A stretch of 64,000 nucleotides of DNA. Source: Candidatus Saccharibacteria bacterium (lineage in GTDB: Bacteria; Patescibacteriota; Saccharimonadia; Saccharimonadales; Saccharimonadaceae). The position numbers and the translations under genes were made by a program. Within the stretch, counting starts at the first letter, position 1. Every line of letters starts with the position of its first letter. Location of the stretch: positions 700,113 to 764,112 of the forward strand of contig CP066696.1 of the NCBI GenBank assembly GCA_016432585.1, read 5' to 3'. Shown here piece by piece: positions 1-64,000 of this stretch. The notes under the pieces were generated by a model, which was given only the letters and a program-made list of their open reading frames with translations, did not search any database and was not told the origin of the DNA.

Positions 1-725
1 CCTGGCTTTAAAAGCTGTGGAATTAACGGTAACAGTTCTTCAACTTGCCGCAGTTCTTCATTGACCGCGATACGGAGCGCTTGAAAGGTGCGCGTAGCTG
101 GGTGGGTTTTCTTCCACTTGCCTACGTAAACTTGCTTGACGATGCTTGCGAGCTCCTCGGTGGTGTTGAATGGCCGATTTTCGGTAATTGCCTTCGCTAT
201 TCGCTTGGCAAAACCGGTCGGTTCTTCGCCGTATGTCTTGATAATGCGCGTTAGTTCATCAGCTGAGGCTGTATTTACCAGCGTTTTCGCTGATACCTCT
301 TGCCGATTATCCATTCGCATATCGAGCGGACCACTATTTGTAAAGGAAAACCCTCGTTCGCTTTTGTCGAGCTGTGGTGATGACACCCCCAAATCAACAA
401 GAATGATATTGAACTGCTTCCCTTCCTCGACGAGCTGTTTTGCAGCGGCGACGAAATCGGTATGCAGTAGCCTGACACCTTTTTCAGTAAACTCACCAAG
501 TTCTGCAATTGCAAAACTATCGCGGTCAACTAAAACAGAGTCAGCATAGTTTTCGGTTAAAGCTAAGACGCGCCTCGCATGACCACCGTACCCAGCCGTG
601 AGATCGAGATAATTCTCGCCCTCTTTAGGGTGAAGTGCTTCAAGCGTCGCATCTAGTAAAACCGGAACATGTAATCGAAATTCCTGTGGAACCTCTTGTT
701 GTGGTGGATGTTCTTTGATACTCAT
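1..725 (-). CDS. rsmH: 16S rRNA m4C1402 methyltransferase RsmH (C-terminus cut by window edge)
   Basis: RsmH N4-methylates C1402 of 16S rRNA in the ribosomal P site using SAM. The minus-strand frame opens at ATG 725 (MSIKEHPPQ) and runs off the left edge. Family landmarks appear in order: a SAM loop (DLTAGYGGHARRVL), the LVDLGVSSPQLD block, GFSF...GPLDMRMD, and FQALRIAVNEEL near the cut end. It lies downstream of mraZ on the same strand, the usual dcw-cluster order, but 327 nt separate the two genes. A TATAGT hexamer at 736-741 and an AAAGGGG run lie just before the start, so it probably has its own promoter. The identification rests on these motifs; only the last residues are missing. Confidence 0.93.
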   Translation of the reverse strand, partial: MSIKEHPPQQEVPQEFRLHVPVLLDATLEALHPKEGENYLDLTAGYGGHARRVLALTENYADSVLVDRDSFAIAELGEFTEKGVRLLHTDFVAAAKQLVEEGKQFNIILVDLGVSSPQLDKSERGFSFTNSGPLDMRMDNRQEVSAKTLVNTASADELTRIIKTYGEEPTGFAKRIAKAITENRPFNTTEELASIVKQVYVGKWKKTHPATRTFQALRIAVNEELRQVEELLPLIPQLLKP

Positions 726-1052
726 AAACCCCTTTACTATAACATGTATTGGCGTTTACTCGAGATCACCTAACTGGCAGCAGGATATTTTTGTTTTTTT
801 GGTGTGTTTGTTTTTGTGTATAAGTGTCCAAACGTACTTTGGTTACTGTGTAACTCATAATCGTTTGGTTGAGAGACTTATGTGTGTGAGGTGGAGTTTT
901 TTGGGAGGTGTTGTGTTTAGAGGAAGGTGCGTCGGCGCTTTTTAATGTGGTGCCGAATAGCCACTACCCATACTGCCAGATAGTTGATCTCGAGAGTTGT
1001 ATCTCTTTACTATCTGTGGTCCGAATTATTAAAGAACAAAGGCAGCTAGTAA
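726..1052 (-). other. Intergenic leader between mraZ and rsmH; C-rich and G-poor; possible Rho-dependent termination region
   Basis: I see no convincing gene in these 327 nt. Read on the minus strand, about 775-935 is rich in C and A and very poor in G, with many YC dinucleotides, as expected of a Rho-utilisation (rut) region. Upstream of it (977-984 and 1009-1016) is an 8-bp perfect inverted repeat, CAGATAGT/ACTATCTG, around a 24-nt loop. A TATAGT hexamer at 736-741 could restart transcription for rsmH. I looked for conserved RNase P RNA motifs and did not find them. The Rho reading is inference from composition. Confidence 0.35.
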
Positions 1053-1415
1053 CTATACGTCGGCATCTGCGGGTAAAATCCGCCAATATGCTCCAGCACG
1101 AACCGCTATCAGCTCACGATCAATTCCGGCATAATCGAGCAAGTGTTGTTCAATCGTTACGCGACCTTGTTTTTGGTCGAGCTCTGCACCGGTTTTTCCG
1201 CGCCTGAATCGTACGTTGAGGTCGGCAACTCTCTCATCGAGAATGCTTCCACCCAGCGCAGGTTCGACTTCCCTATCCCATACCGTTTGTGGGTACAGGT
1301 GGAGGTACTTACCAAACCCTCGGGTTAGTACAACGCCACTCGCGAATTCATTTCGAAGCTCGGTCGGTATTGTTAACCGACGCTTGTCGTCAAGCTTTCG
1401 TTCGAAATAATCCAT
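1053..1415 (-). CDS. mraZ: Division/cell wall cluster regulator MraZ
   Basis: MraZ is a DNA-binding repressor of the dcw cluster built from two AbrB-like SpoVT swapped-hairpin halves. The 120-residue frame starts MDYFERKLDDKRRLTIP, matching the conserved first half-repeat (DxKGRlxiP). The second half carries GRVTIEQHLLDYAGID and ends in the expected short tail. Length is slightly below the family's usual 140-150. The ATG at 1415 has only a weak AAGCGG upstream, but the operator array and a TATAGT hexamer lie about 110 nt upstream, so the leader is long. It lies upstream of rsmH on the same strand. Autoregulation through the 1531-1557 repeats is inferred from family knowledge. Confidence 0.93.
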   Translation of the reverse strand: MDYFERKLDDKRRLTIPTELRNEFASGVVLTRGFGKYLHLYPQTVWDREVEPALGGSILDERVADLNVRFRRGKTGAELDQKQGRVTIEQHLLDYAGIDRELIAVRAGAYWRILPADADV

Positions 1416-1522
1416 TCCGCTTGTGGGATTGCCTTCTGCCGTATGGGCTCACGCTTAGTTATTTTAATGCTAGTGGTGTTTGTTTTGTTTGGTGGTGTTA
1501 CCCACTTCTTTCCACTGGTCTT

Positions 1523-1557
1523 ACTATAATACCCACAACTACCCACGACAACCCCCA
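1523..1557 (-). promoter_or_regulatory. mraZ promoter with MraZ-box operator array
   Basis: Read on the minus strand, three tandem units begin GGGGT, TGGGTA and TGGGTA at an exact 10-bp period (1531-1557). They are followed at once by the -10-like hexamer TATAGT (1523-1528). MraZ is known to bind direct repeats of TGGGN spaced by about 5 nt upstream of its own gene. Binding here would cover the core promoter, so this looks like an autorepression site. A further TGGGTAA lies at 1499-1505 and another at about 1576-1582. Confidence 0.7.
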
Positions 1558-1575
1558 ATTTTATATTGCTTATAG

Positions 1576-1684
1576 TTACCCACAGGCTTTATCCACAGAT
1601 TTGTGGATAACCATAATAGCCAACAGTGGTCAACAAAAAACGCTCCCTATAGCAAAGAGCGCGTTCTTGGATATCTTGTCCACA
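1576..1684. other. DnaA-box cluster with paired perfect boxes
   Basis: Two perfect R1-type DnaA boxes (TTATCCACA) face each other at 1589-1597 (plus) and 1602-1610 (minus), 4 nt apart. One-mismatch boxes flank them: TTACCCACA at 1576-1584 and TTGTCCACA at 1676-1684. An AT-rich run precedes them (about 1557-1575). The cluster sits upstream of the mraZ promoter. Genes on both sides are on the minus strand, so there is no strand switch of the kind seen at an origin. DnaA control of the division cluster is one reading; a secondary DnaA-titration site is another. Confidence 0.5.
1638..1662 (-). terminator. Weak rho-independent terminator after the HAD gene
   Basis: On the minus strand a 5-bp CGCTC/GAGCG stem is followed by six T residues, about 30 nt past the stop codon of the HAD-family gene. 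The stem is short, so efficiency is doubtful. Confidence 0.45.
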
Positions 1685-1690
1685 ACCCGG

Positions 1691-2392
1691 CTAAAACAAG
1701 AGTTCGAGCGCCCCTTTTAAGCCCGTGACGCTCGTAACGCCCGCAGGCAACGTTCCCGCCTGAGACGGCAACACTTCTCCGCTCGGATCTTGAATATGAA
1801 CTCCCACGACGCCCTCGGGCATATCCTGAAAACTAACCGCCTTATCGTCAAGAAATATAATTTTCTTCACACGTAGGGGCCGAAAATCCTTTGTTAGTGC
1901 CGGAGGAATAATAAAGCCATCGTCTCGCCTCCAGCCAGACAGTAATTCGCCCTTTTCTTTAATATTAGTAACGATATGCGGGATAGATAAAAATCCAGCA
2001 GCCTCTAGTTTTGCCAGCTGCCATGTCTCGCCCCCGTAGGTAACAATTCCATAGGGAATATCCATTTTATCAAGCATTGCAAGTAACTCGTTTGCAAATG
2101 GCTGGTGCACGTCCTCTTTTTTAGCCTGTTCAACAAACCGCTTTTGAATATCGAGCCATGATGTCGAGCTTCCTCTGTCTTTAAGACTTTTGCGCATAAA
2201 GCTGATGGTGTCAAATGACTTTCCCACCTCTTCAATAAGTCGCCTTCCGGTTTGAATCTCTTCGGCAGTGAGCGACGTTTCTTCCGTTATGACCCGCTCT
2301 AAAATCTGGTGAAACCTATCCGTATTACCAAGACAACGGTCAAAATCAAGAACAAAAAATGTATCGGCGTATGTTTTATCTTCCATTGGCAT
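1691..2392 (-). CDS. HAD-like hydrolase
   Basis: Predicted HAD-superfamily phosphatase of 233 residues; substrate unknown. Motif I is the aspartate-rich DFDRCLGNTD near residues 16-25. Motif II is the threonine in YGIVTYGG at about 115-122, and motif IV is FLDDKA at about 180-185. A helical cap lies between motifs I and II. The first Asp of motif I is followed by F-D-R rather than the commonest D-x-D-G, yet both acidic residues are kept. The start overlaps the yvcK end by 17 nt with no clear Shine-Dalgarno, so translation is probably coupled; ATG at 2386 is the alternative start. Position suggests co-transcription with yvcK and the GH1 gene. Confidence 0.75.
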   Translation of the reverse strand: MPMEDKTYADTFFVLDFDRCLGNTDRFHQILERVITEETSLTAEEIQTGRRLIEEVGKSFDTISFMRKSLKDRGSSTSWLDIQKRFVEQAKKEDVHQPFANELLAMLDKMDIPYGIVTYGGETWQLAKLEAAGFLSIPHIVTNIKEKGELLSGWRRDDGFIIPPALTKDFRPLRVKKIIFLDDKAVSFQDMPEGVVGVHIQDPSGEVLPSQAGTLPAGVTSVTGLKGALELLF

Positions 2393-3398
2393 TGTTGTAT
2401 ATTCCTATAATCGCTTTAGCGACCGCGCTCGAATCGTGTCGTATGAGTGAGCGTGTTACTGGTAGCATATCACCTTTGTGCTCGGAGGCCATAGCTCCCA
2501 AAAAATCACCTGCCACCGTTTTGTAACTCTTCTTTGCAAGAACATCACGGTCAATCGGAACCAGGTATGCATCCTCCGCCTCGTAGCGCTTGGCGAGTTC
2601 ATTTTCTGGCACCTGCTCGTTATAAAGCACGTAGTCGAGAAACGCCGCGCCAGCAAAACGCTCAATCTCATCGGCATGATCACTTACTGTAAATCCTTCT
2701 GTCTGGCCCTTTTTCGTCACCAGGTTCGAAACATACACGGTTGTTGCCTTTGTATTTTTTAATGCATGGCCAATACCATCAATAATAAGCAGCGGCCCCA
2801 GCGAGGTGTAAAGATCGCCCGGCGCAATAACCACTAAATCGGCCTGCTCTATAGCCGCAAGGCATGTTGGATTGGGCGTTGCATTTGGAACAAGAGTTAG
2901 TGTCGCTTTTCGCGGATCGTGCTCAAAATAGTCAGCGTCAATCACCCGCTCTCCCCGCAAAATCACACTTGCCCCAGGCCACTCCATCTTCAACCGCACA
3001 TCATCGAGTGTCGCCGGCAAAACAACCCCGTTAACTCTCAAAATCTCGGATGCCGTCTCGACAGCCTCGGTAAAGCTGCCGGTCATTTTTTCGAGCGCAC
3101 TTAGTAACACATTGCCAAAGGCATGCCCGCTAAATGTCCCCTCTTCAAACCGGTAGTTAAATAAATCGCGCACTTTCGACGATTCGCTAAGCGCCACCAA
3201 GCACTGCCGCACGTCCCCAGGGGGCAACGTTCCCAGCTCATCGCGAAGCACGCCAGTACTACCGCCATCGTCGGCCATGTTCACTACGGCCGCAATAGAG
3301 TGAGTATAGTCTTTCAGTGCATTCAAAAGGGTAAAACTACCCGTCCCTCCCCCAATAACAGTGATTTTAATATCATTCCGCGGAAAAGGTTCGTTCAT
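2376..3398 (-). CDS. yvcK: YvcK/CofD-like gluconeogenesis factor family protein
   Basis: A 340-residue member of the YvcK (putative gluconeogenesis factor) branch of the CofD-like family. In Firmicutes and mycobacteria YvcK/CuvA binds UDP-sugars and affects cell wall synthesis and growth on gluconeogenic carbon. The N-terminal Rossmann loop is IGGGTGS (residues 15-21). The MADDGGSTG block and LPPGDVRQCLVAL follow, both diagnostic of the family, and a later APGDLYTSL segment matches the nucleotide site. The gene starts 3 nt after the GH1 stop and overlaps the HAD gene, so the three form one operon. Function in this organism is inferred from family only. Confidence 0.88.
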   Translation of the reverse strand: MNEPFPRNDIKITVIGGGTGSFTLLNALKDYTHSIAAVVNMADDGGSTGVLRDELGTLPPGDVRQCLVALSESSKVRDLFNYRFEEGTFSGHAFGNVLLSALEKMTGSFTEAVETASEILRVNGVVLPATLDDVRLKMEWPGASVILRGERVIDADYFEHDPRKATLTLVPNATPNPTCLAAIEQADLVVIAPGDLYTSLGPLLIIDGIGHALKNTKATTVYVSNLVTKKGQTEGFTVSDHADEIERFAGAAFLDYVLYNEQVPENELAKRYEAEDAYLVPIDRDVLAKKSYKTVAGDFLGAMASEHKGDMLPVTRSLIRHDSSAVAKAIIGIYNNANGR

Positions 3399-3401
3399 AT
3401 C

Positions 3402-4661
3402 TTAGCTCTCTCGCAAATGTTTAATTATTTTACCAAACCAAATAGCGCTCGGCCGAAGTTTTCGCTCCTTGGTATCGTAATTCACTTCGGCTAGCCCAAA
3501 ACGCGGCCAACGGCCTTTGTCCCATTCAAAGTTATCGAGCAGACTCCAGTGAAGATATCCTTCTAGTTTAACCCCGTTGCTCATTGCTTTTTGCATGGCA
3601 ATCAACGTTTGCGTCAGCCACCATTGGCGGTGGGCATCGCCAGCATCGGCAAGGCCATTTTCAGTGATAATAATAGGAAGATGGTATTTTTCATGAAGAC
3701 GCTCCAGTGCGTGCTGGATATCACCCGGACTCAAATCCCACCCAAGATCACTCACTCGCTCATCGGGATTATGCACCCTATACCCGTAAACACGATTGCT
3801 AAAGTAGTAATTAACACCCAGAAAATCACAATTTTTCACAACTTTTTTTAGAAAATAATCATCTTGAAAATATTGCATAAAATCAGTACTTTTACGGCTA
3901 AGTAGCGCATCGTCACCGGCATAAAAATAATTTGAATTCTTAGCAATTGATACTTTGTAGCGGCGGTTGATCGAATGAAGCGCCTCGGCCACCTTATTGT
4001 GCGCATAGGCAAGATTGTTTATAACGCGCCACGCCTTTGGTTTGCTGGTGATATTTGGTGGCCAGTTACCGGCCAAATAACTTTCGTTGGCGTAGATTTC
4101 AGGCTCATTAATAGTAATGATCAACCTGACACTCGATCCTAGCTCGCGAATAATCCTATCCGCAAAGCGGACGAAATATTTTACATTGGCGCGGTTTTCA
4201 AACCCACCCCGCTTTACAAACCATACCGGCAACGTAAAGTGAAAGAGCGTCACAACCGGCTCGATACCACGTCGCTTCAGTTCAGCGGCGTAGTGCTTAT
4301 AATGCTCTACCGCCTCAACATTCCAAGCGCCTTCGGCAGGTTCAACTCGCGACCATTCCACGCTAAACCTAAACGCATTCATGTTCATTTTTTTCAACAG
4401 GTCAAAATCTTCTTCGAACTTGTTATAGTGGTCAGCGCTTTTACCCGAAACATATGAATTCGGATCCTTCGCCTCTTTTTCAACGTCTTGCCAGCTATCA
4501 AGGTCTTCAAAGTGATACGCAGCTTGCGCAGCCTTCGATTTGGCATTTTCTAACTCCCATACCGTCCATTGGTTATGAGTGCCGCCTTCTGCTTGATGCG
4601 CGCTAATGGCAGCACCCCACAGGAATTTTTTAGGGAAAGCTAACTGAGGTTTTTTCTGCAT
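3402..4661 (-). CDS. Glycoside hydrolase family 1 beta-glycosidase
   Basis: Retaining beta-glycosidase (beta-glucosidase, beta-galactosidase or 6-phospho type; specificity cannot be read from sequence). The GH1 barrel is complete at 419 residues, slightly short of the usual 440-480. FLWGAAISAHQAEG is at the N-terminus. The acid/base Glu is in TINEPE (E186) and the nucleophile Glu in ITENG (E334). A C-terminal HWSLLDNFEW segment builds the sugar subsite. There is no signal peptide, so it acts in the cytoplasm on imported disaccharides. Its TATAAT (4670-4675) ends 8 nt before the ATG, predicting a leaderless mRNA, divergent from the gene at 4708. Confidence 0.93.
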   Translation of the reverse strand: MQKKPQLAFPKKFLWGAAISAHQAEGGTHNQWTVWELENAKSKAAQAAYHFEDLDSWQDVEKEAKDPNSYVSGKSADHYNKFEEDFDLLKKMNMNAFRFSVEWSRVEPAEGAWNVEAVEHYKHYAAELKRRGIEPVVTLFHFTLPVWFVKRGGFENRANVKYFVRFADRIIRELGSSVRLIITINEPEIYANESYLAGNWPPNITSKPKAWRVINNLAYAHNKVAEALHSINRRYKVSIAKNSNYFYAGDDALLSRKSTDFMQYFQDDYFLKKVVKNCDFLGVNYYFSNRVYGYRVHNPDERVSDLGWDLSPGDIQHALERLHEKYHLPIIITENGLADAGDAHRQWWLTQTLIAMQKAMSNGVKLEGYLHWSLLDNFEWDKGRWPRFGLAEVNYDTKERKLRPSAIWFGKIIKHLRES

Positions 4662-4669
4662 ACCATCTT

Positions 4670-4701
4670 ATTATACGCCATACCTACTGGCAGTGTATAA
4701 T
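4670..4701. promoter_or_regulatory. Divergent leaderless promoters for the GH1 and LssY-C-like genes
   Basis: Both genes start from this 46-nt gap. The minus-strand TATAAT (4670-4675) ends 8 nt before the GH1 ATG at 4661. The plus-strand TATAAT (4696-4701) ends 6 nt before ATG 4708. There is no room for a Shine-Dalgarno on either transcript. Confidence 0.65.
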
Positions 4702-4707
4702 GACGAC

Positions 4708-5607
4708 ATGTTTGGATTCATCTTTCGTGTCTTATGGCGTGTCATTATTCTTGGAATTGGCGTCGGCCTTGTGTGGGCAAGTCTTTTTAAGATCTATCCG
4801 TATGCCGACTCCCGCCTTCCGGCATTTATCGCACTCCTCCTCATTTACTGCTTCCTTGCTTATATAGCCATTCCCGCACTTATACGGCTATTCCGCCTCG
4901 TTATTAAGCCGAATCATATTCCGCTTTATGTAACCTCGGGTGACGGTTGGCCTGCCGACCCTGTTAATATCGCTGTTGTCGCACGCAGTAAAAAGCACCT
5001 CATACAATCTATGGAAAGCGCTGGCTGGTACACGGCCGACCCTATTACTCTGCGAAATGCAATCCGCGAAGCCTACTCTATTCTTTTTAATCAGCCATAC
5101 CCCAATGCGCCGTTTAGCAATCTTTACCTTTTCGGGCGATCGTTCGATGTCGGCTTTCAAAAACCCGCCAATGGTCACATGAGCGCCCGATCACGTCATC
5201 ATGTGCGATTCTGGCGCCTCGAAGTTCCTGAGCCCGACGCCAACCATGCAACCCACTTCGACTTTTGGCACAAACGCCTTAAGCATCTGCTCGGGCTTCA
5301 AAAAGAAATCTGGATTGGCGCCGCAATCGACGACACCGGACCTATCGGGATTCGATGGCGCTACGGCCAGATTACTCATAAAAACGACCCAGATACCGAT
5401 AAAGAGCGCGACCTTATCATTAGCAACCTCACCTCGGCAGGCCTCGTTACCTCTGTAAAAACAGTAGAATCTGGCGAGCCATTCTCGTTTCGCGGCCAAA
5501 CTCTCGGCAATACATTTTTATGCGACGGCACTATCAAAGTCGTCAAGCTGAAGGCGTTGGTTATACCAAAACTGCCTATCGATGTTTCGGAACAGGAAGT
5601 CCTATAG
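4708..5607 (+). CDS. LssY C-terminal domain-like membrane protein
   Basis: 299-residue protein with two N-terminal transmembrane helices (about residues 5-25 and 32-55). A soluble part follows that resembles the LssY C-terminal domain found beside PAP2 phosphatases. Conserved features are PVNIAV...LIQSMESAGWYTADPI, a HHVRFWR core and DTGPIGIRWRYGQITHK. The function of this domain is not known. ATG 4708 is preferred over GTG 4693 because a TATAAT (4696-4701) overlaps the longer version and predicts leaderless initiation at 4708. The 3' end runs 32 nt into the convergent phosphatidyltransferase gene, an unusual tail-to-tail overlap. Confidence 0.7.
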   Translation: MFGFIFRVLWRVIILGIGVGLVWASLFKIYPYADSRLPAFIALLLIYCFLAYIAIPALIRLFRLVIKPNHIPLYVTSGDGWPADPVNIAVVARSKKHLIQSMESAGWYTADPITLRNAIREAYSILFNQPYPNAPFSNLYLFGRSFDVGFQKPANGHMSARSRHHVRFWRLEVPEPDANHATHFDFWHKRLKHLLGLQKEIWIGAAIDDTGPIGIRWRYGQITHKNDPDTDKERDLIISNLTSAGLVTSVKTVESGEPFSFRGQTLGNTFLCDGTIKVVKLKALVIPKLPIDVSEQEVL

Positions 5608-6181
5608 CATACAAACGACGAAGCGAGTAGATTTTTATACCCGTTACAGCAAGCGCGATTGCCGCGCTTAGTAGCGGCGATCCAATAAGGACGGTGGCAA
5701 AAAGAAAGAATGACGAGTTCGCCACCTTGCCAAGCGGCGACCAGTTAAGATCGAAAATTCTCTTATCAACAAGATAAAAATAGTTCGGGCTCAGTAACGG
5801 CCAGAACAAAAATGCCAGAGACAAAAACCCATCAATAAACATAAACTCAAAAAGATAAATACCGATTGCCCAGATCATTTCTGGGTTCATAAAGCCATAG
5901 GTCAGATAAATAATCGCGACACACAGACGGTCTGCCATAATATCAAGCACTGCACCACTGCGCATTTCTTGATGTAATTTTCGCGCAATTATTCCATCGG
6001 CGATATCGCCGACCCAATACACCGCGATCGCGGCAAAAAGAAGTAATTCGCTACTCTGCATTGCAGCGAGCACCGCAAGAACCACAGCAATAGCCGTACG
6101 CACGAATGTCATAAGCGACGCCCACGTGAACAGTGTCTCTTTTATAGGTAGCTCCCAGCCGTGATGTGTCGTTTTTTCCAT
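5576..6181 (-). CDS. CDP-alcohol phosphatidyltransferase family protein
   Basis: Integral membrane enzyme of phospholipid head-group transfer from CDP-diacylglycerol (PgsA-like or a related CDP-alcohol transferase). The diagnostic CDP-OH-P signature DGx2ARx8Gx3Dx3D is perfect within residues 60-85, written here as DGIIAR then GAVLDIMAD. About five hydrophobic helices surround it. Length (201) is typical. It could make phosphatidylglycerol phosphate, but the acceptor alcohol cannot be read from sequence. A clean promoter, TTGCAA-17 bp-TATGAT (6188-6216), ends 6 nt before the ATG, so the mRNA should be leaderless. The 3' end overlaps the opposing gene by 32 nt. Confidence 0.87.
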   Translation of the reverse strand: MEKTTHHGWELPIKETLFTWASLMTFVRTAIAVVLAVLAAMQSSELLLFAAIAVYWVGDIADGIIARKLHQEMRSGAVLDIMADRLCVAIIYLTYGFMNPEMIWAIGIYLFEFMFIDGFLSLAFLFWPLLSPNYFYLVDKRIFDLNWSPLGKVANSSFFLFATVLIGSPLLSAAIALAVTGIKIYSLRRLYAIGLPVPKHR

Positions 6182-6187
6182 TAGCTC

Positions 6188-6216
6188 ATCATATCCCCGG
6201 CGGTAGTAATTTGCAA
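6188..6216 (-). promoter_or_regulatory. Sigma70-type promoter driving a leaderless start
   Basis: On the minus strand TTGCAA (6211-6216), a 17-bp spacer and TATGAT (6188-6193) lie 6 nt upstream of the phosphatidyltransferase ATG at 6181. This is one of the clearest complete promoters of the leaderless class in the window. Confidence 0.65.
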
Positions 6217-6223
6217 ATGCACG

Positions 6224-7747
6224 CTATGAAACAACATCTTCCCCAAAGTGCTTCTGTAGGCGCATAATAATACTTCCTTCATGGCGACCCAGCTTGTCGC
6301 TTAACTCCTTTACCGATACACCGTTTTGAAACTCTTGTTTTAGCACGGTATCGTCATCGGGCTTCCATGGTCGGTACGCGTTCGGATATGTCTCGCGCAT
6401 TTTTGCGATTTTATCAGCCCATCCCGAGTTTGTCGTCTTTTCCTTTTGCGGTTCGGGTGTCGTTTTACGAACCTCTGCTTTTTGGGCAAGGTGCGCAAAC
6501 TTTTTAGTGTCGCTTGCGGCTCGCCGCCGTAACATCTCATCGATATTCTGGGCATCTTCGCTCACGGCCAGGGCCATGCGGTTAATACCAGTCAAATAGA
6601 GGTTGCGCAAATTTTTTACTCGGCTCAAAGCCACGTAACCCATACCCTCTACAAAGGCTTTTCGAAGGTCAATTCGCGCCGCATCAAGCGTCATTCCCTG
6701 ACTTTTATGGACAGTAATTGCCCAGGCAAGACGGAGTGGTATTTGCGTGATACTGGCACGCTTTTTATCGCCATCGCGAAGCTCCCAGGTATCTGGCGAC
6801 ATAGTGACCCTATTACCATTCCGGAACTCTACAACAGGGTATTCTGTACCTTGCTCGAACTCGACAACCGTACCGATACTACCGTTGGCGTATTTCCGAT
6901 CCGTTGCATTTTTTACGGCCATTACCAGCGCACCTTCCTTCAAATGAAGTGTCTCTGGGGCAAGTACTGAGCGTTGTAAATTTTCCACATAGTTTGCAGA
7001 GCCAGTGGTCGTCTCTGTATAAAAAAGTTCGTCACCTGAAAGCTCTTTTAGCTTGGCCTCATTAAGCCTATCCACATCAACATTCACTGTGTGAAGTTCG
7101 GTTAAAACCATATCTTCAGGTGGCTGCTCTTCGGTTCGTGCCAACAGTTTTTCAGCGTGATGACGACGTATTTCCCCGGCGCGCAGCGCGTTTAAAATTT
7201 CTAGTAATTCTTCGTCGTCCTGACGATGCTGCTCCTGAAGATAGCAAATCGATGGATCGAGCTCACGCCAAACATTACTATGCACGACAAATCCACCCAC
7301 TCGCGAACCGTCGCGGTTAATAGGCGGAAGCTGAAAAAAGTCCCCACTCATTATCACCTGAATACCACCAAACGGAGCATCCTTACGTCGTATCAACCGA
7401 CAAGCTTCATCAACCATGTCTAGCCGAAAATCATGCAACATCGATATCTCATCAATAATCAAGACGTCTGTCTTTTCAATAATCTCTCGTCGCCCCTTGG
7501 CGACATGCTCGGCAAATCCGCCAGGTAGATGATCCGAAACACCAATTCCCGCCCAGCTGTGAATAGTTGTGCCGCCAAGATGTGTTGCAGCGAGCCCTGT
7601 CGTGGCCGTTACTGATACATGCTTGCCCTGGTGTTTCGATAATCGGACAAATTGATTCAACACAAAGGTCTTACCCGCCCCGGCCGGGCCAGTTAGCAAC
7701 ACGCTTTCCCCAGAAAGCATAATCTCGAGCGCCAAACCTTGATCCAT
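6224..7747 (-). CDS. Pif1/RecD2-like SF1 helicase with C-terminal DNA-binding tail
   Basis: ATP-dependent 5'-3' DNA helicase of the Pif1 type (507 residues). Walker A GPAGAGKT is at about 20-27 and Walker B DVLIIDEISML at about 93-103. The AAA/UvrD-like C-terminal half carries WAITVHKSQGMTLD and YVALSRVKNLRNLYL, hallmarks of the family. The last 60 residues (after about 445) look like a small helical domain (KPDDDTVLKQEF...VKELSDKLGRHEGSIIMRL), probably DNA-binding, as in other bacterial Pif1-like proteins. A TATACT (7756-7761) ends 8 nt before ATG. The likely role is displacement of G-quadruplexes or protein blocks on DNA. Confidence 0.88.
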   Translation of the reverse strand: MDQGLALEIMLSGESVLLTGPAGAGKTFVLNQFVRLSKHQGKHVSVTATTGLAATHLGGTTIHSWAGIGVSDHLPGGFAEHVAKGRREIIEKTDVLIIDEISMLHDFRLDMVDEACRLIRRKDAPFGGIQVIMSGDFFQLPPINRDGSRVGGFVVHSNVWRELDPSICYLQEQHRQDDEELLEILNALRAGEIRRHHAEKLLARTEEQPPEDMVLTELHTVNVDVDRLNEAKLKELSGDELFYTETTTGSANYVENLQRSVLAPETLHLKEGALVMAVKNATDRKYANGSIGTVVEFEQGTEYPVVEFRNGNRVTMSPDTWELRDGDKKRASITQIPLRLAWAITVHKSQGMTLDAARIDLRKAFVEGMGYVALSRVKNLRNLYLTGINRMALAVSEDAQNIDEMLRRRAASDTKKFAHLAQKAEVRKTTPEPQKEKTTNSGWADKIAKMRETYPNAYRPWKPDDDTVLKQEFQNGVSVKELSDKLGRHEGSIIMRLQKHFGEDVVS

Positions 7748-7798
7748 TTACTTTAAGTATACACACCTTTCGTGCTTCGCGCGAGGCTCTGGCGGTGC

Positions 7799-7804
7799 TA
7801 TAGT
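7799..7804 (+). promoter_or_regulatory. -10 element of leaderless pilin promoter
   Basis: TATAGT lies 6 nt before ATG 7811. The -35 region is weak. It is divergent to the helicase promoter, whose TATACT is at 7756-7761. Confidence 0.5.
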
Positions 7805-7810
7805 AAGACT

Positions 7811-8329
7811 ATGCGAAAAAGCAAAAGCGGTTTTACTATTGTCGAGCTTATTATAATCATTGTCGTCATTGGCATTCTTGCAACAATCGTTATCGTTGCC
7901 TATAACGGATCTCGCACCCGAGCACAAAATGTCGAGCGCATTAACGAATTAAAGGCTTGGCAAAAAGCCTTTGTGCAGTATAAAGGCACGAATAATGGCA
8001 TCTACCCAGACGTTGCCGATGGCGGCTACTGCCTAGGAACGGGCTTTCCAGACCAGAAATGCCGCGACTACACCCAAGCGGTCAATTTCTATACCGAAGC
8101 TGATTCTGCAACACTTATGGATATACTAAAAACATACGATCCGCCACTCTCGGGTTCACGAGTACCCGTAAATGGGACCGTTGGACCATACGTCGAATAC
8201 TATTCAGATGTTATCCATCTTACAGCCGTGCTAAATGGTACGGCGTCGGATTGTCCAGGCGGTACCTTTTATGTATGGGGCGACGGCGCAGGCCGTATCC
8301 TTTGCCGCGTCGCCCTGGAACGAGATTAA
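7811..8329 (+). CDS. Type IV prepilin-like protein (pseudopilin A)
   Basis: Class III-signal protein of 172 residues. A short basic leader (MRKSKSG) ends at the prepilin peptidase site G|F, followed by the hydrophobic helix FTIVELIIIIVVIGILAT with the conserved Glu at +5. The mature globular part has four Cys: a pair in YCLGTG...KC near residues 75-85 and a pair in DCPGG...LCRV at the C-terminus, consistent with disulphides. It would be processed by PilD and assembled by a type IV pilus machine, neither of which is in this window. A related gene is at 13783-14250. The start at 7811 fits the leader and the TATAGT at 7799. Confidence 0.85.
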   Translation: MRKSKSGFTIVELIIIIVVIGILATIVIVAYNGSRTRAQNVERINELKAWQKAFVQYKGTNNGIYPDVADGGYCLGTGFPDQKCRDYTQAVNFYTEADSATLMDILKTYDPPLSGSRVPVNGTVGPYVEYYSDVIHLTAVLNGTASDCPGGTFYVWGDGAGRILCRVALERD

Positions 8330-9306
8330 CCTCGAGGAGGTTCGCCGTCAGGATCGTCGAGCAGCTTTTTGCTCTTGATCTCGTAGCGTTTGCCGGTAAT
8401 TTCGCTAACGATATAATCTTCGTTGATAAGATTTACGAACGTATCAAGATCGTTGCCATCCATAATAATAATCGCGCCTGCATCATCAGTCATCAACTCT
8501 AGCTGCATTGTATCGGCATACTCTATTGCCTGTTCTTGGGTGACGGCACCGATTTCCATTTTCTGCAGTTTATTTACAATTTTCTTGCGTTCACGAACAA
8601 GCGATTGCAAATCAAGACCGTCAGGAAAACTCAGTTTGAATTGCTTTTCAATCTCTTCTACCTTTTGGTCAGCGAGTGCCTGTTTTTTATAATCGTAGTT
8701 AAATAGCTTTTCAAATTTTCCCTGATTAAACACAAAAATATCTTTATTAACAATCAAAACCTGATTGTCTGAAGGCATTTTAATACCAACATCTGCCTGA
8801 AAAGCGCCGAACTTGCCATCGCGAAACTCCCAAGAAGTTGCGCCACTCAGTACCTGTCCTTGGCTAATCGCCTTGATAACATAAAACGGCTTGTCAGGTG
8901 TGTCTTTATGAGTAAACTTGGCAACAATACCCTTCACACGCTTAAATTCGTGCTCTTCCTGCGAGAATTCAACAATATCATGGCGCTCTTTTTCAATAAT
9001 ATGCAGAAGCGTCTCGGCACGACCCACCTTTACAAGATCGGTTCGAAGGAGCGTGTTCTCCTCGCCATCCGAAAGCTCATAGTCGCGAACAGAAAGACCA
9101 GTTCCCGCACCCATAGTGACAAAGTTTATGAGATCGTACAGGAATAACGGCTTAATTTGCGCATTTAAATCACTCGTAAAATTGGTTGTGTATGGAGTGT
9201 AGTTTTTGTTAAACAAAAAGAATTCTACATCGAGTTCTTTTTTAATTCCATCGGTGTTATTTGCCCACAAAAAAATATCGGTAGGCTCAGGGCTTTGGTT
9301 TTCCAT
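8326..9306 (-). CDS. DUF4868/KwaB-like protein
   Basis: A 326-residue soluble protein with no membrane segment. The central and C-terminal part resembles the DUF4868 family, which includes KwaB of the Kiwa anti-phage system. It has a beta-rich stretch around FGAFQADVGIKM, the VLIVNKDIFVFNQGKFEKLFNYD block (about residues 185-210), and a closing ITGKRYEIKSKKLL near 305-320. In Kiwa, KwaB works with the membrane sensor KwaA. I find no KwaA-like gene next to it; its tail-to-tail neighbour encodes a prepilin, with which it shares the TTAA stop overlap. TACAAT at about 9339-9344 may be its -10. The family match is from memory of motifs and moderately sure. Confidence 0.55.
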   Translation of the reverse strand: MENQSPEPTDIFLWANNTDGIKKELDVEFFLFNKNYTPYTTNFTSDLNAQIKPLFLYDLINFVTMGAGTGLSVRDYELSDGEENTLLRTDLVKVGRAETLLHIIEKERHDIVEFSQEEHEFKRVKGIVAKFTHKDTPDKPFYVIKAISQGQVLSGATSWEFRDGKFGAFQADVGIKMPSDNQVLIVNKDIFVFNQGKFEKLFNYDYKKQALADQKVEEIEKQFKLSFPDGLDLQSLVRERKKIVNKLQKMEIGAVTQEQAIEYADTMQLELMTDDAGAIIIMDGNDLDTFVNLINEDYIVSEITGKRYEIKSKKLLDDPDGEPPRG

Positions 9307-9389
9307 ATTCTAGCTTTCGTTTTGACTTTAATTGCTACTATTGTACCGTACCCATAGCCAATCACGCCAGTGCTTTTACGGCCTTTTAT

Positions 9390-10352
9390 TTACTCCCAGT
9401 CAAAACCGTGGCCAAAATGACCATACTGCGCCGTTTGTTCGTAAATAGGACGACGTAAGTCGAGCGCTGTAATTATCCCATTAGGCGTCAGATCATACCC
9501 TTGTATCTCTTCGTGGACGCCGTCAATAATAACTGTCGACTCCAGGGGTTCGGCCACACCAATAGCATAGGCAAGTCGAACAAATACCTCACTCGCTTCT
9601 CGAGCACGAAGATAATCAACTGCCACTTTGCGAGCCATATACGCCGCACTGCGATCTACTTTACTTGGATCTTTTCCGCTAAAGGCGCCGCCACCGATTG
9701 AGATCCGCGGCCCGTAATTATCAACAATCAGCTTGCGGCCCGTCAAACCCGCGTCAGCATCAAACCCGCCCAAATCCCAATCACCGCTAGGGTTAATGTG
9801 ATATATCTCGGCACCTCCATATTGCTTCGCCCACTGCTCTACAGCGACACGTAGCTCGGCCTTTTTTGCATGTTGAAAACTTGCAACAACAGAAACAATC
9901 CGCCCGTCACTTACCGTCACCTGTGTTTTACCGTCAAATGACCATCTTTGGTACAAATGTTGGTTCAGCTCTCGCGACAATACCACTTCTAGCGGCAAAA
10001 ACTCTGGAGTCTCACTTGTTGCATACCCAATCATAATCCCCTGGTCGCCCGCACCACCAGTATCCACACCCTGCGCAATCTCACTACTTTGCGTAGCGAT
10101 ATGAACAAACACTTTTACTTCTCCCGCCAGACGCCTTACGATTTTTTCAATATCTACATCGGCAAATTTACTCGTTACCTCGCCTGTAACAAATACGTGA
10201 CCGTGACCACCCGCGACATCAACCGCAACCCGGGCAAGTGGATCTTTTGCGATATACGCATCAAGTATTGCGTCAGAGATCTGATCGCAAATTTTATCCG
10301 GATGCTTTGGCGAGACACTCTCGGCAGTTCGATAATTATAAATAGCAGACAT
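9390..10352 (-). CDS. metK: S-adenosylmethionine synthetase
   Basis: MetK makes SAM from methionine and ATP. The protein has 321 residues from ATG 10352, short of the usual 380-400. It opens with the substrate loop ESVSPKHPDKICDQISDAILD. It contains the family signatures GDQGIMIGYA (about residues 100-110) and GGGAFSGKDPSKVDRSAAY, the phosphate-binding loop. The start is set by AAGGAG 4 nt upstream of ATG; an in-frame ATG further up would enter the riboswitch leader. The SAM riboswitch at 10402-10494 gives product feedback. SAM supplied here would feed the methyltransferases of this window (RsmH, PrmC, the 18.2- and 21.1-kb enzymes). Confidence 0.95.
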   Translation of the reverse strand: MSAIYNYRTAESVSPKHPDKICDQISDAILDAYIAKDPLARVAVDVAGGHGHVFVTGEVTSKFADVDIEKIVRRLAGEVKVFVHIATQSSEIAQGVDTGGAGDQGIMIGYATSETPEFLPLEVVLSRELNQHLYQRWSFDGKTQVTVSDGRIVSVVASFQHAKKAELRVAVEQWAKQYGGAEIYHINPSGDWDLGGFDADAGLTGRKLIVDNYGPRISIGGGAFSGKDPSKVDRSAAYMARKVAVDYLRAREASEVFVRLAYAIGVAEPLESTVIIDGVHEEIQGYDLTPNGIITALDLRRPIYEQTAQYGHFGHGFDWE

Positions 10353-10401
10353 AAAACTCCTTTCATCTGCCCCAACAAAAGAAGAATCTACAAGAATATG
10401 C

Positions 10402-10494
10402 ATATCATTCCCTTATCGGGCTGGATTTAGCACCTGACATTGCTGCTGGTTGCTGGCGAGTCATAGGGCCAGTCCCTCGTCGCACTCTTGATAT
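10402..10494 (-). promoter_or_regulatory. SAM riboswitch (SAM-I clan) in the metK leader
   Basis: Read on the minus strand, a P1 stem (ATATCA at 10489-10494 with TGATAT at 10402-10407) closes a core with canonical SAM-I landmarks. These are ATCAAGAG, then GAGGGACTGGCCCTATGA (kink-turn and P2 loop), GCAACC, GGTGCTAAATCC and CGATAAGGG. P3 and P4 are very short, making the aptamer compact (about 93 nt), so assignment between SAM-I and SAM-I/IV subclasses is open. It lies 50 nt upstream of the metK ATG. No intrinsic terminator follows. CTTCTTT in the downstream leader can pair with AAAGGAG of the Shine-Dalgarno, suggesting translational control (inference). Confidence 0.88.
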
Positions 10495-10512
10495 TAGTTA
10501 GCTTTTTGAGTA

Positions 10513-10518
10513 TAGCAC
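10513..10518 (-). promoter_or_regulatory. Probable -10 of the metK promoter
   Basis: TATACT on the minus strand, about 20 nt upstream of the riboswitch P1 stem. The -35 is not clear. Cassette 1 starts from the same gap in the opposite direction. Confidence 0.45.
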
Positions 10519-10542
10519 ACGTCAGATACATTCACCACAAGC

Positions 10543-10571
10543 TTGATTCTTTACTAGTCATATGTTATAAT
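10543..10571 (+). promoter_or_regulatory. Promoter of GC-rich cassette 1
   Basis: TTGATT (10543-10548), a 17-bp spacer and a perfect TATAAT (10566-10571). The start codon is 50 nt further on. The AT-rich promoter contrasts sharply with the GC-rich gene that follows. Confidence 0.75.
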
Positions 10572-10621
10572 ATAAATAGTCCTTTTGCACCTGCAACAAA
10601 ACGAAGGTTGGTAACAGCACC

Positions 10622-11050
10622 ATGCTCGACCCCGCAACCCTGTTCGGAGACGAACTCAATCGGACCATCGTTATTGACGACGCCAACGGTGTCGTCACCA
10701 TCGAGTCCGACGACATGCGCAACGCTCTCTACTTCGCCCGTAAGGTGGGCGAATACCTGCCGGGCGTCACCTGGAGCGAAGTGATCGTAAGCAGCGCCGA
10801 GCGAAGCCTCACCTTTACGGGTGGCATCGACATCTTCCAGCCCTGGAAGATGATCATCAAGGGCTTCCCGCTGTGCGGCATGGTCGACCACGCCACGCAC
10901 GACACCGGGGTTTTCCTCACCGAATTCCTCCCGGGACGCCTCCCCATGACTCTGGAGCGGATCGTGGAGATCCTCTCCATGCCGCGAGACGGCAACCCGA
11001 ACAACTGGAACTCCACCGCCTACAAGTTCGCCTTCCTCCCACCGCAGTAG
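10622..11050 (+). CDS. GC-rich cassette 1: unknown 142-residue protein
   Basis: I do not recognise this protein. It has 142 residues, is probably soluble and acidic at the N-terminus (MLDPATLFGDELNRTIVIDD), with no signal peptide or membrane helix. It has two His and one Cys in the middle (LCGMVDHATHD) and a Pro/Asn-rich tail. Codons end almost always in C or G, unlike both neighbours, so the frame is real but of foreign-looking composition. It stands alone: the metK leader diverges on its left and an opposing gene faces it on its right. It has its own promoter (10543-10571) and a large terminator (11058-11125). No good Shine-Dalgarno precedes ATG 10622. The long antisense frame is an artefact of GC3 bias. 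Confidence 0.75.
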   Translation: MLDPATLFGDELNRTIVIDDANGVVTIESDDMRNALYFARKVGEYLPGVTWSEVIVSSAERSLTFTGGIDIFQPWKMIIKGFPLCGMVDHATHDTGVFLTEFLPGRLPMTLERIVEILSMPRDGNPNNWNSTAYKFAFLPPQ

Positions 11051-11057
11051 CTGTAAA

Positions 11058-11125
11058 AGAGACGCACCCCCGTTACTGGGTTGCAACGCCATTCATTTGG
11101 CGTTCTCCGGTAACGGGGGTCTCTT
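11058..11125 (+). terminator. Compound terminator of cassette 1
   Basis: An outer AGAGAC/GTCTCT pairing and an 11-bp perfect stem ACCCCCGTTAC (11066-11076)/GTAACGGGGGT (11110-11120) enclose a second hairpin, AACGCC/GGCGTT. Five T follow. The A-run on the left makes it usable in both directions, which would also end the opposing gene at 11137. Confidence 0.85.
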
Positions 11126-11136
11126 TTTGTTAAAAA

Positions 11137-11538
11137 TTATAGCGCATGGTGATCTACATCGATACGTGAGACTGCAGCAATTGCCCCAACAACCCCAAGG
11201 CTGCGAATAACATTTGGCGTATCCGAAAGCGTGTCAACAGCCCCCACTTCAATACCCTCGCGCAAAACAACACGCGGCGTTAAAAAAGACGGGCCGTTTT
11301 TTGTTTTCTCAAGCAATACTAACGTCGTCGACCCTAATACCTGCTCACCAGCTTCCCGAATCCACCCTTCCAGTGCCGCCGTATACTCTTCGACCTCGCC
11401 CTTTATAAGCGTGTGTGTTCCCTGCTCTGTAATAATAGTGACGCGATCCCCAGAGCGTGCCCTCACAAGATCAAGTGACGCATAGCTCCCGTCTTCTCGC
11501 CTCTGGGTTCTACAGCTTCCCTCAAAGTATTCTGCCAT
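11137..11538 (-). CDS. Hypothetical protein downstream of rnhA
   Basis: Not recognised. 133 residues from ATG 11538, which lies 5 nt beyond the rnhA stop, so the two genes are co-transcribed. The longer frame reaching 11577 would run inside rnhA and is less likely. The protein is soluble, with a predicted mixed alpha/beta pattern (SLDLVRARSGDRVTIITEQG, then LGSTTLVLLEKT) and a His pair near the end (IDVDHHAL). No catalytic motif is evident. It ends near the bidirectional terminator of cassette 1. Confidence 0.6.
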   Translation of the reverse strand: MAEYFEGSCRTQRREDGSYASLDLVRARSGDRVTIITEQGTHTLIKGEVEEYTAALEGWIREAGEQVLGSTTLVLLEKTKNGPSFLTPRVVLREGIEVGAVDTLSDTPNVIRSLGVVGAIAAVSRIDVDHHAL

Positions 11539-11543
11539 GCTAC

Positions 11544-11957
11544 CTATAGCCGCTGTTCGCGCGCCTTGTTCGCCCATTCGTCGGCAAGCTCGTTTCCTTT
11601 ATCGCCTACATGACCACGCACCCAAATTAATTTTGCCTTCGACGCACGATATAAGGGACAAACCTCTTTTACGATATCGAGGTTCTTAATCTCGCCGCCC
11701 TTCTTTTTCCACCCATTAGCTTCCCAGCCAAGCGACCATTTTGTAATGACATTAATCCAAAATTCGCTATCGGTATAAATTTCACAATCCGCACCATTCG
11801 CGTCTTTCAGCGCCGCAATAAGCGCTTTTCCTTCCATGCGAATATTTGTCGAATCCATCTCGTGACCAAAAACGGTCGGTTCCATATCTTTAATAACGGC
11901 AAATCCGCCAGGACCGGGGTTGGGGCTGCAGCTCCCATCTGTGTAGTAGGTTATCAT
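11544..11957 (-). CDS. rnhA: Ribonuclease HI
   Basis: Degrades the RNA strand of RNA-DNA hybrids. The 137-residue RNase H fold is complete. The carboxylate tetrad is Asp7 in TDGSCSPNPGPGG, Glu42 in MEGKALIAAL, Asp63 in YTDSEFWIN and Asp126 in GNELADEWA; the flexible-loop His is in WVRGHVGDKGNE. TATACT (11964-11969) ends 6 nt before the ATG, so the mRNA should be leaderless. The next gene begins 5 nt after its stop. Confidence 0.95.
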   Translation of the reverse strand: MITYYTDGSCSPNPGPGGFAVIKDMEPTVFGHEMDSTNIRMEGKALIAALKDANGADCEIYTDSEFWINVITKWSLGWEANGWKKKGGEIKNLDIVKEVCPLYRASKAKLIWVRGHVGDKGNELADEWANKAREQRL

Positions 11958-11983
11958 TATTTCAGTATAGCGTACTCGCCCAG

Positions 11984-12649
11984 CTACCTATCCGAATCGA
12001 CACCTAGTTCGCAAAGCGTTTCTATCATCTCTTCTCGCGTCAGCTTGTCCGTTTCGAGATTGCTCTGCTTTGCGATAATATGACCTTGAATAAGATGCTT
12101 CATCCGGATCGCGTCGTTTCGCCAGAGGTAGTTGATTTGAAAATGGTCAACCGAGCTCATAACACGGCTAGCGATGGTGAGTGATCCAAACAGCGGGCCA
12201 ATACTGCACGATACGTTCAGAACATCTTCTACCCTAAAGCTAATCACATTCGATGTCCAAAAAAAGTCGCGTTTTATAATACTTATCTTCGTGCGGTCCA
12301 CCACAATGTCATCTGGAAACAACTTTATCGGAAACACTGTGCGGGCGGCGCCAAGCACCTGGTGGTATCTTTTTATTGTCTTCTTCAATTTAGCTGCTGC
12401 ATCGAGTTCTTTTTGCTTTTTTGTAGTATGCGGAAACCCATTTAAGAATCTCTCGGCCGAGGTAAATTGTATGTCTCTATTTAAAATATCTTTTACTTCG
12501 TGAAACGCTTTTGTTGCCACAACACCCATTTTTTTGCTCTGTTCCAGCAGCAAGTCGTAGGTGGACGGTTTTCCAGAAGACGGCTCGTTGGATAGATTGC
12601 TCATTTCATCAATCAACTCGTCATCTTTCATGGTGTACACGTCCTCCAT
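11984..12649 (-). CDS. Hypothetical protein with PH-like C-terminal region
   Basis: Not firmly recognised; 221 residues. The N-terminal third is acidic and helical. Residues about 105-190 (FPDDIVVDRTKISIIKRDFF...FGSLTIASR...INYLW) alternate in strands as bacterial PH-like domains do, ending in a helix (RMKHLIQGHIIA). There are no membrane segments. Two starts are possible. ATG 12649 is 12 nt after a TATACT. ATG 12631 is preceded by GGAGG at 11 nt. The gap to the divergent ImmA-like gene holds a GCACGC/GCGTGC inverted repeat that might be an operator. Confidence 0.6.
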   Translation of the reverse strand: MEDVYTMKDDELIDEMSNLSNEPSSGKPSTYDLLLEQSKKMGVVATKAFHEVKDILNRDIQFTSAERFLNGFPHTTKKQKELDAAAKLKKTIKRYHQVLGAARTVFPIKLFPDDIVVDRTKISIIKRDFFWTSNVISFRVEDVLNVSCSIGPLFGSLTIASRVMSSVDHFQINYLWRNDAIRMKHLIQGHIIAKQSNLETDKLTREEMIETLCELGVDSDR

Positions 12650-12668
12650 TTAGATATTACTAGTATAT

Positions 12669-12688
12669 AGCACGCCTGTCATCGCGTG
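12669..12688. repeat. Inverted repeat in a divergent promoter gap
   Basis: GCACGC (12669-12674) and GCGTGC (12683-12688), flanked by TATA on both sides. It lies between the PH-like gene promoter and the ImmA/IrrE-like gene. The size suits a dimeric regulator, but nothing proves binding. Confidence 0.35.
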
Positions 12689-12761
12689 CAATATACGCAT
12701 AGAATGTACATTTTAAAAAATATCTTACGACTATTGTAAATATGACATTTCGACGCTGCTA

Positions 12762-12791
12762 TTGCCTTAATAGGGCGCCGCGATCTACAAT
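12762..12791 (+). promoter_or_regulatory. Leaderless promoter of the ImmA/IrrE-like gene
   Basis: TTGCCT (12762-12767), an 18-bp spacer and TACAAT (12786-12791), ending 7 nt before ATG 12799. Confidence 0.5.
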
Positions 12792-12798
12792 AAAGGTA

Positions 12799-13332
12799 AT
12801 GCGTCATAAAGAAATCAACTCTCTTGCCGAAAACTATGCGGCACAATATAACCCCGAAAAGCTAACGCCGTTTCCCTACGAAAACGTCACAAAAGACCGG
12901 GGTGATCTTGATGTTGTCTATGTCGACCTCGACGATGATTCGGCGTCGGGCGTCATACTCTACGAAGAAAAGGACAACCGCTACAGTATTCTTATCAACT
13001 CAACAAAAAGCGTTAATAGGCAGCACTTTACCCTCGGCCACGAACTAGGCCACTATTTTCTCCACCAAGATATCCTTAAAACAAAAAAAGGCTTAGTAGA
13101 CGGCGAGAAGACGCTCGACAATAGCAATATCCTCTACCGCCTCGACGATGCCGCCATGCAGACACAAATCGAAACCGAGGCAAACCACTTTGCCGCAGCG
13201 CTTATTATGCCCTCGCACCTTGTAGAGGAAGCATGGGACGTCCTTCATGATATCGAGGAGTGCGCAAGGTTGTTCAAGGTTTCAACGATCGCCATGAGTA
13301 TTCGCCTTACCGAATTGGAGCTTGTCAGCTAA
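12799..13332 (+). CDS. ImmA/IrrE-family metallopeptidase
   Basis: Zinc metalloprotease domain (DUF955) of 177 residues. The active site HELGH is at 81-85, inside FTLGHELGHYFLH, and a third ligand is likely in ETEANHFAAALIMP (about 133-146). This family usually cleaves a partner repressor. Typical ImmA partners are Xre-type HTH proteins, but none is adjacent. Instead the gene shares a TAATG stop/start with a small membrane protein. The start at 12799 is chosen because TACAAT ends 7 nt before it; the longer frame to 12742 reads through that promoter. Confidence 0.85.
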   Translation: MRHKEINSLAENYAAQYNPEKLTPFPYENVTKDRGDLDVVYVDLDDDSASGVILYEEKDNRYSILINSTKSVNRQHFTLGHELGHYFLHQDILKTKKGLVDGEKTLDNSNILYRLDDAAMQTQIETEANHFAAALIMPSHLVEEAWDVLHDIEECARLFKVSTIAMSIRLTELELVS

Positions 13333-13745
13333 TGAGCGCCGTTCAAAAAAACAACCCCGATGAAGCCTATTCGCAAAAGCTTCAAAAGTTTTACGATATC
13401 CTTGAAACGCCTCCTGCAACCAGTGGTCGTTATGTTGTCGCTGGAAGCACAAAAGCCCCAAAACGTTCAAATATTTCAGATGAATTGGCTCGCGAAAAAA
13501 AATTAAAAAACGATGACACCGAACAAGATATACGGCTCAAAAAACTGACTCTCGATCGCCTTTTTGTTTTCCTTGCGGGCGAAACCATAATAATTTTTGG
13601 ATTTGCCTTTTGTCAGGCAACTCACCTTTTTAATTTCGCCCTAGAAGAGTGGAGCTTCAACCTTCTTACTTCTGTAACAATCGCCCAGATAACCGCTATG
13701 CTATTTGTCGCCGTTAACTATCTATTCCCCAAAAAGACGAAATAG
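13332..13745 (+). CDS. Small membrane protein coupled to ImmA/IrrE-like peptidase
   Basis: Not recognised. 137 residues: a soluble N-terminal region with many Lys/Glu (to about residue 75) and two C-terminal transmembrane helices (about 80-100 and 112-132), ending in KKTK. It begins at the ATG in the TAATG junction with the peptidase gene, so translation is coupled and a functional partnership is likely. It may be the substrate, anchor or antitoxin of the peptidase; the sequence does not decide. Confidence 0.65.
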   Translation: MSAVQKNNPDEAYSQKLQKFYDILETPPATSGRYVVAGSTKAPKRSNISDELAREKKLKNDDTEQDIRLKKLTLDRLFVFLAGETIIIFGFAFCQATHLFNFALEEWSFNLLTSVTIAQITAMLFVAVNYLFPKKTK

Positions 13746-13782
13746 CGTAAATGATGAATCACTCAGCTAAAGCGATTCGCCA

Positions 13783-14250
13783 CTATTGTCCGTGAAGACT
13801 GAGCTGCGTCTTTATTAAACCGTCAACATCACTCCGCCAGTAAAAACCAAATTCCGTGCAGCGCGCGCTCGCACCTGTTCCGGTACACGATCCGTCATTA
13901 TGATACCCATATTCCCCTACAGTTGGGGTTTTATTGTTTACCAGCGTAATAGCAGTCACCCCCGGAGGAATCATGAGACCATCTTTCATGCTCGGCAAAT
14001 TAGCGGTGCGCCACGAACTCAGCGCCACGCCAATCGTACCGTTGTTAAACGGCGGATAAAAGCCATTGTCGATATAATATGCCTCTACAACCTGCGCAAA
14101 TTGCCGCGCATCAGATGTCCGCTCACTGTCTTTAGCCTGGGCCTGAATGCCGTTATAGGCAACGATCGTAATCGCCGCTAAAATCGCAATAACAACAATC
14201 ACAATCAACAGTTCAACAATTGTGAACCCTTGCTGCCGTTTATTGCTCAT
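13783..14250 (-). CDS. Type IV prepilin-like protein (pseudopilin B)
   Basis: 155-residue class III-signal protein: basic leader MSNKRQQG, cleavage before F, then TIVELLIVIVVIAILAA with Glu at +5. It shares the AYNG(I/S) segment after the helix with the protein at 7811-8329, so they are paralogues. A C-terminal Cys pair (GSCTG...RCTEF) would form the D-loop disulphide. Ser/Gly/Asn-rich surface loops are typical of minor or major pilins. ATG 14250 is preferred over an upstream GTG because it gives the standard short leader. Assembly genes are not in this window. Confidence 0.85.
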   Translation of the reverse strand: MSNKRQQGFTIVELLIVIVVIAILAAITIVAYNGIQAQAKDSERTSDARQFAQVVEAYYIDNGFYPPFNNGTIGVALSSWRTANLPSMKDGLMIPPGVTAITLVNNKTPTVGEYGYHNDGSCTGTGASARCTEFGFYWRSDVDGLIKTQLSLHGQ

Positions 14251-14295
14251 AATTCCGTAATCCACCCCTTACGCTATTGATGATGTTTTGATCTA

Positions 14296-15645
14296 CTATA
14301 AAGTATCGATAGCAACGCGAGTTTGGTTTGTCGTGTCGCGCTCACGAATCGTCACCGAGTTATCCTCAAGACTGTCAAAGTCAACCACGACGCAGTATGG
14401 CGTGCCGATTTCGTCTTGGCGGCGGTAGCGCTTACCGATATTTCCGTTGTCATCCCACATGACATTTCCGTGCTTCTTTTTAAGAATTTGGTACACTTCA
14501 CGGGCTTTTTCTACCAGCTCTGGCTTATTTTTCAGTAGTGGTGACACGGCGTATTTTACCGGTGCTAAATGCTCTGGAAACTTAAGAAACACGCGCTTCT
14601 CGCCGTTTACTTCGTCTTCGGTATATGCACTGGAAAGCACCGCCATAAGCGCACGTTCAACACCAAAACTCGGCTCAATCACATGCGGAACAAAACGCTC
14701 GTTCGTCCCCTTTACACCGTATTCCATGCTCTTACCAGAGACGCGCTGAATATTATCAAGGTCGAAACTAGTGCGATACGCAAGGCCAAGCAGCTCTTCT
14801 TTACCGATAGGAAAATCAAACTCGATATCAATCGTACGTTTACTATAGTGCGCACGGTCTTCTTCAGGAACCTCTAGTTCGTGAATGTTCTCGCGCGGCA
14901 AACCAAGCGCATCAAGAAATTCGTAAATGTCTTTTAGTAGCGCATCAAAACTCTCGGCCCACTTTTCAGGGTGAACAAAATATTCAATTTCCATTTGTTC
15001 AAACTCGCGTGAACGAAAAATAAAGTCTCGTGGGCTAATCTCGTTACGAAACGCCTTTCCCTGCTGCGCAATACCAAATGGTAAGTCAGGATAAAAGTTG
15101 TCGACAACGTTTTTGTAGTTGGTAAAAATACCTTGGGCCGTTTCAGGGCGGAGGTAGCTTACCGATGAATCATCGGCTACAGGCCCTACGTGGGTTTCGA
15201 ACATCATGTTAAAGGTGCGTGATTCACTGAGTGGGTTGCCATCTGGACTCTTGATTCCGTTTTCACGAACCGCTTCATCCATCTGTGCCATACTCATACC
15301 CGTTGGGTCGATTCCCTTGTCTTTTAGGATATGATCCGTGCGATAGCGGCGTTTGTTAACCGTATCCTCACAAAGAGGATCAACAAACGTATCCACATGC
15401 CCACTAGCCTGCCATACCTTTTGGTTCATAAGAATAGCAGCATCAACACCATACATATCGTCGCGAGAATCAACAAACATTTTCCACCAAAGCTGCATAA
15501 TATTGCGCTTAAGACTGACGCCCAGTGGACCGTAGTCCCAGGTTCCGCTTAGTCCGCCGTAAACTTCCGAGCCTTGATAAATAAAGCCTCGGCGCTTCGC
15601 CAAAGATACGATTGCTTCCATTTTCTCGTTTTTCTGTCCTGCCAT
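14296..15645 (-). CDS. glyS: Glycyl-tRNA synthetase (alpha2 type)
   Basis: Class IIa synthetase of the single-chain dimeric type, 449 residues. Motif 2 is in the FRNEISPRDFIFRSREFEQME segment (about 197-217) and motif 3 in VIEPSFGVERALMAVL (about 310-325). A C-terminal anticodon-binding domain (VKYAVSPLLKNKPEL...) follows. The N-terminus KRRGFIYQGSEVYGGLSGTWDYGP is diagnostic. This differs from the alpha2beta2 GlyQS enzyme of many bacteria. TATAAT (15655-15660) ends 9 nt before ATG, predicting leaderless initiation. Confidence 0.94.
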   Translation of the reverse strand: MAGQKNEKMEAIVSLAKRRGFIYQGSEVYGGLSGTWDYGPLGVSLKRNIMQLWWKMFVDSRDDMYGVDAAILMNQKVWQASGHVDTFVDPLCEDTVNKRRYRTDHILKDKGIDPTGMSMAQMDEAVRENGIKSPDGNPLSESRTFNMMFETHVGPVADDSSVSYLRPETAQGIFTNYKNVVDNFYPDLPFGIAQQGKAFRNEISPRDFIFRSREFEQMEIEYFVHPEKWAESFDALLKDIYEFLDALGLPRENIHELEVPEEDRAHYSKRTIDIEFDFPIGKEELLGLAYRTSFDLDNIQRVSGKSMEYGVKGTNERFVPHVIEPSFGVERALMAVLSSAYTEDEVNGEKRVFLKFPEHLAPVKYAVSPLLKNKPELVEKAREVYQILKKKHGNVMWDDNGNIGKRYRRQDEIGTPYCVVVDFDSLEDNSVTIRERDTTNQTRVAIDTL

Positions 15646-15726
15646 AATGTTCTGATTATAACAGAGAGGAAAGGCATTTGATACAACAGGACTTCGAATG
15701 CCGTAAGATATCAGGCTTCCGCGTAT

Positions 15727-16401
15727 CTATACCGCCGCATGCTGCCGCGCAACCAACCAGCAGTCGGACAGTACACCCTCAAGACCACCCACTTGAGCCA
15801 GCGTCTTTAGCGGTTTCGCGCTGACAAGTCGTAAAAATTTAATATGATCCGCAGTCAGCTCGCCGTTTACCGCAGCTCGAAGGCCCTTTTCGGCAACGTC
15901 GTAATTATAACGGGCATCGGCAGACAGTCGCTCGCCGTTCACATCGTGAGCCAGGCTCAGCTCGTGTCCTAGCATTGCCGCATATCGCAGATAAAACCAT
16001 GTTTCAGTCAGCTGGCGCGAACAAGTTTTGCTATCGAGTGCCATAAGCACCTCGGCCAAAATATCATACCATTCGGGCTCATCCATCATCTCGCTCGCCT
16101 TGGTGACCTGCTTTACCGCTTCGTACGCAAATTGCATTCTGTCGTAATCCTCAAGAATGTGGCGATAAAATTGCACGAGCCGCGCCGACGTAAGTATACC
16201 CAGCTCTCCTTTTCCCTTAGTAATAACAATATCGCACACCGCAAACAGTTCTATGCCGCCAGCAAGGCGGCTTTTTTCGCGCCGTACACCGCGCGCAATA
16301 ACACTTCGTTTTCCTTCTGGGGTGAGAACTTGCAAGATTCTATCCGCTTCGCCATAATTTGTGCGACGCAGCACAATAGCGCGCGTCCGATTAGCTGTCA
16401 C
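15727..16401 (-). CDS. recO: DNA repair protein RecO
   Basis: RecO loads RecA with RecR and anneals ssDNA. The OB-fold N-terminus is present (RAIVLRRTNYGEADRILQVLTPEGKRSVIARGVRREKSR split over about residues 7-45), followed by the helical domain (MLGHEL, KFLRLVSAKPLKTL). It has 224 residues, within the normal range. The usual four-Cys zinc knuckle is not visible. Its 5' end overlaps the receiver-domain gene by 4 nt, so it is the last gene of a histidine kinase - receiver - recO operon, an unusual context. Confidence 0.88.
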   Translation of the reverse strand: MTANRTRAIVLRRTNYGEADRILQVLTPEGKRSVIARGVRREKSRLAGGIELFAVCDIVITKGKGELGILTSARLVQFYRHILEDYDRMQFAYEAVKQVTKASEMMDEPEWYDILAEVLMALDSKTCSRQLTETWFYLRYAAMLGHELSLAHDVNGERLSADARYNYDVAEKGLRAAVNGELTADHIKFLRLVSAKPLKTLAQVGGLEGVLSDCWLVARQHAAV

Positions 16402-16772
16402 GGAAGTACCTTTCGGATAGCTACCACTAGATCATTTGGTTTCATAGTTGCCTTATCAAGTACGATCTTCACGCCATATACCGCTAGGTCTTCCTGCGCC
16501 AATTGATCCGCGCTATTACTGCAAATCACCACGGGTATCGCCATCAAATCGGCATGCGAACGAAGCTCATGAAGCAGTGTAAAAGCATTTGGGCCTACCA
16601 AAAGGACATCCAGAACAATAGCGTCTGGAGTTGTCGTATCTATAGCGTCGATAGCGGCAAGTGCATGCGGGACACTTTCGGCGCGCATACCAACGCCAGT
16701 CAGTGTTCGCACATGCTGCTCTGCCAGCCAATCATCATCTTCAACAATAAGAACGAAGGGCGTTTTTGTCAT
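16398..16772 (-). CDS. Stand-alone response regulator receiver protein
   Basis: 124-residue CheY-like receiver with no output domain. The acidic pocket is in LIVEDDDWL, the phospho-acceptor Asp in DAIVLDVLLVGP (about residue 55), the Ser/Thr position in VICSNS and the Lys in VLDKATMKP (about 106). It overlaps the kinase by 4 nt upstream and recO by 4 nt downstream. Without a DNA-binding domain it must act by protein contact or as a phosphate sink. A second lone receiver is at 22728-23126. Confidence 0.88.
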   Translation of the reverse strand: MTKTPFVLIVEDDDWLAEQHVRTLTGVGMRAESVPHALAAIDAIDTTTPDAIVLDVLLVGPNAFTLLHELRSHADLMAIPVVICSNSADQLAQEDLAVYGVKIVLDKATMKPNDLVVAIRKVLP

Positions 16773-17509
16773 AGCAAGCTCAGCTGCGTCGAGGCAGATA
16801 CATCAACATAAAACGTTGCGCCGTCGCGGTGGCGAGTAGCACCAATTTTCGCCTGCATAGCACCAGCAAATTGCCCGGCAACATACAACCCAAGGCCACT
16901 ACTTTGCGGCCGCGTGTGAAGTACTTGTACCCCAGTACCAATTTGCGCCTGAAGCCGCTGCCACATATCTGGCGGCACAGCTGGACCATAATCTCGCACG
17001 CCAAGGCGTATTTTCGTTCCACCCTCGCACGAGCCCGCACGAAGCTCCACAGGCGCGCTGTCCGACGCATAATGCAAGGCGTTATCGCCAAAGTTCAGCA
17101 TAATCCTCCGAAGCAAGTCGCGATTCGCAACAGCAAGAATCGGCTTATAGCGCGACGCAACACGAATCTCACGCCCTTTTGCCTTGTAGAGCGGCGCTAG
17201 TTCGTGCGCAACTTCTTCACAAATTTGAATAGGATTGAGCGGTTCGAGCTGAAATAGTCCTTCCTCAAGGCGAGCCGTCCGCGAGAGATCGGTTGTGAGC
17301 CGCAGCGCTCGTTCGCTCACAAGAACTATTTGCCGCATCATACGCTCACGCTCTGCCGGCGGTACATTATCCGCCTCAAGCGCCAGCGATAACTGACGCA
17401 CAAGCGCAAGTGGCGCCTTTAGCTCATGCGCCGCCGTAACGGCAAAAGACAGTTCCCCAAAAAGAACTGCCTCTTGCTGCCTTGACGACTGTCCCATACT
17501 CCCCTTCAT
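16769..17509 (-). CDS. Soluble sensor histidine kinase
   Basis: 246-residue kinase core without transmembrane or PAS sensor segment. The H-box is AAHELKAPLALVRQ (His at about 32) and the N-box RRIMLNFGDNALHYA (about 140). The G1 box is VRDYGPAVPPDMW and the G2 box SGLGLYVAGQFAGAM. It presumably phosphorylates the receiver encoded 4 nt downstream; its input is unknown and may be a cytosolic ligand or partner. Two starts are possible: ATG 17509, 9 nt after a TACACT, and ATG 17497, preceded by GAAGGGGAG. Confidence 0.87.
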   Translation of the reverse strand: MKGSMGQSSRQQEAVLFGELSFAVTAAHELKAPLALVRQLSLALEADNVPPAERERMMRQIVLVSERALRLTTDLSRTARLEEGLFQLEPLNPIQICEEVAHELAPLYKAKGREIRVASRYKPILAVANRDLLRRIMLNFGDNALHYASDSAPVELRAGSCEGGTKIRLGVRDYGPAVPPDMWQRLQAQIGTGVQVLHTRPQSSGLGLYVAGQFAGAMQAKIGATRHRDGATFYVDVSASTQLSLL

Positions 17510-17550
17510 ACTACATCTAGTGTATCACGAGGCGAAGTTAGCTGTCGCTA

Positions 17551-18213
17551 CTAAGAATTGAATTTAATCGTTTTTATAATATTTTCAAAGTCGGGCTTAA
17601 ACGTATCGGCATCGGTGCGAAGTGTGACGGTTTTATCGCGGATTTTATAAATCACCGCCGAGCCTCGAATATTCTTTGTAAAGTTTCCGTCGAACCTGGT
17701 TCCGTTATTACCATTCGCGCTTGTTGCGCTGCTACGAAGATCGCCCTTTTTCACGAGTGACTCGTATGATTTCACAACCTGGTCGTAATCCTTTTCCTCA
17801 ATAATAACGCGCAAGCTGTATTGCTGCGTCGCGCTAACCGGAGGAACGGTAACTGGGTTGAGGTAAGCCTCGTAGCGGCCACCACTTGCACCGTCACGCG
17901 CAACGTAAACGCTCCATGTTTTTGGATAGTTAAATGTTAAACGGCCGTAGTCGTCGGGTCCAACAAACTGGCGGTTCGGTTCTTTTTCGCGCTCGGCAAA
18001 TTTTAATTCATCGGCGTCAGATTGCTCTTTTTTGCCTTCGAGTACAGCAAGATCTATTTTGCCATCGACGTTAGTTTTTTGCTCGTTGTAATTGAGGTAC
18101 GCCCAAATTGCCGCGGAGCCGGTCGCCAGTGAAAGAACGATCAATCCGATGATTGCAATGAGCGATCCACTCACCGCGCCCTGTTCGTGTTTGCGAGATT
18201 GTAATATATTCAT
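17551..18213 (-). CDS. Hypothetical single-pass membrane protein with extracytoplasmic domain
   Basis: Not recognised; 220 residues. A transmembrane helix (about 15-37) is followed by a charged linker rich in Lys/Glu and a folded outer domain containing GRLTFNYPKTWSVYV. This looks like the PsbP-like/lipoprotein type of stress domain and ends IKTIKFNS. ATG 18213 is chosen: TATAAT (18220-18225) ends 6 nt before it, while the longer frame to 18318 overlaps the next gene. The 14-nt gap to the methyltransferase stop suggests a separate transcript. Confidence 0.7.
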   Translation of the reverse strand: MNILQSRKHEQGAVSGSLIAIIGLIVLSLATGSAAIWAYLNYNEQKTNVDGKIDLAVLEGKKEQSDADELKFAEREKEPNRQFVGPDDYGRLTFNYPKTWSVYVARDGASGGRYEAYLNPVTVPPVSATQQYSLRVIIEEKDYDQVVKSYESLVKKGDLRSSATSANGNNGTRFDGNFTKNIRGSAVIYKIRDKTVTLRTDADTFKPDFENIIKTIKFNS

Positions 18214-18226
18214 ATGGTTATTATAC

Positions 18227-18751
18227 TTACGCTTTCCCCACCTGTAAAGGAGTGAATTCATAGAGACTATGAGCGCCAAGCATTCGCAATGGGTTGCGCC
18301 CTGGCATTTGGCTTCCATAGGTAATAACAGTCAGTTTTTTATCAAGTCTCGTCGCCTCTTCGGCAATTTTATCTCCTAATTTTCCAATGTCGCGTGATAC
18401 GGCAAATAAATAAATGACAGTCGTCTCTTCGGGCAAGCGAATATTCCAAAAATTAGCCACGTGCGCTTGAATGTTGGGGTTGCGACGTGAGATGAAGCGC
18501 GTTATCGCTACTAAAATTGGATTTAATTCGTAGCCGATTGCCTTCGCTCCGTGCGACGCAGCCTCTCGTAAAACAACGCCGTCACCCGAACCGATATCAA
18601 TAACAACATCATCTTTTTTTAAAGGATACAGCTCGCTGAAAGCGGCTTTTAGTTCTTTACGTTTACTTGGAACATACGGTGCTCCCCAAAAAACAACAAA
18701 TCCAAACGCCAGAACGATGGCCGCAAATATCCAAAACGCTATCTCTGCCAT
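18227..18751 (-). CDS. Membrane-anchored class I SAM methyltransferase
   Basis: 174 residues: an N-terminal membrane helix (about 4-24) followed by a compact Rossmann methyltransferase with motif I VIDIGSGDGVVL (about 49-60) and acidic motif II GYELNP. The layout of one membrane helix plus a short domain lacking most of the C-terminal sheet resembles the FAM173-like (protein lysine methyltransferase) group; the substrate is unknown. ATG 18751 touches the xseB stop, so it belongs to the xseA-xseB transcript. Confidence 0.78.
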   Translation of the reverse strand: MAEIAFWIFAAIVLAFGFVVFWGAPYVPSKRKELKAAFSELYPLKKDDVVIDIGSGDGVVLREAASHGAKAIGYELNPILVAITRFISRRNPNIQAHVANFWNIRLPEETTVIYLFAVSRDIGKLGDKIAEEATRLDKKLTVITYGSQMPGRNPLRMLGAHSLYEFTPLQVGKA

Positions 18752-18960
18752 TATTCCGACTCAGTAAACTTAGCTTTTACTATTTCGATATTATTTTTAA
18801 GCGCCAAAAGATCTTTTTCTATTTCCTGCGCCAGCTTCTCAGCCTCGGTGTATTTATCAAGAGCTTTTTCAAGCTCAAAATCTCCACTATCAAACCATGC
18901 CACAAGCTCGTCGAGCTTGGCTGTTTTTTCAGCGATTGTTTGCTTATTTTTTACTGACAT
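18751..18960 (-). CDS. xseB: Exodeoxyribonuclease VII small subunit
   Basis: 69 residues, two antiparallel helices. The family core is KLDELVAWFDSGDFELEKALDKYTEAEKLAQEIE, of which the E-x-x-V-x-x-(L/F)-x-x-G-x-(L/F)-x-L-E pattern is diagnostic (here D replaces E before the helix break). It overlaps xseA by 17 nt, the standard order. It binds XseA to form the nuclease that degrades single-stranded DNA. Confidence 0.88.
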   Translation of the reverse strand: MSVKNKQTIAEKTAKLDELVAWFDSGDFELEKALDKYTEAEKLAQEIEKDLLALKNNIEIVKAKFTESE

Positions 18961-20044
18961 TCCGTACCTCCGCTTGTAGTATCATATCGCTTTTTTCAAT
19001 TTCAATCATCGCGCCTTTTTCAACCTTCCCTCGCACAAGGGCATATCCACGAGCAAGGACTTTCTTAGGGTCGAGTTCGGCTAGTATTCTCATTTTACTA
19101 TTTAACTGCAATTCGTAATACGAATATCTGTTCGTTATCGCCGTAAGCGAACGCATCATATCTTTTTGCACCTGGTGCATTTTACCCTCAATCGCTTGTT
19201 CAGTTCGCGGCAGCAACGAGCCCACCTGCCGTCGCACACTCATAATAAGGCTTTTGCGATCCGGAACAACAAGCTGCGCCGCATTACTTGGCGTCGCCGC
19301 GCGAACGTCGGCGGCCATATCCGCAAGACTCACATCTACTTCATGCCCCACCCCTACTAGCGTTGGGATACGGCTCGTTGCAATCTCACGAACCAGCAAC
19401 TCATCATTAAAAGCGCTCAGATCATCGGCGCTTCCACCGCCTCTTATGATAACAATCACTTCTGGCAATTTCTCGCGCGAATTAAAATACTGCAATGCGC
19501 GAATTATCTGATCAGGTGCATCGGCACCCTGCACTTGTACATGCGCAACATCCACCTGCATTCCACCCCAACGATCATTTAAAATCTTAATAAAATCCGC
19601 ATAGCCTGCCGCCTGAGTACTACTTATAACAGCAATATGCGACGGCGCGAGCGGAAGTTGTCTTTTGCGATCCGGCGAAAATATTCCTTCAGCTTCTAAT
19701 TTTGCACGCAGCAGTTCGAAACTTTTCTTCAAACTCCCCTCACCACTAGGACGAATCGAGCGGATCGTCAGGCTAAACTTACCCCACGGTGTTAGCTTGG
19801 GTGTCGCCGTGATAATCACCTTCATACCATCTTCGATCGCAAGCCTAAGTTGCCACACCGACATAAAACAGCCGACACTCCCGCCGGCATCCTTAATATC
19901 AAAAAAAACGTACTTGCCTTGATTTACTTTAAAACTCGCCACCTCGCCCTCAACCTCGACGGCCGGGTAGGCATATTCGAGGGTTTGGTTGGTCAGCGCA
20001 ATAAAGTCGCTAACGCTGAATCGGGGGTTGATGCTTTTTTCCAT
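18944..20044 (-). CDS. xseA: Exodeoxyribonuclease VII large subunit
   Basis: Catalytic subunit with an N-terminal OB domain (EVASFKVNQGKYVFFDIKDA, about 34-55) and the nuclease domain (VIVIIRGGGSADDLSAFND, about 195-213, then RIPTLVGVGHEVDVSLADMAADVRAATPSNAA). The glycine- and Asp-rich blocks are those of the family. With 366 residues it is shorter than the 400-450 of most bacteria because the C-terminal coiled coil is reduced. Its first codons overlap the upstream membrane protein gene by 35 nt. Confidence 0.93.
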   Translation of the reverse strand: MEKSINPRFSVSDFIALTNQTLEYAYPAVEVEGEVASFKVNQGKYVFFDIKDAGGSVGCFMSVWQLRLAIEDGMKVIITATPKLTPWGKFSLTIRSIRPSGEGSLKKSFELLRAKLEAEGIFSPDRKRQLPLAPSHIAVISSTQAAGYADFIKILNDRWGGMQVDVAHVQVQGADAPDQIIRALQYFNSREKLPEVIVIIRGGGSADDLSAFNDELLVREIATSRIPTLVGVGHEVDVSLADMAADVRAATPSNAAQLVVPDRKSLIMSVRRQVGSLLPRTEQAIEGKMHQVQKDMMRSLTAITNRYSYYELQLNSKMRILAELDPKKVLARGYALVRGKVEKGAMIEIEKSDMILQAEVRNVSKK

Positions 20045-21056
20045 ATTTCACAAGTGCCATCTGATAAAAAACATATCCTAATATAATTGTTCCAAGCAGC
20101 AAAATAACTCGCGTCAGAACGATTCCCGCAATCGCAACACCCTGGCCAAGCCCTGCAACCGCCAAAAACGCTACCATAATTGCCTCGTACGCACCCGCCC
20201 CTCCCGGCGTTACGACAAAAAATCCAGCTAGCGCCGCTACGCCGTACGCAATAAGCACAGGTGCCGGGTTTACTGGAACGCCAAGCGCCCAAAACGTAAT
20301 CAAAAATAGCGAAACATCGGCGAGAGTAAACAGTACACCCCACATAAACGGCTTAAGCAAAATTCGTTTGTCGGCCTTAAGCGCTAAATAGTCTTTATGC
20401 ATCTCATCAAAAAAGTCATAGACGCGCTTTCTGTGAAGTACCGATTTTTTGCGGCCAAATGTCACCTTACGTACAAACTTATTAACTCTCGCCACCATCC
20501 AGTCGCTAAAACCCGTCACGCGTTTGTGACTACTAATAAGGTAGATTCCACCCAAAATCGCACCAAGCATAATACTCACCAGCCCCGAACTCATCAGTAT
20601 CATCCAACGGTTAATATTGCCATCAATCGTGATCATAACCACAGAAAGAGCAATAAGAACGATCAGCGCTGCAAACACCACTGCAAAACGGACCACCTGA
20701 GACATGGTCGCACGACCAGGTGTGACACCAAATTTCCCAAGCCGCCACGTCATATACGAAATGCCGCTCACCCCGCCACTTGGCAAAATATGGTTAACGA
20801 AGTTCATCTCTAGCGACATGCGCGCAAGCGTAGCCGGCGCAATATGCCCAATCGAGTCTTTTGCGCGAAGATATGAAAAGATCACCTCTCCCCCGGCGTA
20901 GTACACAAGAATTTGCCCCGGAATCAGAAGAAGCAGTATCCATATGTTCACTTGACCCAACAATTCCCATGCTTGCATAAGCTCGTGTCGCGAGAAATAA
21001 ATAATAACGACAATAAAGATCAACGTGATCGCACTTAACCAGGCTCTAAAAGACAT
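20010..21056 (-). CDS. Lysylphosphatidylglycerol synthase TM-like (flippase-type) membrane protein
   Basis: 348 residues with about eight transmembrane helices and the family block NHILPSGGVSGISYM (about 95-110). A later FFVVTPGGAGAYEAIMVAF (about 280-300) is also typical of LPG_synthase_TM/UPF0104 proteins. These resemble the flippase half of MprF without the lysyltransferase domain. The substrate is unknown. ATG 21056 (MSFRAWL) is chosen because TATACT ends 6 nt upstream; the longer frame would cross the divergent promoter. Its tail overlaps xseA. Confidence 0.8.
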   Translation of the reverse strand: MSFRAWLSAITLIFIVVIIYFSRHELMQAWELLGQVNIWILLLLIPGQILVYYAGGEVIFSYLRAKDSIGHIAPATLARMSLEMNFVNHILPSGGVSGISYMTWRLGKFGVTPGRATMSQVVRFAVVFAALIVLIALSVVMITIDGNINRWMILMSSGLVSIMLGAILGGIYLISSHKRVTGFSDWMVARVNKFVRKVTFGRKKSVLHRKRVYDFFDEMHKDYLALKADKRILLKPFMWGVLFTLADVSLFLITFWALGVPVNPAPVLIAYGVAALAGFFVVTPGGAGAYEAIMVAFLAVAGLGQGVAIAGIVLTRVILLLGTIILGYVFYQMALVKYGKKHQPPIQR

Positions 21057-21062
21057 GGTTCT

Positions 21063-21072
21063 AGTATATACT
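21063..21072. promoter_or_regulatory. Shared palindromic -10 for two divergent leaderless genes
   Basis: AGTATATACT is a perfect 10-bp palindrome. On the minus strand TATACT ends 6 nt before ATG 21056; on the plus strand TATACT ends 9 nt before ATG 21082. The two -10 boxes overlap, so polymerase can serve only one direction at a time. Confidence 0.6.
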
Positions 21073-21081
21073 ATAAACACT

Positions 21082-22251
21082 ATGTATATTGTGATTTTAG
21101 GGCGCCAGCCCGCAATCGGTATGGCCGAGCTTGAACATCTTTACAGCGCAAACGCGACGCGCTGGTTTTCAGACCAATCCGCACTTGTTGATACCGACAC
21201 CTTTTCAATCGATCACCTAGGCGGCGCACAAAAAGCCGGCCGCGTTATTTTTGAACTTCCTCACGGCGATTGGCACCGCACCAGCATGAAAATCGTTCAA
21301 ACCTACGTACGTGAATGGGCTCAGTTCGAGGGCAAAATCACGCTAGGTATTAGCGCATATGGGTTCGACGAGCCCGCGCGAGAAATCCAAAAAACCGGCA
21401 TTATCCTTAAACAAAAACTTAAAAAAATAGATGTCAGCCTTCGTCTTATTCCAAATACCGAAGCCGCACTAAACACAGCGACATCTCACCACAACAAACT
21501 CGGCTTATCAGAAAACAAAGTTGAGCTTATAGCTGTACGTGCAAGAAACGGGCGTGTTATTGTTGCCGAAAGTATCGGCGCGCAAAATATCACCGCCTTC
21601 GCTCACCGCGATCAAGGCCGTCCAAAGCGCGACGCATTTGTAGGCATGCTCCCTCCAAAACTTGCCGATATTATGATTAATCTTGCCGTAACGCCAGGCA
21701 AAACAACGCCGCGAGTGCTCGACCCTTTCTGCGGCACTGGCGTCGTCCTTCAAGAGGCAGCACTTATGGGCTATGCGGTCTACGGCACCGACCTAGCCGA
21801 TAAGATGATCGACTTCTCTACTACTAACCTTCAATGGCTTGCCGATACGCACCATGTAAAAATCGATGCCACGCTTCACCAGGGCGACGCAATGGATACA
21901 AAATGGAAACCACCTATCGATGCAGTCGTTGGTGAAACATACCTAGGACAGCCGTTTAGCGCCCCTCCTTCGCCCTCAAAACTTGCCGAAGTTCGCAAGA
22001 ACTGTAATTACATTATCGGCACCTTTCTTAAGAATATTAGCTCACAAATCGAACCAGGCACCCCTGTTTGTATCGCTGTTCCAGCGTGGCGTGACACAAA
22101 CGGTCAATTTAGCCGCCTTCCGCTCGCCGATGAGCTTTCCCACTACGGTTTTAGCGAATACGAATTCAAAAACATCAGTAAAAACGACCTTCTTTATTAC
22201 CGAGAAGACCAAGTTGTCGCACGAGAGCTTCTTGTACTCGTAAAGTCTTGA
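21082..22251 (+). CDS. TRM11/Trm-G10-like RNA methyltransferase (divergent catalytic motif)
   Basis: 389 residues: an N-terminal THUMP-like region (to about 165) and a class I methyltransferase domain with motif I VLDPFCGTGVVLQEAALMG (about 212-230). The order matches Trm-G10/TRM11 tRNA guanosine-N2 methylases. The position of the expected [DN]PPY tetrad reads VVGETYLGQP (about 284-293), so the catalytic motif is altered and activity is uncertain. Later segments (KNISKNDLLYYREDQVVARELLVL) are complete. Leaderless initiation from the shared palindrome is likely. The longer frame opening at 21025 crosses that promoter. Confidence 0.78.
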   Translation: MYIVILGRQPAIGMAELEHLYSANATRWFSDQSALVDTDTFSIDHLGGAQKAGRVIFELPHGDWHRTSMKIVQTYVREWAQFEGKITLGISAYGFDEPAREIQKTGIILKQKLKKIDVSLRLIPNTEAALNTATSHHNKLGLSENKVELIAVRARNGRVIVAESIGAQNITAFAHRDQGRPKRDAFVGMLPPKLADIMINLAVTPGKTTPRVLDPFCGTGVVLQEAALMGYAVYGTDLADKMIDFSTTNLQWLADTHHVKIDATLHQGDAMDTKWKPPIDAVVGETYLGQPFSAPPSPSKLAEVRKNCNYIIGTFLKNISSQIEPGTPVCIAVPAWRDTNGQFSRLPLADELSHYGFSEYEFKNISKNDLLYYREDQVVARELLVLVKS

Positions 22252-22276
22252 CGAATCACCCCTATTCACGTACAAT
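22248..22276 (+). promoter_or_regulatory. rpmA promoter
   Basis: TTGACG (22248-22253), a 17-bp spacer and TACAAT (22271-22276). The -35 overlaps the stop codon of the preceding gene. A 30-nt leader with AAGGAG follows. Confidence 0.75.
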
Positions 22277-22314
22277 AGAACAGATTGATTTAGAAACTGT
22301 AAGGAGTTAATTCC

Positions 22315-22617
22315 ATGTCACACGTTAAAGCAGGTGGTTCAAGTAAGAACATCCACAACAACGCCGGTCAACGCCTTGGCGTTAAGCGTTTTGGCGGCCA
22401 AAAAGTAAACACAGGAGAAATCCTTGTTCGCCAAACTGGTAGCACTAAAATTGCTGGTCCTGGTACCTTTGTCAGCAAAAACTTTACTATTCACGCTGCT
22501 ATAGACGGTGTCGTAAGCTTTGGTAAGGTTAAAAAAGGCCACTTTACTGGTAAGAGCGTTCCTCGTACTCAGGTAAGCGTTCAGCCTGTCGACGACAAGC
22601 AACTCGTAAAAAAATAG
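22315..22617 (+). CDS. rpmA: 50S ribosomal protein L27
   Basis: bL27, near the peptidyl transferase centre. The 100-residue sequence keeps AGGSSKN and RLGVKRFGGQKVNTGEILVRQTG at residues 6-45, with no Firmicutes-type N-terminal extension. It has a proper SD (AAGGAG) and a strong promoter. Usually rpmA follows rplU; here rplU is 39 kb away, and each has its own promoter. Confidence 0.97.
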   Translation: MSHVKAGGSSKNIHNNAGQRLGVKRFGGQKVNTGEILVRQTGSTKIAGPGTFVSKNFTIHAAIDGVVSFGKVKKGHFTGKSVPRTQVSVQPVDDKQLVKK

Positions 22618-22631
22618 TGATATCACTACAC

Positions 22632-22659
22632 AAAATAGCCCCTCTCTAGGGGTTATTTT
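22632..22659 (+). terminator. Bidirectional-looking terminator of rpmA
   Basis: AGCCCCT/AGGGGTT stem with a CTCT loop, an A-rich left arm and a T-rich right arm, 15 nt after the rpmA stop. Confidence 0.85.
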
Positions 22660-22686
22660 GTTGCTCAAGTATTTCACGAAACAAAA

Positions 22687-22713
22687 AAATACTCCGCATT
22701 GCGGAGTATTTTG
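22687..22713 (-). terminator. Terminator of the CheY-like gene
   Basis: A 9-10 bp stem, ATACTCCGC/GCGGAGTAT, with a 3-nt loop. On the minus strand it is followed by a run of seven T. It lies 15 nt past the stop of the receiver gene. Confidence 0.85.
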
Positions 22714-22727
22714 AGGTAGTACAATCT

Positions 22728-23126
22728 CTAGTTCTGATCGTGCTTTGGTGTCATGCCCAAATGAAACTTTACGCGCTCAACAACATCACCAATAACCACC
22801 TGTGATTTTACAAGGTAATCATCAACACCAAGCGATTCGGCACGCTCTTTATCCTTTGGCTGGCTAAGCGCCGTTAACATAATAACGCGAATATTGGTGG
22901 TATCTGGGGTATTACGCAAGATATCAAGAACATCAAAACCGCTGATCTTCGGCATCATAGCATCAAGCAAAATAAGATCTGGCTTAAATGCAATCGCGGC
23001 CGAAAGCGCGTCTTCACCGTTGTTTACTTCACGGATTTCAAATCCTTCAAGTTCGAGCCTAGATTTGTAAACGGCTGCAAGTGCAGTATCATCTTCGACG
23101 AGTAGTATTTTTTTCTTAGCATCCAT
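22728..23126 (-). CDS. CheY-like response regulator receiver protein
   Basis: 132-residue lone receiver. The acidic pair is in LLVEDDTAL (residues 9-17), the phosphorylated Asp in DLILLDAMMPKISG (about 55), Thr in IMLTAL (about 83) and Lys in DDYLVKSQVV (about 105). There is no effector domain. No kinase is adjacent, so it may share the soluble kinase at 16769-17509. Start context TACTATAAGGACAGCT before ATG can be read as either a leaderless -10 or a weak SD (AAGGA). It has its own terminator. Confidence 0.9.
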   Translation of the reverse strand: MDAKKKILLVEDDTALAAVYKSRLELEGFEIREVNNGEDALSAAIAFKPDLILLDAMMPKISGFDVLDILRNTPDTTNIRVIMLTALSQPKDKERAESLGVDDYLVKSQVVIGDVVERVKFHLGMTPKHDQN

Positions 23127-23176
23127 AGCTGTCCTTATAGTACCTAAAGTTTACAAAAAGCACAAGCGCGCACCAC

Positions 23177-24394
23177 TTATCCGGCAAGTTTGCCCAGTGC
23201 AGCATCCAGCTGCGGATCACGGCCCGCATTAACATCATCGGCCGTCAGCTCAACAACAGTGTTCGGCGCGATACCTTCTTTCATAATATTTTTGCCATTT
23301 GGCGTATACCAGCGAGCAATTGTCACTTTTAGTTTTGTGCCAGCACCAAGATCGAGGATTTTTTGCACACTTCCCTTACCGAAGGTTTTTTCGCCCACTA
23401 GCGTCGCCGCACCATGGTCTTGCAAAGCACCCGCAACAATCTCGCTTGCACTTGCACTTGCGCCATTAACAAGAACGATTGTTTTCAGACCGCTCAGCAC
23501 CGGATCGTTACCAGACTTTAGCTCGTCTACCACTCTTCCATTCGTTCGTTCGGTCACAATAAGTTTGTCATTAAGCCATAATCCAGCAACGTCTTGCGCG
23601 GCCGTTACATAGCCGCCGCCATTACCACGAAGATCCAGAACAATCGCCTTCACACCCTTATCCTTAAGACTTAGCGCCGCCTCACGTGCCAAATGCGATG
23701 TGTCACCATCGAAACGGCTTATTGTCAGTATGCCGATATCATTCTTGATACTACTTGAAACACTAGGGTTATTCACCGTCGCTCGGGTAATCGTGTACTC
23801 CTGAGTTGCCGTGCCCCGCCCCACTGTCACCTTTACCGTCGTGCCGGCCTCGCCGCGAATAGCCGCAACTACCTTTTCAACAGTCCAGTCCGACGTCGCC
23901 TCATCGTTGACGCCGATAATACGATCACCTGCCTTTAGGCCTGCATTTGCAGCCGGGTTGTTGTCAAGCACGCGAATGATTGTTGGCTGGTCGTCGCGCA
24001 CACCTATCTCGGCACCTATACCACCACCAATCGAGCCGCTAAGGTCTTTATCGAACTCCTCCGCCTCTTTGGCGTCCATATATACCGTGTACTGATCACC
24101 AGCGGCCGCCACCATACCCCTGTTAGCTCCATCGATAAGCTTTTGCGTATCGAGAGTGCCGTCAAAATTAACAGACAATTCTTGGTATGTTTTTTGAACC
24201 GTTTTAAGATCGAGTGTTCCCGTTTCTACCTTAAAGCCAAAAACAGGGGCTATAACAGCTAGCACTTCGTTGCTCCTTGTACCCGCAACAAACCCAATAA
24301 CAACCGTCACCGCGATCGTAAGAAAATAAATATTTTTTGATATGCCCGCTCGCACCACTGGGCGTTCGGCCATAGACTGCTGTTCGTCTGCCAC
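23177..24394 (-). CDS. C-terminal processing peptidase (S41 family)
   Basis: Membrane-anchored Ctp/Prc-type serine protease of about 405 residues. One N-terminal transmembrane helix (about 22-42), a PDZ domain (IIRVLDNNPAANAGLKAGDRIIGVN) and the S41 fold follow. The Ser/Lys dyad is in NGASASASEIVAGALQDH and GEKTFGKGSVQ. It cleaves near protein C-termini outside the membrane. GTG 24394 is preferred because AAGGGG lies 9 nt upstream; a TTG at 24415 lacks an SD. It lies next to the CHAP hydrolase/FtsEX module, and Ctp proteases often control peptidoglycan hydrolases (inference). Confidence 0.92.
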   Translation of the reverse strand: MADEQQSMAERPVVRAGISKNIYFLTIAVTVVIGFVAGTRSNEVLAVIAPVFGFKVETGTLDLKTVQKTYQELSVNFDGTLDTQKLIDGANRGMVAAAGDQYTVYMDAKEAEEFDKDLSGSIGGGIGAEIGVRDDQPTIIRVLDNNPAANAGLKAGDRIIGVNDEATSDWTVEKVVAAIRGEAGTTVKVTVGRGTATQEYTITRATVNNPSVSSSIKNDIGILTISRFDGDTSHLAREAALSLKDKGVKAIVLDLRGNGGGYVTAAQDVAGLWLNDKLIVTERTNGRVVDELKSGNDPVLSGLKTIVLVNGASASASEIVAGALQDHGAATLVGEKTFGKGSVQKILDLGAGTKLKVTIARWYTPNGKNIMKEGIAPNTVVELTADDVNAGRDPQLDAALGKLAG

Positions 24395-24487
24395 TAAAGA
24401 AATCCCCTTATTCAATCAAAAATTCAACTTATATAAGTATAGCGCACTCGTACTAGAGTGCGCTATATCCATAAGCTATATTCACTG

Positions 24488-25681
24488 TTAAAAGTAGATG
24501 TACGTATCGTACGTTGCGCTTGAAACACGCATTTTACTATAGTGCCCCCAGCCAGAACCGCCTGCGTTGTAGTAGTTATACTGACTCACATCTACCGTGC
24601 CATCGCCGTTTACCGCTTCGATCCAGACGACATGTCCGTATTGGCCGGCAGATATAACACCCACTGAACCAACTTTTGGCGTGCTACCTATCTTAAATCC
24701 AGCAGCTGTCGCACTTCCAGGCCACATATTTGCATTACCCCAGTAACGGGGCTCGTAGCCGGTTTTCTGAATAACCTTCCAGGCGGTATAGCTCACACAC
24801 TGACGGCAGCCATAACCTAGCGGATCGCCACCGTTACCATCCGCTCCACCATGTGAAACAGCATTCTCATCGACATAGCATCCACTTTCCCATGGATAGC
24901 CACCCTTGTTCGGGTCGCCTGGCAATATATTAACCGACCCACCACCATTGGCCGCACGGATCGCCGCTTCGATTGCTGCCTGCTGCTGCTTTTGAATTTC
25001 TAGTTTTTTAGCATTCGTCTCGGCTGATAGTGCCTTATACGAGCTTTCCTGGCCACGCGTTGCGGCCAACAAGCCCTGTTGTTCGGATTCTTTTGCTGCA
25101 AGTGCATTACGCGCATTGCGCTGGTCACCAAGTACCCGTGCAACATCGGCTTTTTGCTTTTCAAGCGAGACTTTAAGTGCTTTGATTTTTACGATCGATT
25201 GCGACAACTGATCGCGAATCGCCGATCGATACTCTTGCTTATCGACATAATCGCCAATATTTTGGCTGCTGGCAAGCATTTCGAGCGGTGTAATTTTGTC
25301 ATCGATATAAAGGCTAGCGATTGTCGTGCCAAGAACCGACTTACTATTTGCTATCTCCGCTTCAGTATCGACAATTTGCTTTTTCAACTTATTAAACTTC
25401 GCCTGGCTGAGTTCGATTTGGCCCTGTATTTGGGCTTTTTGGTTGCTTAAACGGTTTATTTGCACCTGCAAAGAATCGGCCTTGCCTTTAAGTTTCGCCG
25501 CCTCGGCTTCGTAAGCGTCAATCTCGCGCTGCAGCGCTTGAATCTGATCGTCGTATTTGTCCGCCAAGACTCGCGGCTGAACGCTAAGAGGTGCTGCCAC
25601 CATCATCAAAACGGCCGCCGCCACAAGAATTGACTTTGTGACTAACCCTTTTGAAACTGGTGTGGTGGACCGCTGTTTCAT
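24488..25681 (-). CDS. Secreted coiled-coil CHAP peptidoglycan hydrolase (PcsB-like)
   Basis: 397 residues: signal peptide or anchor helix (about 13-40), a long coiled coil (about 45-240, LQREIDAYEAEAAKLKGK onwards), a Gly-rich linker, and a C-terminal CHAP amidase/endopeptidase domain. The catalytic Cys is in RQCVSYTAWK and the His in GQYGHVVWIEA. This is the PcsB/EnvC architecture: coiled coil bound by FtsX and a hydrolase domain kept inactive until FtsEX fires. Here ftsX and ftsE lie directly upstream, supporting a division-septum hydrolase. TACTAT ends 8 nt before ATG. Confidence 0.9.
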   Translation of the reverse strand: MKQRSTTPVSKGLVTKSILVAAAVLMMVAAPLSVQPRVLADKYDDQIQALQREIDAYEAEAAKLKGKADSLQVQINRLSNQKAQIQGQIELSQAKFNKLKKQIVDTEAEIANSKSVLGTTIASLYIDDKITPLEMLASSQNIGDYVDKQEYRSAIRDQLSQSIVKIKALKVSLEKQKADVARVLGDQRNARNALAAKESEQQGLLAATRGQESSYKALSAETNAKKLEIQKQQQAAIEAAIRAANGGGSVNILPGDPNKGGYPWESGCYVDENAVSHGGADGNGGDPLGYGCRQCVSYTAWKVIQKTGYEPRYWGNANMWPGSATAAGFKIGSTPKVGSVGVISAGQYGHVVWIEAVNGDGTVDVSQYNYYNAGGSGWGHYSKMRVSSATYDTYIYF

Positions 25682-25730
25682 GTACGTTTATAGTAGCACA
25701 AGCACGTTAAAAAGTCAATGAAGCTTATGC

Positions 25731-26714
25731 TTAGATTTTAAGATATCGACGCGTCGCAAGAAGCGATGAAATGATGCCAATTGTCGCACCCAGACCAATC
25801 ATTCCAAGCAGCACAAACCCAAGGTATGTCGTCATGAAATTGATCGTGCCTTGAAGCACAACACCGTAACTAAGCAACTGATCGCTCGATGCATATAGCA
25901 AACTAACCCCAATAACCGTCGCAACAACCGCAGCAATAATGCCATAAACCACCGCCTCGACAACAAATGGGCCACGGATAAAGTTTCGGTCGGCACCAAT
26001 AAGCTTCATCATCTGGATTTCGTCTTTTCGGTTAAAGATTGCCATGCGAATAGTATTGAACACGATAAGCGAAGAAATGGCGATGAAGATAACGCTCGCT
26101 ACCAACCCGGCTGTTTCGGCAAAACCTACCCAACGGCCAATGTTTTCGATTGCCGAGCGGCGCTGACCGGCAAACGATGGCTCGCGGTTAGGATCGATTT
26201 GTGTCTTTAGCGTTGGATCGGTCGCTACGAAATTGCGCAACTCATCGGTTTTGTTTATATCGACGGGACTAATACGGAATGTTCCAGGAAACTCGTTCGT
26301 TGATTCGTTTAAGGCATTCAACATATCAGCCTCACCCTTGTTTTCTTGGGCAAATGCCGCTCGTGCCTGATCTGGTGAAACATACGTAACACCACGAACC
26401 GACGATGTTAAACCTTCAAGCCCCGACTGGATTTTTTGCACGTCTTCAGGCGTAATGTCATTTTTAACATAGATAGACATATCTACTTTTTCGCGAATCT
26501 CGCTGACCGTATCAACAAGCACATTACGTGCAGATAGGGTTACAAACACGACAACAAGGGTGATTGTCATAACGGCCGTAGCGGCAATTGTTAGCCACGC
26601 ATTACGGCTAAAGTTATTGACACCATAGCGACACATGCGCATAAAGGTAATCCACTGGCGACGGTGGCGTTTTTGGCTTGCAAATGCCTTAGAGTCTAGT
26701 TTGCGTTTGCTCAT
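25731..26714 (-). CDS. ftsX: Cell division protein FtsX
   Basis: Permease-like partner of FtsE, 327 residues. Four transmembrane helices (about 42-62, 200-222, 250-272, 295-318), with a large outer domain between the first two (SIYVKNDITPEDVQKIQ...) that activates the hydrolase. The inner block FNRKDEIQMMKLIGADRNFIRGPFVVEA is the FtsX signature. It overlaps ftsE by 4 nt; the CHAP hydrolase gene lies 49 nt downstream. Confidence 0.95.
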   Translation of the reverse strand: MSKRKLDSKAFASQKRHRRQWITFMRMCRYGVNNFSRNAWLTIAATAVMTITLVVVFVTLSARNVLVDTVSEIREKVDMSIYVKNDITPEDVQKIQSGLEGLTSSVRGVTYVSPDQARAAFAQENKGEADMLNALNESTNEFPGTFRISPVDINKTDELRNFVATDPTLKTQIDPNREPSFAGQRRSAIENIGRWVGFAETAGLVASVIFIAISSLIVFNTIRMAIFNRKDEIQMMKLIGADRNFIRGPFVVEAVVYGIIAAVVATVIGVSLLYASSDQLLSYGVVLQGTINFMTTYLGFVLLGMIGLGATIGIISSLLATRRYLKI

Positions 26715-27394
26715 TGCCTGTAACTCCCCTGCGCTTGGTCGCTCGTAATTTTACCATGCTCTAGCGTCACGACGCGGCGCTTCAGTTTATTAACGATCTC
26801 GACATTGTGAGTTGTTAAAAGTACTGTCGTGCCATATTTGTTAATTTTTTCAAGCAGACGAACAATATCCCAGCTGTGCTTTGGGTCGAGGTTTCCGGTT
26901 GGCTCGTCGGCAATAAGAATTTTTGGCTGACGCACCACAGCACGAGCAATTGCAACACGCTGGCGTTCACCACCTGAAAGCTGGTGAGGAAATTGTTTTT
27001 CTTTGCCAGTGAGGCCCACAAGTTCAATTACTTTTGGGACAGTGTTTTTAATTTCGCGGTTTGTCATGCCGGCAATCTCTAGTGCAAATGCAACATTTTC
27101 AAATACAGTTCGCTGAGGTAAAAGCTTAAAATCCTGAAAAACAACGCCAATCTTGCGGCGCAGCAACGGAATGTGTTTGTCTTTTAGCGTATCGTAGTCT
27201 ATTCCACCAACAACGATTTTGCCACTTGTTGGCTTTTCTTCGCGAGTTAATAGCCGAAGCAAGGTGGTCTTGCCTGCCCCGCTCGTACCGACCAAGATAA
27301 CGAATTCCTTTGGCTCAACGTGCAAACTGACACGGTTGATCGCTGGTTTCATATCTTTTCCGTATGATTTTGTTACCCTATCTAAAAGAATCAT
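26711..27394 (-). CDS. ftsE: Cell division ATP-binding protein FtsE
   Basis: ABC ATPase of 227 residues. Walker A GTSGAGKTT (about 36-44), Q-loop VFQDFKLL, signature LSGGERQR (about 140), Walker B ILIADEPTGNLDP and H-loop LLTTHN. The opening (ILLDRVTKSYG) and the QDFKLLP...TVFENVAFALE segment are FtsE-like rather than LolD-like, and FtsX follows. It powers septal peptidoglycan hydrolysis. TATACT lies 10 nt and AGGGAG 4 nt before ATG. Confidence 0.95.
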   Translation of the reverse strand: MILLDRVTKSYGKDMKPAINRVSLHVEPKEFVILVGTSGAGKTTLLRLLTREEKPTSGKIVVGGIDYDTLKDKHIPLLRRKIGVVFQDFKLLPQRTVFENVAFALEIAGMTNREIKNTVPKVIELVGLTGKEKQFPHQLSGGERQRVAIARAVVRQPKILIADEPTGNLDPKHSWDIVRLLEKINKYGTTVLLTTHNVEIVNKLKRRVVTLEHGKITSDQAQGSYRQ

Positions 27395-27428
27395 TACTCC
27401 CTATAGTATACCATAAACGCGTTATGTT

Positions 27429-28772
27429 CTATGCCCGTTTGCCAAAATAAAATATGCCCGCGGCCAGCCATAAAATAGCAATCGCTCCGCACAAGAACGT
27501 AAAAAGCGGCAATCCTAGCGCAATAATAAGGGGCATCGAGAGAGCGGTGACAATACCACCACCCATGAATGGTTCGAACAAAAGCTGTTTGTATCCAAAA
27601 CTTTCCACAGCTCCAGTTTTTCGTTTCGGATCAACCATTTGCGCAAAAAGAAGTCCTGTTGCAGTTGTTCCCATGGACTGCCCGATGCTGATAATCGAAT
27701 TTGTAAACCAGTGCTTTTTAAACATATAGCGACCGAGTACCAGAAAACAGAACAGCACCCATACGATTCCGGTAGTGGCAAGAAGCGCAAAAATCCAGCC
27801 ATCGCGTGCAAAAAAATCGAGTGACATTGTGCCAATAGCTGTCGTAATAAGCACGCTTAGTGCAGCTGCGCCGAGCACCTCGATTACTGGCCGCGATACT
27901 TGCCAACCCAATTTTGTCCACACATATTGCATAAACATGCCGCCGAACATACAAAAGGTAAATACTGGTGTGTAGCCAAAAATTTTTACGCCGTGCTGCC
28001 CCCACGTCGAAAGCTCGAGCTGGAGCAAAAGCCAGTGCAATACCCAACCAGCAAGTACCGAAAGCGCCAGAAGAATCGCATGAGTAACAAAACGCCAAGG
28101 GGCAAATTCCTCGCGAAGGCGCACGCCTTTTTTGCGAAGATCGTGAACAATCCGCCGGTAGTAAACTTTAGAATGAAGTGCTTCTATCGGCCCCTGGTGC
28201 ACCACATAGCCTCGCCGCCTTCCCCATGCGATCAGGATAAATCCCGATAGCAGCGTCGCCACAAGGCTTGTCGTGGCAAGGGCAACAGTTAATTCCTGGC
28301 CTTCGGCAAAACCAAGATCGTGAAATACCGGAATCATACCCGCAGCCGTGCCATGACCGCCCTCGAAACTCATTTCGATAAGCGCCGCTGTAAGGGGCGT
28401 CGCAGCAAATATGGGAATAAGAACGAAGAGCGTCACCAACCCGCCTACTGCGTAGTACCCCCATGCAATCATTTGTCCAAACGCAGCCTGAGGGCTGGCA
28501 ATCTGCCACATTTTTTTAAACGATATGAACGGACGAGCCAAAAATAATCCTGCAAAAACAACGTTTATAAGCAGCGCCGGTAGCGGCGACCACGACGAAT
28601 AGTATTCGGAGGGTACTCCCGCGAGAAGCTGAGGGCTGAGTGCAAGCAGGGCTAGCCCCGCAACCACGCTAGCGGGCAAATACGCCCTACGAATAATCGG
28701 CAGCTTAACAAAAACGTAGCCCGCCAAGAGGGCGAGTATGATAATTGCGTAAGCGAGAAATTCTATCGACAT
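27429..28772 (-). CDS. GltS-like sodium/glutamate symporter
   Basis: 447-residue membrane protein with about ten to twelve helices in two halves. The diagnostic SFEGGHGTAAGM loop lies in the first half (about 132-144). A matching loop, ISIGQSMGTTATGLLFAQMVDP, is in the second half (about 360-382), as in GltS. A charged cytoplasmic loop (about 185-225) joins them. It probably imports glutamate or a related anion with sodium, useful to an amino-acid auxotroph. TATAGT (28781-28786) ends 8 nt before ATG. Confidence 0.82.
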   Translation of the reverse strand: MSIEFLAYAIIILALLAGYVFVKLPIIRRAYLPASVVAGLALLALSPQLLAGVPSEYYSSWSPLPALLINVVFAGLFLARPFISFKKMWQIASPQAAFGQMIAWGYYAVGGLVTLFVLIPIFAATPLTAALIEMSFEGGHGTAAGMIPVFHDLGFAEGQELTVALATTSLVATLLSGFILIAWGRRRGYVVHQGPIEALHSKVYYRRIVHDLRKKGVRLREEFAPWRFVTHAILLALSVLAGWVLHWLLLQLELSTWGQHGVKIFGYTPVFTFCMFGGMFMQYVWTKLGWQVSRPVIEVLGAAALSVLITTAIGTMSLDFFARDGWIFALLATTGIVWVLFCFLVLGRYMFKKHWFTNSIISIGQSMGTTATGLLFAQMVDPKRKTGAVESFGYKQLLFEPFMGGGIVTALSMPLIIALGLPLFTFLCGAIAILWLAAGIFYFGKRA

Positions 28773-28802
28773 TTCTCTTTACTATACCATAAGCACTATC
28801 AC

Positions 28803-29882
28803 CTATTCGAGATGTGATTCGAGGTAGGACGTCATGAAACCTTCGAGCTTGCCATCAAGCACGCCCGAAGTATCGCGATCTTCGTACTTTGTGCGCGTAT
28901 CTTTAACAAGCGTATATGGATGCAGTACATAGTTGCGGATTTGACTTCCCCAATTTGCCGATTCACCCGCCTGCAGTTCCCCGATATTTTTGGTGTGCTG
29001 TTCTAGGCTAAGCTGGGCAAGTTTAGAACGGAGAATTTTAAGTGCGGTTTCTTTGTTTTGCAACTGCGAACGTTCGTTTTGAATCGCTACCACAATGCCC
29101 GTTGGCAAATGCGTTACTCGCACTGCACTATCCGTAGTGTTAACGCTTTGGCCACCATGACCACCTGCCCTATAGACGTCTATTTTCAGGTCTTTTTCGT
29201 TGATCTCAACTTCGTCGGGCGTACTTATCTGCGGAAGAATTTCAACGAGAGCAAAGCTGGTCTGGCGAAGGTTGTCACTATTAAACGGACTTAGCCGAAC
29301 CAGGCGATGGACTCCATTTTCTGAGCGCAGGCGTCCGTACGCATATGGCCCCGTTATTTCAATCACGCTCGATTTTATACCCGCCTCTTCACCCGCCGAG
29401 CGTTCAACGATCGTCGCGTCGAAGCCGGATTTTTCGGCCCATCGAAGATACATACGCTCTAGCATTTCAGTCCAATCTTGGGCATCGGTTCCACCGGCAC
29501 CCGCACTCAATCGTAAAATAGCGTTGTGGTCGTCGTATTCGCCGTTAAACAGCAGTTCTTTTTTTCGCTCGGCAAACTCTTTTTCTAAAGCCTCTACCTG
29601 AACCTCGAACTCCGAAAGAAGCGAATCATCGCCGAGCTGAATAAATTCAATAATATCACTCGCCTGCGCACGGAGCGTTCGCCATGGTTCGACCATTCCT
29701 CCAAGAGCGGCGAGCTGCTTGCTTTTTTCGCCTGCATAGCTGGGGTTGTTCCAGATTTCCGGCGCTGCAAGCTCTTTTTCGAGAGCTGTCATTTGCTCGG
29801 CCTTGCTATCTATAGCAAGCTGGTCGTATGCAGCGGCAATAGCCTGCTGCAACGCTTCCAGCCGCTTAAGCAAAGCCTGCAT
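28803..29882 (-). CDS. prfB: Peptide chain release factor 2 (no programmed frameshift)
   Basis: RF2 reads UAA and UGA. The 359-residue frame is continuous. The anticodon-like SPF tripeptide is in LVRLSPFNSD and GGQ is in [10 protein letters not shown]; the N-terminal helical domain is complete. Many bacteria need a +1 frameshift at about codon 25; here there is none, so autoregulation by frameshifting is absent. Presence of RF2 supports TGA as stop in this genome. It begins 2 nt after the M16 peptidase stop. Confidence 0.96.
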   Translation of the reverse strand: MQALLKRLEALQQAIAAAYDQLAIDSKAEQMTALEKELAAPEIWNNPSYAGEKSKQLAALGGMVEPWRTLRAQASDIIEFIQLGDDSLLSEFEVQVEALEKEFAERKKELLFNGEYDDHNAILRLSAGAGGTDAQDWTEMLERMYLRWAEKSGFDATIVERSAGEEAGIKSSVIEITGPYAYGRLRSENGVHRLVRLSPFNSDNLRQTSFALVEILPQISTPDEVEINEKDLKIDVYRAGGHGGQSVNTTDSAVRVTHLPTGIVVAIQNERSQLQNKETALKILRSKLAQLSLEQHTKNIGELQAGESANWGSQIRNYVLHPYTLVKDTRTKYEDRDTSGVLDGKLEGFMTSYLESHLE

Positions 29883-29883
29883 A

Positions 29884-31170
29884 TTATCGCCCCTCGAAAA
29901 GCGTCGCCAGTTTGTCGTTCAAGGCAACGATTTCTTCTTTTTCGCCACTGCTCACGCCAGCAAGCACCCACGCATTGCTGTCGATAAATTCGCGGGCGGT
30001 ATCGATCATACGGTCACGCGTTGTCTTTTTAATAGAATCTGGCACTTTGTCGTAATCCTTCACGACACCATCGGCAAAGTAACGTCCCGTATAGAAGTTG
30101 CTGATTTGTGCAACTGTCTGCGCACCCATCTGGTAACGACCGAGCGCATACGATTTGGCAGCCTCTAATTCTTCTTCGGTAATTTTACCATCGAGCACGC
30201 ATTTTACTTCGCGAACGATAATATCAAAAAGATCCGATGACGTTTCGAGGTTTACCTGACCCCCAAAATCCCAGCTACTGTCGTGGAATCCTACCGATGT
30301 GTCAGAGAAAACACCATACGCCAGGCCTTTTTTGCGAGCCGCACCGTAAATACGCGAATGCATTGTGCCAGTAAGAATTTGGTCGAGACAGTTCATAGCC
30401 TCTGCCTCTTCGTCGCTTAATTCTCTTGGCATAGTCATAGAAAGCCCGAATGTTAGGTTAGATGCCTCTTTACGACGAATCAGCGTTGGATTGCCACTCG
30501 TAAGGATATCTTTCGGCACCTCAAAGCGCTCGCCTTCCGGAAGTTCCCACTCGGCAAGCTGGCGTTTGATTTCTGCCTTGCGTCCGTTTAATTTGCCCGC
30601 AATAACGAAGCACATGTTTTTTGCAGTGTGCGTTCGCTTATGGTGTTCGCGGATATCGGCGAGCGTTACATGAGGAATAGTTTGCAGGCGCTGCCAGAAC
30701 GTATAGACATCCTCACCAAGAAGCTGCTGTACTTTTGGCCAAAGGACTCGGTTGTGATTGTTTAGGTATCCTGTCAGCTCGCTTTTTACATTGCCCTTTT
30801 CAGCCTCTAGCTCTTGAGCGTTGAATTTTGGCTGGCAAATCGCAACACGCTGCAAAGTAAAAATGCGATCCCATTCAAAGTCTGCGCAGTCAGCCACATA
30901 CACCATAGAAAGATCACTCGTGTAAGCGTTGTGATACGCGCCGTTCTTTGTAAACTCGGCCTCGTATTCGTGCTCGCTTTTAAACTTGGCGTTAGCACCG
31001 AATGCCATGTGTTCCATGATATGCGCTGTTTCGTAAATATCCTTACTACGAACATAACGGTTTCCAGCCCTAAACTGGAATTGGAAGCTCATTACCGTTG
31101 CCCCAGGAATATCGATCAGCAGCCCACGGGCGCCATTTGGCAATTTAACTTCTTCAATTGTGTGTTTCAA
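29884..31170 (-). CDS. M16-family zinc metallopeptidase
   Basis: 428-residue pitrilysin/insulinase-type peptidase. The inverted zinc motif HxxEH is HIMEH (residues 50-54), with the downstream Glu in LEAEKGNVKSEL (about 124). A second M16 domain fills the C-terminal half (LTFGLSMTMPRELSDEEAEAMNCLDQILTG...). There is no signal peptide. The start is a TTG preceded by AGGAG. It is co-transcribed with prfB. The substrate is unknown; cytosolic peptide turnover is likely. Confidence 0.9.
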   Translation of the reverse strand: MKHTIEEVKLPNGARGLLIDIPGATVMSFQFQFRAGNRYVRSKDIYETAHIMEHMAFGANAKFKSEHEYEAEFTKNGAYHNAYTSDLSMVYVADCADFEWDRIFTLQRVAICQPKFNAQELEAEKGNVKSELTGYLNNHNRVLWPKVQQLLGEDVYTFWQRLQTIPHVTLADIREHHKRTHTAKNMCFVIAGKLNGRKAEIKRQLAEWELPEGERFEVPKDILTSGNPTLIRRKEASNLTFGLSMTMPRELSDEEAEAMNCLDQILTGTMHSRIYGAARKKGLAYGVFSDTSVGFHDSSWDFGGQVNLETSSDLFDIIVREVKCVLDGKITEEELEAAKSYALGRYQMGAQTVAQISNFYTGRYFADGVVKDYDKVPDSIKKTTRDRMIDTAREFIDSNAWVLAGVSSGEKEEIVALNDKLATLFEGR

Positions 31171-31258
31171 AATTTTCTCCTACTCGCGAAATAACTGCCT
31201 ACCATTGTGCCACTTTTTTCGTTTGATTTCCACCTCTTAGACGCATTTCATGAGATAA

Positions 31259-31287
31259 TTGACGCAATATGATATTTATTGTAATAT
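31259..31287 (+). promoter_or_regulatory. Promoter of GC-rich cassette 2
   Basis: TTGACG (31259-31264), a 17-bp spacer and TAATAT (31282-31287), in an AT-rich stretch directly upstream of a GC-rich leader. Confidence 0.72.
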
Positions 31288-31351
31288 AAATATACTGCCG
31301 CACCGCGCGCAGACTGTTTTCGTTGCGACAACCCAGAGGGACGTGACCATA

Positions 31352-31570
31352 ATGACCACGCTGAGCGAGATGATTCTCGACACCACCAGCCCCGACAACC
31401 GACGTGATCTGATCAACTCCATCAAGGCGCTGATCGGGGTGATCCTGGCGCTCGTCATCGCCGTGGTTCTCACGGTGCTTCTGCTTCACGAGGTCAACTC
31501 GGTCACGAACAACTTCTTCTCGGACCTGATGCCGACATCCCCCGCCAACCGTCCGCATTCGTCGCAATGA
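31352..31570 (+). CDS. GC-rich cassette 2: unknown 72-residue single-pass membrane protein
   Basis: Not recognised. 72 residues: a short acidic N-terminus, DNRRDLINSIKAL, a strong transmembrane helix (about 26-47, IGVILALVIAVVLTVLLL) and a 25-residue Ser/Pro/His tail. GAGGGA lies 10 nt before ATG 31352; the longer frame from 31259 crosses the promoter. Codons are nearly all C/G-ending, unlike the M16 and secA genes around it. It is alone between operons with its own promoter and terminator. Confidence 0.72.
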   Translation: MTTLSEMILDTTSPDNRRDLINSIKALIGVILALVIAVVLTVLLLHEVNSVTNNFFSDLMPTSPANRPHSSQ

Positions 31571-31572
31571 AA

Positions 31573-31634
31573 ACCGCCCGGCCTCACTCATGCAGTCAGC
31601 ATTCGAGTGAGTGTCCGGGCGATTTTCGCTTTTA
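31573..31634 (+). terminator. Terminator of cassette 2
   Basis: CGCCCGG (31575-31581)/CCGGGCG (31615-31621) with a nested CACTC/GAGTG stem, then ATTTTCGCTTTT. It starts 3 nt after the stop codon and also faces the secA 3' end. Confidence 0.85.
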
Positions 31635-31638
31635 GAGA

Positions 31639-34260
31639 TTATTTTCGATTCTTTTTGCGGTTTTGACGCTGGTTTTTCTTCTTTTTGCGAGCATCGTTCT
31701 TTTGCTTGCTCGCTTCGGCAGTCGTCTTTGCCTTTTTTGCCTTAAAGTCACGATCGCGGTTTTCTTCACCACCCGTTACTTCGTTAACGCCACGCTCAAC
31801 TGCTGTTTCTGCAAGACGTGTCAGCTCTGTATCGTATTCTTCATCTTCTTTTGCAACAACGTCGTGCTTGTGGACATGCATTACCGCACGAAGCACTTCG
31901 TCGCGAAGTGTCGCCTGTAAACTCTCGAACAGAGTTTGGGATTCTGAGCGATATTCAACCAATGGATCGCGCTGACCAACACTGCGCCAGTGAATTCCTT
32001 CGCGAAGATGTTGCATGTTTTCGAGGTGTTGCATCCATAGAGTATCGAGCACCTGCAGATAGACTTCGCGCTCGACTTTTCGCATAACTTCTGGAGTGAG
32101 CTCGTTCTCTTTGTCGGTATAAATCCGATCGATTTCGCTTAGCGCCAGCTCAAAGCGAGTTTTGTCTTTTTTCTCGGCACCAATAACAGAAAGCTCTTTT
32201 TCATCGACAGGAAAGACACTCTGGAACTCGTCGACAAACTTTGGATTGTTCTTTGCGGGAACATACGTCAGCTCACGCAGTTTGTTTTCGATAAGGCGCT
32301 GGATTTCTGGCTTGATATCGTCACCCTCTAGAATCTTGCGGCGCATAACATACACGACGCGGCGGTGACGGTTGATGACGTTGTCGTATTGAACCACGTT
32401 TTTTCGAGTATCGAAGTTGTAGCCTTCGACACGTTTTTGCGCGGCTTCAAGTGTCTTAGAAACAGTCTTGTTTTGGATCGGCTGGTCTTCATCGACGCCT
32501 AGCTTATCCATAAGACTCGCGATTCGCTCACCCTGGAAAATACGCATAAGGTCGTCTTCGGTCGATACGTAAAACTGCGTTTCACCTGGGTCGCCCTGGC
32601 GCCCGCCACGGCCACGAAGCTGGTTGTCGATACGTCGTGATTCGTGACGCTCCGAGCCAATAACCACAAGGCCACCTAGCTCCACAACACCCTTCCCAAG
32701 CTTAATGTCGGTACCACGACCCGCGATATTGGTTGCAAGCGTAATTGCTCCCTTTTCGCCGGCTTTTTCAATAATCGCCGCTTCGCGCTCGTTGTTTTTT
32801 GCGTTCAATATTTCGTAAGGAATCTTTTCTTTATCGAGCCACGCCGCGATCATCTCGTTTTTCGCAATAGACGCCGAACCCACGAGGACTGGTCGCCCTA
32901 GCTCGTGATATTCTTTAATCGCGTTTGCAACAGCCTTCAGCTTGCCTTTTTCGGTTTTAAAGATAAGGTCTTGCTTGTCTTCACGGACAACCGGCCTGTT
33001 CGATGGAATCTGAATAACATCAAGACTGTAAATCTGCTGGAATTCCTCGGCCTCGGTAAATGCCGTTCCTGTCATACCAGAAAGCTTGTTGTACAAGCGG
33101 AAATAGTTCTGGAATGAGATTGTCGCAAGCGTCATGCTTTCTTGAAGTACTGGAACGCCCTCTTTTGCTTCGATTGCTTGGTGAAGGCCTTCGTTGTAGC
33201 GGCGGCCCTGCATAAGACGACCGGTGTGCTCGTCGACAATAATCACTTCGCCGTCATTTGTTACGACATAGTCTTTATCACGCTTGAACAATGTTTGTGC
33301 GCGAAGTGCCTGGTCCATATGGTAGACAGAACGTACATATTCTGGTGTGTATAAGTTTTTTATACCCAAGAGTTTTTGCACTTTTTCAACACCTTCGTCG
33401 GTAAGGGCGACGCTTCGGCGCTTTTCGTCGAGCGTATAGTCTTCGGGGGTTAATTTTGCCGCGATCTTAGAGAACTGGTAGTAGCTATCTGGGTTTTCGG
33501 CAGCAGGTGCGCTAATAATGAGCGGCGTACGAGCTTCGTCGATAAGAATCGAGTCTACCTCGTCGACGATCGCAAAGTTAAGTTCGCGCTGACGTAGCAG
33601 TTCGACTTCGTTCACCATGTTGTCGCGAAGATAGTCGAATCCAAATTCGTTGTTTGTACCGTAAGTAATATCGGCAGCGTAGGCCTCTTTACGACTAACG
33701 GGGCGAAGTTTTCGCATACGAGGGTCGCTGTGCGCCTCGTTGTCGTAATCTTTGTCGTAAACGAATGAGGCATCGTTAACAATAACACCCGTCTGCAGGC
33801 CAAGGAAATCATACAATTCACCCATCCAGCTAGCGTCGCGCTGCGCCAGGTAGTCGTTCACTGTTACTACATGAACGCCCTTGCCATCAAGTGCATTTAG
33901 ATAGGTTGGAAGTGTTGCGACAAGCGTTTTACCCTCACCCGTTTTCATCTCGGCAACGTTACCTTCGTGAAGCGCCATACCACCAATTAGCTGCACATCA
34001 AAGTGGCGCATGCCAAGCACGCGCTCGCTTGATTCGCGCACGAGCGCGAATGCATCTGGCAGCAAAGTATCAAGTGTTTCGGTTTTTTTACCAAGACGTT
34101 TTTTTAAGACTTCCGTTTGCTTTTTCAGCTCGGGCTTGGTCATTTTTTTGTATTTATCGGTAAGCGCATTAATAGCCCCTACCTTTTTTTCTAACGTCTT
34201 CAAAATCCGAACTTGCGGATCACCAAACACCTTTGTCAGTGCTTTTTGTCTGTTTAGCAT
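31639..34260 (-). CDS. secA: Preprotein translocase ATPase SecA
   Basis: Motor of Sec secretion, 873 residues from ATG 34260. Walker A is TGEGKT (about 107-112). DEAD-type motif II is IVDEVDSILIDEART (about 205-220). The pre-protein cross-linking region, the second RecA fold (ATNIAGRGTDIKLG) and the RGRGGRQGDPGE loop are all present. The C-terminus ends in a very Lys-rich tail without the CxCx8CH zinc finger, so SecB binding is not expected. Start choice: GAGGGG 9 nt upstream of MLNRQ; the longer frame begins in the leader. The promoter is at 34305-34333. Confidence 0.97.
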   Translation of the reverse strand: MLNRQKALTKVFGDPQVRILKTLEKKVGAINALTDKYKKMTKPELKKQTEVLKKRLGKKTETLDTLLPDAFALVRESSERVLGMRHFDVQLIGGMALHEGNVAEMKTGEGKTLVATLPTYLNALDGKGVHVVTVNDYLAQRDASWMGELYDFLGLQTGVIVNDASFVYDKDYDNEAHSDPRMRKLRPVSRKEAYAADITYGTNNEFGFDYLRDNMVNEVELLRQRELNFAIVDEVDSILIDEARTPLIISAPAAENPDSYYQFSKIAAKLTPEDYTLDEKRRSVALTDEGVEKVQKLLGIKNLYTPEYVRSVYHMDQALRAQTLFKRDKDYVVTNDGEVIIVDEHTGRLMQGRRYNEGLHQAIEAKEGVPVLQESMTLATISFQNYFRLYNKLSGMTGTAFTEAEEFQQIYSLDVIQIPSNRPVVREDKQDLIFKTEKGKLKAVANAIKEYHELGRPVLVGSASIAKNEMIAAWLDKEKIPYEILNAKNNEREAAIIEKAGEKGAITLATNIAGRGTDIKLGKGVVELGGLVVIGSERHESRRIDNQLRGRGGRQGDPGETQFYVSTEDDLMRIFQGERIASLMDKLGVDEDQPIQNKTVSKTLEAAQKRVEGYNFDTRKNVVQYDNVINRHRRVVYVMRRKILEGDDIKPEIQRLIENKLRELTYVPAKNNPKFVDEFQSVFPVDEKELSVIGAEKKDKTRFELALSEIDRIYTDKENELTPEVMRKVEREVYLQVLDTLWMQHLENMQHLREGIHWRSVGQRDPLVEYRSESQTLFESLQATLRDEVLRAVMHVHKHDVVAKEDEEYDTELTRLAETAVERGVNEVTGGEENRDRDFKAKKAKTTAEASKQKNDARKKKKNQRQNRKKNRK

Positions 34261-34304
34261 ATAAAGAACCCCTCGTGAAACTTCTGTCAAATTAACTGTG
34301 GTCT

Positions 34305-34333
34305 ATTATACGCTGTTTCGTTTTAACAGACAA
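34305..34333 (-). promoter_or_regulatory. secA promoter
   Basis: Minus-strand TTGTCT (34328-34333), a 17-bp spacer and TATAAT (34305-34310). It is followed by a leader of about 40 nt with an SD. Confidence 0.65.
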
Positions 34334-34343
34334 TGTTGGGAAA

Positions 34344-34715
34344 TTACGATTCGCGGGCGTAACTACGCTTAAAGCGACTTAGTACGCCGCGGCTTCCGAC
34401 ATGCGGCATAGTCGCCTGTTTATATTTGCGTAGCTGTGTCATTAGTTTCATCTCTACAATATCCACCGCAGCAAGCATATTTACCGTTGAGTCGCTTGCT
34501 TCAACAACGCCACCGGGGACTGTTAATACCACCTCGGCCTCGTATTTATTACCGTGGTCTTTGTTGACTTCTTTTAGTCGCACATCAGCCGTTACGCTTT
34601 TGCGTGCGTGCTTTGGCAGGTAGCGATCAAGGCGACCGATCTTTTTGGTGACATACTTTTTCGTCGTGTCATCGAGATCGTACTTGATGCCCGTTATGGT
34701 GATTGCTTCAATCAT
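34344..34715 (-). CDS. hpf: Ribosome hibernation promoting factor (short form)
   Basis: 123 residues with the beta-alpha-beta fold of HPF/YfiA: ITITGIKYDLDDTTKKYVTKKIGRLDRYLP at the N-terminus and VDIVEMKLMTQLRKYK (about 88-103). It lacks the C-terminal dimerisation domain of long HPF, so 100S formation would need another factor. AGGAGG is 5 nt upstream of ATG, with a TATACT further up. Its 3' end meets the secA promoter. Confidence 0.92.
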   Translation of the reverse strand: MIEAITITGIKYDLDDTTKKYVTKKIGRLDRYLPKHARKSVTADVRLKEVNKDHGNKYEAEVVLTVPGGVVEASDSTVNMLAAVDIVEMKLMTQLRKYKQATMPHVGSRGVLSRFKRSYARES

Positions 34716-34759
34716 GCTACCCTCCTAACGTTTGGTTGGTACTTATAGTATAGCACTTT

Positions 34760-36058
34760 TTAAAGAATCTCGCGGCCGCCCATGTACGGCCGAAGTGCTT
34801 CGGGAATACGTATTGTTCCATCGGCTTGCTGGTGATTTTCGAGGATAGCAATAGGCCCACGACTAAGCGGTAAACCTGTCGCGTCGTTCGTGTGAATCAG
34901 CTCGACAGTTCCATTTTCGCGGCGAACGCGCGTCTTAAGGCGACGCGCCTGGTAGTCGGTCATGTAGTCGGCCGTGTGTGTTTCGCGATATTTACTCTGC
35001 CCCGGTAGCCACGCTTCAATATCGACACCGCGCGCGTTTGGCTTACCAATATCAGCCGTGCATTTCATAAGTACCTGATACGGAATCTCAAGCATTTGCA
35101 TGATTTTTTCTTGCACCGCAATCATGAACAGGTGCTCATTGAGCCCGTTTTCGGCAGTGCCCAAGCTCTCCATTTCGAGCTTGTCGAACTGGTGCATGCG
35201 GAACATACCTTCCATATCTTTGCCGTATGTCCCAGCTTCGCGGCGGAAGCTGGTAGCGTACCCAATATAGCGGAGTGGTAGCTGCTTTTCGTCGATGATT
35301 TCATCGGCGTGCATGCTTCCAAGAACATGCTCGGCACTTCCCTGAAGCCACAAATCGTCGCCTTCAATCTTGTAGCGATCGTCGCTAGGCTCCAGTCGAT
35401 CCATCGCATCGTAAAGCTCTGTCCGCAACATGTACGGAGGCAGAACCGGCAGGAATGGTTTGTTGCTGACGTTCAAATTGTTTTCGGCAATTATTTCATC
35501 GATAAACGCCTGATCGCTGAGCTTGTCCATAATCATTTGAATAAGGCCAAACTGTAACTTCACAAGATCACCCTTTAGGTAGGCAAAGCGAGAGCCGGCG
35601 ACTTTTGCTGCGCGTTCTTTATCTAGCCAGCCACGGGCATCGGCTAGCTCGGCGTGGTTCTTTACTGCAAAGTCGAACGTGCGAGGCTCGCCAACTTTTT
35701 TAGCAACCACGTTTTCATCTTCGGTCGCCCCTACAGGTACGTCGTTTAGTGCCATATTTGGCACTTTTTTAAGGAGTGTCGTAAATGCTTCGTCGGCTTC
35801 GCGGAGGTTTGTTTCGATCGTTCCTAACTGATCTTTAATTGCTTTTCCTTCGGCGATAAGCTCATCACTCGGACGTTCACCCTTCATACGAGAGGAGATG
35901 TCATTGCGCTGCTCGCGGAGTTGATCCGCTTGCTGCTGAAGCTGCCTTTTGGATGCGTCCAAACGCAAAACTTCCGCAATAGTGACGTCGTAACCTTTGC
36001 GGCGTGCGTTTTCTTGCACGGCATCGGCATTCTCTCGGATATATCGGATGTCTAACAT
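34760..36058 (-). CDS. serS: Seryl-tRNA synthetase
   Basis: Class II synthetase, 432 residues from ATG 36058. The N-terminal antiparallel coiled-coil arm (about 28-100) contacts the tRNA long variable arm. Motif 2 is GYATSFRREAGTYGKDMEGMFRMHQFDKLE in fragments at about 265-290. Motif 3 is NDATGLPLSRGPIAILENHQ (about 390-408). TATAAT (36065-36070) ends 6 nt before ATG; the longer frame to 36097 would include this promoter. Confidence 0.96.
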   Translation of the reverse strand: MLDIRYIRENADAVQENARRKGYDVTIAEVLRLDASKRQLQQQADQLREQRNDISSRMKGERPSDELIAEGKAIKDQLGTIETNLREADEAFTTLLKKVPNMALNDVPVGATEDENVVAKKVGEPRTFDFAVKNHAELADARGWLDKERAAKVAGSRFAYLKGDLVKLQFGLIQMIMDKLSDQAFIDEIIAENNLNVSNKPFLPVLPPYMLRTELYDAMDRLEPSDDRYKIEGDDLWLQGSAEHVLGSMHADEIIDEKQLPLRYIGYATSFRREAGTYGKDMEGMFRMHQFDKLEMESLGTAENGLNEHLFMIAVQEKIMQMLEIPYQVLMKCTADIGKPNARGVDIEAWLPGQSKYRETHTADYMTDYQARRLKTRVRRENGTVELIHTNDATGLPLSRGPIAILENHQQADGTIRIPEALRPYMGGREIL

Positions 36059-36134
36059 GCCCCTATTATACCCCGGAGAGAGGTAAAAACCTACCACTAT
36101 TGATATGCTTATGCTTTTATGCTATAATATATGT

Positions 36135-36656
36135 ATGGCTTTTCGTCGACAACTTAGTCCCGAAATGCGCGACGCCTATAAAAAAGAGGTCGTCGCGTCT
36201 CTTGAAAAAACTGGCCTTGATCGTGACACAACCCTTGTACTTGGCGGTGGCGCCATGGCACTCGCAGGCATCCGCCCAGCTGGCGATATCGACCTTATGG
36301 TTCCGCATTTTGTTTTTACGGATTTAAATACATACCGGCGCACGCCGAGCGGACTAATTCTGCAAAATAAATACGGTGCAAAGCACCCTTTTCTTGAAAC
36401 AACACCGGTTCATTTACCCCCGGATACAATGAATGTAGATATTACCCATCCTCACGATGCAATGCATCATGCCGGCAGCCCCGAATTAGACGACGAATTT
36501 ATTGCCACCCTGGATAATTTTGATGCGGTAGATGGCTATCATTTTCTACCACCAGAACTTGTTGCTGCTCATAAAAATAGGCCCGATCGCCCAAACAGCC
36601 GCAAAGATCGTAAAGACTTGCGGCTGATTAGGGATTTTCTAAAGGAGCGAGAGTAG
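36135..36656 (+). CDS. Nucleotidyltransferase-fold protein (AbiEii-like)
   Basis: 173 residues. The segment LVLGGGAMALAGIRPAGDIDLMVPH (about 33-57) has the GG...(G)D-x-D pattern of the Pol-beta nucleotidyltransferase fold, close to the AbiEii/MNT groups. Downstream, FLPPELVAAHKNRPDRPNSRKDRKDL resembles the K-x-x-R-x-K-D-x-x-D block of AbiEii-like proteins. No AbiEi-type antitoxin is next to it. TATAAT (36123-36128) ends 6 nt before ATG. Its stop abuts the stop of the opposing ABC permease gene. Confidence 0.7.
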   Translation: MAFRRQLSPEMRDAYKKEVVASLEKTGLDRDTTLVLGGGAMALAGIRPAGDIDLMVPHFVFTDLNTYRRTPSGLILQNKYGAKHPFLETTPVHLPPDTMNVDITHPHDAMHHAGSPELDDEFIATLDNFDAVDGYHFLPPELVAAHKNRPDRPNSRKDRKDLRLIRDFLKERE

Positions 36657-37931
36657 CTACTCGGTTCGGAGCGCCTCGATTGGATCGAGCCTTGCTGCCT
36701 TTCGTGCTGGAAAATATCCTGCGCCAACGGCAATAATCATGAGGCTTAAAATCAAGACAATGCTTGTCATTGGCTCAAACTTCAGTAGTTCTGTGCCAGG
36801 CTCGAGATTAAGGCTTTTTGTGATAAATGGATTCAACAAGCTGGTTGCGACAGCCAGGGCCGTTCCCATTGCACCGCCAAGAAATCCTACCCAGGCAGCC
36901 TCATAACGAAAGAGACGACCAATGTCTTTACGGCGAGCACCCAAGGCTTTCATAAGCCCAATTTGCTGAGTGCGCTCAAGCACGCTAATGTACTGGGTGT
37001 TGATGATTCCGAATATCGAGGCCAATATGGCCAAGAATCCGAATCCTGCCGCGCCCCATTGAACAACGCTAATAAACTGGAAAAGCGTTTCCTGAATATC
37101 TTTCAACGAGAAGACTGAGTATCCGGCCGCTTCAACCGCTTTTTGAACATCCTCGATATTAGCCCCGTCTTTTACGCGGACATTCAAGGCCTGGTATTCG
37201 TCACTCTGCGTCAAACCGGCCGTCTGGAATTCGTAAATAGCCCGGCCGTCATCGACAGAAAGTCGTAACGCAGCCTGGTAGCGCATTACCAACGTTGATT
37301 TTTTATCCACCGCCGCAATCGTGAAGGTCTTGTCGATATGATCGGCTGCGGCAAATCCTGCGCGTGGCTTTTCTATTCGCACGGTTATTGTTTTACCAAG
37401 CGCCTCTTCGGCCGTCTTAAATCCTAATGATTCAAGATATGCCTCGGGTATAACCACTTTTCCTTTTGGAATTTGGTTGTTTGTTAGCGTTCCTGCAAGC
37501 AAAGGAAGTGCTGTTTGATCTGCCTTGATGCTGAGCGGGGTTTCGTATTTTTTGCCTGTATTGCCGCTCGTCATATACGCCGCACTAATATTGTATTCTG
37601 GCGTAATTTCCCCCACACCCTCAACCGCTTGGATTTTTTTAATATCCTGGTTACTTAGAATACCTTGTTTCGTTGAGACACTTTCAGTGCCATATTCTTT
37701 CGGAGCGTCACTATCGCCGTTTTCATCGACTTTTGCAAATACCATAAGATTGCCTGCATCGCCGTTATTCGCGATAAGATCATCAGTATATGCCTGACCG
37801 CCAGCGCCAGCAGCAAGTGCAACGGTCACCGTAAACGCACCGACACTAATAGCGAGGCTAGTTAAAAGCGTGCGCGCCTTTGCCTGTCGTAAACTACGAC
37901 CAGCGCGACGGATTGTATCGCGAATACTCAT
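36657..37931 (-). CDS. MacB/FtsX-type ABC transporter permease
   Basis: 424 residues: an N-terminal helix (about 20-42), a large extracytoplasmic MacB-PCD domain (about 45-270), and three C-terminal helices with the FtsX-like motif MKALGARRKDIGRLFRYEAAWVGFLGGAMG between the first two. This is the mechanotransmission-type exporter fold used for lipoproteins, peptides or stress sensing. It shares an ATGA-type junction with the ATPase gene. The operon with PadR and PspC suggests envelope-stress export. Confidence 0.88.
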   Translation of the reverse strand: MSIRDTIRRAGRSLRQAKARTLLTSLAISVGAFTVTVALAAGAGGQAYTDDLIANNGDAGNLMVFAKVDENGDSDAPKEYGTESVSTKQGILSNQDIKKIQAVEGVGEITPEYNISAAYMTSGNTGKKYETPLSIKADQTALPLLAGTLTNNQIPKGKVVIPEAYLESLGFKTAEEALGKTITVRIEKPRAGFAAADHIDKTFTIAAVDKKSTLVMRYQAALRLSVDDGRAIYEFQTAGLTQSDEYQALNVRVKDGANIEDVQKAVEAAGYSVFSLKDIQETLFQFISVVQWGAAGFGFLAILASIFGIINTQYISVLERTQQIGLMKALGARRKDIGRLFRYEAAWVGFLGGAMGTALAVATSLLNPFITKSLNLEPGTELLKFEPMTSIVLILSLMIIAVGAGYFPARKAARLDPIEALRTE

Positions 37932-38620
37932 TAGTTTGCCCCTTTCTTGTGATTTATTTTTTCAATCACGCCATCTTTAATATGAATTTGCATGTTGCAC
38001 TTAGCGGCAAGTTCGGGATCGTGCGTAACAATAATAAGCGTTACACCGCGCGTTTTATTGTAAGTGAACAGCAGGTCTTCAATCACCGCACCAGTGACAC
38101 TATCTAGGTTGCCTGTTGGTTCGTCTGCAAACAGAATCGTTGGCTCATTAACAATCGCACGAGCAACTGCGAGTCGCTGTTTTTGACCCCCGGAAAGGTC
38201 CCGTGCACGGGATTTCTTTTTGTCGTAGAGTTCAACCGCGCGAAGCGCTTCGACAACCATATGATTACGTTTTCGCGGCGGAACATTGGCAATTTCCAGC
38301 GGAAGACTAACATTGTCGTAGCAGCTCTCGTTTGCCTGAACAAAGAAGCTTTGAAAAATAAAGCTCATGCGCTTCGATCGAAATATATCGATCTGCTTGG
38401 ATTTCATTCTTAGAATATCAACGCCATCAATAACAACTTCGCCCGTCTCTGGCCTATCGAGTCCGCTCATCGCGTGCATTAAGGTAGATTTGCCAGAGCC
38501 CGACTTTCCAAGTATCGCAACACTCGTTCCATCGGGAATAGTAAAGCTCGCCTCTTTCAGGGCAACGAACGCATTGCGTTTTTTGCCATATGTTTTTGTA
38601 ATGTTTTTAACTTCTATCAT
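37931..38620 (-). CDS. MacB-type ABC transporter ATPase
   Basis: 229 residues: Walker A GKSGSGKST (about 37-45), Q-loop FIFQSFFVQ, signature LSGGQKQR (about 142), Walker B ILFADEPTGNLDS and H-loop IIVTHD. It groups by motif with LolD/MacB ATPases. Upstream it overlaps the pspC-like gene by 4 nt; downstream it touches the permease gene. Confidence 0.93.
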   Translation of the reverse strand: MIEVKNITKTYGKKRNAFVALKEASFTIPDGTSVAILGKSGSGKSTLMHAMSGLDRPETGEVVIDGVDILRMKSKQIDIFRSKRMSFIFQSFFVQANESCYDNVSLPLEIANVPPRKRNHMVVEALRAVELYDKKKSRARDLSGGQKQRLAVARAIVNEPTILFADEPTGNLDSVTGAVIEDLLFTYNKTRGVTLIIVTHDPELAAKCNMQIHIKDGVIEKINHKKGAN

Positions 38621-40242
38621 TCTTCTTCACTTTCAATTGCTATTTTAGTGCAGCTAAGGGTATCGGTACGAGCTGGCATCGAATCTCCATTAACCACCAT
38701 GGTGCCGCTGCTAATCTCCCATACTTCGATACTTGAACGCACTCCTCGAGGGCATGACTTTTGATCATCAAGATTTAGCGTTTCAATCGTGCCGAGTTCT
38801 AGAGAAGCACCGCCTTTTATTGTTGCCTCTACCCGCGAAATTGTCGCGTCGAGTGCTGTTACTTCTGATTTGTTGTCTGCCTCAACCTGCAGCGTTTTTA
38901 CCGAGCCATCGCTAACGTGAACTTCTGCAGATTCATCAACACTTACAGCTAATGCGTCTTGGGTTTTTGCTGCGTATTCAATCGCCGACTTGCGCTCGGC
39001 ATTCACCGACTCTAGCGCTGGGCCGTACACAATGATAACTGGCTCACTGCCATCGCACCAAAATGCACGGCATATATCCCATTGCAACGCCTCGGTTTTA
39101 ATAACCAAGGTGTCATTCTCTACCGTGACCTTTAAGTTCATATCTTGCTCGGTCTTAAGAGCTGATCGAAGCGTTGCCGTTGGCGGCTCTGAACTCACCA
39201 CGTACTGAACCAGCACGTTTTGCGAATCAACCGAAAGCTTTTTTATATCTGCAACCGTATCCGGAAGCGTAACCTTTGATTCGTGCATGTTTGCCTTTAG
39301 TTCACTCGCATAACGAACGTTGCCATATTGAGCCAGGCCAATTGCCGTTCCGAACGATGCAAGCCCAAGAACAATAACAACGCAGATACTTACCAAAACA
39401 CGCTTGGTCATTTTTTGAACGAACGATGCATACGCCGTAAGGATACAAAGAGTCGTAAATAATGCACCACTCACAACGGCTAGCACGAATGCCGCAGTAA
39501 AGAACCCGCCGCCCTCGCTACCGTCGAGATAACTGTATTTTCCGTTATTTGCAATCACCGCCGCAGTAATAAGCGACGTTACGATAGCCGCACCAGCAGC
39601 CGTAATAACGCTCATGATCCCCAAAATAATCGTCACAATGCGCTTGGCGCCACCCTCGGACCGCTCCAATTTGCCCGTCTCACTTTCGTTCAGGCGCCGG
39701 ATCGACTTTGCCGTTACGGGCTTGCCTGCCATTTGGAGCTTATCGGCTGCTGTTCGCGCTGGTGGCACTGCAATCCACAACACCAAGTACACAAGAATTG
39801 CCGCACCGCCCGATAAAAATGCAACCAAAATAAATATCAAGCGAGTCCATACTGGGTTAACTTTATAGAATGCTGCGATTCCAGCCAACACACCCCCGGC
39901 AACACCCCTGTCTATATCACGAAATAATTTCCGCGACGAGCTATCTGTAGATTCTTCCTCATCGTCATCGGGACCAACGGCAATATCGCCGTCGCCCATA
40001 AAGTCGCGGGGCTCGCCAAGTTGCTGCTTTAGAGCCGTAACGTCATCATCTGATATAACACCACCCTTCGCAACACCTCGTTCGCTAAGAATTTCGGTGA
40101 TACGAATCTCGATATCATTAATAATTTCTGTGTCATCGCTGTATGATTCGAGTGTTTTCAAGTACGCCTCAAGGGTTTTCTTGGCGCTCAGCTCAACGTC
40201 GTACGGCGTCTTAGCGATATGAATGCGGGTAATTTCTTTCAT
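38617..40242 (-). CDS. PspC-domain membrane protein with C-terminal adhesin-like domain
   Basis: 541 residues. The N-terminus (1-80, KKTLEAYLKTLESY...) resembles a HAAS/DUF1700 helical segment. Residues about 108-165 are a PspC domain (IDRGVAGGVLAGIAAFYKVNPVWTRL then a helix). Three or four more helices follow (about 205-325), then an extracytoplasmic beta-helix-like region of DUF2807 type (about 340-540). AAGGA precedes ATG. The layout padR, pspC, ABC ATPase, ABC permease implies a membrane-stress sensor controlling an exporter (inference). Confidence 0.83.
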   Translation of the reverse strand: MKEITRIHIAKTPYDVELSAKKTLEAYLKTLESYSDDTEIINDIEIRITEILSERGVAKGGVISDDDVTALKQQLGEPRDFMGDGDIAVGPDDDEEESTDSSSRKLFRDIDRGVAGGVLAGIAAFYKVNPVWTRLIFILVAFLSGGAAILVYLVLWIAVPPARTAADKLQMAGKPVTAKSIRRLNESETGKLERSEGGAKRIVTIILGIMSVITAAGAAIVTSLITAAVIANNGKYSYLDGSEGGGFFTAAFVLAVVSGALFTTLCILTAYASFVQKMTKRVLVSICVVIVLGLASFGTAIGLAQYGNVRYASELKANMHESKVTLPDTVADIKKLSVDSQNVLVQYVVSSEPPTATLRSALKTEQDMNLKVTVENDTLVIKTEALQWDICRAFWCDGSEPVIIVYGPALESVNAERKSAIEYAAKTQDALAVSVDESAEVHVSDGSVKTLQVEADNKSEVTALDATISRVEATIKGGASLELGTIETLNLDDQKSCPRGVRSSIEVWEISSGTMVVNGDSMPARTDTLSCTKIAIESEEE

Positions 40243-40253
40243 ATAATCCTTTG

Positions 40254-40598
40254 TTAGATCTTTTTTAGAGTTGCGTTTAACGTTGCTATTTTTTGCGTGA
40301 CATGCGCCATAACTTCAGTACCGTACTCAGTTATCCGGTAATACTTGCGCGGCGGACCCTGCTCAGATTCTTGCCATTCATGCGCAAGAAGACCATCCTT
40401 TTGCAACCGGCTTAAAAGCGGGTAGATAGTCCCCTCAACAACAACAAGCTCCGCCGCGCTCAGGCGCCGAATAATGTCGCTTGTGTACATGGGCTCGCCG
40501 CTACAAACTCGCAGTACGCAGTAGGCCAAGAACCCCTTGCGAAGTTGCACGGCAAGTTGTTCGGCGTAGGTTTCGCTCGTTATTTCTTTTTGTATCAT
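40254..40598 (-). CDS. PadR-family transcriptional regulator
   Basis: 114-residue winged-helix protein of the short PadR type: GFLAYCVLRVCSGEPMYTSDIIRRL, then VVVEGTIYPLLSRLQKDGLLAHEW and GPPRKYYRITEYG. This first gene of the operon probably represses it. The promoter region has TTGACA followed by a TATAAC/TAACAT -10 that ends 6-8 nt before ATG, so initiation is leaderless and a PadR dimer could sit over the start. Confidence 0.92.
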   Translation of the reverse strand: MIQKEITSETYAEQLAVQLRKGFLAYCVLRVCSGEPMYTSDIIRRLSAAELVVVEGTIYPLLSRLQKDGLLAHEWQESEQGPPRKYYRITEYGTEVMAHVTQKIATLNATLKKI

Positions 40599-40644
40599 AG
40601 TTCTATGTTATACAAGGTACTGTTACTTGTCAATATATGCGCAT

Positions 40645-40677
40645 AAAAAAGAGGCGCACTGTTTTATAGGGCGCCTC
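40645..40677 (-). terminator. Terminator of the DUF2207 gene
   Basis: 7-bp stem GAGGCGC/GCGCCTC (40651-40657 and 40671-40677), with six T on the minus strand, 25 nt after the stop. Confidence 0.85.
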
Positions 40678-40701
40678 GAACAGCAGCATTAAAAGTGCAG
40701 C

Positions 40702-42501
40702 TTACCAGCCGCCACCACCGCCGCCACCTCCCCCGCCGCCCGAGAAGCCGCCGCCACCCGATCCGCCTGAAGAAGAGCTTGTCGATGAACTATACGACGA
40801 GCTTTGACTACTAAAACTACTTACAGCCGAAGCAAATACCACGGCATTAAATGTACCATTGCCCGAATACCAATCGGGCTGCGCGCCGGCTGTCTCGTAA
40901 TACGCGCCTAATTGCTTCGTCCAGTCCTTTTCAACACCAAACAGCACCGCATAAGGCAAAACTCGTTCGTATAGCTTTACCAGTTGCCCCGCATCTTTAC
41001 CATCTATTGTTTGGCCGGTCTTTTCAGCACCTTCGGGGCTTTGAAGCATTTTTATTCGTTCTTCTTCGGCCACGGTAATGTATTCGTTAAGCCCCTTCAG
41101 GTAGTCGCGGAGTTCGGCACCTTTTTGCGTCAACGGCCATACAGTTGCACTAAACACAAACGCAAGCACGGCCGCAATAATAACAAGTGGCGAAAGCGTT
41201 ACGATACCCACAATAATCGTAATGACACCAATTTTCTTAAATAGTCGAGCGTCTTTCTCGGCTAATTCGTAAAGTCCGTACTTCGTGCGCACCGCTGTCC
41301 GAACCGACTTACGCCTTTCCGTGAGTGATTTCTGCAAGGTTAGGTTGTCGCGTAATTTTTTCATAGCAAAGCGCGAGCCAACAGAGGTATTTGATTTACC
41401 AAATATAGTCGTCAGCAACTCACGCTCTTCTGATCGTAAATCGGCGATATCCTTAATAATCTCAAGCTCATACTCTGCCTTAGCAAACATTGTCTTTTCT
41501 TTAGTCTGATATATCTTTACATAGTGGCGCACCGCGAGGTCGATTATTTCAGCAGTGACATCGGAGGTTTCGTTGCCATATACCTTTGCACTCACCAAAA
41601 CGCTCGCATCTTTCGGAGGAAGATATTCGGGAATGATCGTTCCCCTGCCCTTTGCGCGGTTAAGGGTGCGGTAATAGCGTACGCTTAGCCAAACAATTAG
41701 AGCAATTGCCACAATCGAACCAATAATTACCGCAATAATCCAAAAACCCAGAAGTGCCGCCCATAATTTCTCTTGAAGCGTTGGTTGATATTCCGCAAAT
41801 GTGTGAGGAGCAAACCCTACCGCCACAGTAATATTCTCGCCTGGTTCCAAGTTCGTCATCGTTACGGTGTAGAGCGTTTCACTCTCAAGTGCGTCTCTTG
41901 CAAGTTCACACTGCACGGTAAACCCTTCAATCCCGCGATAGCAAGCGACGTTATTATTGAGCTTATCAGTAAGGGCTTTATCGACATGAATACGCGCCGT
42001 CACAAGGTCCATACCTTGTGCCCACTGCGTACCATTCGTATCCCAATAAAACTCATCATCGTTCGTATTACTGAAAAATTTTGTCACGTCACGCTGCAAA
42101 TAAGTAATGACATACGTCTGCTTGCCGTGAACATATGTGTTCGCGTCGCCAATCCGCACAACACGCATGTCTCCGGAATTATTTTCGGAATACTTAAGAG
42201 TATTCCCGGATTCATCAACGATAGATTCAATTTTTAACGACGTTGAATGTTCGTCGTAACGCTGGGGTATCGCCCTTTCGAGCCCATGGTTTTGATCGTA
42301 CGATGGAAATTCCGCCGTAATTCGCTCGACAGTTTTCAGCGTAGAGCGGCCTTCGCTATCTTTGCCAAGGTAGTAATCGGCCTCAAACGACGAAATAAGA
42401 AAATTATCGACACTTTGCGCATGAGCAGACGGCGATGTCACGCCAGATACACCAATAACCGCCAATAACACCGCCCCTAACCCAAGAATAAATCGTTTCA
42501 T
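40702..42501 (-). CDS. DUF2207-family membrane protein with glycine-rich tail
   Basis: 599 residues: a signal peptide (1-28), an extracytoplasmic DUF2207 domain (about 35-245), one helix (about 255-280), a cytoplasmic part (EYLPPKDASVLVSAKVYGNETSDVTAEIIDLAVRHYV in pieces at about 295-340), two helices (about 440-470) and a tail of Ser runs followed by a G-rich stretch ending GGGGW. Such tails occur in many predicted membrane proteins of this family; the function is unknown. TATAGT (42508-42513) ends 6 nt before ATG. Confidence 0.85.
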   Translation of the reverse strand: MKRFILGLGAVLLAVIGVSGVTSPSAHAQSVDNFLISSFEADYYLGKDSEGRSTLKTVERITAEFPSYDQNHGLERAIPQRYDEHSTSLKIESIVDESGNTLKYSENNSGDMRVVRIGDANTYVHGKQTYVITYLQRDVTKFFSNTNDDEFYWDTNGTQWAQGMDLVTARIHVDKALTDKLNNNVACYRGIEGFTVQCELARDALESETLYTVTMTNLEPGENITVAVGFAPHTFAEYQPTLQEKLWAALLGFWIIAVIIGSIVAIALIVWLSVRYYRTLNRAKGRGTIIPEYLPPKDASVLVSAKVYGNETSDVTAEIIDLAVRHYVKIYQTKEKTMFAKAEYELEIIKDIADLRSEERELLTTIFGKSNTSVGSRFAMKKLRDNLTLQKSLTERRKSVRTAVRTKYGLYELAEKDARLFKKIGVITIIVGIVTLSPLVIIAAVLAFVFSATVWPLTQKGAELRDYLKGLNEYITVAEEERIKMLQSPEGAEKTGQTIDGKDAGQLVKLYERVLPYAVLFGVEKDWTKQLGAYYETAGAQPDWYSGNGTFNAVVFASAVSSFSSQSSSYSSSTSSSSGGSGGGGFSGGGGGGGGGGGW

Positions 42502-42544
42502 ACCCCTACTATAGCAAAGTACAAAGGTATTTTCGTGGGTACTG

Positions 42545-43087
42545 CTACGAGTTTTGTTTTACCCAAGTATCGAACGCAGCAATAAATTGGCGAAGGTTCT
42601 TTATCCACCGCTCGTCAACAAGTTCACCCGAATCGCTAAAGAGTGGCATTGCATTTGCTATATACACCTCTGGTTGACCCAAGGGCTTCATGTCTAAAAA
42701 TCCAACAATATGACGCAAATCCGATTGAGCCACGGCCGTTCCGACAGGGCCAATAGATGCACCCACCATACCGACTGGCTTGCCGGCGAAAGAATTTGCG
42801 CCGTATGGTCGACTCGCCCAGTCGATAGCGTTTTTCAATACACCCGGCACGCTGCGATTATATTCTGGCGTAATAAATAAAACCCCATCGGCCGCTTCAA
42901 CGATATTCTTCACATTCCGAGCACTTTCCGGATAAGCACTTTCTAGATCTTGATTAAAGAGTGGCAGATTAATATCGACATAGATAAATTCCATGTCCTG
43001 GGGCTTTAAATTCTCAAGAGCGCCCGCAAGCATCTTGTTATATGATTTTTTCTGTAGGCTTCCTATGAACACAGCAATTTTTGTCAT
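42545..43087 (-). CDS. NADPH-dependent FMN reductase family protein
   Basis: 180-residue flavodoxin-like reductase. The flavin phosphate loop is IGSLQKKSYNKML (residues 8-20), followed by ITPEYNRSVPGVLKNAIDW (about 78-96), the family hallmark. GKPVGMVGASIGPVGTA is a later conserved loop. It could reduce quinones, azo dyes or chromate, or supply FMNH2. ATG 43087 is fixed by GGAGAGGGA just upstream. A 23-bp palindrome at 43103-43125 overlaps its promoter. Confidence 0.9.
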   Translation of the reverse strand: MTKIAVFIGSLQKKSYNKMLAGALENLKPQDMEFIYVDINLPLFNQDLESAYPESARNVKNIVEAADGVLFITPEYNRSVPGVLKNAIDWASRPYGANSFAGKPVGMVGASIGPVGTAVAQSDLRHIVGFLDMKPLGQPEVYIANAMPLFSDSGELVDERWIKNLRQFIAAFDTWVKQNS

Positions 43088-43102
43088 TTTCCCTCTCCTT
43101 TT

Positions 43103-43125
43103 TATACTATACTTAGTATAGTATA
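43103..43125. promoter_or_regulatory. Perfect 23-bp palindrome in the FMN reductase promoter
   Basis: Arms of 11 bp (TATACTATACT and its complement) meet at a single central base. The arms contain TATACT/TATAGT hexamers, so the palindrome both forms the -10 and offers a dimeric repressor site. It lies 16 nt upstream of the start codon. Confidence 0.6.
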
Positions 43126-43215
43126 AATTGCGTTTCAATGCTATGCCAAAGTGGCACGCTTCCGCATATCTTGCGTTCTGAAGCTGATCATTCTATAGTA
43201 GTCGTAAGTTAGTCT

Positions 43216-43830
43216 ATGAAGATCACGCCAAACCTTTTTCCATTTAGCGGCGACCGCACCCGGGCCGACAAGCGACCCCAAGTAGCCGCCGCCAACCTAA
43301 GCCCGATCGACATCGAACTCGCACGCTCTGATCTTATGAAACGTTCAGACGCTATTCGGAGAGGAGTTGATTTTGCTCCGAAGAGAACAGCACGCCGCCT
43401 TGCTAATATGGCGCTCGTTTTCGCCAATAGCGAAGCACCGGCCTTTGAACGATCAGCCACCCTCGTACAGACATATGGCAATCTTCTTGCCGGCGATATA
43501 AGAACATCCCATACAAGAAATGTAGGAAGGCTTGCCTACGACGCCTTATTTCATGCCTACCCAGAAAACACACCCGATCACTTTACGCGATCACTAAACG
43601 ACGCAACACGCAACACATACCGACGCGCGGCTCAAATAACAGCTCCAGACAAGCCTTTTCCTTGTGCGCTTGAAGAGGCGTGGGAGGAACAAGACCTGCC
43701 CATTGACCCGATTATTCAAGCCACCGAAGAGAAAGTTCTGGCCTCTTATATTCAACGCCAAAAAGAACGAAAGCTCTTAATCGTCAATGAAACCACGGGC
43801 GCCTTTGCGTCGCCCGATTTTGACGATTAA
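43216..43830 (+). CDS. Hypothetical 204-residue protein
   Basis: Not recognised. It is soluble and rich in Arg, Ala and Asp, mostly helical by composition (DIELARSDLMKRSDAIRRG, TARRLANMALVFAN). It has a basic N-terminal half and an acidic C-terminus (SPDFDD). There is no catalytic motif or signal. A TATAGT at about 43194-43199 lies 16 nt before ATG and no clear SD is seen. It is isolated between the divergent FMN reductase and the convergent greA. Codon use matches native neighbours, so it is not one of the GC-rich cassettes. Confidence 0.6.
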   Translation: MKITPNLFPFSGDRTRADKRPQVAAANLSPIDIELARSDLMKRSDAIRRGVDFAPKRTARRLANMALVFANSEAPAFERSATLVQTYGNLLAGDIRTSHTRNVGRLAYDALFHAYPENTPDHFTRSLNDATRNTYRRAAQITAPDKPFPCALEEAWEEQDLPIDPIIQATEEKVLASYIQRQKERKLLIVNETTGAFASPDFDD

Positions 43831-43860
43831 AAAACCACCCAGCATATGGATGGCTTTTTA
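43829..43860 (-). terminator. greA terminator
   Basis: On the minus strand GCCATCC pairs with GGGTGG(T) through one U-G wobble around an ATATGCT loop, then six T. The wobble works only on the greA transcript. Confidence 0.75.
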
Positions 43861-43878
43861 AATCTACCGTCACGCTAA

Positions 43879-44334
43879 CTAGCTAATCGAAATAATTTCG
43901 TAGCTAATTTCGCCCTTTGGAGTCGTAATTGTTATAGCGTCACCGACTTTTTTACCCATAAGCGCCTCACCAATTGGTGATTCGTTGCTAATCTTACCCT
44001 CTAGCGGGTCGGCCTCTACAGGCCCAACAACGCTGTAGGTAACTGTTTTAGCACCTGTCTTAAGCTCAACCTTGCTTCCAAGAGTAACCTTAGAGCTCTT
44101 ACCGCTCTTAATAAGCTCTGCGTTAAGCAGAATATCTTCAATTTCTGCAATACGGCTCTCAACAAGACCCTGCTCCTCGCGGGCGCTGTCGTATTCGGCG
44201 TTTTCGCTTAAGTCACCGAAATCTCGAGCTTCAGCAATTTTGTCGGCAATGTCACCACGCCGGCCTTTTAGTTCTTCTAGCTCAGCCTCAAGTTCTTTTC
44301 GGCCTTCGTCTGTAATCTGGTATGTCTTCTTCAT
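43879..44334 (-). CDS. greA: Transcription elongation factor GreA
   Basis: 151 residues: an N-terminal coiled coil with tip acidic residues (ARDFGDLSENAEYDSAREEQ, about 36-55, the canonical GreA block) and a C-terminal FKBP-like domain (NESPIGEALMGKKVGDAITI). It rescues backtracked RNA polymerase. AAGGA is upstream of ATG. It stands downstream of proS on the same strand with an 83-nt gap. Confidence 0.96.
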   Translation of the reverse strand: MKKTYQITDEGRKELEAELEELKGRRGDIADKIAEARDFGDLSENAEYDSAREEQGLVESRIAEIEDILLNAELIKSGKSSKVTLGSKVELKTGAKTVTYSVVGPVEADPLEGKISNESPIGEALMGKKVGDAITITTPKGEISYEIISIS

Positions 44335-44417
44335 AGTTAGTCCTTATTAGTCAATCTCATTGGTGTGTTTTTGTAACATACACACGCTATATGTGGTGTA
44401 ATCCTCTGTTATCGGGT

Positions 44418-45671
44418 TTACAATTCACTCAGTTTAGCAAGCAGTTGGTCGTGTGTCAACACCTCTGTTGCGCCACTTGCTCGAATAGTATATTCGTAGT
44501 TTCCCGCCTCTATTAGCCGGTCGCTAACAGTAACTCGGTAAGGGATCCCCATCAGCTCGCTATCGGCAAATTTTGCACCTGGGCGCTCATCGCGATCATC
44601 GTAGAGTACTTCAATTCCCTTCGCGCGTAACTCATCGTACAGCACGTCTGCCTGCTTGGCCGCTGCGTCGCTACCAATTCTCACAAGATACACCTCGGCA
44701 GGTGCAATACCCTTTGGCCATACAAGGCCTTTTTCGTCGCTGAAATGCTCGGCAAGCACCCCCATAAGACGACTGATGCCGATTCCATAGCAACCCATGA
44801 TAATCTGCTGCTTGTCACCCTTTTCGTCTGTGTAGTAAACATCCAATGCGTCGGTGTATTTTGTCTCGAGCGGAAAAATATTACCTACCTCAACACCTTT
44901 TTTCTGCACCAGTTTCGATTTATCTAGGCCGAGTTTTGCAAGATTTTCATCGGTATACACTTCTTCGTTGATAGCAAGACGTTTTTCCTCGTCTACATAA
45001 ATCGTATCTTCGCCAATATCGCTTAACGTTTGGAATTCGTCGCTAAAGCGCTTTGTAAAAATTCCTCCATCGGCCGCTGTACGATAGGTAATGTCCCCGA
45101 TTCCAAGACGTTGATATACTCTGTGATAGGCTTCGGCAGCACGCTCATAGAGCTCAAGATGCTCTTCTTGGGTTCGGGCGAGCGAGTACATGTCTTTCAT
45201 GACAAATTCGCGCCCACGCAGTAGTCCGCTCTTAGCCCTTAGTTCGTTCCTAAACTTATTCTGGATTTGATAGACAAAAATCGGCAAATCTTTATACGAG
45301 TTGACGTAAGGTGCCAAGGCATCGACAATTGGTTCTTCATGCGTTAACCCCAAGCCAAGCTCGGTTCCGTTCGCCAGTTTAGTCTTAAACCAGTTGTCTA
45401 CCTTTGCATCGTCCCAACGGTCGGTCTTTTCGAATATATCCTTAGGTTGCAAGGCGGTCATCATCACTTCTTGTCCGCCAATTTCGTTCATTTCCTCGCG
45501 CACAACTTTTTTGATGTTTTCAAGAACGCGAAGCCCAAGCGGCAAATACGCATACACCCCGGCCATTTCTTTATGGATAAACCCTGCACGAATCAAAAGT
45601 TGCGCGTTTTTAGCTACTTCGTCGGCTGGGGCTGTTTTGCTTGTTTTAGTAAATAGTTGTGAGACTCGCAT
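44418..45671 (-). CDS. proS: Prolyl-tRNA synthetase lacking the INS editing domain
   Basis: Bacterial-type class IIa ProRS of 417 residues. Motif 2 is FRNELRAKSGLLRGREFVMKD (in pieces, about 137-157), motif 3 CYGIGISRLMGV (about 295-306), and the C-terminal anticodon-binding domain (VYLVRIGSDAA...) is complete. Normal bacterial ProRS has about 570 residues; the insertion of about 180 between motifs 2 and 3 that clears Ala-tRNAPro is missing. ATG 45671 is preferred, with GAGGAG 8 nt upstream; a GTG at 45680 overlaps that SD. A candidate attenuation leader precedes it. Confidence 0.95.
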   Translation of the reverse strand: MRVSQLFTKTSKTAPADEVAKNAQLLIRAGFIHKEMAGVYAYLPLGLRVLENIKKVVREEMNEIGGQEVMMTALQPKDIFEKTDRWDDAKVDNWFKTKLANGTELGLGLTHEEPIVDALAPYVNSYKDLPIFVYQIQNKFRNELRAKSGLLRGREFVMKDMYSLARTQEEHLELYERAAEAYHRVYQRLGIGDITYRTAADGGIFTKRFSDEFQTLSDIGEDTIYVDEEKRLAINEEVYTDENLAKLGLDKSKLVQKKGVEVGNIFPLETKYTDALDVYYTDEKGDKQQIIMGCYGIGISRLMGVLAEHFSDEKGLVWPKGIAPAEVYLVRIGSDAAAKQADVLYDELRAKGIEVLYDDRDERPGAKFADSELMGIPYRVTVSDRLIEAGNYEYTIRASGATEVLTHDQLLAKLSEL

Positions 45672-45725
45672 AGGGGTCACTCCTCGTTGTAATAGTTAGA
45701 TAAAGTCAGTACGAAAAAAATAATA

Positions 45726-45779
45726 CTACCGGCGGGCCGGCATGTGAAAGGCTTGTGATGGAATAATCAGATTCATCAT
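45726..45779 (-). CDS. 17-residue ORF between CPBP and proS (possible leader peptide)
   Basis: A 17-codon ORF (MMNLIIPSQAFHMPARR) begins at the ATG overlapping the CPBP stop (TAATG), with AGGAGGG directly before it. Its last codons and stop form a GC-rich hairpin (GCCGG...CCGGT) followed by a T-run before the proS SD. This layout fits translational coupling or attenuation upstream of proS; two of the 17 codons are proline. No similarity is recognised and it may be only a coupled remnant. Confidence 0.4.
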   Translation of the reverse strand: MMNLIIPSQAFHMPARR

Positions 45780-46543
45780 TACCCTCCTATTGTACCAAGA
45801 ACTGCCGGATTTATGAAGAGGATATAAAAAGCGAGACCATTTTTTACCATATGAAGCAATATACCCGCCCAAATACTCCCTGTTATTTCGCGCAGAACAC
45901 AAAGAACGATACTCAGCGCAAAGACATCTATCGCAACGTTCCACTGACCATGAATGCTGCCAAAAAGCACGCTCACAATGCCGATTGCCGCCCAAACAGG
46001 AACCGACTTTCGGAGCTTGCCATATAGGTACCCCCTAAACAGCACCTCCTCGGCGACAGGCGCTACAATAATAAGCATCGTAAACGCCAGAATATATTCA
46101 TACCCATAATAAATACTTTTAAAGCCAGTGTCCTGCACTTGGTTCATGTCGATACTCGGCACGATAGCGGTTGCGATAGACACAAGAATAACCGACAAAA
46201 TTAGATACACGACAAATCCCGCAGGCGCCATACCGATATCAAGCCAGGACGGCAGCCGGGTTAGCCCAATATCACTCCGCGTAGTGGAGCGTTTTTTGGC
46301 CCACCAAGGCACGCCCACGACAAGAAGCATACTCAGCAGATACACGCTCGCCCCAACGACAGTATTGAAAACCGATTCATTAACGGCAGCGAACGGCACG
46401 CCGAGGGCTTTAAGACCATAGAGTACAATTGCTAGAATTATCTGCGCAAGACCAAACCCTACCACCACCCAAATAGGTAGCAACAACGCCATCGACCAGC
46501 GAAAGGTTGGCTTGTCTTGCTTAGTTAAAGATTTTGCTAACAT
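45779..46543 (-). CDS. CPBP-family intramembrane metalloprotease
   Basis: 254-residue protein with about seven to eight helices of the Abi/CAAX-protease and bacteriocin-processing (CPBP) family. Motif 1 is EEVLFRGYLYGKL (about 165-178) and motif 2 FGSIHG (about 195-200); the His/Glu set is complete. It is next to RseP, a second intramembrane protease, whose 3' end it overlaps by 23 nt. The substrate is unknown; members process prenylated proteins or provide immunity to peptides. Confidence 0.88.
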   Translation of the reverse strand: MLAKSLTKQDKPTFRWSMALLLPIWVVVGFGLAQIILAIVLYGLKALGVPFAAVNESVFNTVVGASVYLLSMLLVVGVPWWAKKRSTTRSDIGLTRLPSWLDIGMAPAGFVVYLILSVILVSIATAIVPSIDMNQVQDTGFKSIYYGYEYILAFTMLIIVAPVAEEVLFRGYLYGKLRKSVPVWAAIGIVSVLFGSIHGQWNVAIDVFALSIVLCVLREITGSIWAGILLHMVKNGLAFYILFINPAVLGTIGG

Positions 46544-47669
46544 CGGCGATCGTTACCACTATTACGAGCCCCATCAAGATAAGGAAGCCTGTTCCCTGAA
46601 TTTGTTCTTCGCGCTCTTTTGTGAGCTCTTTTTTGCGAAGACGGAATAACGCCGTTACGAACCATCGGCCACCGTCGAGCGCAGGAATTGGCAAGGCATT
46701 CATAACAGCAAGCGTTAGTGAAATTACCGCGGTAAGGAATATCAACTGCGTCAGGCCAGCCTGCTCGGCGGCCGGGAAAATCGTTCCTAGAATTCCAATT
46801 GGGCCGGCAACGCTACCCCCAGCTGTCGCTAGGTTTTCTTGCGCCTGAGTGCGGGTCTCTGCATTTGGGCTAAATTGAAGTACTACTCCTGTTACGAGGT
46901 TAACGATCAAATCGCCAAGCCCTTGCAGTGTTACCAACGTAAACTGGCCGGTAGTGACTAGTCCTACTATTGGCGCGGACCATGTCGCCTTAATCTGCTC
47001 CCTCTGGCCCGATCCAACACCTAGAAAGCCCTTTTTATCCGTATCTTCGCTCCGAATAGACACCGTCGTGCTGTGCTCTACCCCACCGCGTGAATAAATA
47101 ACTTCAACGTCTTTACCTTTCATTTCAGAAGCTTTTGCCGATAGATCGGCTGCTGTCGGCACTGCTTCGCCAGCAAAACGAACGATCTGATCCCCAACCT
47201 CCAGGCCAGCCTTGTCAGCCGGAAGGCCCTCTACAATAACCGACAGCTCGACTGGGGTTTTAATGACCGTAGTATCATTTGCAATACTAAACTGGTTGTC
47301 CATAATTTTCGGTAAGCCAGTCCAGGCAAGAACCGTTAAAAGAGCCGCGGCAACCAACCAGTTAATACCCACACCTGCAAGCAAGATCTTTGTTTTTTGC
47401 CAGAATGTCGCCGAGCCATAATCACCTTTTCCACTTGCTGCATCGTGTTCGCCCTGAAGCTTTACGAACCCGCCAAGCGGCAACCAGTTAAGGCTAAAGA
47501 GAACACCGTTTTTTAGCTTTTTCGACCATGCACGGGGCGGAAACCCAATACCAAATTCCTCAACAACAACGCCATTGCGCCTTGCGACAATTGCATGCCC
47601 CAATTCGTGCACCACAACAAGCAGCACCAGAATAAACAAGCCTAACACGATACCAAATATAAGTTCCAT
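46521..47669 (-). CDS. rseP: Site-2 protease RseP-like (M50)
   Basis: 382-residue membrane zinc protease. HELGH is at 21-25 in the first helix, a single PDZ domain is in the middle (VIVEGLPADKAGLEVGDQIVRF) and the third motif NALPIPALDGGRW lies near the end. It cleaves transmembrane segments after a first cut, for anti-sigma factors and signal peptides. It begins 1 nt after the uppS stop. Many bacteria have cdsA and dxr between uppS and rseP; both are absent here. Confidence 0.94.
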   Translation of the reverse strand: MELIFGIVLGLFILVLLVVVHELGHAIVARRNGVVVEEFGIGFPPRAWSKKLKNGVLFSLNWLPLGGFVKLQGEHDAASGKGDYGSATFWQKTKILLAGVGINWLVAAALLTVLAWTGLPKIMDNQFSIANDTTVIKTPVELSVIVEGLPADKAGLEVGDQIVRFAGEAVPTAADLSAKASEMKGKDVEVIYSRGGVEHSTTVSIRSEDTDKKGFLGVGSGQREQIKATWSAPIVGLVTTGQFTLVTLQGLGDLIVNLVTGVVLQFSPNAETRTQAQENLATAGGSVAGPIGILGTIFPAAEQAGLTQLIFLTAVISLTLAVMNALPIPALDGGRWFVTALFRLRKKELTKEREEQIQGTGFLILMGLVIVVTIADVSKIFN

Positions 47670-48359
47670 CTACCCTCCAATACGCCTATCGCGGCGCGAA
47701 TATTCTTCTAGTATAGCGGCCACATCGTCTTTTGTCATGTCCGGCCAGTTTTTTTCTAAAAATAAGAACTCACTGTACGCAGATCGCCACAACATAAAGT
47801 TACTCAGACGCTGCTCTCCACTCGTTCGTACCACCAAATCAAGTGGCGGAACCTCGGGAGCATACAGGTTCTCGGCAATCATTTCAGGCGTCACATCCTC
47901 GGCTGCTATATTCGCCTGAATAAGTTTTTTGCACGCGTCGGCAATTTCTAGTTGTCCGCCGTAGTTAAAACATATCGCAAGCGTACCGCCAGTATTACTT
48001 GCTGTGCGCTCTTCGGCAGCATCGATTGCCTTCAAAATTTTCTCGCTGACATTTATATGCGAACCAAGCACTCTCAGCTTTATATTGTTCTCGTCGAACA
48101 AATGAAGATCGGAGGTAAGAAGCTTAAGTACGAGACCCATCAGCTTACTCACCTCTTGTTCGCTGCGCTTCCAGTTTTCGGTACTAAAAATATACGCCGA
48201 AACATACTCGACACCACCATCAAACGAGGCTTTTGCGATTTCTTGAATTGCGTTATAACCCGCAAGGTGACCTTCGTACGTCGGCAAACCATGCGCCTTA
48301 GCCCATCGGCGATTGCCGTCGACGATATAGCCGATATGCCGAGGAATACGATCCGTCAT
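47670..48359 (-). CDS. uppS: Undecaprenyl diphosphate synthase
   Basis: cis-Prenyltransferase making the C55 carrier for cell wall polymers. 229 residues: IPRHIGYIVDGNRRWAK (3-19, catalytic Asp in DGNRRW), a FSTENWKRS block (about 67-75) and VRTSGEQRLSNFMLWRSAYSEFLF (about 180-205, isopentenyl diphosphate site). Its ATG overlaps the frr stop by 1 nt, the standard frr-uppS order. Confidence 0.96.
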   Translation of the reverse strand: MTDRIPRHIGYIVDGNRRWAKAHGLPTYEGHLAGYNAIQEIAKASFDGGVEYVSAYIFSTENWKRSEQEVSKLMGLVLKLLTSDLHLFDENNIKLRVLGSHINVSEKILKAIDAAEERTASNTGGTLAICFNYGGQLEIADACKKLIQANIAAEDVTPEMIAENLYAPEVPPLDLVVRTSGEQRLSNFMLWRSAYSEFLFLEKNWPDMTKDDVAAILEEYSRRDRRIGG

Positions 48360-48913
48360 TAAATCGTAAGAATATCTTTCTCTTTAGCCTTAAAAATACC
48401 GTCAATTTTTTCTTGGTATTCGGCCATAAGCTTGTCGAACTCTTTTTCGACGCGCTTCACATCGTCTTCGCTTAGTTCCTTGGCATCTTTTTTGCGTTTT
48501 GCTTCTTTAAGGCCGTCCTGACGGATGTTGCGGAGCGCGATACGGATTTCCTCTACCTTTTCACCGCTTTGTTTCACCAACTGCTTGCGACGCTCCTCGG
48601 TAAGAGGTGGTACGGGCACGCGAACGATACGCCCGTCATCACTCGGGTTGAATCCAAGAGATTGATCCGCACGAATTGCACCAGCAATTGCCTGAACATT
48701 GCTCGGATCGAACGGCGTGATTTGCAACAGCTGCGGTTCGGGTGCGGTAATATTCGCAACTTGATTAAGCGGCATTTTTTGGCCGTACACTTCAACCAAA
48801 ATACCCTCAAGCATGCTTGGGTGCGAGCGTCCTGTGCGGATTTTCTTTAGCTCTTCCTCAAAATGCATGAGTGCCATAGTCATTTTGTCTTCGTAAGAAT
48901 CTGTAGTAAACAT
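48359..48913 (-). CDS. frr: Ribosome recycling factor
   Basis: 184 residues, three-helix bundle with inserted beta domain: FEEELKKIRTGRSHPSMLEGILVEVYG at 17-43 and VPPLTEERRKQLVKQSGEKVEEIRIALRNIRQDG at about 110-143, both canonical. With EF-G it splits post-termination ribosomes. TAAACT (48920-48925) ends 6 nt before ATG. In many bacteria it follows rpsB-tsf-pyrH; here a GC-rich cassette lies between tsf and frr and pyrH is not seen. Confidence 0.96.
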   Translation of the reverse strand: MFTTDSYEDKMTMALMHFEEELKKIRTGRSHPSMLEGILVEVYGQKMPLNQVANITAPEPQLLQITPFDPSNVQAIAGAIRADQSLGFNPSDDGRIVRVPVPPLTEERRKQLVKQSGEKVEEIRIALRNIRQDGLKEAKRKKDAKELSEDDVKRVEKEFDKLMAEYQEKIDGIFKAKEKDILTI

Positions 48914-48949
48914 ACTCTTAGTTTAGCATGTTTTACAAAGGGTAAAACC

Positions 48950-49009
48950 TTTAAAAATAGAAGCAGCCCCGCTCCACGGACCAGATTTCTCCGGAACTTG
49001 GAACGGGGC
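48950..49009 (-). terminator. Terminator of GC-rich cassette 3
   Basis: On the minus strand GCCCCGTTCC (49000-49009) pairs with GGAGCGGGGC (48966-48975) with one wobble, followed by TTCTATTTTT. It lies about 40 nt after the cassette gene. Confidence 0.85.
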
Positions 49010-49051
49010 GTCTTCGCCTGAGCACACGATTTCGGACGACGAGGAGGATCC

Positions 49052-49657
49052 TCACGCCCAGGTGCCGCTTTCCAGTACGCCCTGGATGATCTCGGCCGAC
49101 AGGCCGCCCAGACCAGGGTATGCGGTGACGAGAAGCTGCTTGTCCGGAACGGACCACAGGTACTTCGCCACCTCACCGCACTGCTGCTGGTAGAACAGGC
49201 CGGCGTGGCCGTCCAGCGTGAACTGGGCCGGCCCCTCGATCGCTCCGAGCGTCGTCCCCTCACAGGGAGTCTCGGCCCACAACTTCAAGGGGTCGTCGTC
49301 GCCCGACGCCTCCTTCCCCTCGCTCGTGGCGAGATCGAAGAAGATGATCTGGGGGCAGCCCGCAGTGTTGACGCAGGTCACGACGTCGGAAAACGGCGCG
49401 ACACCGACGCCACCCTGCGTGCCCTCCCACGTCACAGGACGCGGGAGGGTCAGCTTGTCGAACAGCGTGATCGTTTCGCTCCCTTCGAGCGACGCCGTGT
49501 TCGCCACGGGAGGCTGAAGGGTGCTGCTGGCAACCGGCGGCGTTGCGGATGGAGTGGTCGGAGCATCGTCCCCGCCCCTCAGGGCGAGACCGGCAAGCCC
49601 CAGGCTTCCAGCCGTCACGACAGCCACGACCAGCGTGATCCATCGGGTTCGGTTCAT
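49052..49657 (-). CDS. GC-rich cassette 3: unknown exported 201-residue protein
   Basis: Not recognised. An N-terminal signal or anchor (MNRTRW then a helix at about 7-27) is followed by a Pro/Thr/Ser/Ala linker (about 30-55) and a globular domain. The domain has four Cys (VTCVNTAGCPQ, ETPCEGT, QQQCGEV) that could form two disulphides. It ends GVLESGTWA. It reads like a secreted actinobacterial protein in composition. The frame is strongly C/G-ending while frr and tsf are not. It has its own promoter (49720-49748) and terminator. There is no convincing SD; the leader carries several small hairpins. The antisense 151-codon frame is a GC3 artefact. Confidence 0.75.
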   Translation of the reverse strand: MNRTRWITLVVAVVTAGSLGLAGLALRGGDDAPTTPSATPPVASSTLQPPVANTASLEGSETITLFDKLTLPRPVTWEGTQGGVGVAPFSDVVTCVNTAGCPQIIFFDLATSEGKEASGDDDPLKLWAETPCEGTTLGAIEGPAQFTLDGHAGLFYQQQCGEVAKYLWSVPDKQLLVTAYPGLGGLSAEIIQGVLESGTWA

Positions 49658-49719
49658 TAAGGATCAACTCATTTCAAACGAGTAGCGGCTCCGCGTGGTG
49701 CTCCACGAAGAGTATGTAT

Positions 49720-49748
49720 ATATTATCATATTTTAACAAAAAAATCAA
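49720..49748 (-). promoter_or_regulatory. Promoter of GC-rich cassette 3
   Basis: Minus-strand TTGATT (49743-49748), a 17-bp spacer and TAATAT (49720-49725). The -35 lies within the T-tract arm of the tsf terminator, so the cassette begins exactly where the tsf transcript ends. Confidence 0.72.
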
Positions 49749-49775
49749 CCCGTCCTCAATCGGACGGGTTGATTT
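49742..49775 (-). terminator. tsf terminator
   Basis: Perfect 14-bp stem (AAATCAACCCGTCC and its complement) with a 6-nt loop; on the minus strand a T-run follows. It lies about 17 nt after the tsf stop. Confidence 0.93.
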
Positions 49776-49791
49776 GTCGTGTGCGGGTCGT

Positions 49792-50388
49792 CTATTCGTT
49801 AACGCCAAGTTCAATTCGCTTAAACTGGCGAATAACGATGTTCTCACCAAGTTTTGCGATGTTTTCTTTAACGTAATCTTGAACGCTCATTTTGTCGTCA
49901 AGAATATATGGTTGAGTCATAAGCACCTGCTCGGCAAAATGCTTTTTAACCTGACCTTCAACGATTTTTTCGGCCATTTCGGCAGGCTTGCCTTCGTTCT
50001 TGATACGCTCGAGGGCTTCTGTTTTGAAACGCTCGACTTCCTCGGCTGGAATATCAGCTTCGGTAACGTATTTTGGGCTCATCGCAGCAATCTGCATGGC
50101 GATCTCGTGTGCCAATTTCTTGAAATCATCAAGACGAGCAACGAAATCAGTCTCACAGTTAACTTCTACAACAACACCGATACGGCCGCTGTGGACGTAG
50201 CTTTCAATCAAGCCTTCGCGAGCTTCGCGATCGCCTTTTTTCTCGGCACGAGTAAGACCCTTCTTGCGCATAGCTTCAAGCGCCTTGTCAAAATCACCGT
50301 CAGCTTCAACAAGAGCGTTCTTGGCGTCGGTAAGACCAACGCCGGTTAGTTCTTTTAGCTTTTTGATGTCTTCGATTGAAACAGCCAC
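49792..50388 (-). CDS. tsf: Elongation factor Ts
   Basis: Nucleotide exchange factor for EF-Tu, 198 residues from GTG 50388 (MAVSIEDIKKLKELTGVG). The TDVGF-like block is here KLKELTGVGLTDAKNAL, with GRIGVVVEVNCETDFVAR and HEIAMQIAAMSPKYV following. It is a short EF-Ts with one core subdomain reduced, as in other small genomes. GAGGAG lies in the rpsB 3' end, 1 nt apart from it, so the two are translated from one mRNA. Confidence 0.96.
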   Translation of the reverse strand: MAVSIEDIKKLKELTGVGLTDAKNALVEADGDFDKALEAMRKKGLTRAEKKGDREAREGLIESYVHSGRIGVVVEVNCETDFVARLDDFKKLAHEIAMQIAAMSPKYVTEADIPAEEVERFKTEALERIKNEGKPAEMAEKIVEGQVKKHFAEQVLMTQPYILDDKMSVQDYVKENIAKLGENIVIRQFKRIELGVNE

Positions 50389-50389
50389 T

Positions 50390-51097
50390 TTATTTCTCCT
50401 CTTTTTTAACAGCAACAGCACCTTCAGCGACGGCTGCAACAAAGTAATCTAGTAGTAGTTGAACACCCTTAATTGCATCGTCGTTACCAGGAACAACATA
50501 GTCGATAGGAGTTGGGTTCGCGTTTGTATCAACCAAACCAACAACAGGAACGCCAAGAGTTTTAGCCTCTTTAACGGCGTTTGCGTCGGCAATGATATCA
50601 AGCACAATAACCGCGCCTAGTTTGCCATTAAGGTCTTTGATACCACCGTACTTGATGTTAAGTTCGTCGATTTCCTCTTGGAAACGCTGAACCTCAAGCT
50701 TGTTGTAGCGCTTTTCAAGGTCACCTGTCGCCATTCGCTTTTCAAGATCTTTGAGCTTCTTGATTTGCTGAGTAACAGTGTTAACGTTGGTAAGCATACC
50801 ACCAACCCATCGTTCGGTAACGAATGGCTGGCCAGCTTTTTCAGCTGCAAGACGTACGATGTCCTTGGTTTGCTTTTTTGTTCCTACGAAAAGAACTTGC
50901 TTGCCACTTGCCGCAACTTTCGTAAGGAATGGAAGTGCTTTTTCAAGACCTTCTACTGTTTTTGTCAGATCAATAATGTGACTGTCCTGACGTTTGCTGT
51001 GAATGTATGGCGCCATTTTAGGGTGCCAACGGCTCGTTTTGTGTCCAAAGTGAACACCAGCTTCGAGCAATGCCTTAATATCGACATCTACTGCCAT
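50390..51097 (-). CDS. rpsB: 30S ribosomal protein S2
   Basis: uS2, 235 residues from ATG 51097 (AVDVDIKALLEAGVHFGHKTSRWHPKM). LFVGTKKQTKDIVRLAAEKAGQPFV and RWVGGMLTNVNT are canonical. AAGGAG is 9 nt upstream; longer frames extend into the structured leader. In E. coli S2 represses its own rpsB-tsf mRNA; the hairpin at 51120-51156 may have the same purpose here. Confidence 0.97.
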   Translation of the reverse strand: MAVDVDIKALLEAGVHFGHKTSRWHPKMAPYIHSKRQDSHIIDLTKTVEGLEKALPFLTKVAASGKQVLFVGTKKQTKDIVRLAAEKAGQPFVTERWVGGMLTNVNTVTQQIKKLKDLEKRMATGDLEKRYNKLEVQRFQEEIDELNIKYGGIKDLNGKLGAVIVLDIIADANAVKEAKTLGVPVVGLVDTNANPTPIDYVVPGNDDAIKGVQLLLDYFVAAVAEGAVAVKKEEK

Positions 51098-51119
51098 GGG
51101 TTTGAACTCCTTGTTCCTC

Positions 51120-51156
51120 ATCCACATCCCTGAAGGTTCAGGAGTTTGATGTGGAT
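51120..51156 (-). promoter_or_regulatory. rpsB leader hairpin with anti-SD sequence
   Basis: Two stacked stems: 9-bp ATCCACATC/GATGTGGAT (51148-51156 with 51120-51128) and 6-bp CCTGAA/TTCAGG, separated by a 5-nt bulge. The bulge plus inner stem hold AACTCCT on the minus strand, which is exactly complementary to AGGAGTT of the rpsB SD some 30 nt downstream. The two pairings are mutually exclusive. Confidence 0.55.
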
Positions 51157-51184
51157 TGTGTCATTAAAAATTGTTACATCGATG

Positions 51185-51214
51185 ATTATATCACACCACC
51201 CCTATAAATGCCAA
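51185..51214 (-). promoter_or_regulatory. rpsB-tsf promoter
   Basis: Minus-strand TTGGCA (51209-51214), an 18-bp spacer and TATAAT (51185-51190), giving an 80-nt leader. Confidence 0.72.
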
Positions 51215-51230
51215 GTAAAACCCCATGCTA

Positions 51231-51259
51231 TTGACAAGTAGGCGTTCTGCCCAGATAGT
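51231..51259 (+). promoter_or_regulatory. Promoter of GC-rich cassette 4
   Basis: Perfect TTGACA (51231-51236), a 17-bp spacer and GATAGT (51254-51259), divergent from the rpsB promoter. Confidence 0.68.
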
Positions 51260-51298
51260 TTACTGTATATCCCAACAATCTCGAGGGAGCAAGGGATT

Positions 51299-51538
51299 AT
51301 GCGTCCACGCATTCGCATTCTGCTGGGTATCGTCGGGCTACTGCTTGTCGCCACGGCGTCGGGAACGATCGGCTTCGGCATCGCTCTACAAAATGAAGTA
51401 TGCGAGGCCCAGAAGTCCACCTGCAACGGTAATCTTCCGATCTTCGTTGTCGCCTACGTAGTAAGCGTCATCGCCTACCTGGCGGCCGGAGTCTGTGGAT
51501 TCCTCTCGTTGCGGTTCTGGGGTGGTGATACACCCTAA
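51299..51538 (+). CDS. GC-rich cassette 4: unknown 79-residue two-helix membrane protein
   Basis: Not recognised. Basic start (MRPRIRI), helix 1 (about 7-30), an outside or inside loop with two Cys (NEVCEAQKSTCNGN), helix 2 (about 48-70, with one Cys) and a short tail (WGGDTP). The Cys pair could be a disulphide if the loop is outside. GAGGGAG/AAGGG lies before ATG 51299. Codons are C/G-rich compared with rpsB and rpmE2. It has its own promoter and double terminator and no co-transcribed partner. Confidence 0.72.
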   Translation: MRPRIRILLGIVGLLLVATASGTIGFGIALQNEVCEAQKSTCNGNLPIFVVAYVVSVIAYLAAGVCGFLSLRFWGGDTP

Positions 51539-51549
51539 GAGTGCGCACC

Positions 51550-51616
51550 GCTCGAACAGACATCGACGATCTGTTCGAGCTGCCGGCTTGAGTAGTTATC
51601 TACTCGCCGGCTTTTT
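51550..51616 (+). terminator. Tandem terminator of cassette 4
   Basis: A perfect 11-bp hairpin GCTCGAACAGA/TCTGTTCGAGC (51550-51580) is followed by GCCGGC plus GAGTA/TACTC plus GCCGGC (51582-51611) and five T. Confidence 0.87.
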
Positions 51617-51633
51617 CACACCATATCACCCCT

Positions 51634-51662
51634 TTGACTTTTCGACATAAAACAGATACAAT
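51634..51662 (+). promoter_or_regulatory. rpmE2 promoter (leaderless)
   Basis: TTGACT (51634-51639), an exact 17-bp spacer and TACAAT (51657-51662), ending 9 nt before ATG 51672. The best complete promoter of the leaderless set. Confidence 0.75.
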
Positions 51663-51671
51663 GGTACGGAT

Positions 51672-51992
51672 ATGAAAAGCAGTATACACCCAACACAATA
51701 CCGACCTGTCGTATTTAGCGACGAGGTTGCTGGGTTTGCCTTTTTGACACAGTCAACCGCGCAAACAACCGACACTATTAAATGGGAAGATGGCAACGAG
51801 TACCCACTCGTTAAAGTCCACATCTCATCAGCATCTCACCCGTTCTTTACCGGTGAAGAAAAGATCATCGACACCGAAGGTCGCGTTGATCGCTTTAAGG
51901 CTAAATTTGCCGCAGCTCAGGCACGTAAAGACGCGCTTGCTAGCAAAGCAAAAAAAGCAGCCGCTAAAAAAGCTCAAAAAACTGAGCAGTAG
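51672..51992 (+). CDS. rpmE2: 50S ribosomal protein L31 type B
   Basis: bL31, zinc-free (type B): [29 protein letters not shown]... and [36 protein letters not shown] are family-typical. The CxxC zinc pair of type A is missing. A Lys/Ala-rich C-terminal extension (about 75-106) is longer than usual. No SD is possible because TACAAT is 9 nt upstream, a rare leaderless ribosomal protein gene. Confidence 0.94.
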
Positions 51993-52000
51993 CAACCTAC

Positions 52001-52036
52001 AAAAAGAGACCGCATCCTTAGGGGCGGTCTCTTTTT
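52001..52036 (+). terminator. rpmE2 terminator
   Basis: GAGACCGC/GCGGTCTC stem extended by A5/T6 arms. The prfA promoter begins directly after it (TACAAT at about 52040-52045). Confidence 0.9.
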
Positions 52037-52076
52037 TGTTACAATAGATACATCAAGCCAGCAAGCAAGGAGCTAT

Positions 52077-53147
52077 ATGCCAAAAATCAGTTTGAATATC
52101 GAAGAACTTACCGCCGAGAAAGCGACATTGGCTGATTTTCTTGCATCGCCTAGCGCCTATAACGACCCAGATTACAGCGCAAAGAATAAGCGCTTTACCG
52201 AACTTGAGGCAATTATCGAAAAGGCGACGCTTCGTCGCACGCTCGAAAGCCAGCTTCAAGAAGCCAAAGATATGATGGGCGGTGGCGACGAGCTGGCAGA
52301 ACTCGCCAAGGCCGAGGCAGCCGAAACAGAGGAGCGCCTTGCAAACCTGGAAGATGAGCTATTTATCATGCTTGCGCCCAAAGATCCAAACGACGAAAAA
52401 AACGTCATTATCGAAATTCGTGCCGGCGCCGGTGGCGACGAAGCCAGTCTGTTTGCAGCAGAACTCTACCGCATGTACCTTCGCTACTGCGAGGCGCACA
52501 GCCTTAAAACCGAACTTATCAGCGAAAGCGCAAACGATACGGGCGGCTACAAAGAGGTTGTTTTTAGCGTAAAGGGCGACGCGCCGTACGCCCAGCTTAA
52601 GTTTGAGTCTGGCGTTCACCGTGTTCAGCGTGTTCCCGCCACCGAATCTCAAGGCCGCATTCACACAAGTACCGTTACTGTTGCCGTTCTTCCCGAGGCC
52701 GAGGAAACTGATATCGAGATTAACGCGAGCGACCTAAAAATCGACGTTTATCGCGCCGGAGGCCATGGTGGTCAAAGTGTTAACACCACCGACTCAGCCG
52801 TACGTATTACCCACCTCCCTTCTGGGCTTGTTGTTACAAACCAAGACGAAAAATCACAGATTAAGAACAAAGATAAAGCCATGAGTGTCTTGCGCAGCCG
52901 CCTTTTACAGCAAAAAATCGACGCCGAGCAGTCAAAGCTTGCTGCCGAACGCCGCAGTCTTATTGGATCGGGTGATCGAAGCGAAAAAATCCGCACCTAT
53001 AACTTTCCGCAAGACCGTATCACCGATCACCGTATCGGCTACTCTCGAAGTGGTATTCCCCAGGCTATGAACGGCAATATCGAAGATTTAATCGAGCATT
53101 TGCAAAGCTATGAGCGCGAACTTGCAGCCCAAAGCGCCAGCAATTAA
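52077..53147 (+). CDS. prfA: Peptide chain release factor 1
   Basis: RF1 reads UAA and UAG; 356 residues. The PxT tripeptide is PAT in [15 protein letters not shown] and GGQ is in [15 protein letters not shown]. The N-terminal helical domain and the C-terminal [10 protein letters not shown] block are complete. AAGGAG is 6-7 nt before ATG, with a TACAAT about 30 nt upstream. It overlaps prmC by 38 nt; PrmC methylates the Gln of GGQ, so the pair is functionally matched. Confidence 0.97.
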
Positions 53148-53958
53148 GGAATGGCTTAGTGACGCCACGCGCCAGCTTGCTGCTGTCGGTATTACTTCGG
53201 CCAAACTTGATAGCGAGATTATTCTTGCGCATACGCTTCGCAAAAGCCGCACGTATCTTCATGCTCACGACGATGAGCCAATAGATAGTCGCCAACTCGA
53301 AATAGCAGATACGCGTCTCCTCCTTCGCCTCGACCGGACTCCAATCGCCTATATCATAGGCCATAAAGAATTTTACGGCCGCCTATTCCGCGTCACCCCC
53401 TCTACCCTTATTCCACGCCCTGAGTCGGAAGATATCATTACGCTCATTAAAGAGTCTCTCCCCCAGGCATCGCTTCTTCAGGAAACGAAAAAACTTGTCG
53501 ATGTTGGCACCGGAAGTGGCTGCCTTGGCATTAGTGCCAAGCTTGAAATGCCAGAGCTAGAGGTAACACTTCTCGATATTAGCAAGCATGCACTTAATGT
53601 TGCCGAGCAAAATGCCAAGCAACTTCGCGCTAATGTAACTGTAGTGCATAGCGACCTACTTGCAAACTTCCCTTTTACGGCAGACTATATTATTGCCAAC
53701 CTCCCCTATGTCGATCCCGAGTGGGAGCGTTCACCAGAAACAAGTTTCGAGCCAGAGCTGGCGCTTTTCACCAACAACAATGGCCTTCACCTTATTTTTA
53801 AGTTACTCCAACAAGCCACAAGTCGTCTTACGCAGACAGGACTCCTTCTTCTCGAAGCCGACCCGAGGCAACACGCGGCTATTATTAAGCAAGCAAAAAC
53901 CCACGGATTCCTTCTTAAAGAGACGCGCGGGTTTATCGTGTGTTTTCAGCAAGCTTAG
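53110..53958 (+). CDS. prmC: Release factor glutamine methyltransferase PrmC
   Basis: SAM-dependent N5-glutamine methylase for RF1/RF2. 282 residues: an N-terminal five-helix domain ([23 protein letters not shown]), PxYIxGxxEFYG-type loop ([17 protein letters not shown]), motif [20 protein letters not shown] and the catalytic NPPY as [10 protein letters not shown]. The Pro-to-Leu change in NPPY still keeps Asn and the second Pro and is common in this family. It overlaps the 3' end of prfA, and its own stop overlaps the htrA stop by 4 nt. Confidence 0.93.
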
Positions 53959-55151
53959 CTTTTGTATGCCGCAAGCGTGACGTTAATCGTCAATGTCTCG
54001 TTGCCTCGTAGTACTGTTAGCTGAATTGTGTCGCCTGGGGCAAATTCGGCCACCAAGCTCGATACGCCGCCTTTATCGCCTACTTCAATATCGCCGACTT
54101 TCGTAATAATATCTTTGTCTTTTATACCCGCAGCAGCAGCTGGACCATCGCGAGAGATCGCCGTCTTTGACCCGTTATAGACATACGCGCCTTTTTTCAC
54201 AGGAAGGTCGTACTGCTTTGCAGTGTCGGCTGTGATAGGAATATAGTTGATGCCCAGGAATGCTCGCTGCACGCCCTTGCCTGCCAGTACCCCTTTTAGA
54301 ATTCCCTTGGTTGCATTGATAGGAATCGAAAACCCAATTCCCTGCGCATCTTCTATAATTGCTGTGTTTATACCAATAACTTGTCCGCTTAAGTTCAGCA
54401 GTGGGCCGCCGGAATTGCCGGGGTTAATCGCCGCATCAGTTTGTAGAAGATCGGTGAGGTGTTCGATCGCATCACCAGCCTGAGCCGAGACCGGGCGTCC
54501 TGTCCCCGAAATAATACCGCTCGTGACCGTGTTTTGATACTGACCAAGTGAATTGCCGATTGCAACAACTTTTTGGCCGACCCGAACAGAGGTTGAATCA
54601 CCCATTTCTGCCGCTGGTAAATCACTCACATTGGCAATTTTTAAAAATGCTACATCATTTAATGGGTCGCTGCCTAGAACTTTTACGTTTTCATACGATG
54701 TGCCGTCCGACAATACAACACCAACAGTTGTCGCGCCGCTAATCACATGCTTGTTCGTTAGGATATATCCGTCTTTACTGACGATAATCCCCGTGCCAGC
54801 ACCTTCTTCGCTTTCAGCGCCATAGTAGCTACTGGTGCGCGATGTTGTGACGATAGAGACCACGCTTGGTGCAACCTTTTCTACCACACCTGCAATATTC
54901 TCCTCTTCCTGGGTTACCTTCGTATTGCCGTCGTTTGCCACGCCCTGATGTTTAGCAAGGCCATTGTTTTCAGACTGCTGCATGAGCAAAGAATATATTT
55001 TATAACCACCAAAGCCCATTGCGAGACAAAAAATAACCGCCCCAACAATAGCAACAATCAGCCAGGTTCGCTTACGCTTTGGCGCTACGGACACATGCGT
55101 CTGTATATCGCTGCTGTCTTTTACTATCTCATTCTTTTCCACGTCGTTCAT
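53955..55151 (-). CDS. HtrA/DegP-like serine protease
   Basis: 398 residues: a cytoplasmic N-terminus (1-30), one transmembrane helix (about 31-53), the S1C protease domain and one C-terminal PDZ. The triad is His in LTNKHVISGA, Asp in DPLNDVAFLKI and Ser in NPGNSGGPLLN. It acts outside the membrane in protein quality control. GGAGG lies only 2 nt before ATG 55151, so the GTG at 55142 (9-nt spacing) may be the true start. The stop overlaps that of prmC. Confidence 0.94.
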   Translation of the reverse strand: MNDVEKNEIVKDSSDIQTHVSVAPKRKRTWLIVAIVGAVIFCLAMGFGGYKIYSLLMQQSENNGLAKHQGVANDGNTKVTQEEENIAGVVEKVAPSVVSIVTTSRTSSYYGAESEEGAGTGIIVSKDGYILTNKHVISGATTVGVVLSDGTSYENVKVLGSDPLNDVAFLKIANVSDLPAAEMGDSTSVRVGQKVVAIGNSLGQYQNTVTSGIISGTGRPVSAQAGDAIEHLTDLLQTDAAINPGNSGGPLLNLSGQVIGINTAIIEDAQGIGFSIPINATKGILKGVLAGKGVQRAFLGINYIPITADTAKQYDLPVKKGAYVYNGSKTAISRDGPAAAAGIKDKDIITKVGDIEVGDKGGVSSLVAEFAPGDTIQLTVLRGNETLTINVTLAAYKS

Positions 55152-55186
55152 CTCCTCCAGATTACAGTCGGGCGCTTAAACAAAGC

Positions 55187-55966
55187 TTAAATCGTGCCAA
55201 CGCCAATTCTATTAAAGAAAACCAAAAGTATCATAATAACGCTCACCGAAAGGAGTATTGGCAGCATTACGTCGCTCGAACGCACCGATCCATGCTTAGT
55301 GTAGCTACCATAGACGCGTTCGGCGATAAAGCTAATAGCAAGGGCTATAAGCGCAATTTGAGCCAATTTAATCTCACCCACCCCTGGTATTTCGTAGGCG
55401 AAAGTCCAGTGGTACGCAAGCCAGCCAAGCTCGGCAAAAATAAGCCCCCAAACAAGGCTGTAAAACGAAATATGCGCCTCATCGTAGCTACCCAGCACGT
55501 GTCTTGCTGCGCTGTAGCCTATAATCCACATCAGCAAAACAACAGGCGACGCCATCCAATCGTATGCAACAGACATGAGCGCTGTAACTCCCAAGAATAT
55601 CGCCGCACCAGCCTGAACCGCAACGAACACACGCTTCGAGCGAGGTTTTATGTATAGCAGCCAGCCGATATAGAGTAACGTGATAATAATCTGCGCCGCC
55701 AACGCCCCACTTGCCGCATAAAGAAGCACCACGATACTAAGGCTAACAATGATATCAACAAGATTCGCCTGGATATTGGCAAACCAATAGCGTGGACGCA
55801 CAGCCAGAACTCGCCATTTGCTAAGAAGGACAAGAGCAAATGCAGCAATCGGCGATTCGATAGCCCATACGATAACTAATATTGCCACCGCAAGAGCAAC
55901 ATTGAGCAAAATATAGACGAGCTCGCTTAACAATGAACGACGCTTTGATGATTTCAAAAAATCCAT
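55187..55966 (-). CDS. Hypothetical polytopic membrane protein
   Basis: Not recognised; 259 residues with about eight hydrophobic helices and short loops. Basic loops (KWRVLAVRPRYW, KPRSKRV) would be cytoplasmic. Trp/Tyr-rich helix borders and a HISFYSLVWGLIFAELGWLAYHW segment stand out, but no known family motif is seen. It sits between the LCP and HtrA genes on the same strand with gaps of 20-35 nt, so it may belong to an envelope operon. Confidence 0.7.
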   Translation of the reverse strand: MDFLKSSKRRSLLSELVYILLNVALAVAILVIVWAIESPIAAFALVLLSKWRVLAVRPRYWFANIQANLVDIIVSLSIVVLLYAASGALAAQIIITLLYIGWLLYIKPRSKRVFVAVQAGAAIFLGVTALMSVAYDWMASPVVLLMWIIGYSAARHVLGSYDEAHISFYSLVWGLIFAELGWLAYHWTFAYEIPGVGEIKLAQIALIALAISFIAERVYGSYTKHGSVRSSDVMLPILLSVSVIMILLVFFNRIGVGTI

Positions 55967-55986
55967 AACTGCTTTTTATTATAGCA

Positions 55987-57636
55987 TTAATTGCTACTGG
56001 CCGAACTATCCTTGCCGATAATTACGACAAAGTTTGTCCCCGATGCAACTGCAGGTGCTTTTGTCGTAAGCACTGTGACGCCGTACATTGACTCAAGCTT
56101 TTCTTTTGTTGCGGTCTTGCCGCTACCAATTTGATATACCGTGACATCCTTGTATTTGGTATTCGGTGCGTTTTCGACACTGCTGATCGTAAATCCTTGC
56201 GCGGTAAGTTTATCTGCTTCAGTCTGAGCAACGCCCACCGTTCCCGATCCGTTCATAACCACAACCTTCGCCTCTTCACGAACAACAGGGTTTGAGCTTA
56301 GTTTTTTCTTGATAAGAGCGCGAATAGCACCGTACTGATAAAGGCCGGCCGACGGCTGTGCGTTGCCGTTCATAACGGGGTTGTCGCCATCAATCAAGCT
56401 TATCGACTTAATGTCTTGGTCTTTAATGTCCTGTGCAAGCGAGATCAGCGTCCGTACCTCGGCAGCCTCAAATGTCGTACGGAAGTTGTTCCCCAAAGCA
56501 TCGATAATTGCTGTCACTTTTGACGGATCCGCAAGCACACCAGCACTCATCGCCTTTTCGCGGATTGCCTTTACAATTTTCTGCTGATTCTTTTCTCGAT
56601 CAAAATTAGACTGTTCAAAACCGTAGGTTGGCGCTTTATCACCCCTTGCCTGCGCAAGATACAACGCGTGCTCAGCATCTAGCTTGACTGGACCATTTGG
56701 ATAATCAATATAGTGACCACTAGGCGGGCAACGCTTCAAAACTTCACTGTAACTCACTTTATAATCACCGACGCCACACTTCCAATCGAAGTTACTATCC
56801 ATCTGACCACGCGGATCACGGCTCTCGATCGTCACAGTAATTCCATCGATTGCCTTAACAAGTTCACGCATCACCGTGTAATTAACGTTTACACCATACT
56901 GAATATCGAGACCTAAGATTCCGCCAATAAAGTCACCTGTTTTATCCAACGCTTTACGGTCAGCGTCAACATTTCCAGCGCCACCGCCAACACAACTATA
57001 GTAGACGTTAATCTTCCCGGAGTATCCAGTCAAACACGCCTGACCATATTCAACCTCAAGGTCGCGAGGAATACTTACCATGTAGGCGTTCTTATTGTTC
57101 TGATCGACACTAACAACCATAATCGAGTCGGTCAAGTAACCGGCCTCGTGCCCCGGATCGTCTTGCGAGGTGCCTACAACAAGGATATTACTGCGCCCAT
57201 TGGCGTCTTGCTTGAGCGGCTTATTTTGGATAATGTCAAAAATATTACCTTGAAAAATGTTTCCCGTCGCCATCATTCCACGATAGAGAATCCAGCCACC
57301 AATCCCTAAAAGAATAACAATAACCGCAATAATTGACCATTTTATAATACGTCGCTTTTTGCTAAGGGGACCCCGTTTTTTACGTCCTTTTTTGCCTTTT
57401 TTGCCCGGCTCGTCAAGATTGGTATCAATGTTCTTTAGCGATTCACTAATATCATCGCCCACAACCCCTAAGTTAGTCTCCTGCATTTTGGCTGGCTGCA
57501 GGCGGTCGCTTGTCGCTTTCGCACGTCCAAGCTCCACTCCGTCGAGTGGCTTGCTGTGCTTCACACTCTCAAGTCCGCCTATCCTGCTTCCAGGGCGACG
57601 CGGAACAAATCCGTCAATTGCGTTCTTTTTTGTCAT
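55987..57636 (-). CDS. LytR-CpsA-Psr (LCP) family protein with LytR_C domain
   Basis: 549 residues: a long basic cytoplasmic N-terminus (KKGKKGRKKRGPLSKKRRI), one helix (about 96-116), the LCP domain (about 145-380) with SIPRDLEVEYG and the Arg/Asp set (DAEHALYLAQARGDKAPTYG...RE), then a C-terminal LytR_C domain (VVMNGSGTVGVAQTEADKL, about 445-530). LCP enzymes attach undecaprenyl-linked polymers to peptidoglycan. TATAGT plus GGAG lie before ATG. It fits with UppS and GalU in this window as envelope polymer biosynthesis. Confidence 0.93.
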   Translation of the reverse strand: MTKKNAIDGFVPRRPGSRIGGLESVKHSKPLDGVELGRAKATSDRLQPAKMQETNLGVVGDDISESLKNIDTNLDEPGKKGKKGRKKRGPLSKKRRIIKWSIIAVIVILLGIGGWILYRGMMATGNIFQGNIFDIIQNKPLKQDANGRSNILVVGTSQDDPGHEAGYLTDSIMVVSVDQNNKNAYMVSIPRDLEVEYGQACLTGYSGKINVYYSCVGGGAGNVDADRKALDKTGDFIGGILGLDIQYGVNVNYTVMRELVKAIDGITVTIESRDPRGQMDSNFDWKCGVGDYKVSYSEVLKRCPPSGHYIDYPNGPVKLDAEHALYLAQARGDKAPTYGFEQSNFDREKNQQKIVKAIREKAMSAGVLADPSKVTAIIDALGNNFRTTFEAAEVRTLISLAQDIKDQDIKSISLIDGDNPVMNGNAQPSAGLYQYGAIRALIKKKLSSNPVVREEAKVVVMNGSGTVGVAQTEADKLTAQGFTISSVENAPNTKYKDVTVYQIGSGKTATKEKLESMYGVTVLTTKAPAVASGTNFVVIIGKDSSASSN

Positions 57637-57735
57637 AAATACTCCATCTACTATATACGAAGTATCCTTATTTTTGAATGAAAATCATAACTACTTTGCT
57701 TTCACACCTGTAAATAAGCGTGTATAGTAAGGGTA

Positions 57736-58335
57736 ATGGAAGCAAGTTTTATGCAGCGCCATCCGTTTTTAAAAGATGGTTTCAACATTGTTATTTTTAT
57801 TGCCTGCGTTCTTATTGGCACGCTTCTTATCAATACATTCGTTTTTCGCAGCTTTAACGTTTTGGGGCCAAGCATGGAGCCGACAATGTACACCGGTGAC
57901 CGGCTTATCGTTAATCGCCTTCCCGTGACGCTTGCGCACCTACAGAATAAGCCGTATATCCCCGAGCGCGGCCAGGTAATAGTATTTAAGAATCCACAAT
58001 ACAACGCCGGAACAGGCGATGAATACATCGTAAAGCGCGTCATTGCATTCCCAGGCGAGCGCGTCGTTGTTAAAAATGGCGTCATTACGGTATACAACGA
58101 CCAAAATCCGCAAGGATTCAACCCAGACAATGACAACAACGGCGAACCTGGATCGCCAACCAGTGGAAACGTCGACAGAATGGTTACCGATGGCACTCTC
58201 TTTGTTGCGGGAGATCATCGTGCCGGTGATTATTCGTACGACTCACGTAGCGGACTAGGACTTATCCCCTACTACGACGTCGTTGGGCCTGTCGGACTCC
58301 GTATTTATCCGTTTACCGGCATTCGCATGTTCTAA
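57736..58335 (+). CDS. lepB: Signal peptidase I
   Basis: 199 residues: one N-terminal helix (about 16-36), catalytic Ser46 in GPSMEPTM and the general base Lys100 in EYIVKRVIAFPGE. A closing GDHRAGDYSYDSRSGLGLI box E is present. It cleaves signal peptides exported by SecA/Sec. TATAGT (57723-57728) ends 7 nt before ATG. Its TAA overlaps the parB stop (CTAA) on the other strand. Confidence 0.95.
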   Translation: MEASFMQRHPFLKDGFNIVIFIACVLIGTLLINTFVFRSFNVLGPSMEPTMYTGDRLIVNRLPVTLAHLQNKPYIPERGQVIVFKNPQYNAGTGDEYIVKRVIAFPGERVVVKNGVITVYNDQNPQGFNPDNDNNGEPGSPTSGNVDRMVTDGTLFVAGDHRAGDYSYDSRSGLGLIPYYDVVGPVGLRIYPFTGIRMF

Positions 58336-59222
58336 TTGCCAAGAATCTTCTGAATACGCTTAAAATCACTGTCGCTTTTAAAACGAATAACGATTTGTCC
58401 CGCGCCTTTTGCGTTTGTCTTAACGCTCACATCTGTCGCTAAACGCTTTACAAGGCGATCAGTATCTTCCTTGTATGGTACTTGCTCGATCTTGCGCTTT
58501 TCTTTGCCTTCGGGTGCAGTCGCTGCTGCTTTTTTAAGTTGTACAATAAATTGCTCGATCTTGCGTGAACTCCACTCTTCCTCAAGAATTCGCGGAAGTA
58601 TTTCGTTGACAATTTTTGGATCAACACTTACAAGTGGCCTTGCCTGACCTTCGCGCAGTTTGCCATCGATAAGCGCTTGGCGCACAGATTCTGGCAATCG
58701 TAATAGTCGAAGTGTGTTGCTTACCGCACTCACGGATTTTCCACCAACTCGCTGGCCAATTTCATCTAGTGTTAGATTAAACTGATCACGAAGTTTTAGA
58801 TACGCCGTTGCCGTCTCGAGTACATTCAAGTCGCGTCGCTGCAGGTTTTCAATAAGAGAAAGCTCCAGCTTGTGCTGGTTCGAAAGAGTCCGCACTAATG
58901 CGGGTATCTTGTCGAGGTTCGCCATTTTAGCAGCACGATACCTACGTTCACCAGCGACAATCTGATAACCACCATCCTTTGGCGTTACGACAATAGGCTG
59001 CAAAATACCATGTTCGGTAATCGAAGCAGCTAGTTCATCGAGGGCGATAGGATCGAAGGCGTGTCGTGGCTGATCGGGGTCTGCAACAATTTCGGAAATC
59101 TTAATATAGCGAAGTTCACTCACTTTATCATCTTGCTCGGCAGTCGGATCAAACGACTCATCAAGCAATTCTGTAGGAATAAGTGACGTAAAACTTCGTC
59201 CAAGACCTTTTTTAACCGACAC
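58332..59222 (-). CDS. parB: Chromosome partitioning protein ParB
   Basis: 296 residues from GTG 59222 (MSVKKGLGRSFTSLIP). The ParB/Srx CTPase domain carries GILQPIVVTP and GERRYRAAK (GxxRxxA box), then the HTH (LTLDEIGQRVGGKSVSAVSNTLRLLRLP) and a short C-terminal dimerisation tail. A strong AAGGAGG lies in the parA 3' end, with 11 nt of overlap. It should bind parS sites; none is recognised in the window. Confidence 0.95.
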   Translation of the reverse strand: MSVKKGLGRSFTSLIPTELLDESFDPTAEQDDKVSELRYIKISEIVADPDQPRHAFDPIALDELAASITEHGILQPIVVTPKDGGYQIVAGERRYRAAKMANLDKIPALVRTLSNQHKLELSLIENLQRRDLNVLETATAYLKLRDQFNLTLDEIGQRVGGKSVSAVSNTLRLLRLPESVRQALIDGKLREGQARPLVSVDPKIVNEILPRILEEEWSSRKIEQFIVQLKKAAATAPEGKEKRKIEQVPYKEDTDRLVKRLATDVSVKTNAKGAGQIVIRFKSDSDFKRIQKILGN

Positions 59223-59973
59223 GCTGCAATACCTCCTTGGTGACTGCTTTATATGCCCGTGCACCCTTAGAAAACTTATCATATGCCCCTACGGGAACCC
59301 CGTGGCTCGGCGCTTCTGCTAGCCGAATGTTACGAGGAATGGTCGTTTTAAATACTTTACCAGGAAAATGCTTTTTAATTTCCTCGTGAACTTGCCCGCT
59401 AAGCGTTGTGCGACCGTCTACCATCGTCGGAAGCACACCCAAAAGATCAAGTGTTGGGTTCATGCTCTTGCGAACAAGTTTCATTGTTTCAAGTAGCTGA
59501 CCAAGACCCTCTAGTGCATAAAACTCGGCCTGTACCGGTAATAAAATATACCTGGCCGCAATAAGTCCGTTCACCGTTAGTAGGCTCAGGCTCGGTGGGC
59601 TGTCGATAATAATAAAATCATATCCCTGAATAGTGCCCAGTGCGTTTTTTAGCCGCGTAAACCGACGGTTAGCCTGAGCCAATTCCACCTCTGTATTAGC
59701 AAGATGCGGGGTTGCAGGGGCCAAAAACAAGTTTTTGTGATCGGTCGGCAGAATAACGTCGATAAGCTCTTTTGTCTCCATAATGACATCCGTCATCGTA
59801 AACTCAAGCGCCTGCTTATCGACGCCAAGACCACTCGTGGCATTTCCCTGCGGATCAAAATCAACCAGAAGGGTTTTTTTACCCATCTTCGCAAGATAAT
59901 ACGCGATATTTACCGCGCTGGTGGTTTTACCAACACCACCCTTTTGATTTGTTACTGCAATGACTGTCGCCAC
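59212..59973 (-). CDS. parA: Chromosome partitioning ATPase ParA/Soj
   Basis: 253 residues from GTG 59973 (MATVIAVTNQKGGVGKTTSAVN). Deviant Walker A KGGVGKTT, Walker A' FDPQGNATSG and Walker B FIIIDSPPSLSLLT are all present; the C-terminus has the non-specific DNA binding Arg/Lys residues (RNIRLAEAPSHGVP). AGAGGG precedes the start; the longer frame to 60039 is upstream noise. It forms parA-parB with the next gene. Confidence 0.95.
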   Translation of the reverse strand: MATVIAVTNQKGGVGKTTSAVNIAYYLAKMGKKTLLVDFDPQGNATSGLGVDKQALEFTMTDVIMETKELIDVILPTDHKNLFLAPATPHLANTEVELAQANRRFTRLKNALGTIQGYDFIIIDSPPSLSLLTVNGLIAARYILLPVQAEFYALEGLGQLLETMKLVRKSMNPTLDLLGVLPTMVDGRTTLSGQVHEEIKKHFPGKVFKTTIPRNIRLAEAPSHGVPVGAYDKFSKGARAYKAVTKEVLQRVG

Positions 59974-60042
59974 GTGTTGATTTCCCTCTTCTTTCGCTCT
60001 ATTGTAGCACGAGCGATGGCAATTTAACCATAACCACAAGGA

Positions 60043-61830
60043 TTATTCGGCCAGAATACCGTCACTCTGGTGCTGCCATAAACGATAGTATCGCCCCTTT
60101 TGAGCAAGCAGGCCAGCATGCGTCCCCTGTTCAATAATCCGCCCCGCATCCATCACGATAATCCTGTCCATATGCCGCAGAGTCGATAAGCGGTGAGCAA
60201 TGGCAATGACCGTTTTATTGCGCCATAGGTCCTCAAGTGATTGCTGCACTAACACTTCGCTCTCGCTATCAAGTGCGCTTGTCGCCTCGTCGAGCATCAA
60301 AATCGGCTTATTACTAAGGAAAGCCCGGGCAATCGCGATTCGCTGACGCTGCCCCATAGAGAGCTTTATGCCACGCTCACCAACAAGAGCATCGTATTTC
60401 ATATCAATATTTAATATGAACTCATGGGCACGGGCCCGACGAGCCGCCCGCTCAATATCAGCTTGAGTCGTCTCGCCTGTCGCCCCGTAGGCAATGTTCT
60501 CACTCACTGTCCTATGGAATAGTGCCGTATCTTGCGGTACATAAGAAATCAAGTCAACCAAACGACGACTGTCGAGCACCTTGCCATCAAGAGCAACTGT
60601 CCCCTCTGGCAACTCGTAGTAGCCAAGCAACAGCTTAATAAGGGTTGTCTTGCCGCTTCCGCTCGCACCAACAATACCCACTTTCTCGTTCTTGGCGATA
60701 TTAAGAGAGATAGCCTGGAGAACTGGACTTTCCGGTCGGTCAGGATAGGCAAATTCGAGGTCACGCAAATGAAGCGACTTCTTGAACATTAGTCTAGACT
60801 TAGCTACACGATTATCACGTATGTTCAAGGTTGCGTCATTCACAACGTCATGATCATCGAACAGATATCGATACGATTCCTCCATGCGAGCAAGCTTCAT
60901 ATTAAACTGTGATACGTTCCATATCACCACCCAAATATAGCCAGAGAAGATCACCAGTGCCGACAAAAAGGTTGTAATCTGCGTTAGGTCTAGCTGTCCG
61001 TTTAAAAAGAGAGTTACGTTCATAACGATTGTTGCCGGCCATACAACGCAACGAACTACAAGGCTCATAGAACTCCAGAACATAATCGCCCAAAAGAAGC
61101 GGTGTTTTGCTTTCGCTACGACACCCGCACGTCGTTTAAGAACCTCGGCGATCTCGGTTTGTTCGCGCCCAAATGCCTTAACACTCACAAAATTACTAAT
61201 AACGTCAATCACATACCCATCAAGGCTCGACACAGAATCGGTCAGATCCTGCTCACCTTTGGCGACATAGCGCGCTAGGTGGCGTCCTGCTACGAACATC
61301 AGAATAATTGAGCCGGTAAAAATAAGACCTGTATACAGGTTCACGCTAAACATAATCGCCCCAATTATTGGCAGCCTAACCAATAGGTCAGCGTACTGAT
61401 AACAAGTGGTGTCTAGAAATCCACGAAATTCACGCCCTAGCCCAGTAACATAGCTACTAATCTTGCCAGTAAACTTACCCACAAAATAAGGGTATGGCTT
61501 TGTCATAATCGCTCGGAACAGAACATTTTCAAATTCATATTCCCGATGATTAAGAAGGGCGCGATAAAGAAATTCAGCAGAGTGCCACGCAATCATATGG
61601 CTAACACTCAGGGTAATCAAAATCCCAACGAGCCAATAGACTAGCCCATGATCGACCGATTCAGCTGCCAGCGCACCGGTTAGCTGACCAATGAATATTG
61701 GCAAAACCGCTAATAAAACATTAGCTACAACAAACGTACAAAAAACCAATATAAACTGATATTTGAACGTTTTGATGTAGCTAATGTACGCACGCAAAGA
61801 GCGATAGCGTTTTTTATCTGATTTTTTCAT
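60043..61830 (-). CDS. ABC exporter half-transporter (permease-ATPase fusion)
   Basis: 595 residues: six transmembrane helices (about 25-320) fused to an ATPase. Walker A GASGSGKTT (about 392-400), Q-loop SYVPQDTALF, signature LSMGQRQR (Met for the usual Gly), Walker B ILMLDEATSALD and H-loop IAHRLST. It would homodimerise. By layout it is of the MsbA/multidrug/lipid type; substrate unknown. GAAGGA lies before ATG. The gene is alone between rplU and parA. Confidence 0.92.
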   Translation of the reverse strand: MKKSDKKRYRSLRAYISYIKTFKYQFILVFCTFVVANVLLAVLPIFIGQLTGALAAESVDHGLVYWLVGILITLSVSHMIAWHSAEFLYRALLNHREYEFENVLFRAIMTKPYPYFVGKFTGKISSYVTGLGREFRGFLDTTCYQYADLLVRLPIIGAIMFSVNLYTGLIFTGSIILMFVAGRHLARYVAKGEQDLTDSVSSLDGYVIDVISNFVSVKAFGREQTEIAEVLKRRAGVVAKAKHRFFWAIMFWSSMSLVVRCVVWPATIVMNVTLFLNGQLDLTQITTFLSALVIFSGYIWVVIWNVSQFNMKLARMEESYRYLFDDHDVVNDATLNIRDNRVAKSRLMFKKSLHLRDLEFAYPDRPESPVLQAISLNIAKNEKVGIVGASGSGKTTLIKLLLGYYELPEGTVALDGKVLDSRRLVDLISYVPQDTALFHRTVSENIAYGATGETTQADIERAARRARAHEFILNIDMKYDALVGERGIKLSMGQRQRIAIARAFLSNKPILMLDEATSALDSESEVLVQQSLEDLWRNKTVIAIAHRLSTLRHMDRIIVMDAGRIIEQGTHAGLLAQKGRYYRLWQHQSDGILAE

Positions 61831-61887
61831 ACTTTCCTTCTTTTTTATCCGTACCTCACCTGAGATACGAAATCAAAGGAGAGATGA

Positions 61888-62196
61888 TTATTTGATCGAA
61901 GTAATTCGAACTTTGCTGTATTTTTGGCGGTGTCCGTTTTCTTTGTGAACGCGCTTCTTTGATTTGTAGCGGATCACGCGAACTTTTTCGCCTTTTACGA
62001 GGTCTTCTTCAACCTCAGCGGTAACAACCACACCTTTTACCGTTGGTGTGCCGATAGTGGTTTTATCACCATCAATTACCAACAGTGCATCAAGCGTGAG
62101 CTCTTTAGTGCCTTCCTGGAGGAGGTCCACCAGTAGGGTCTCTTTTTCGGCAACAACGAATTGTTTGCCACCGATCTTAACGACTGCTTTTTTCAT
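61888..62196 (-). CDS. rplU: 50S ribosomal protein L21
   Basis: bL21, 102 residues: KAVVKIGGKQFVVAEKE at the start and VRVIRYKSKKRVHKENGHRQKYSKVRI at the end, the 23S rRNA-binding KxxRxxGHRQ box. AAGGA is upstream. It has its own promoter (62231-62259) and is not next to rpmA. Confidence 0.97.
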   Translation of the reverse strand: MKKAVVKIGGKQFVVAEKETLLVDLLQEGTKELTLDALLVIDGDKTTIGTPTVKGVVVTAEVEEDLVKGEKVRVIRYKSKKRVHKENGHRQKYSKVRITSIK

Positions 62197-62230
62197 TATG
62201 ATTCCTTGTTATTTGTTATCAATCTCATTG

Positions 62231-62259
62231 ATTGTACCAGATACAGGACAGATTAGCAA
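62231..62259 (-). promoter_or_regulatory. rplU promoter
   Basis: Minus-strand TTGCTA (62254-62259), a 17-bp spacer and TACAAT (62231-62236), then a 35-nt leader with an SD. Confidence 0.7.
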
Positions 62260-62265
62260 TATCGC

Positions 62266-63087
62266 CTAGGCTGCGCGGCCAAACACAACATTGTTCGCGT
62301 GCAGCCAGCCCTCAAGATTTCCGCCATCCAGGTAGGCACCCTCGGCAGGAACAACCTTAATTTTGCCGCCACCAAGAACATATTGGTTAATCGGCTCGGT
62401 AATATAGTACTCGCCCGAAAGCATAAGATCAGCGTAGCTTTCAATACCCTTTAGCAAATCGTAGTTCAATACATATTTGCTCACATTAATAAGCGTGCTC
62501 GGTGCCTGATCTGGCGTTGGCTTTTCAACGATCCGAACAAATTCATTGTGCTCGTTCATATCAAGCACACCATATCGCCCTACGCTCTCACGCGGTATCT
62601 CAACCCCAAGCATGCCACAGGCGCCTTCGGGGGTTGCCGCAAGTAACCTTGCAACTTCGCTACTGCCATCACGATTATAGATAAAGTCGTCACCCATTAG
62701 CACGACCACCGACTCACCTTTAGCGACAAGTGGCGCAACAAGACCAACCGGAATTGCTGTTCCATACTTTCCGTTCGTCGGCTGCGTCACATAGTGAAAT
62801 GTTACGTTTTTCGGCGGGGCAATCATAGGCAACATGTTTTCTTTATCGTTAGCAATAAGATACGTTGTTAGCTCGGGATTGTCGCCGTAATAGGCGTGCA
62901 GCTGCGTACTCTCTTCGCTCACCACAAAATAGATATCTGTGATGCCTGCTGCGATACAGTCCTGTACAACATAGTCTACCAACGGACGATTTCCAATAGG
63001 CAGCATACACTTTTCAATAGCTTTTGTAATAGGTAGTCGGCGTGTCCCCCAGCCGGCAACGGGAATAATAGCTTTCGTAATAGTCAT
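62266..63087 (-). CDS. galU: UTP-glucose-1-phosphate uridylyltransferase
   Basis: Makes UDP-glucose for surface polysaccharide and glycolipid. 273 residues from ATG 63087: KAIIPVAGWGTRRLPITKAIEKCMLPIGNRPLVDYVVQ in the Rossmann start (residues 5-42). The usual GlyLeuGlyThrArg is GWGTRR. VVLMGDDFIY and VEIPRESVGRYGVLD follow, with EKP and an EYYIT end region. TACACT (63095-63100) ends 7 nt before ATG; the longer frame to 63135 would overlap the CAP gene. Confidence 0.92.
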   Translation of the reverse strand: MTITKAIIPVAGWGTRRLPITKAIEKCMLPIGNRPLVDYVVQDCIAAGITDIYFVVSEESTQLHAYYGDNPELTTYLIANDKENMLPMIAPPKNVTFHYVTQPTNGKYGTAIPVGLVAPLVAKGESVVVLMGDDFIYNRDGSSEVARLLAATPEGACGMLGVEIPRESVGRYGVLDMNEHNEFVRIVEKPTPDQAPSTLINVSKYVLNYDLLKGIESYADLMLSGEYYITEPINQYVLGGGKIKVVPAEGAYLDGGNLEGWLHANNVVFGRAA

Positions 63088-63100
63088 AGTCTTAAGTGTA

Positions 63101-63997
63101 CTAGATTTGACCGCCGCTGTACAAAACAACGACAATAATACAAATTCCTATCATGCCACTTACTTTTATAAGTCCGTGGTGACGATACCAAGAGTTACGA
63201 AGGGATTTTGGCAACTTATTACGGTACATGTGGGCCGCGAGCGCCACGAATACCGCAACCAGCAGCAATACGAGCGAGCCAATCATCACTGGCGTCATAG
63301 CCTGCACAGCCATGCCAACGCGTGTTATTATTCCAACCGGCTGATCGACAGGTGTTGTCGTAGCCTGCTGAACGCCAAGAAGTGTGCCAGATTGTGCAGG
63401 AGATCCATACAACGCCACGACAAGCGTTGTCGGCTTGCCGGCAAGCTTTCCTTCTGCAACCGCAAATCCAACTTCCGAATACTGCAGCCCAAGAACGTTC
63501 GCACGATGCTCTTCCGAGGACAGCCAGGCGGCCACCACCGCATTAGCCGACTGAAAGTTCTTGGCCAGATTTTCCCCAGCGTAGCTATATGTATACCCCG
63601 CCTCTTCAAACCACTGCCATGGCGTCGCGCCGTTTGGTGCTGTGTGCGCCCAATACTGCTGCTTTAGCATATCGTTTACTTTTAATTCAGCGGCACGCGT
63701 CAGTTTTGCGTTTAGCGTCAATTCACCTGCGCCATTCTTTTTTCGCTCGCTATTGGTATTTGCCAATAGCGCATCGGTAGACACGCCAGTCATATCACCC
63801 AAAACGGTGCCGGTCGTCGAAAAATTATATCCCGCCTGAAGCGCGATAACTAAAACAAGCATAGCAATCAAGCCATGCCTGCGGATCAAATGCGGACGAT
63901 ATTCGTTGGCGCCATGTGGCACAAACGTCAGTTTTATGTGACGGTGAAGACTTTTCTTAAGCCGTGTCAGCTTCTTTTTTGTTTGTTTTGCTTTCAC
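63101..63997 (-). CDS. CAP/SCP-domain membrane protein (start may lie beyond the window)
   Basis: At least 298 residues: a very basic N-terminus, a transmembrane helix (about 44-62), a CAP (SCP/PR-1) domain (about 78-205) with LLANTNSERKKNGAGELTLN, YWAHTAPNGATPWQWFEEAGY, AGENLAKNF and WLSSEEHRANVL in family order. Two C-terminal helices (about 232-255 and 275-295) follow. The CAP domain should lie outside the cell. The frame stays open to the right edge, so GTG 63997 is only the first start seen and the real one may be upstream. Confidence 0.88.
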   Translation of the reverse strand: MKAKQTKKKLTRLKKSLHRHIKLTFVPHGANEYRPHLIRRHGLIAMLVLVIALQAGYNFSTTGTVLGDMTGVSTDALLANTNSERKKNGAGELTLNAKLTRAAELKVNDMLKQQYWAHTAPNGATPWQWFEEAGYTYSYAGENLAKNFQSANAVVAAWLSSEEHRANVLGLQYSEVGFAVAEGKLAGKPTTLVVALYGSPAQSGTLLGVQQATTTPVDQPVGIITRVGMAVQAMTPVMIGSLVLLLVAVFVALAAHMYRNKLPKSLRNSWYRHHGLIKVSGMIGICIIVVVLYSGGQI

Positions 63998-64000
63998 CTT

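Follow-up and report, generated by a model that had tools for sequence, protein, structure and literature searches.

What does the leader of rpsB do in Saccharibacteria, and is it related to the rpsB leaders that are already known? The question came from an original prediction for one 64,000-nucleotide stretch of a Candidatus Saccharibacteria genome (here called the window). It held that the leader forms a two-tier hairpin, that this hairpin and an anti-Shine-Dalgarno pairing exclude each other, and that the RNA may be a new class of ribosomal protein leader.

The rpsB locus and its leader

In the window, rpsB lies on the minus strand at 50390..51097 and encodes ribosomal protein uS2 (235 aa; PF00318, 1.4e-80), with its AUG start codon at 51097-51095. 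The next gene of the operon is tsf, for elongation factor Ts (49792..50442, minus strand; PF00889, 2.8e-34). The rpsB promoter, also on the minus strand (51185..51214), is of the extended -10 type, TTGGCA-N18-TATAAT with a TG before the -10, and has 11 of 12 consensus matches. From this near-consensus promoter we expect transcription to start near 51178, so the leader should be about 80 nt long, the length originally given. Of 219 leaders, 120 have a -10-like hexamer 6–7 nt ahead of the conserved leader start GTAA, and 145 have one at 4–9 nt.

Two ORFs that flank rpsB-tsf, 49052-49657 (minus strand) and 51299-51538 (plus strand), do not match Pfam and look like recent imports; the stretch of the former has 59–65% GC vs 44–50% around it. 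The donor is possibly an actinobacterial host, but this is a guess. Divergent from rpsB is rpmE (bL31, PF01197; 51672-51992, plus strand), followed by an ORF that reads as peptide chain release factor 1 (52077-53147, plus strand). The strong hairpin with a T-run between these two, at about 52002-52051, is probably a terminator and has only chance-level Rfam matches.

Read from 5' to 3' on the minus strand, the leader begins with a conserved box, UUUUUAAUGACACA (51157..51170), which adjoins the stem P1, is kept in our alignments A1 and A2, and is a candidate protein contact. The 5' strand of P1, AUCCACAUC (51148..51156), is followed by a single A and then by AACUCCU (51140..51146). This is the anti-SD, which sits in the loop of P1 and is the 5' strand of the pseudoknot. 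Next come GAACCUUCAGG and the 3' strand of P1, called P1', GAUGUGGAU (51120..51128). A small upper hairpin, CCUGA-ACCU-UCAGG (51129..51142), has its CCU in common with the anti-SD. A conserved linker (L3), GAGGAACA (51112..51119), for which 8 nt is the commonest length, leads from P1 to the Shine-Dalgarno (SD) sequence AGGAGUU (51105..51111), the 3' strand of the pseudoknot, and after CAAACCC comes the AUG. Of 200 dinucleotide shuffles, 199 fold less stably than the leader does alone (z -3.0).

AACUCCU and AGGAGUU make seven perfect Watson-Crick pairs, the exact complementarity that had been predicted. Their duplex is calculated at -7.9 kcal/mol in the window, about equal to the pairing of the SD with 16S rRNA (-7.8). 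Because the loop of P1 contains the anti-SD and the SD follows 3' of P1, the arrangement is an H-type pseudoknot; in the window, P1 has 9 bp, L1 has 1 nt, the pseudoknot stem has 7 bp and L3 has 8 nt. In the 182 leaders that we parsed, L1 is mostly 0–3 nt and L3 mostly 8–9 nt. P1 can thus coexist with the anti-SD pairing and has no need to open, and the original idea that the hairpin must open before the SD can be sequestered is not supported.

The proposed mutual exclusion does apply to the small upper stem, which takes up the CCU of the anti-SD and is the sole competitor of the pseudoknot. As for the two tiers, the 9-bp stem is P1, but the upper stem (CCUGA/UCAGG) has 5 bp and not 6, since 6 bp would leave a loop of 2 nt. 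It is predicted in 57 of 105 leaders vs 31.6 ± 4.1 by chance, so it is commoner than in shuffles although not universal, and it is absent from the consensus fold of related leaders. RNAalifold, which cannot represent pseudoknots, returned P1 only when applied to alignment A2.

The leader stands only at rpsB and both of its helices covary

For the class Saccharimonadia, we took the leaders of 219 unique S2 genes, which were picked by S2 protein searches and not by RNA, and counted changes on an S2 protein tree with 219 tips. To measure covariation in the pseudoknot, we used UCCU as the anchor in the loop and AGGA as the anchor in the SD; neither depends on complementarity.

All nine pairs of P1 have double changes and 96% of the cells are paired; the covariation score is 0.718 vs 0.223 ± 0.011, and slid versions all fall far short. 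In the pseudoknot, the second pair is C-G in 60 leaders, U-A in 46 and A-U in 42, which makes 148 of 186 Watson-Crick, compared with 58.1 ± 6.1 after shuffling. The third pair is Watson-Crick in 136 of 186 (78.8 ± 6.2 shuffled) and the fourth in 82 (65.4 ± 5.9). On the S2 tree, double changes from one Watson-Crick pair to another occur 7 times at the second pair and 10 times at the third. Branches on which both sides change number 8 and 14 for these two pairs, where 2.0 and 3.9 are expected. Covariation of both pairings had been set beforehand as the test of the prediction, and both pass it.

We built a covariance model of the Saccharibacterial leader, R1, from 24 leaders. It has exactly one match per locus at 100 of 100 related loci, and the match is always the rpsB leader, although the seed included some of these leaders. 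Its one match in the window's own genome is also the rpsB leader. The predicted conservation upstream of rpsB is thus found at every one of these loci. At genes other than rpsB, R1 found nothing apart from a weak match in genome G001 (E 0.36; the E-values of R1, and of a second model R2 described below, are rough as both models were built in this analysis).

Among the 33 SD-bearing ORFs of the window, the SD complement is 7 nt long for rpsB and 5 nt for the next longest, and 30 ORFs have none. In 214 Saccharimonadia leaders, a perfect SD complement of at least 5 nt is present in 75%, compared with 11% when the leader is shuffled and 48% when the leader is taken from another genome. A perfect Watson-Crick complement of at least 6 nt that includes the SD core is present in 61% of the same leaders vs 4% shuffled. 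In 49 leaders from other Patescibacteria, a complement of 5 nt is reached in 61% vs 16%.

Relation to the rpsB motif and t44

The rpsB motif (Meyer et al. 2009, PMC2704228) is known in Proteobacteria, Cyanobacteria and Firmicutes. It consists of P1, a pair of variable stems, and a pseudoknot in which the junction pairs with a stretch 3' of P1 (PMC2704228), and its E. coli version is t44 RNA (Rfam RF00127). In E. coli, uS2 represses rpsB-tsf via its own rpsB leader; the ribosome binding site (RBS) is outside of the operator, so the mechanism of repression is stated to be unclear (PMC10931766). Beyond Patescibacteria, our comparison draws on E. coli, the model in Rfam and the motif as published.

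The Saccharibacterial leader resembles the rpsB motif and t44 in many respects. Both stand directly upstream of rpsB-tsf, both have a long P1 and a pseudoknot between the interior of P1 and a stretch 3' of it, and both have ACACA before P1 and GAGG-A-AA after it. Small variable upper stems at the top of P1 may be a further likeness. The ACACA box also precedes P1 in other Patescibacteria. The order of elements is common to the two: box, P1, anti-strand, upper stem, P1', GAGG linker, pseudoknot strand. At the linker site between P1 and the SD, the window has GAGGAACA and E. coli has UGGAGGCAUAA. The main difference concerns the 3' strand of the pseudoknot. In most leaders of Saccharimonadia, and in many from the other Patescibacteria that we examined, this strand coincides with the SD; by our own reading of the sequence, after the layout in PMC2704228, the E. 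coli strand is ACCCC, about 12 nt upstream of the SD. On this point the original prediction was right that the leader differs from the gammaproteobacterial one. The Saccharibacterial leader is also shorter (about 75 nt).

Searches with the models gave results at several levels. No Rfam family reached threshold in the window, RF00127 had no match in the window at all, and it was found in 0 of 287 Patescibacteria genomes at E <= 0.1. Its gathering threshold of 44 bits was not reached in any Patescibacteria genome searched, but below the threshold its best matches lie in register at two rpsB leaders from other classes (L337, 22.4 bits; G303/L372, 20.6 bits). The 20.6-bit leader is also matched independently by R1 (as L305) with 29.8 bits and a rough E of 0.001. 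When R1 is applied to the E. coli leader, its top match is the t44 element and it aligns UAA-ACACA, P1 and GAGG-A-AA, although the match is weak (4.0 bits, rough E 1.1). The bridging covariance model R2, from the mixed Patescibacteria set A5 with trimmed interiors, is no improvement: it scores 4.3 bits on E. coli and aligns the 5' box alone. Leaders from other Patescibacteria classes are intermediate, with the layout CACAC-P1 ... P1'-GGAGGCAUAA-GGAG (L322 and L327, and similarly L336), for which the E. coli counterpart is CACACGUAUC ... GAUACGUGGAGGCAUAACCCC.

Because of these intermediates, and because RF00127 and R1 match the same leader, we take the leader to be a divergent variant of the rpsB motif and not an unrelated class. 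We do not file it as RF00127 because RF00127 itself fails to recognise it. The suggested new class of ribosomal protein leader was too strong, given that the element order and flanking motifs match the rpsB motif (PMC2704228) and t44.

We infer common ancestry with E. coli t44. It is unlikely that Patescibacteria have an independent S2 leader that converged on the rpsB motif instead of descending from it. That RF00127 misses all 287 genomes, and the window too, is in keeping with convergence, as are the mere 4 bits of R1 on E. coli. But convergence would have to contend with the two in-register matches of RF00127 in other classes, with the fact that R1 matches one of those same leaders, and with an element order that is identical from the box through to the pseudoknot strand.

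Two other comparisons help to place the variant of the rpsB motif that we describe here. In the rpsO (uS15) pseudoknot and alpha-operon (uS4) leaders of E. coli, a ribosomal protein also traps a pseudoknot that involves the RBS (PMC10931766), but the protein, fold and gene are different and the working principle is all that they have in common. The 20 ribosomal leaders of Eckert and Weinberg 2020 (PMC7247131) are likewise lineage-specific ribosomal protein leaders found by covariation. They include no rpsB/uS2 leader from Patescibacteria, and rpsB appears only in the Bacteroidia L13 row of Table 1. In the papers searched here, we found no ribosomal protein leader for the large bacterial group in which this putative S2 leader occurs. 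The putative version of the S2 switch with the SD as pseudoknot strand is previously undescribed, and it looks simpler.

A putative S2 switch and its variants

We think it probable that the leader is an autogenous translational switch of rpsB(-tsf), a divergent rpsB motif in which S2 stabilises a pseudoknot that hides the SD. P1 would be present in both states. In the ON state, the small upper hairpin would hold the CCU of the anti-SD, or the CCU would be free, and the SD would be open to 30S subunits. Nested minimum-energy folds fit this state: among 186 leaders, 110 have the CCU bound up within P1 and 105 have an SD core that is free throughout. In the OFF state, the loop of P1 would supply the anti-SD for pairing with the SD, and the resulting H-type pseudoknot would hide the SD, which in the window (AGGAGUU) is the 3' strand of the pseudoknot. 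Surplus S2 would bind the P1/pseudoknot fold and stabilise the OFF state, and less S2 and EF-Ts would be made. The likely contacts of S2 would be the ACACA box and the A-rich linker GAGGAACA. We infer S2 as the ligand, and the direction of control. Since the SD is a pseudoknot strand in most Saccharimonadia, direct occlusion would be the simplest mechanism.

There are natural variants of the leader. Nine leaders have no anti-SD loop (L149, L156, L158, L161, L162, L170, L199, L283 and L291). They sit together on the S2 tree, with a low branch support of 0.1, and keep a short P1 along with the 5' box; their 3' ends, AAGGAGAAGGUAG, are nearly identical. Judging from these sequences, the group is a natural loss of the pseudoknot. 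In L142, L183, L232 and L248, the 3' strand of the pseudoknot is seemingly upstream of a second SD-like sequence, which is nearer to the E. coli layout. Given these two sets of leaders, covering the SD does not account for the whole function in every case; P1 and the boxes may be the conserved ligand site, with SD occlusion as the commonest read-out.

We also observed two additions to the basic leader. Outside the window's own family, 22 leaders of the class (for example L142, L183, L196, L225, L227 and L237) have the conserved nonamer CCGUGYAGG in an enlarged upper stem between the anti-SD and P1', where 0 are expected by chance. In L303, L304, L311, L314, L337 and L340, all from other Patescibacteria classes, the linker from P1' to the SD contains an extra hairpin, such as UCCGACGAAUGUCGGA, and the anti-SD is kept.

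The pseudoknot could be real and yet have no S2 ligand, tuning rpsB translation constitutively as a weak start or as a check on free 30S subunits in competition with the 16S anti-SD. The near-equal energies of the pseudoknot and the SD:16S duplex in the window would suit such tuning. We nevertheless consider it rather improbable: from Saccharibacteria all the way to E. coli, the ACACA box and the GAGG-A-AA linker show more conservation than pairing requires, the clade without an anti-SD retains P1 and the boxes, and the related E. coli leader responds to S2 (PMC10931766). That a chance complement to a purine-rich SD lies next to an unrelated hairpin, with no regulation at all, is extremely improbable and we reject it, for although the CCU/AGG core is invariant and hence uninformative and leaders swapped between genomes often still have a 5-nt complement, the double changes that many branches have outside of the core and the covariation of P1 refute it, and both the conservation at all 100 loci and the lack of a 7-nt complement at any other gene of the window argue against it.

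In E. coli, uS2 repression needs bS1. A missing bS1 as the cause of a different mechanism in Saccharimonadia is unsupported, since the S1 model finds a bS1-like homologue in 30 of 31 genomes. These align over about 335 of the 516 positions of the S1 model and have open frames of roughly 350–400 aa. Saccharimonadia thus have a short bS1-like protein, as at G000:C1:790980-791993 and in relatives.

We see the case as evenly balanced for much of Patescibacteria having this form of the rpsB motif, with the SD as a pseudoknot strand and S2 repressing by plain occlusion. It may be the older form.

If the S2-stabilised switch is true, S2 feedback would extend to a large bacterial group. It would also be a direct version of S2 control, as the regulatory pseudoknot and the SD are the same bases and have covaried many times. 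In E. coli the RBS lies outside of the operator (PMC10931766), whereas here the SD is within the pseudoknot. The RNA is compact, at about 75 nt, which suits structural work, and the clade without an anti-SD and the leaders whose pseudoknot lies upstream of the SD are natural variants with which the mechanism may be dissected.
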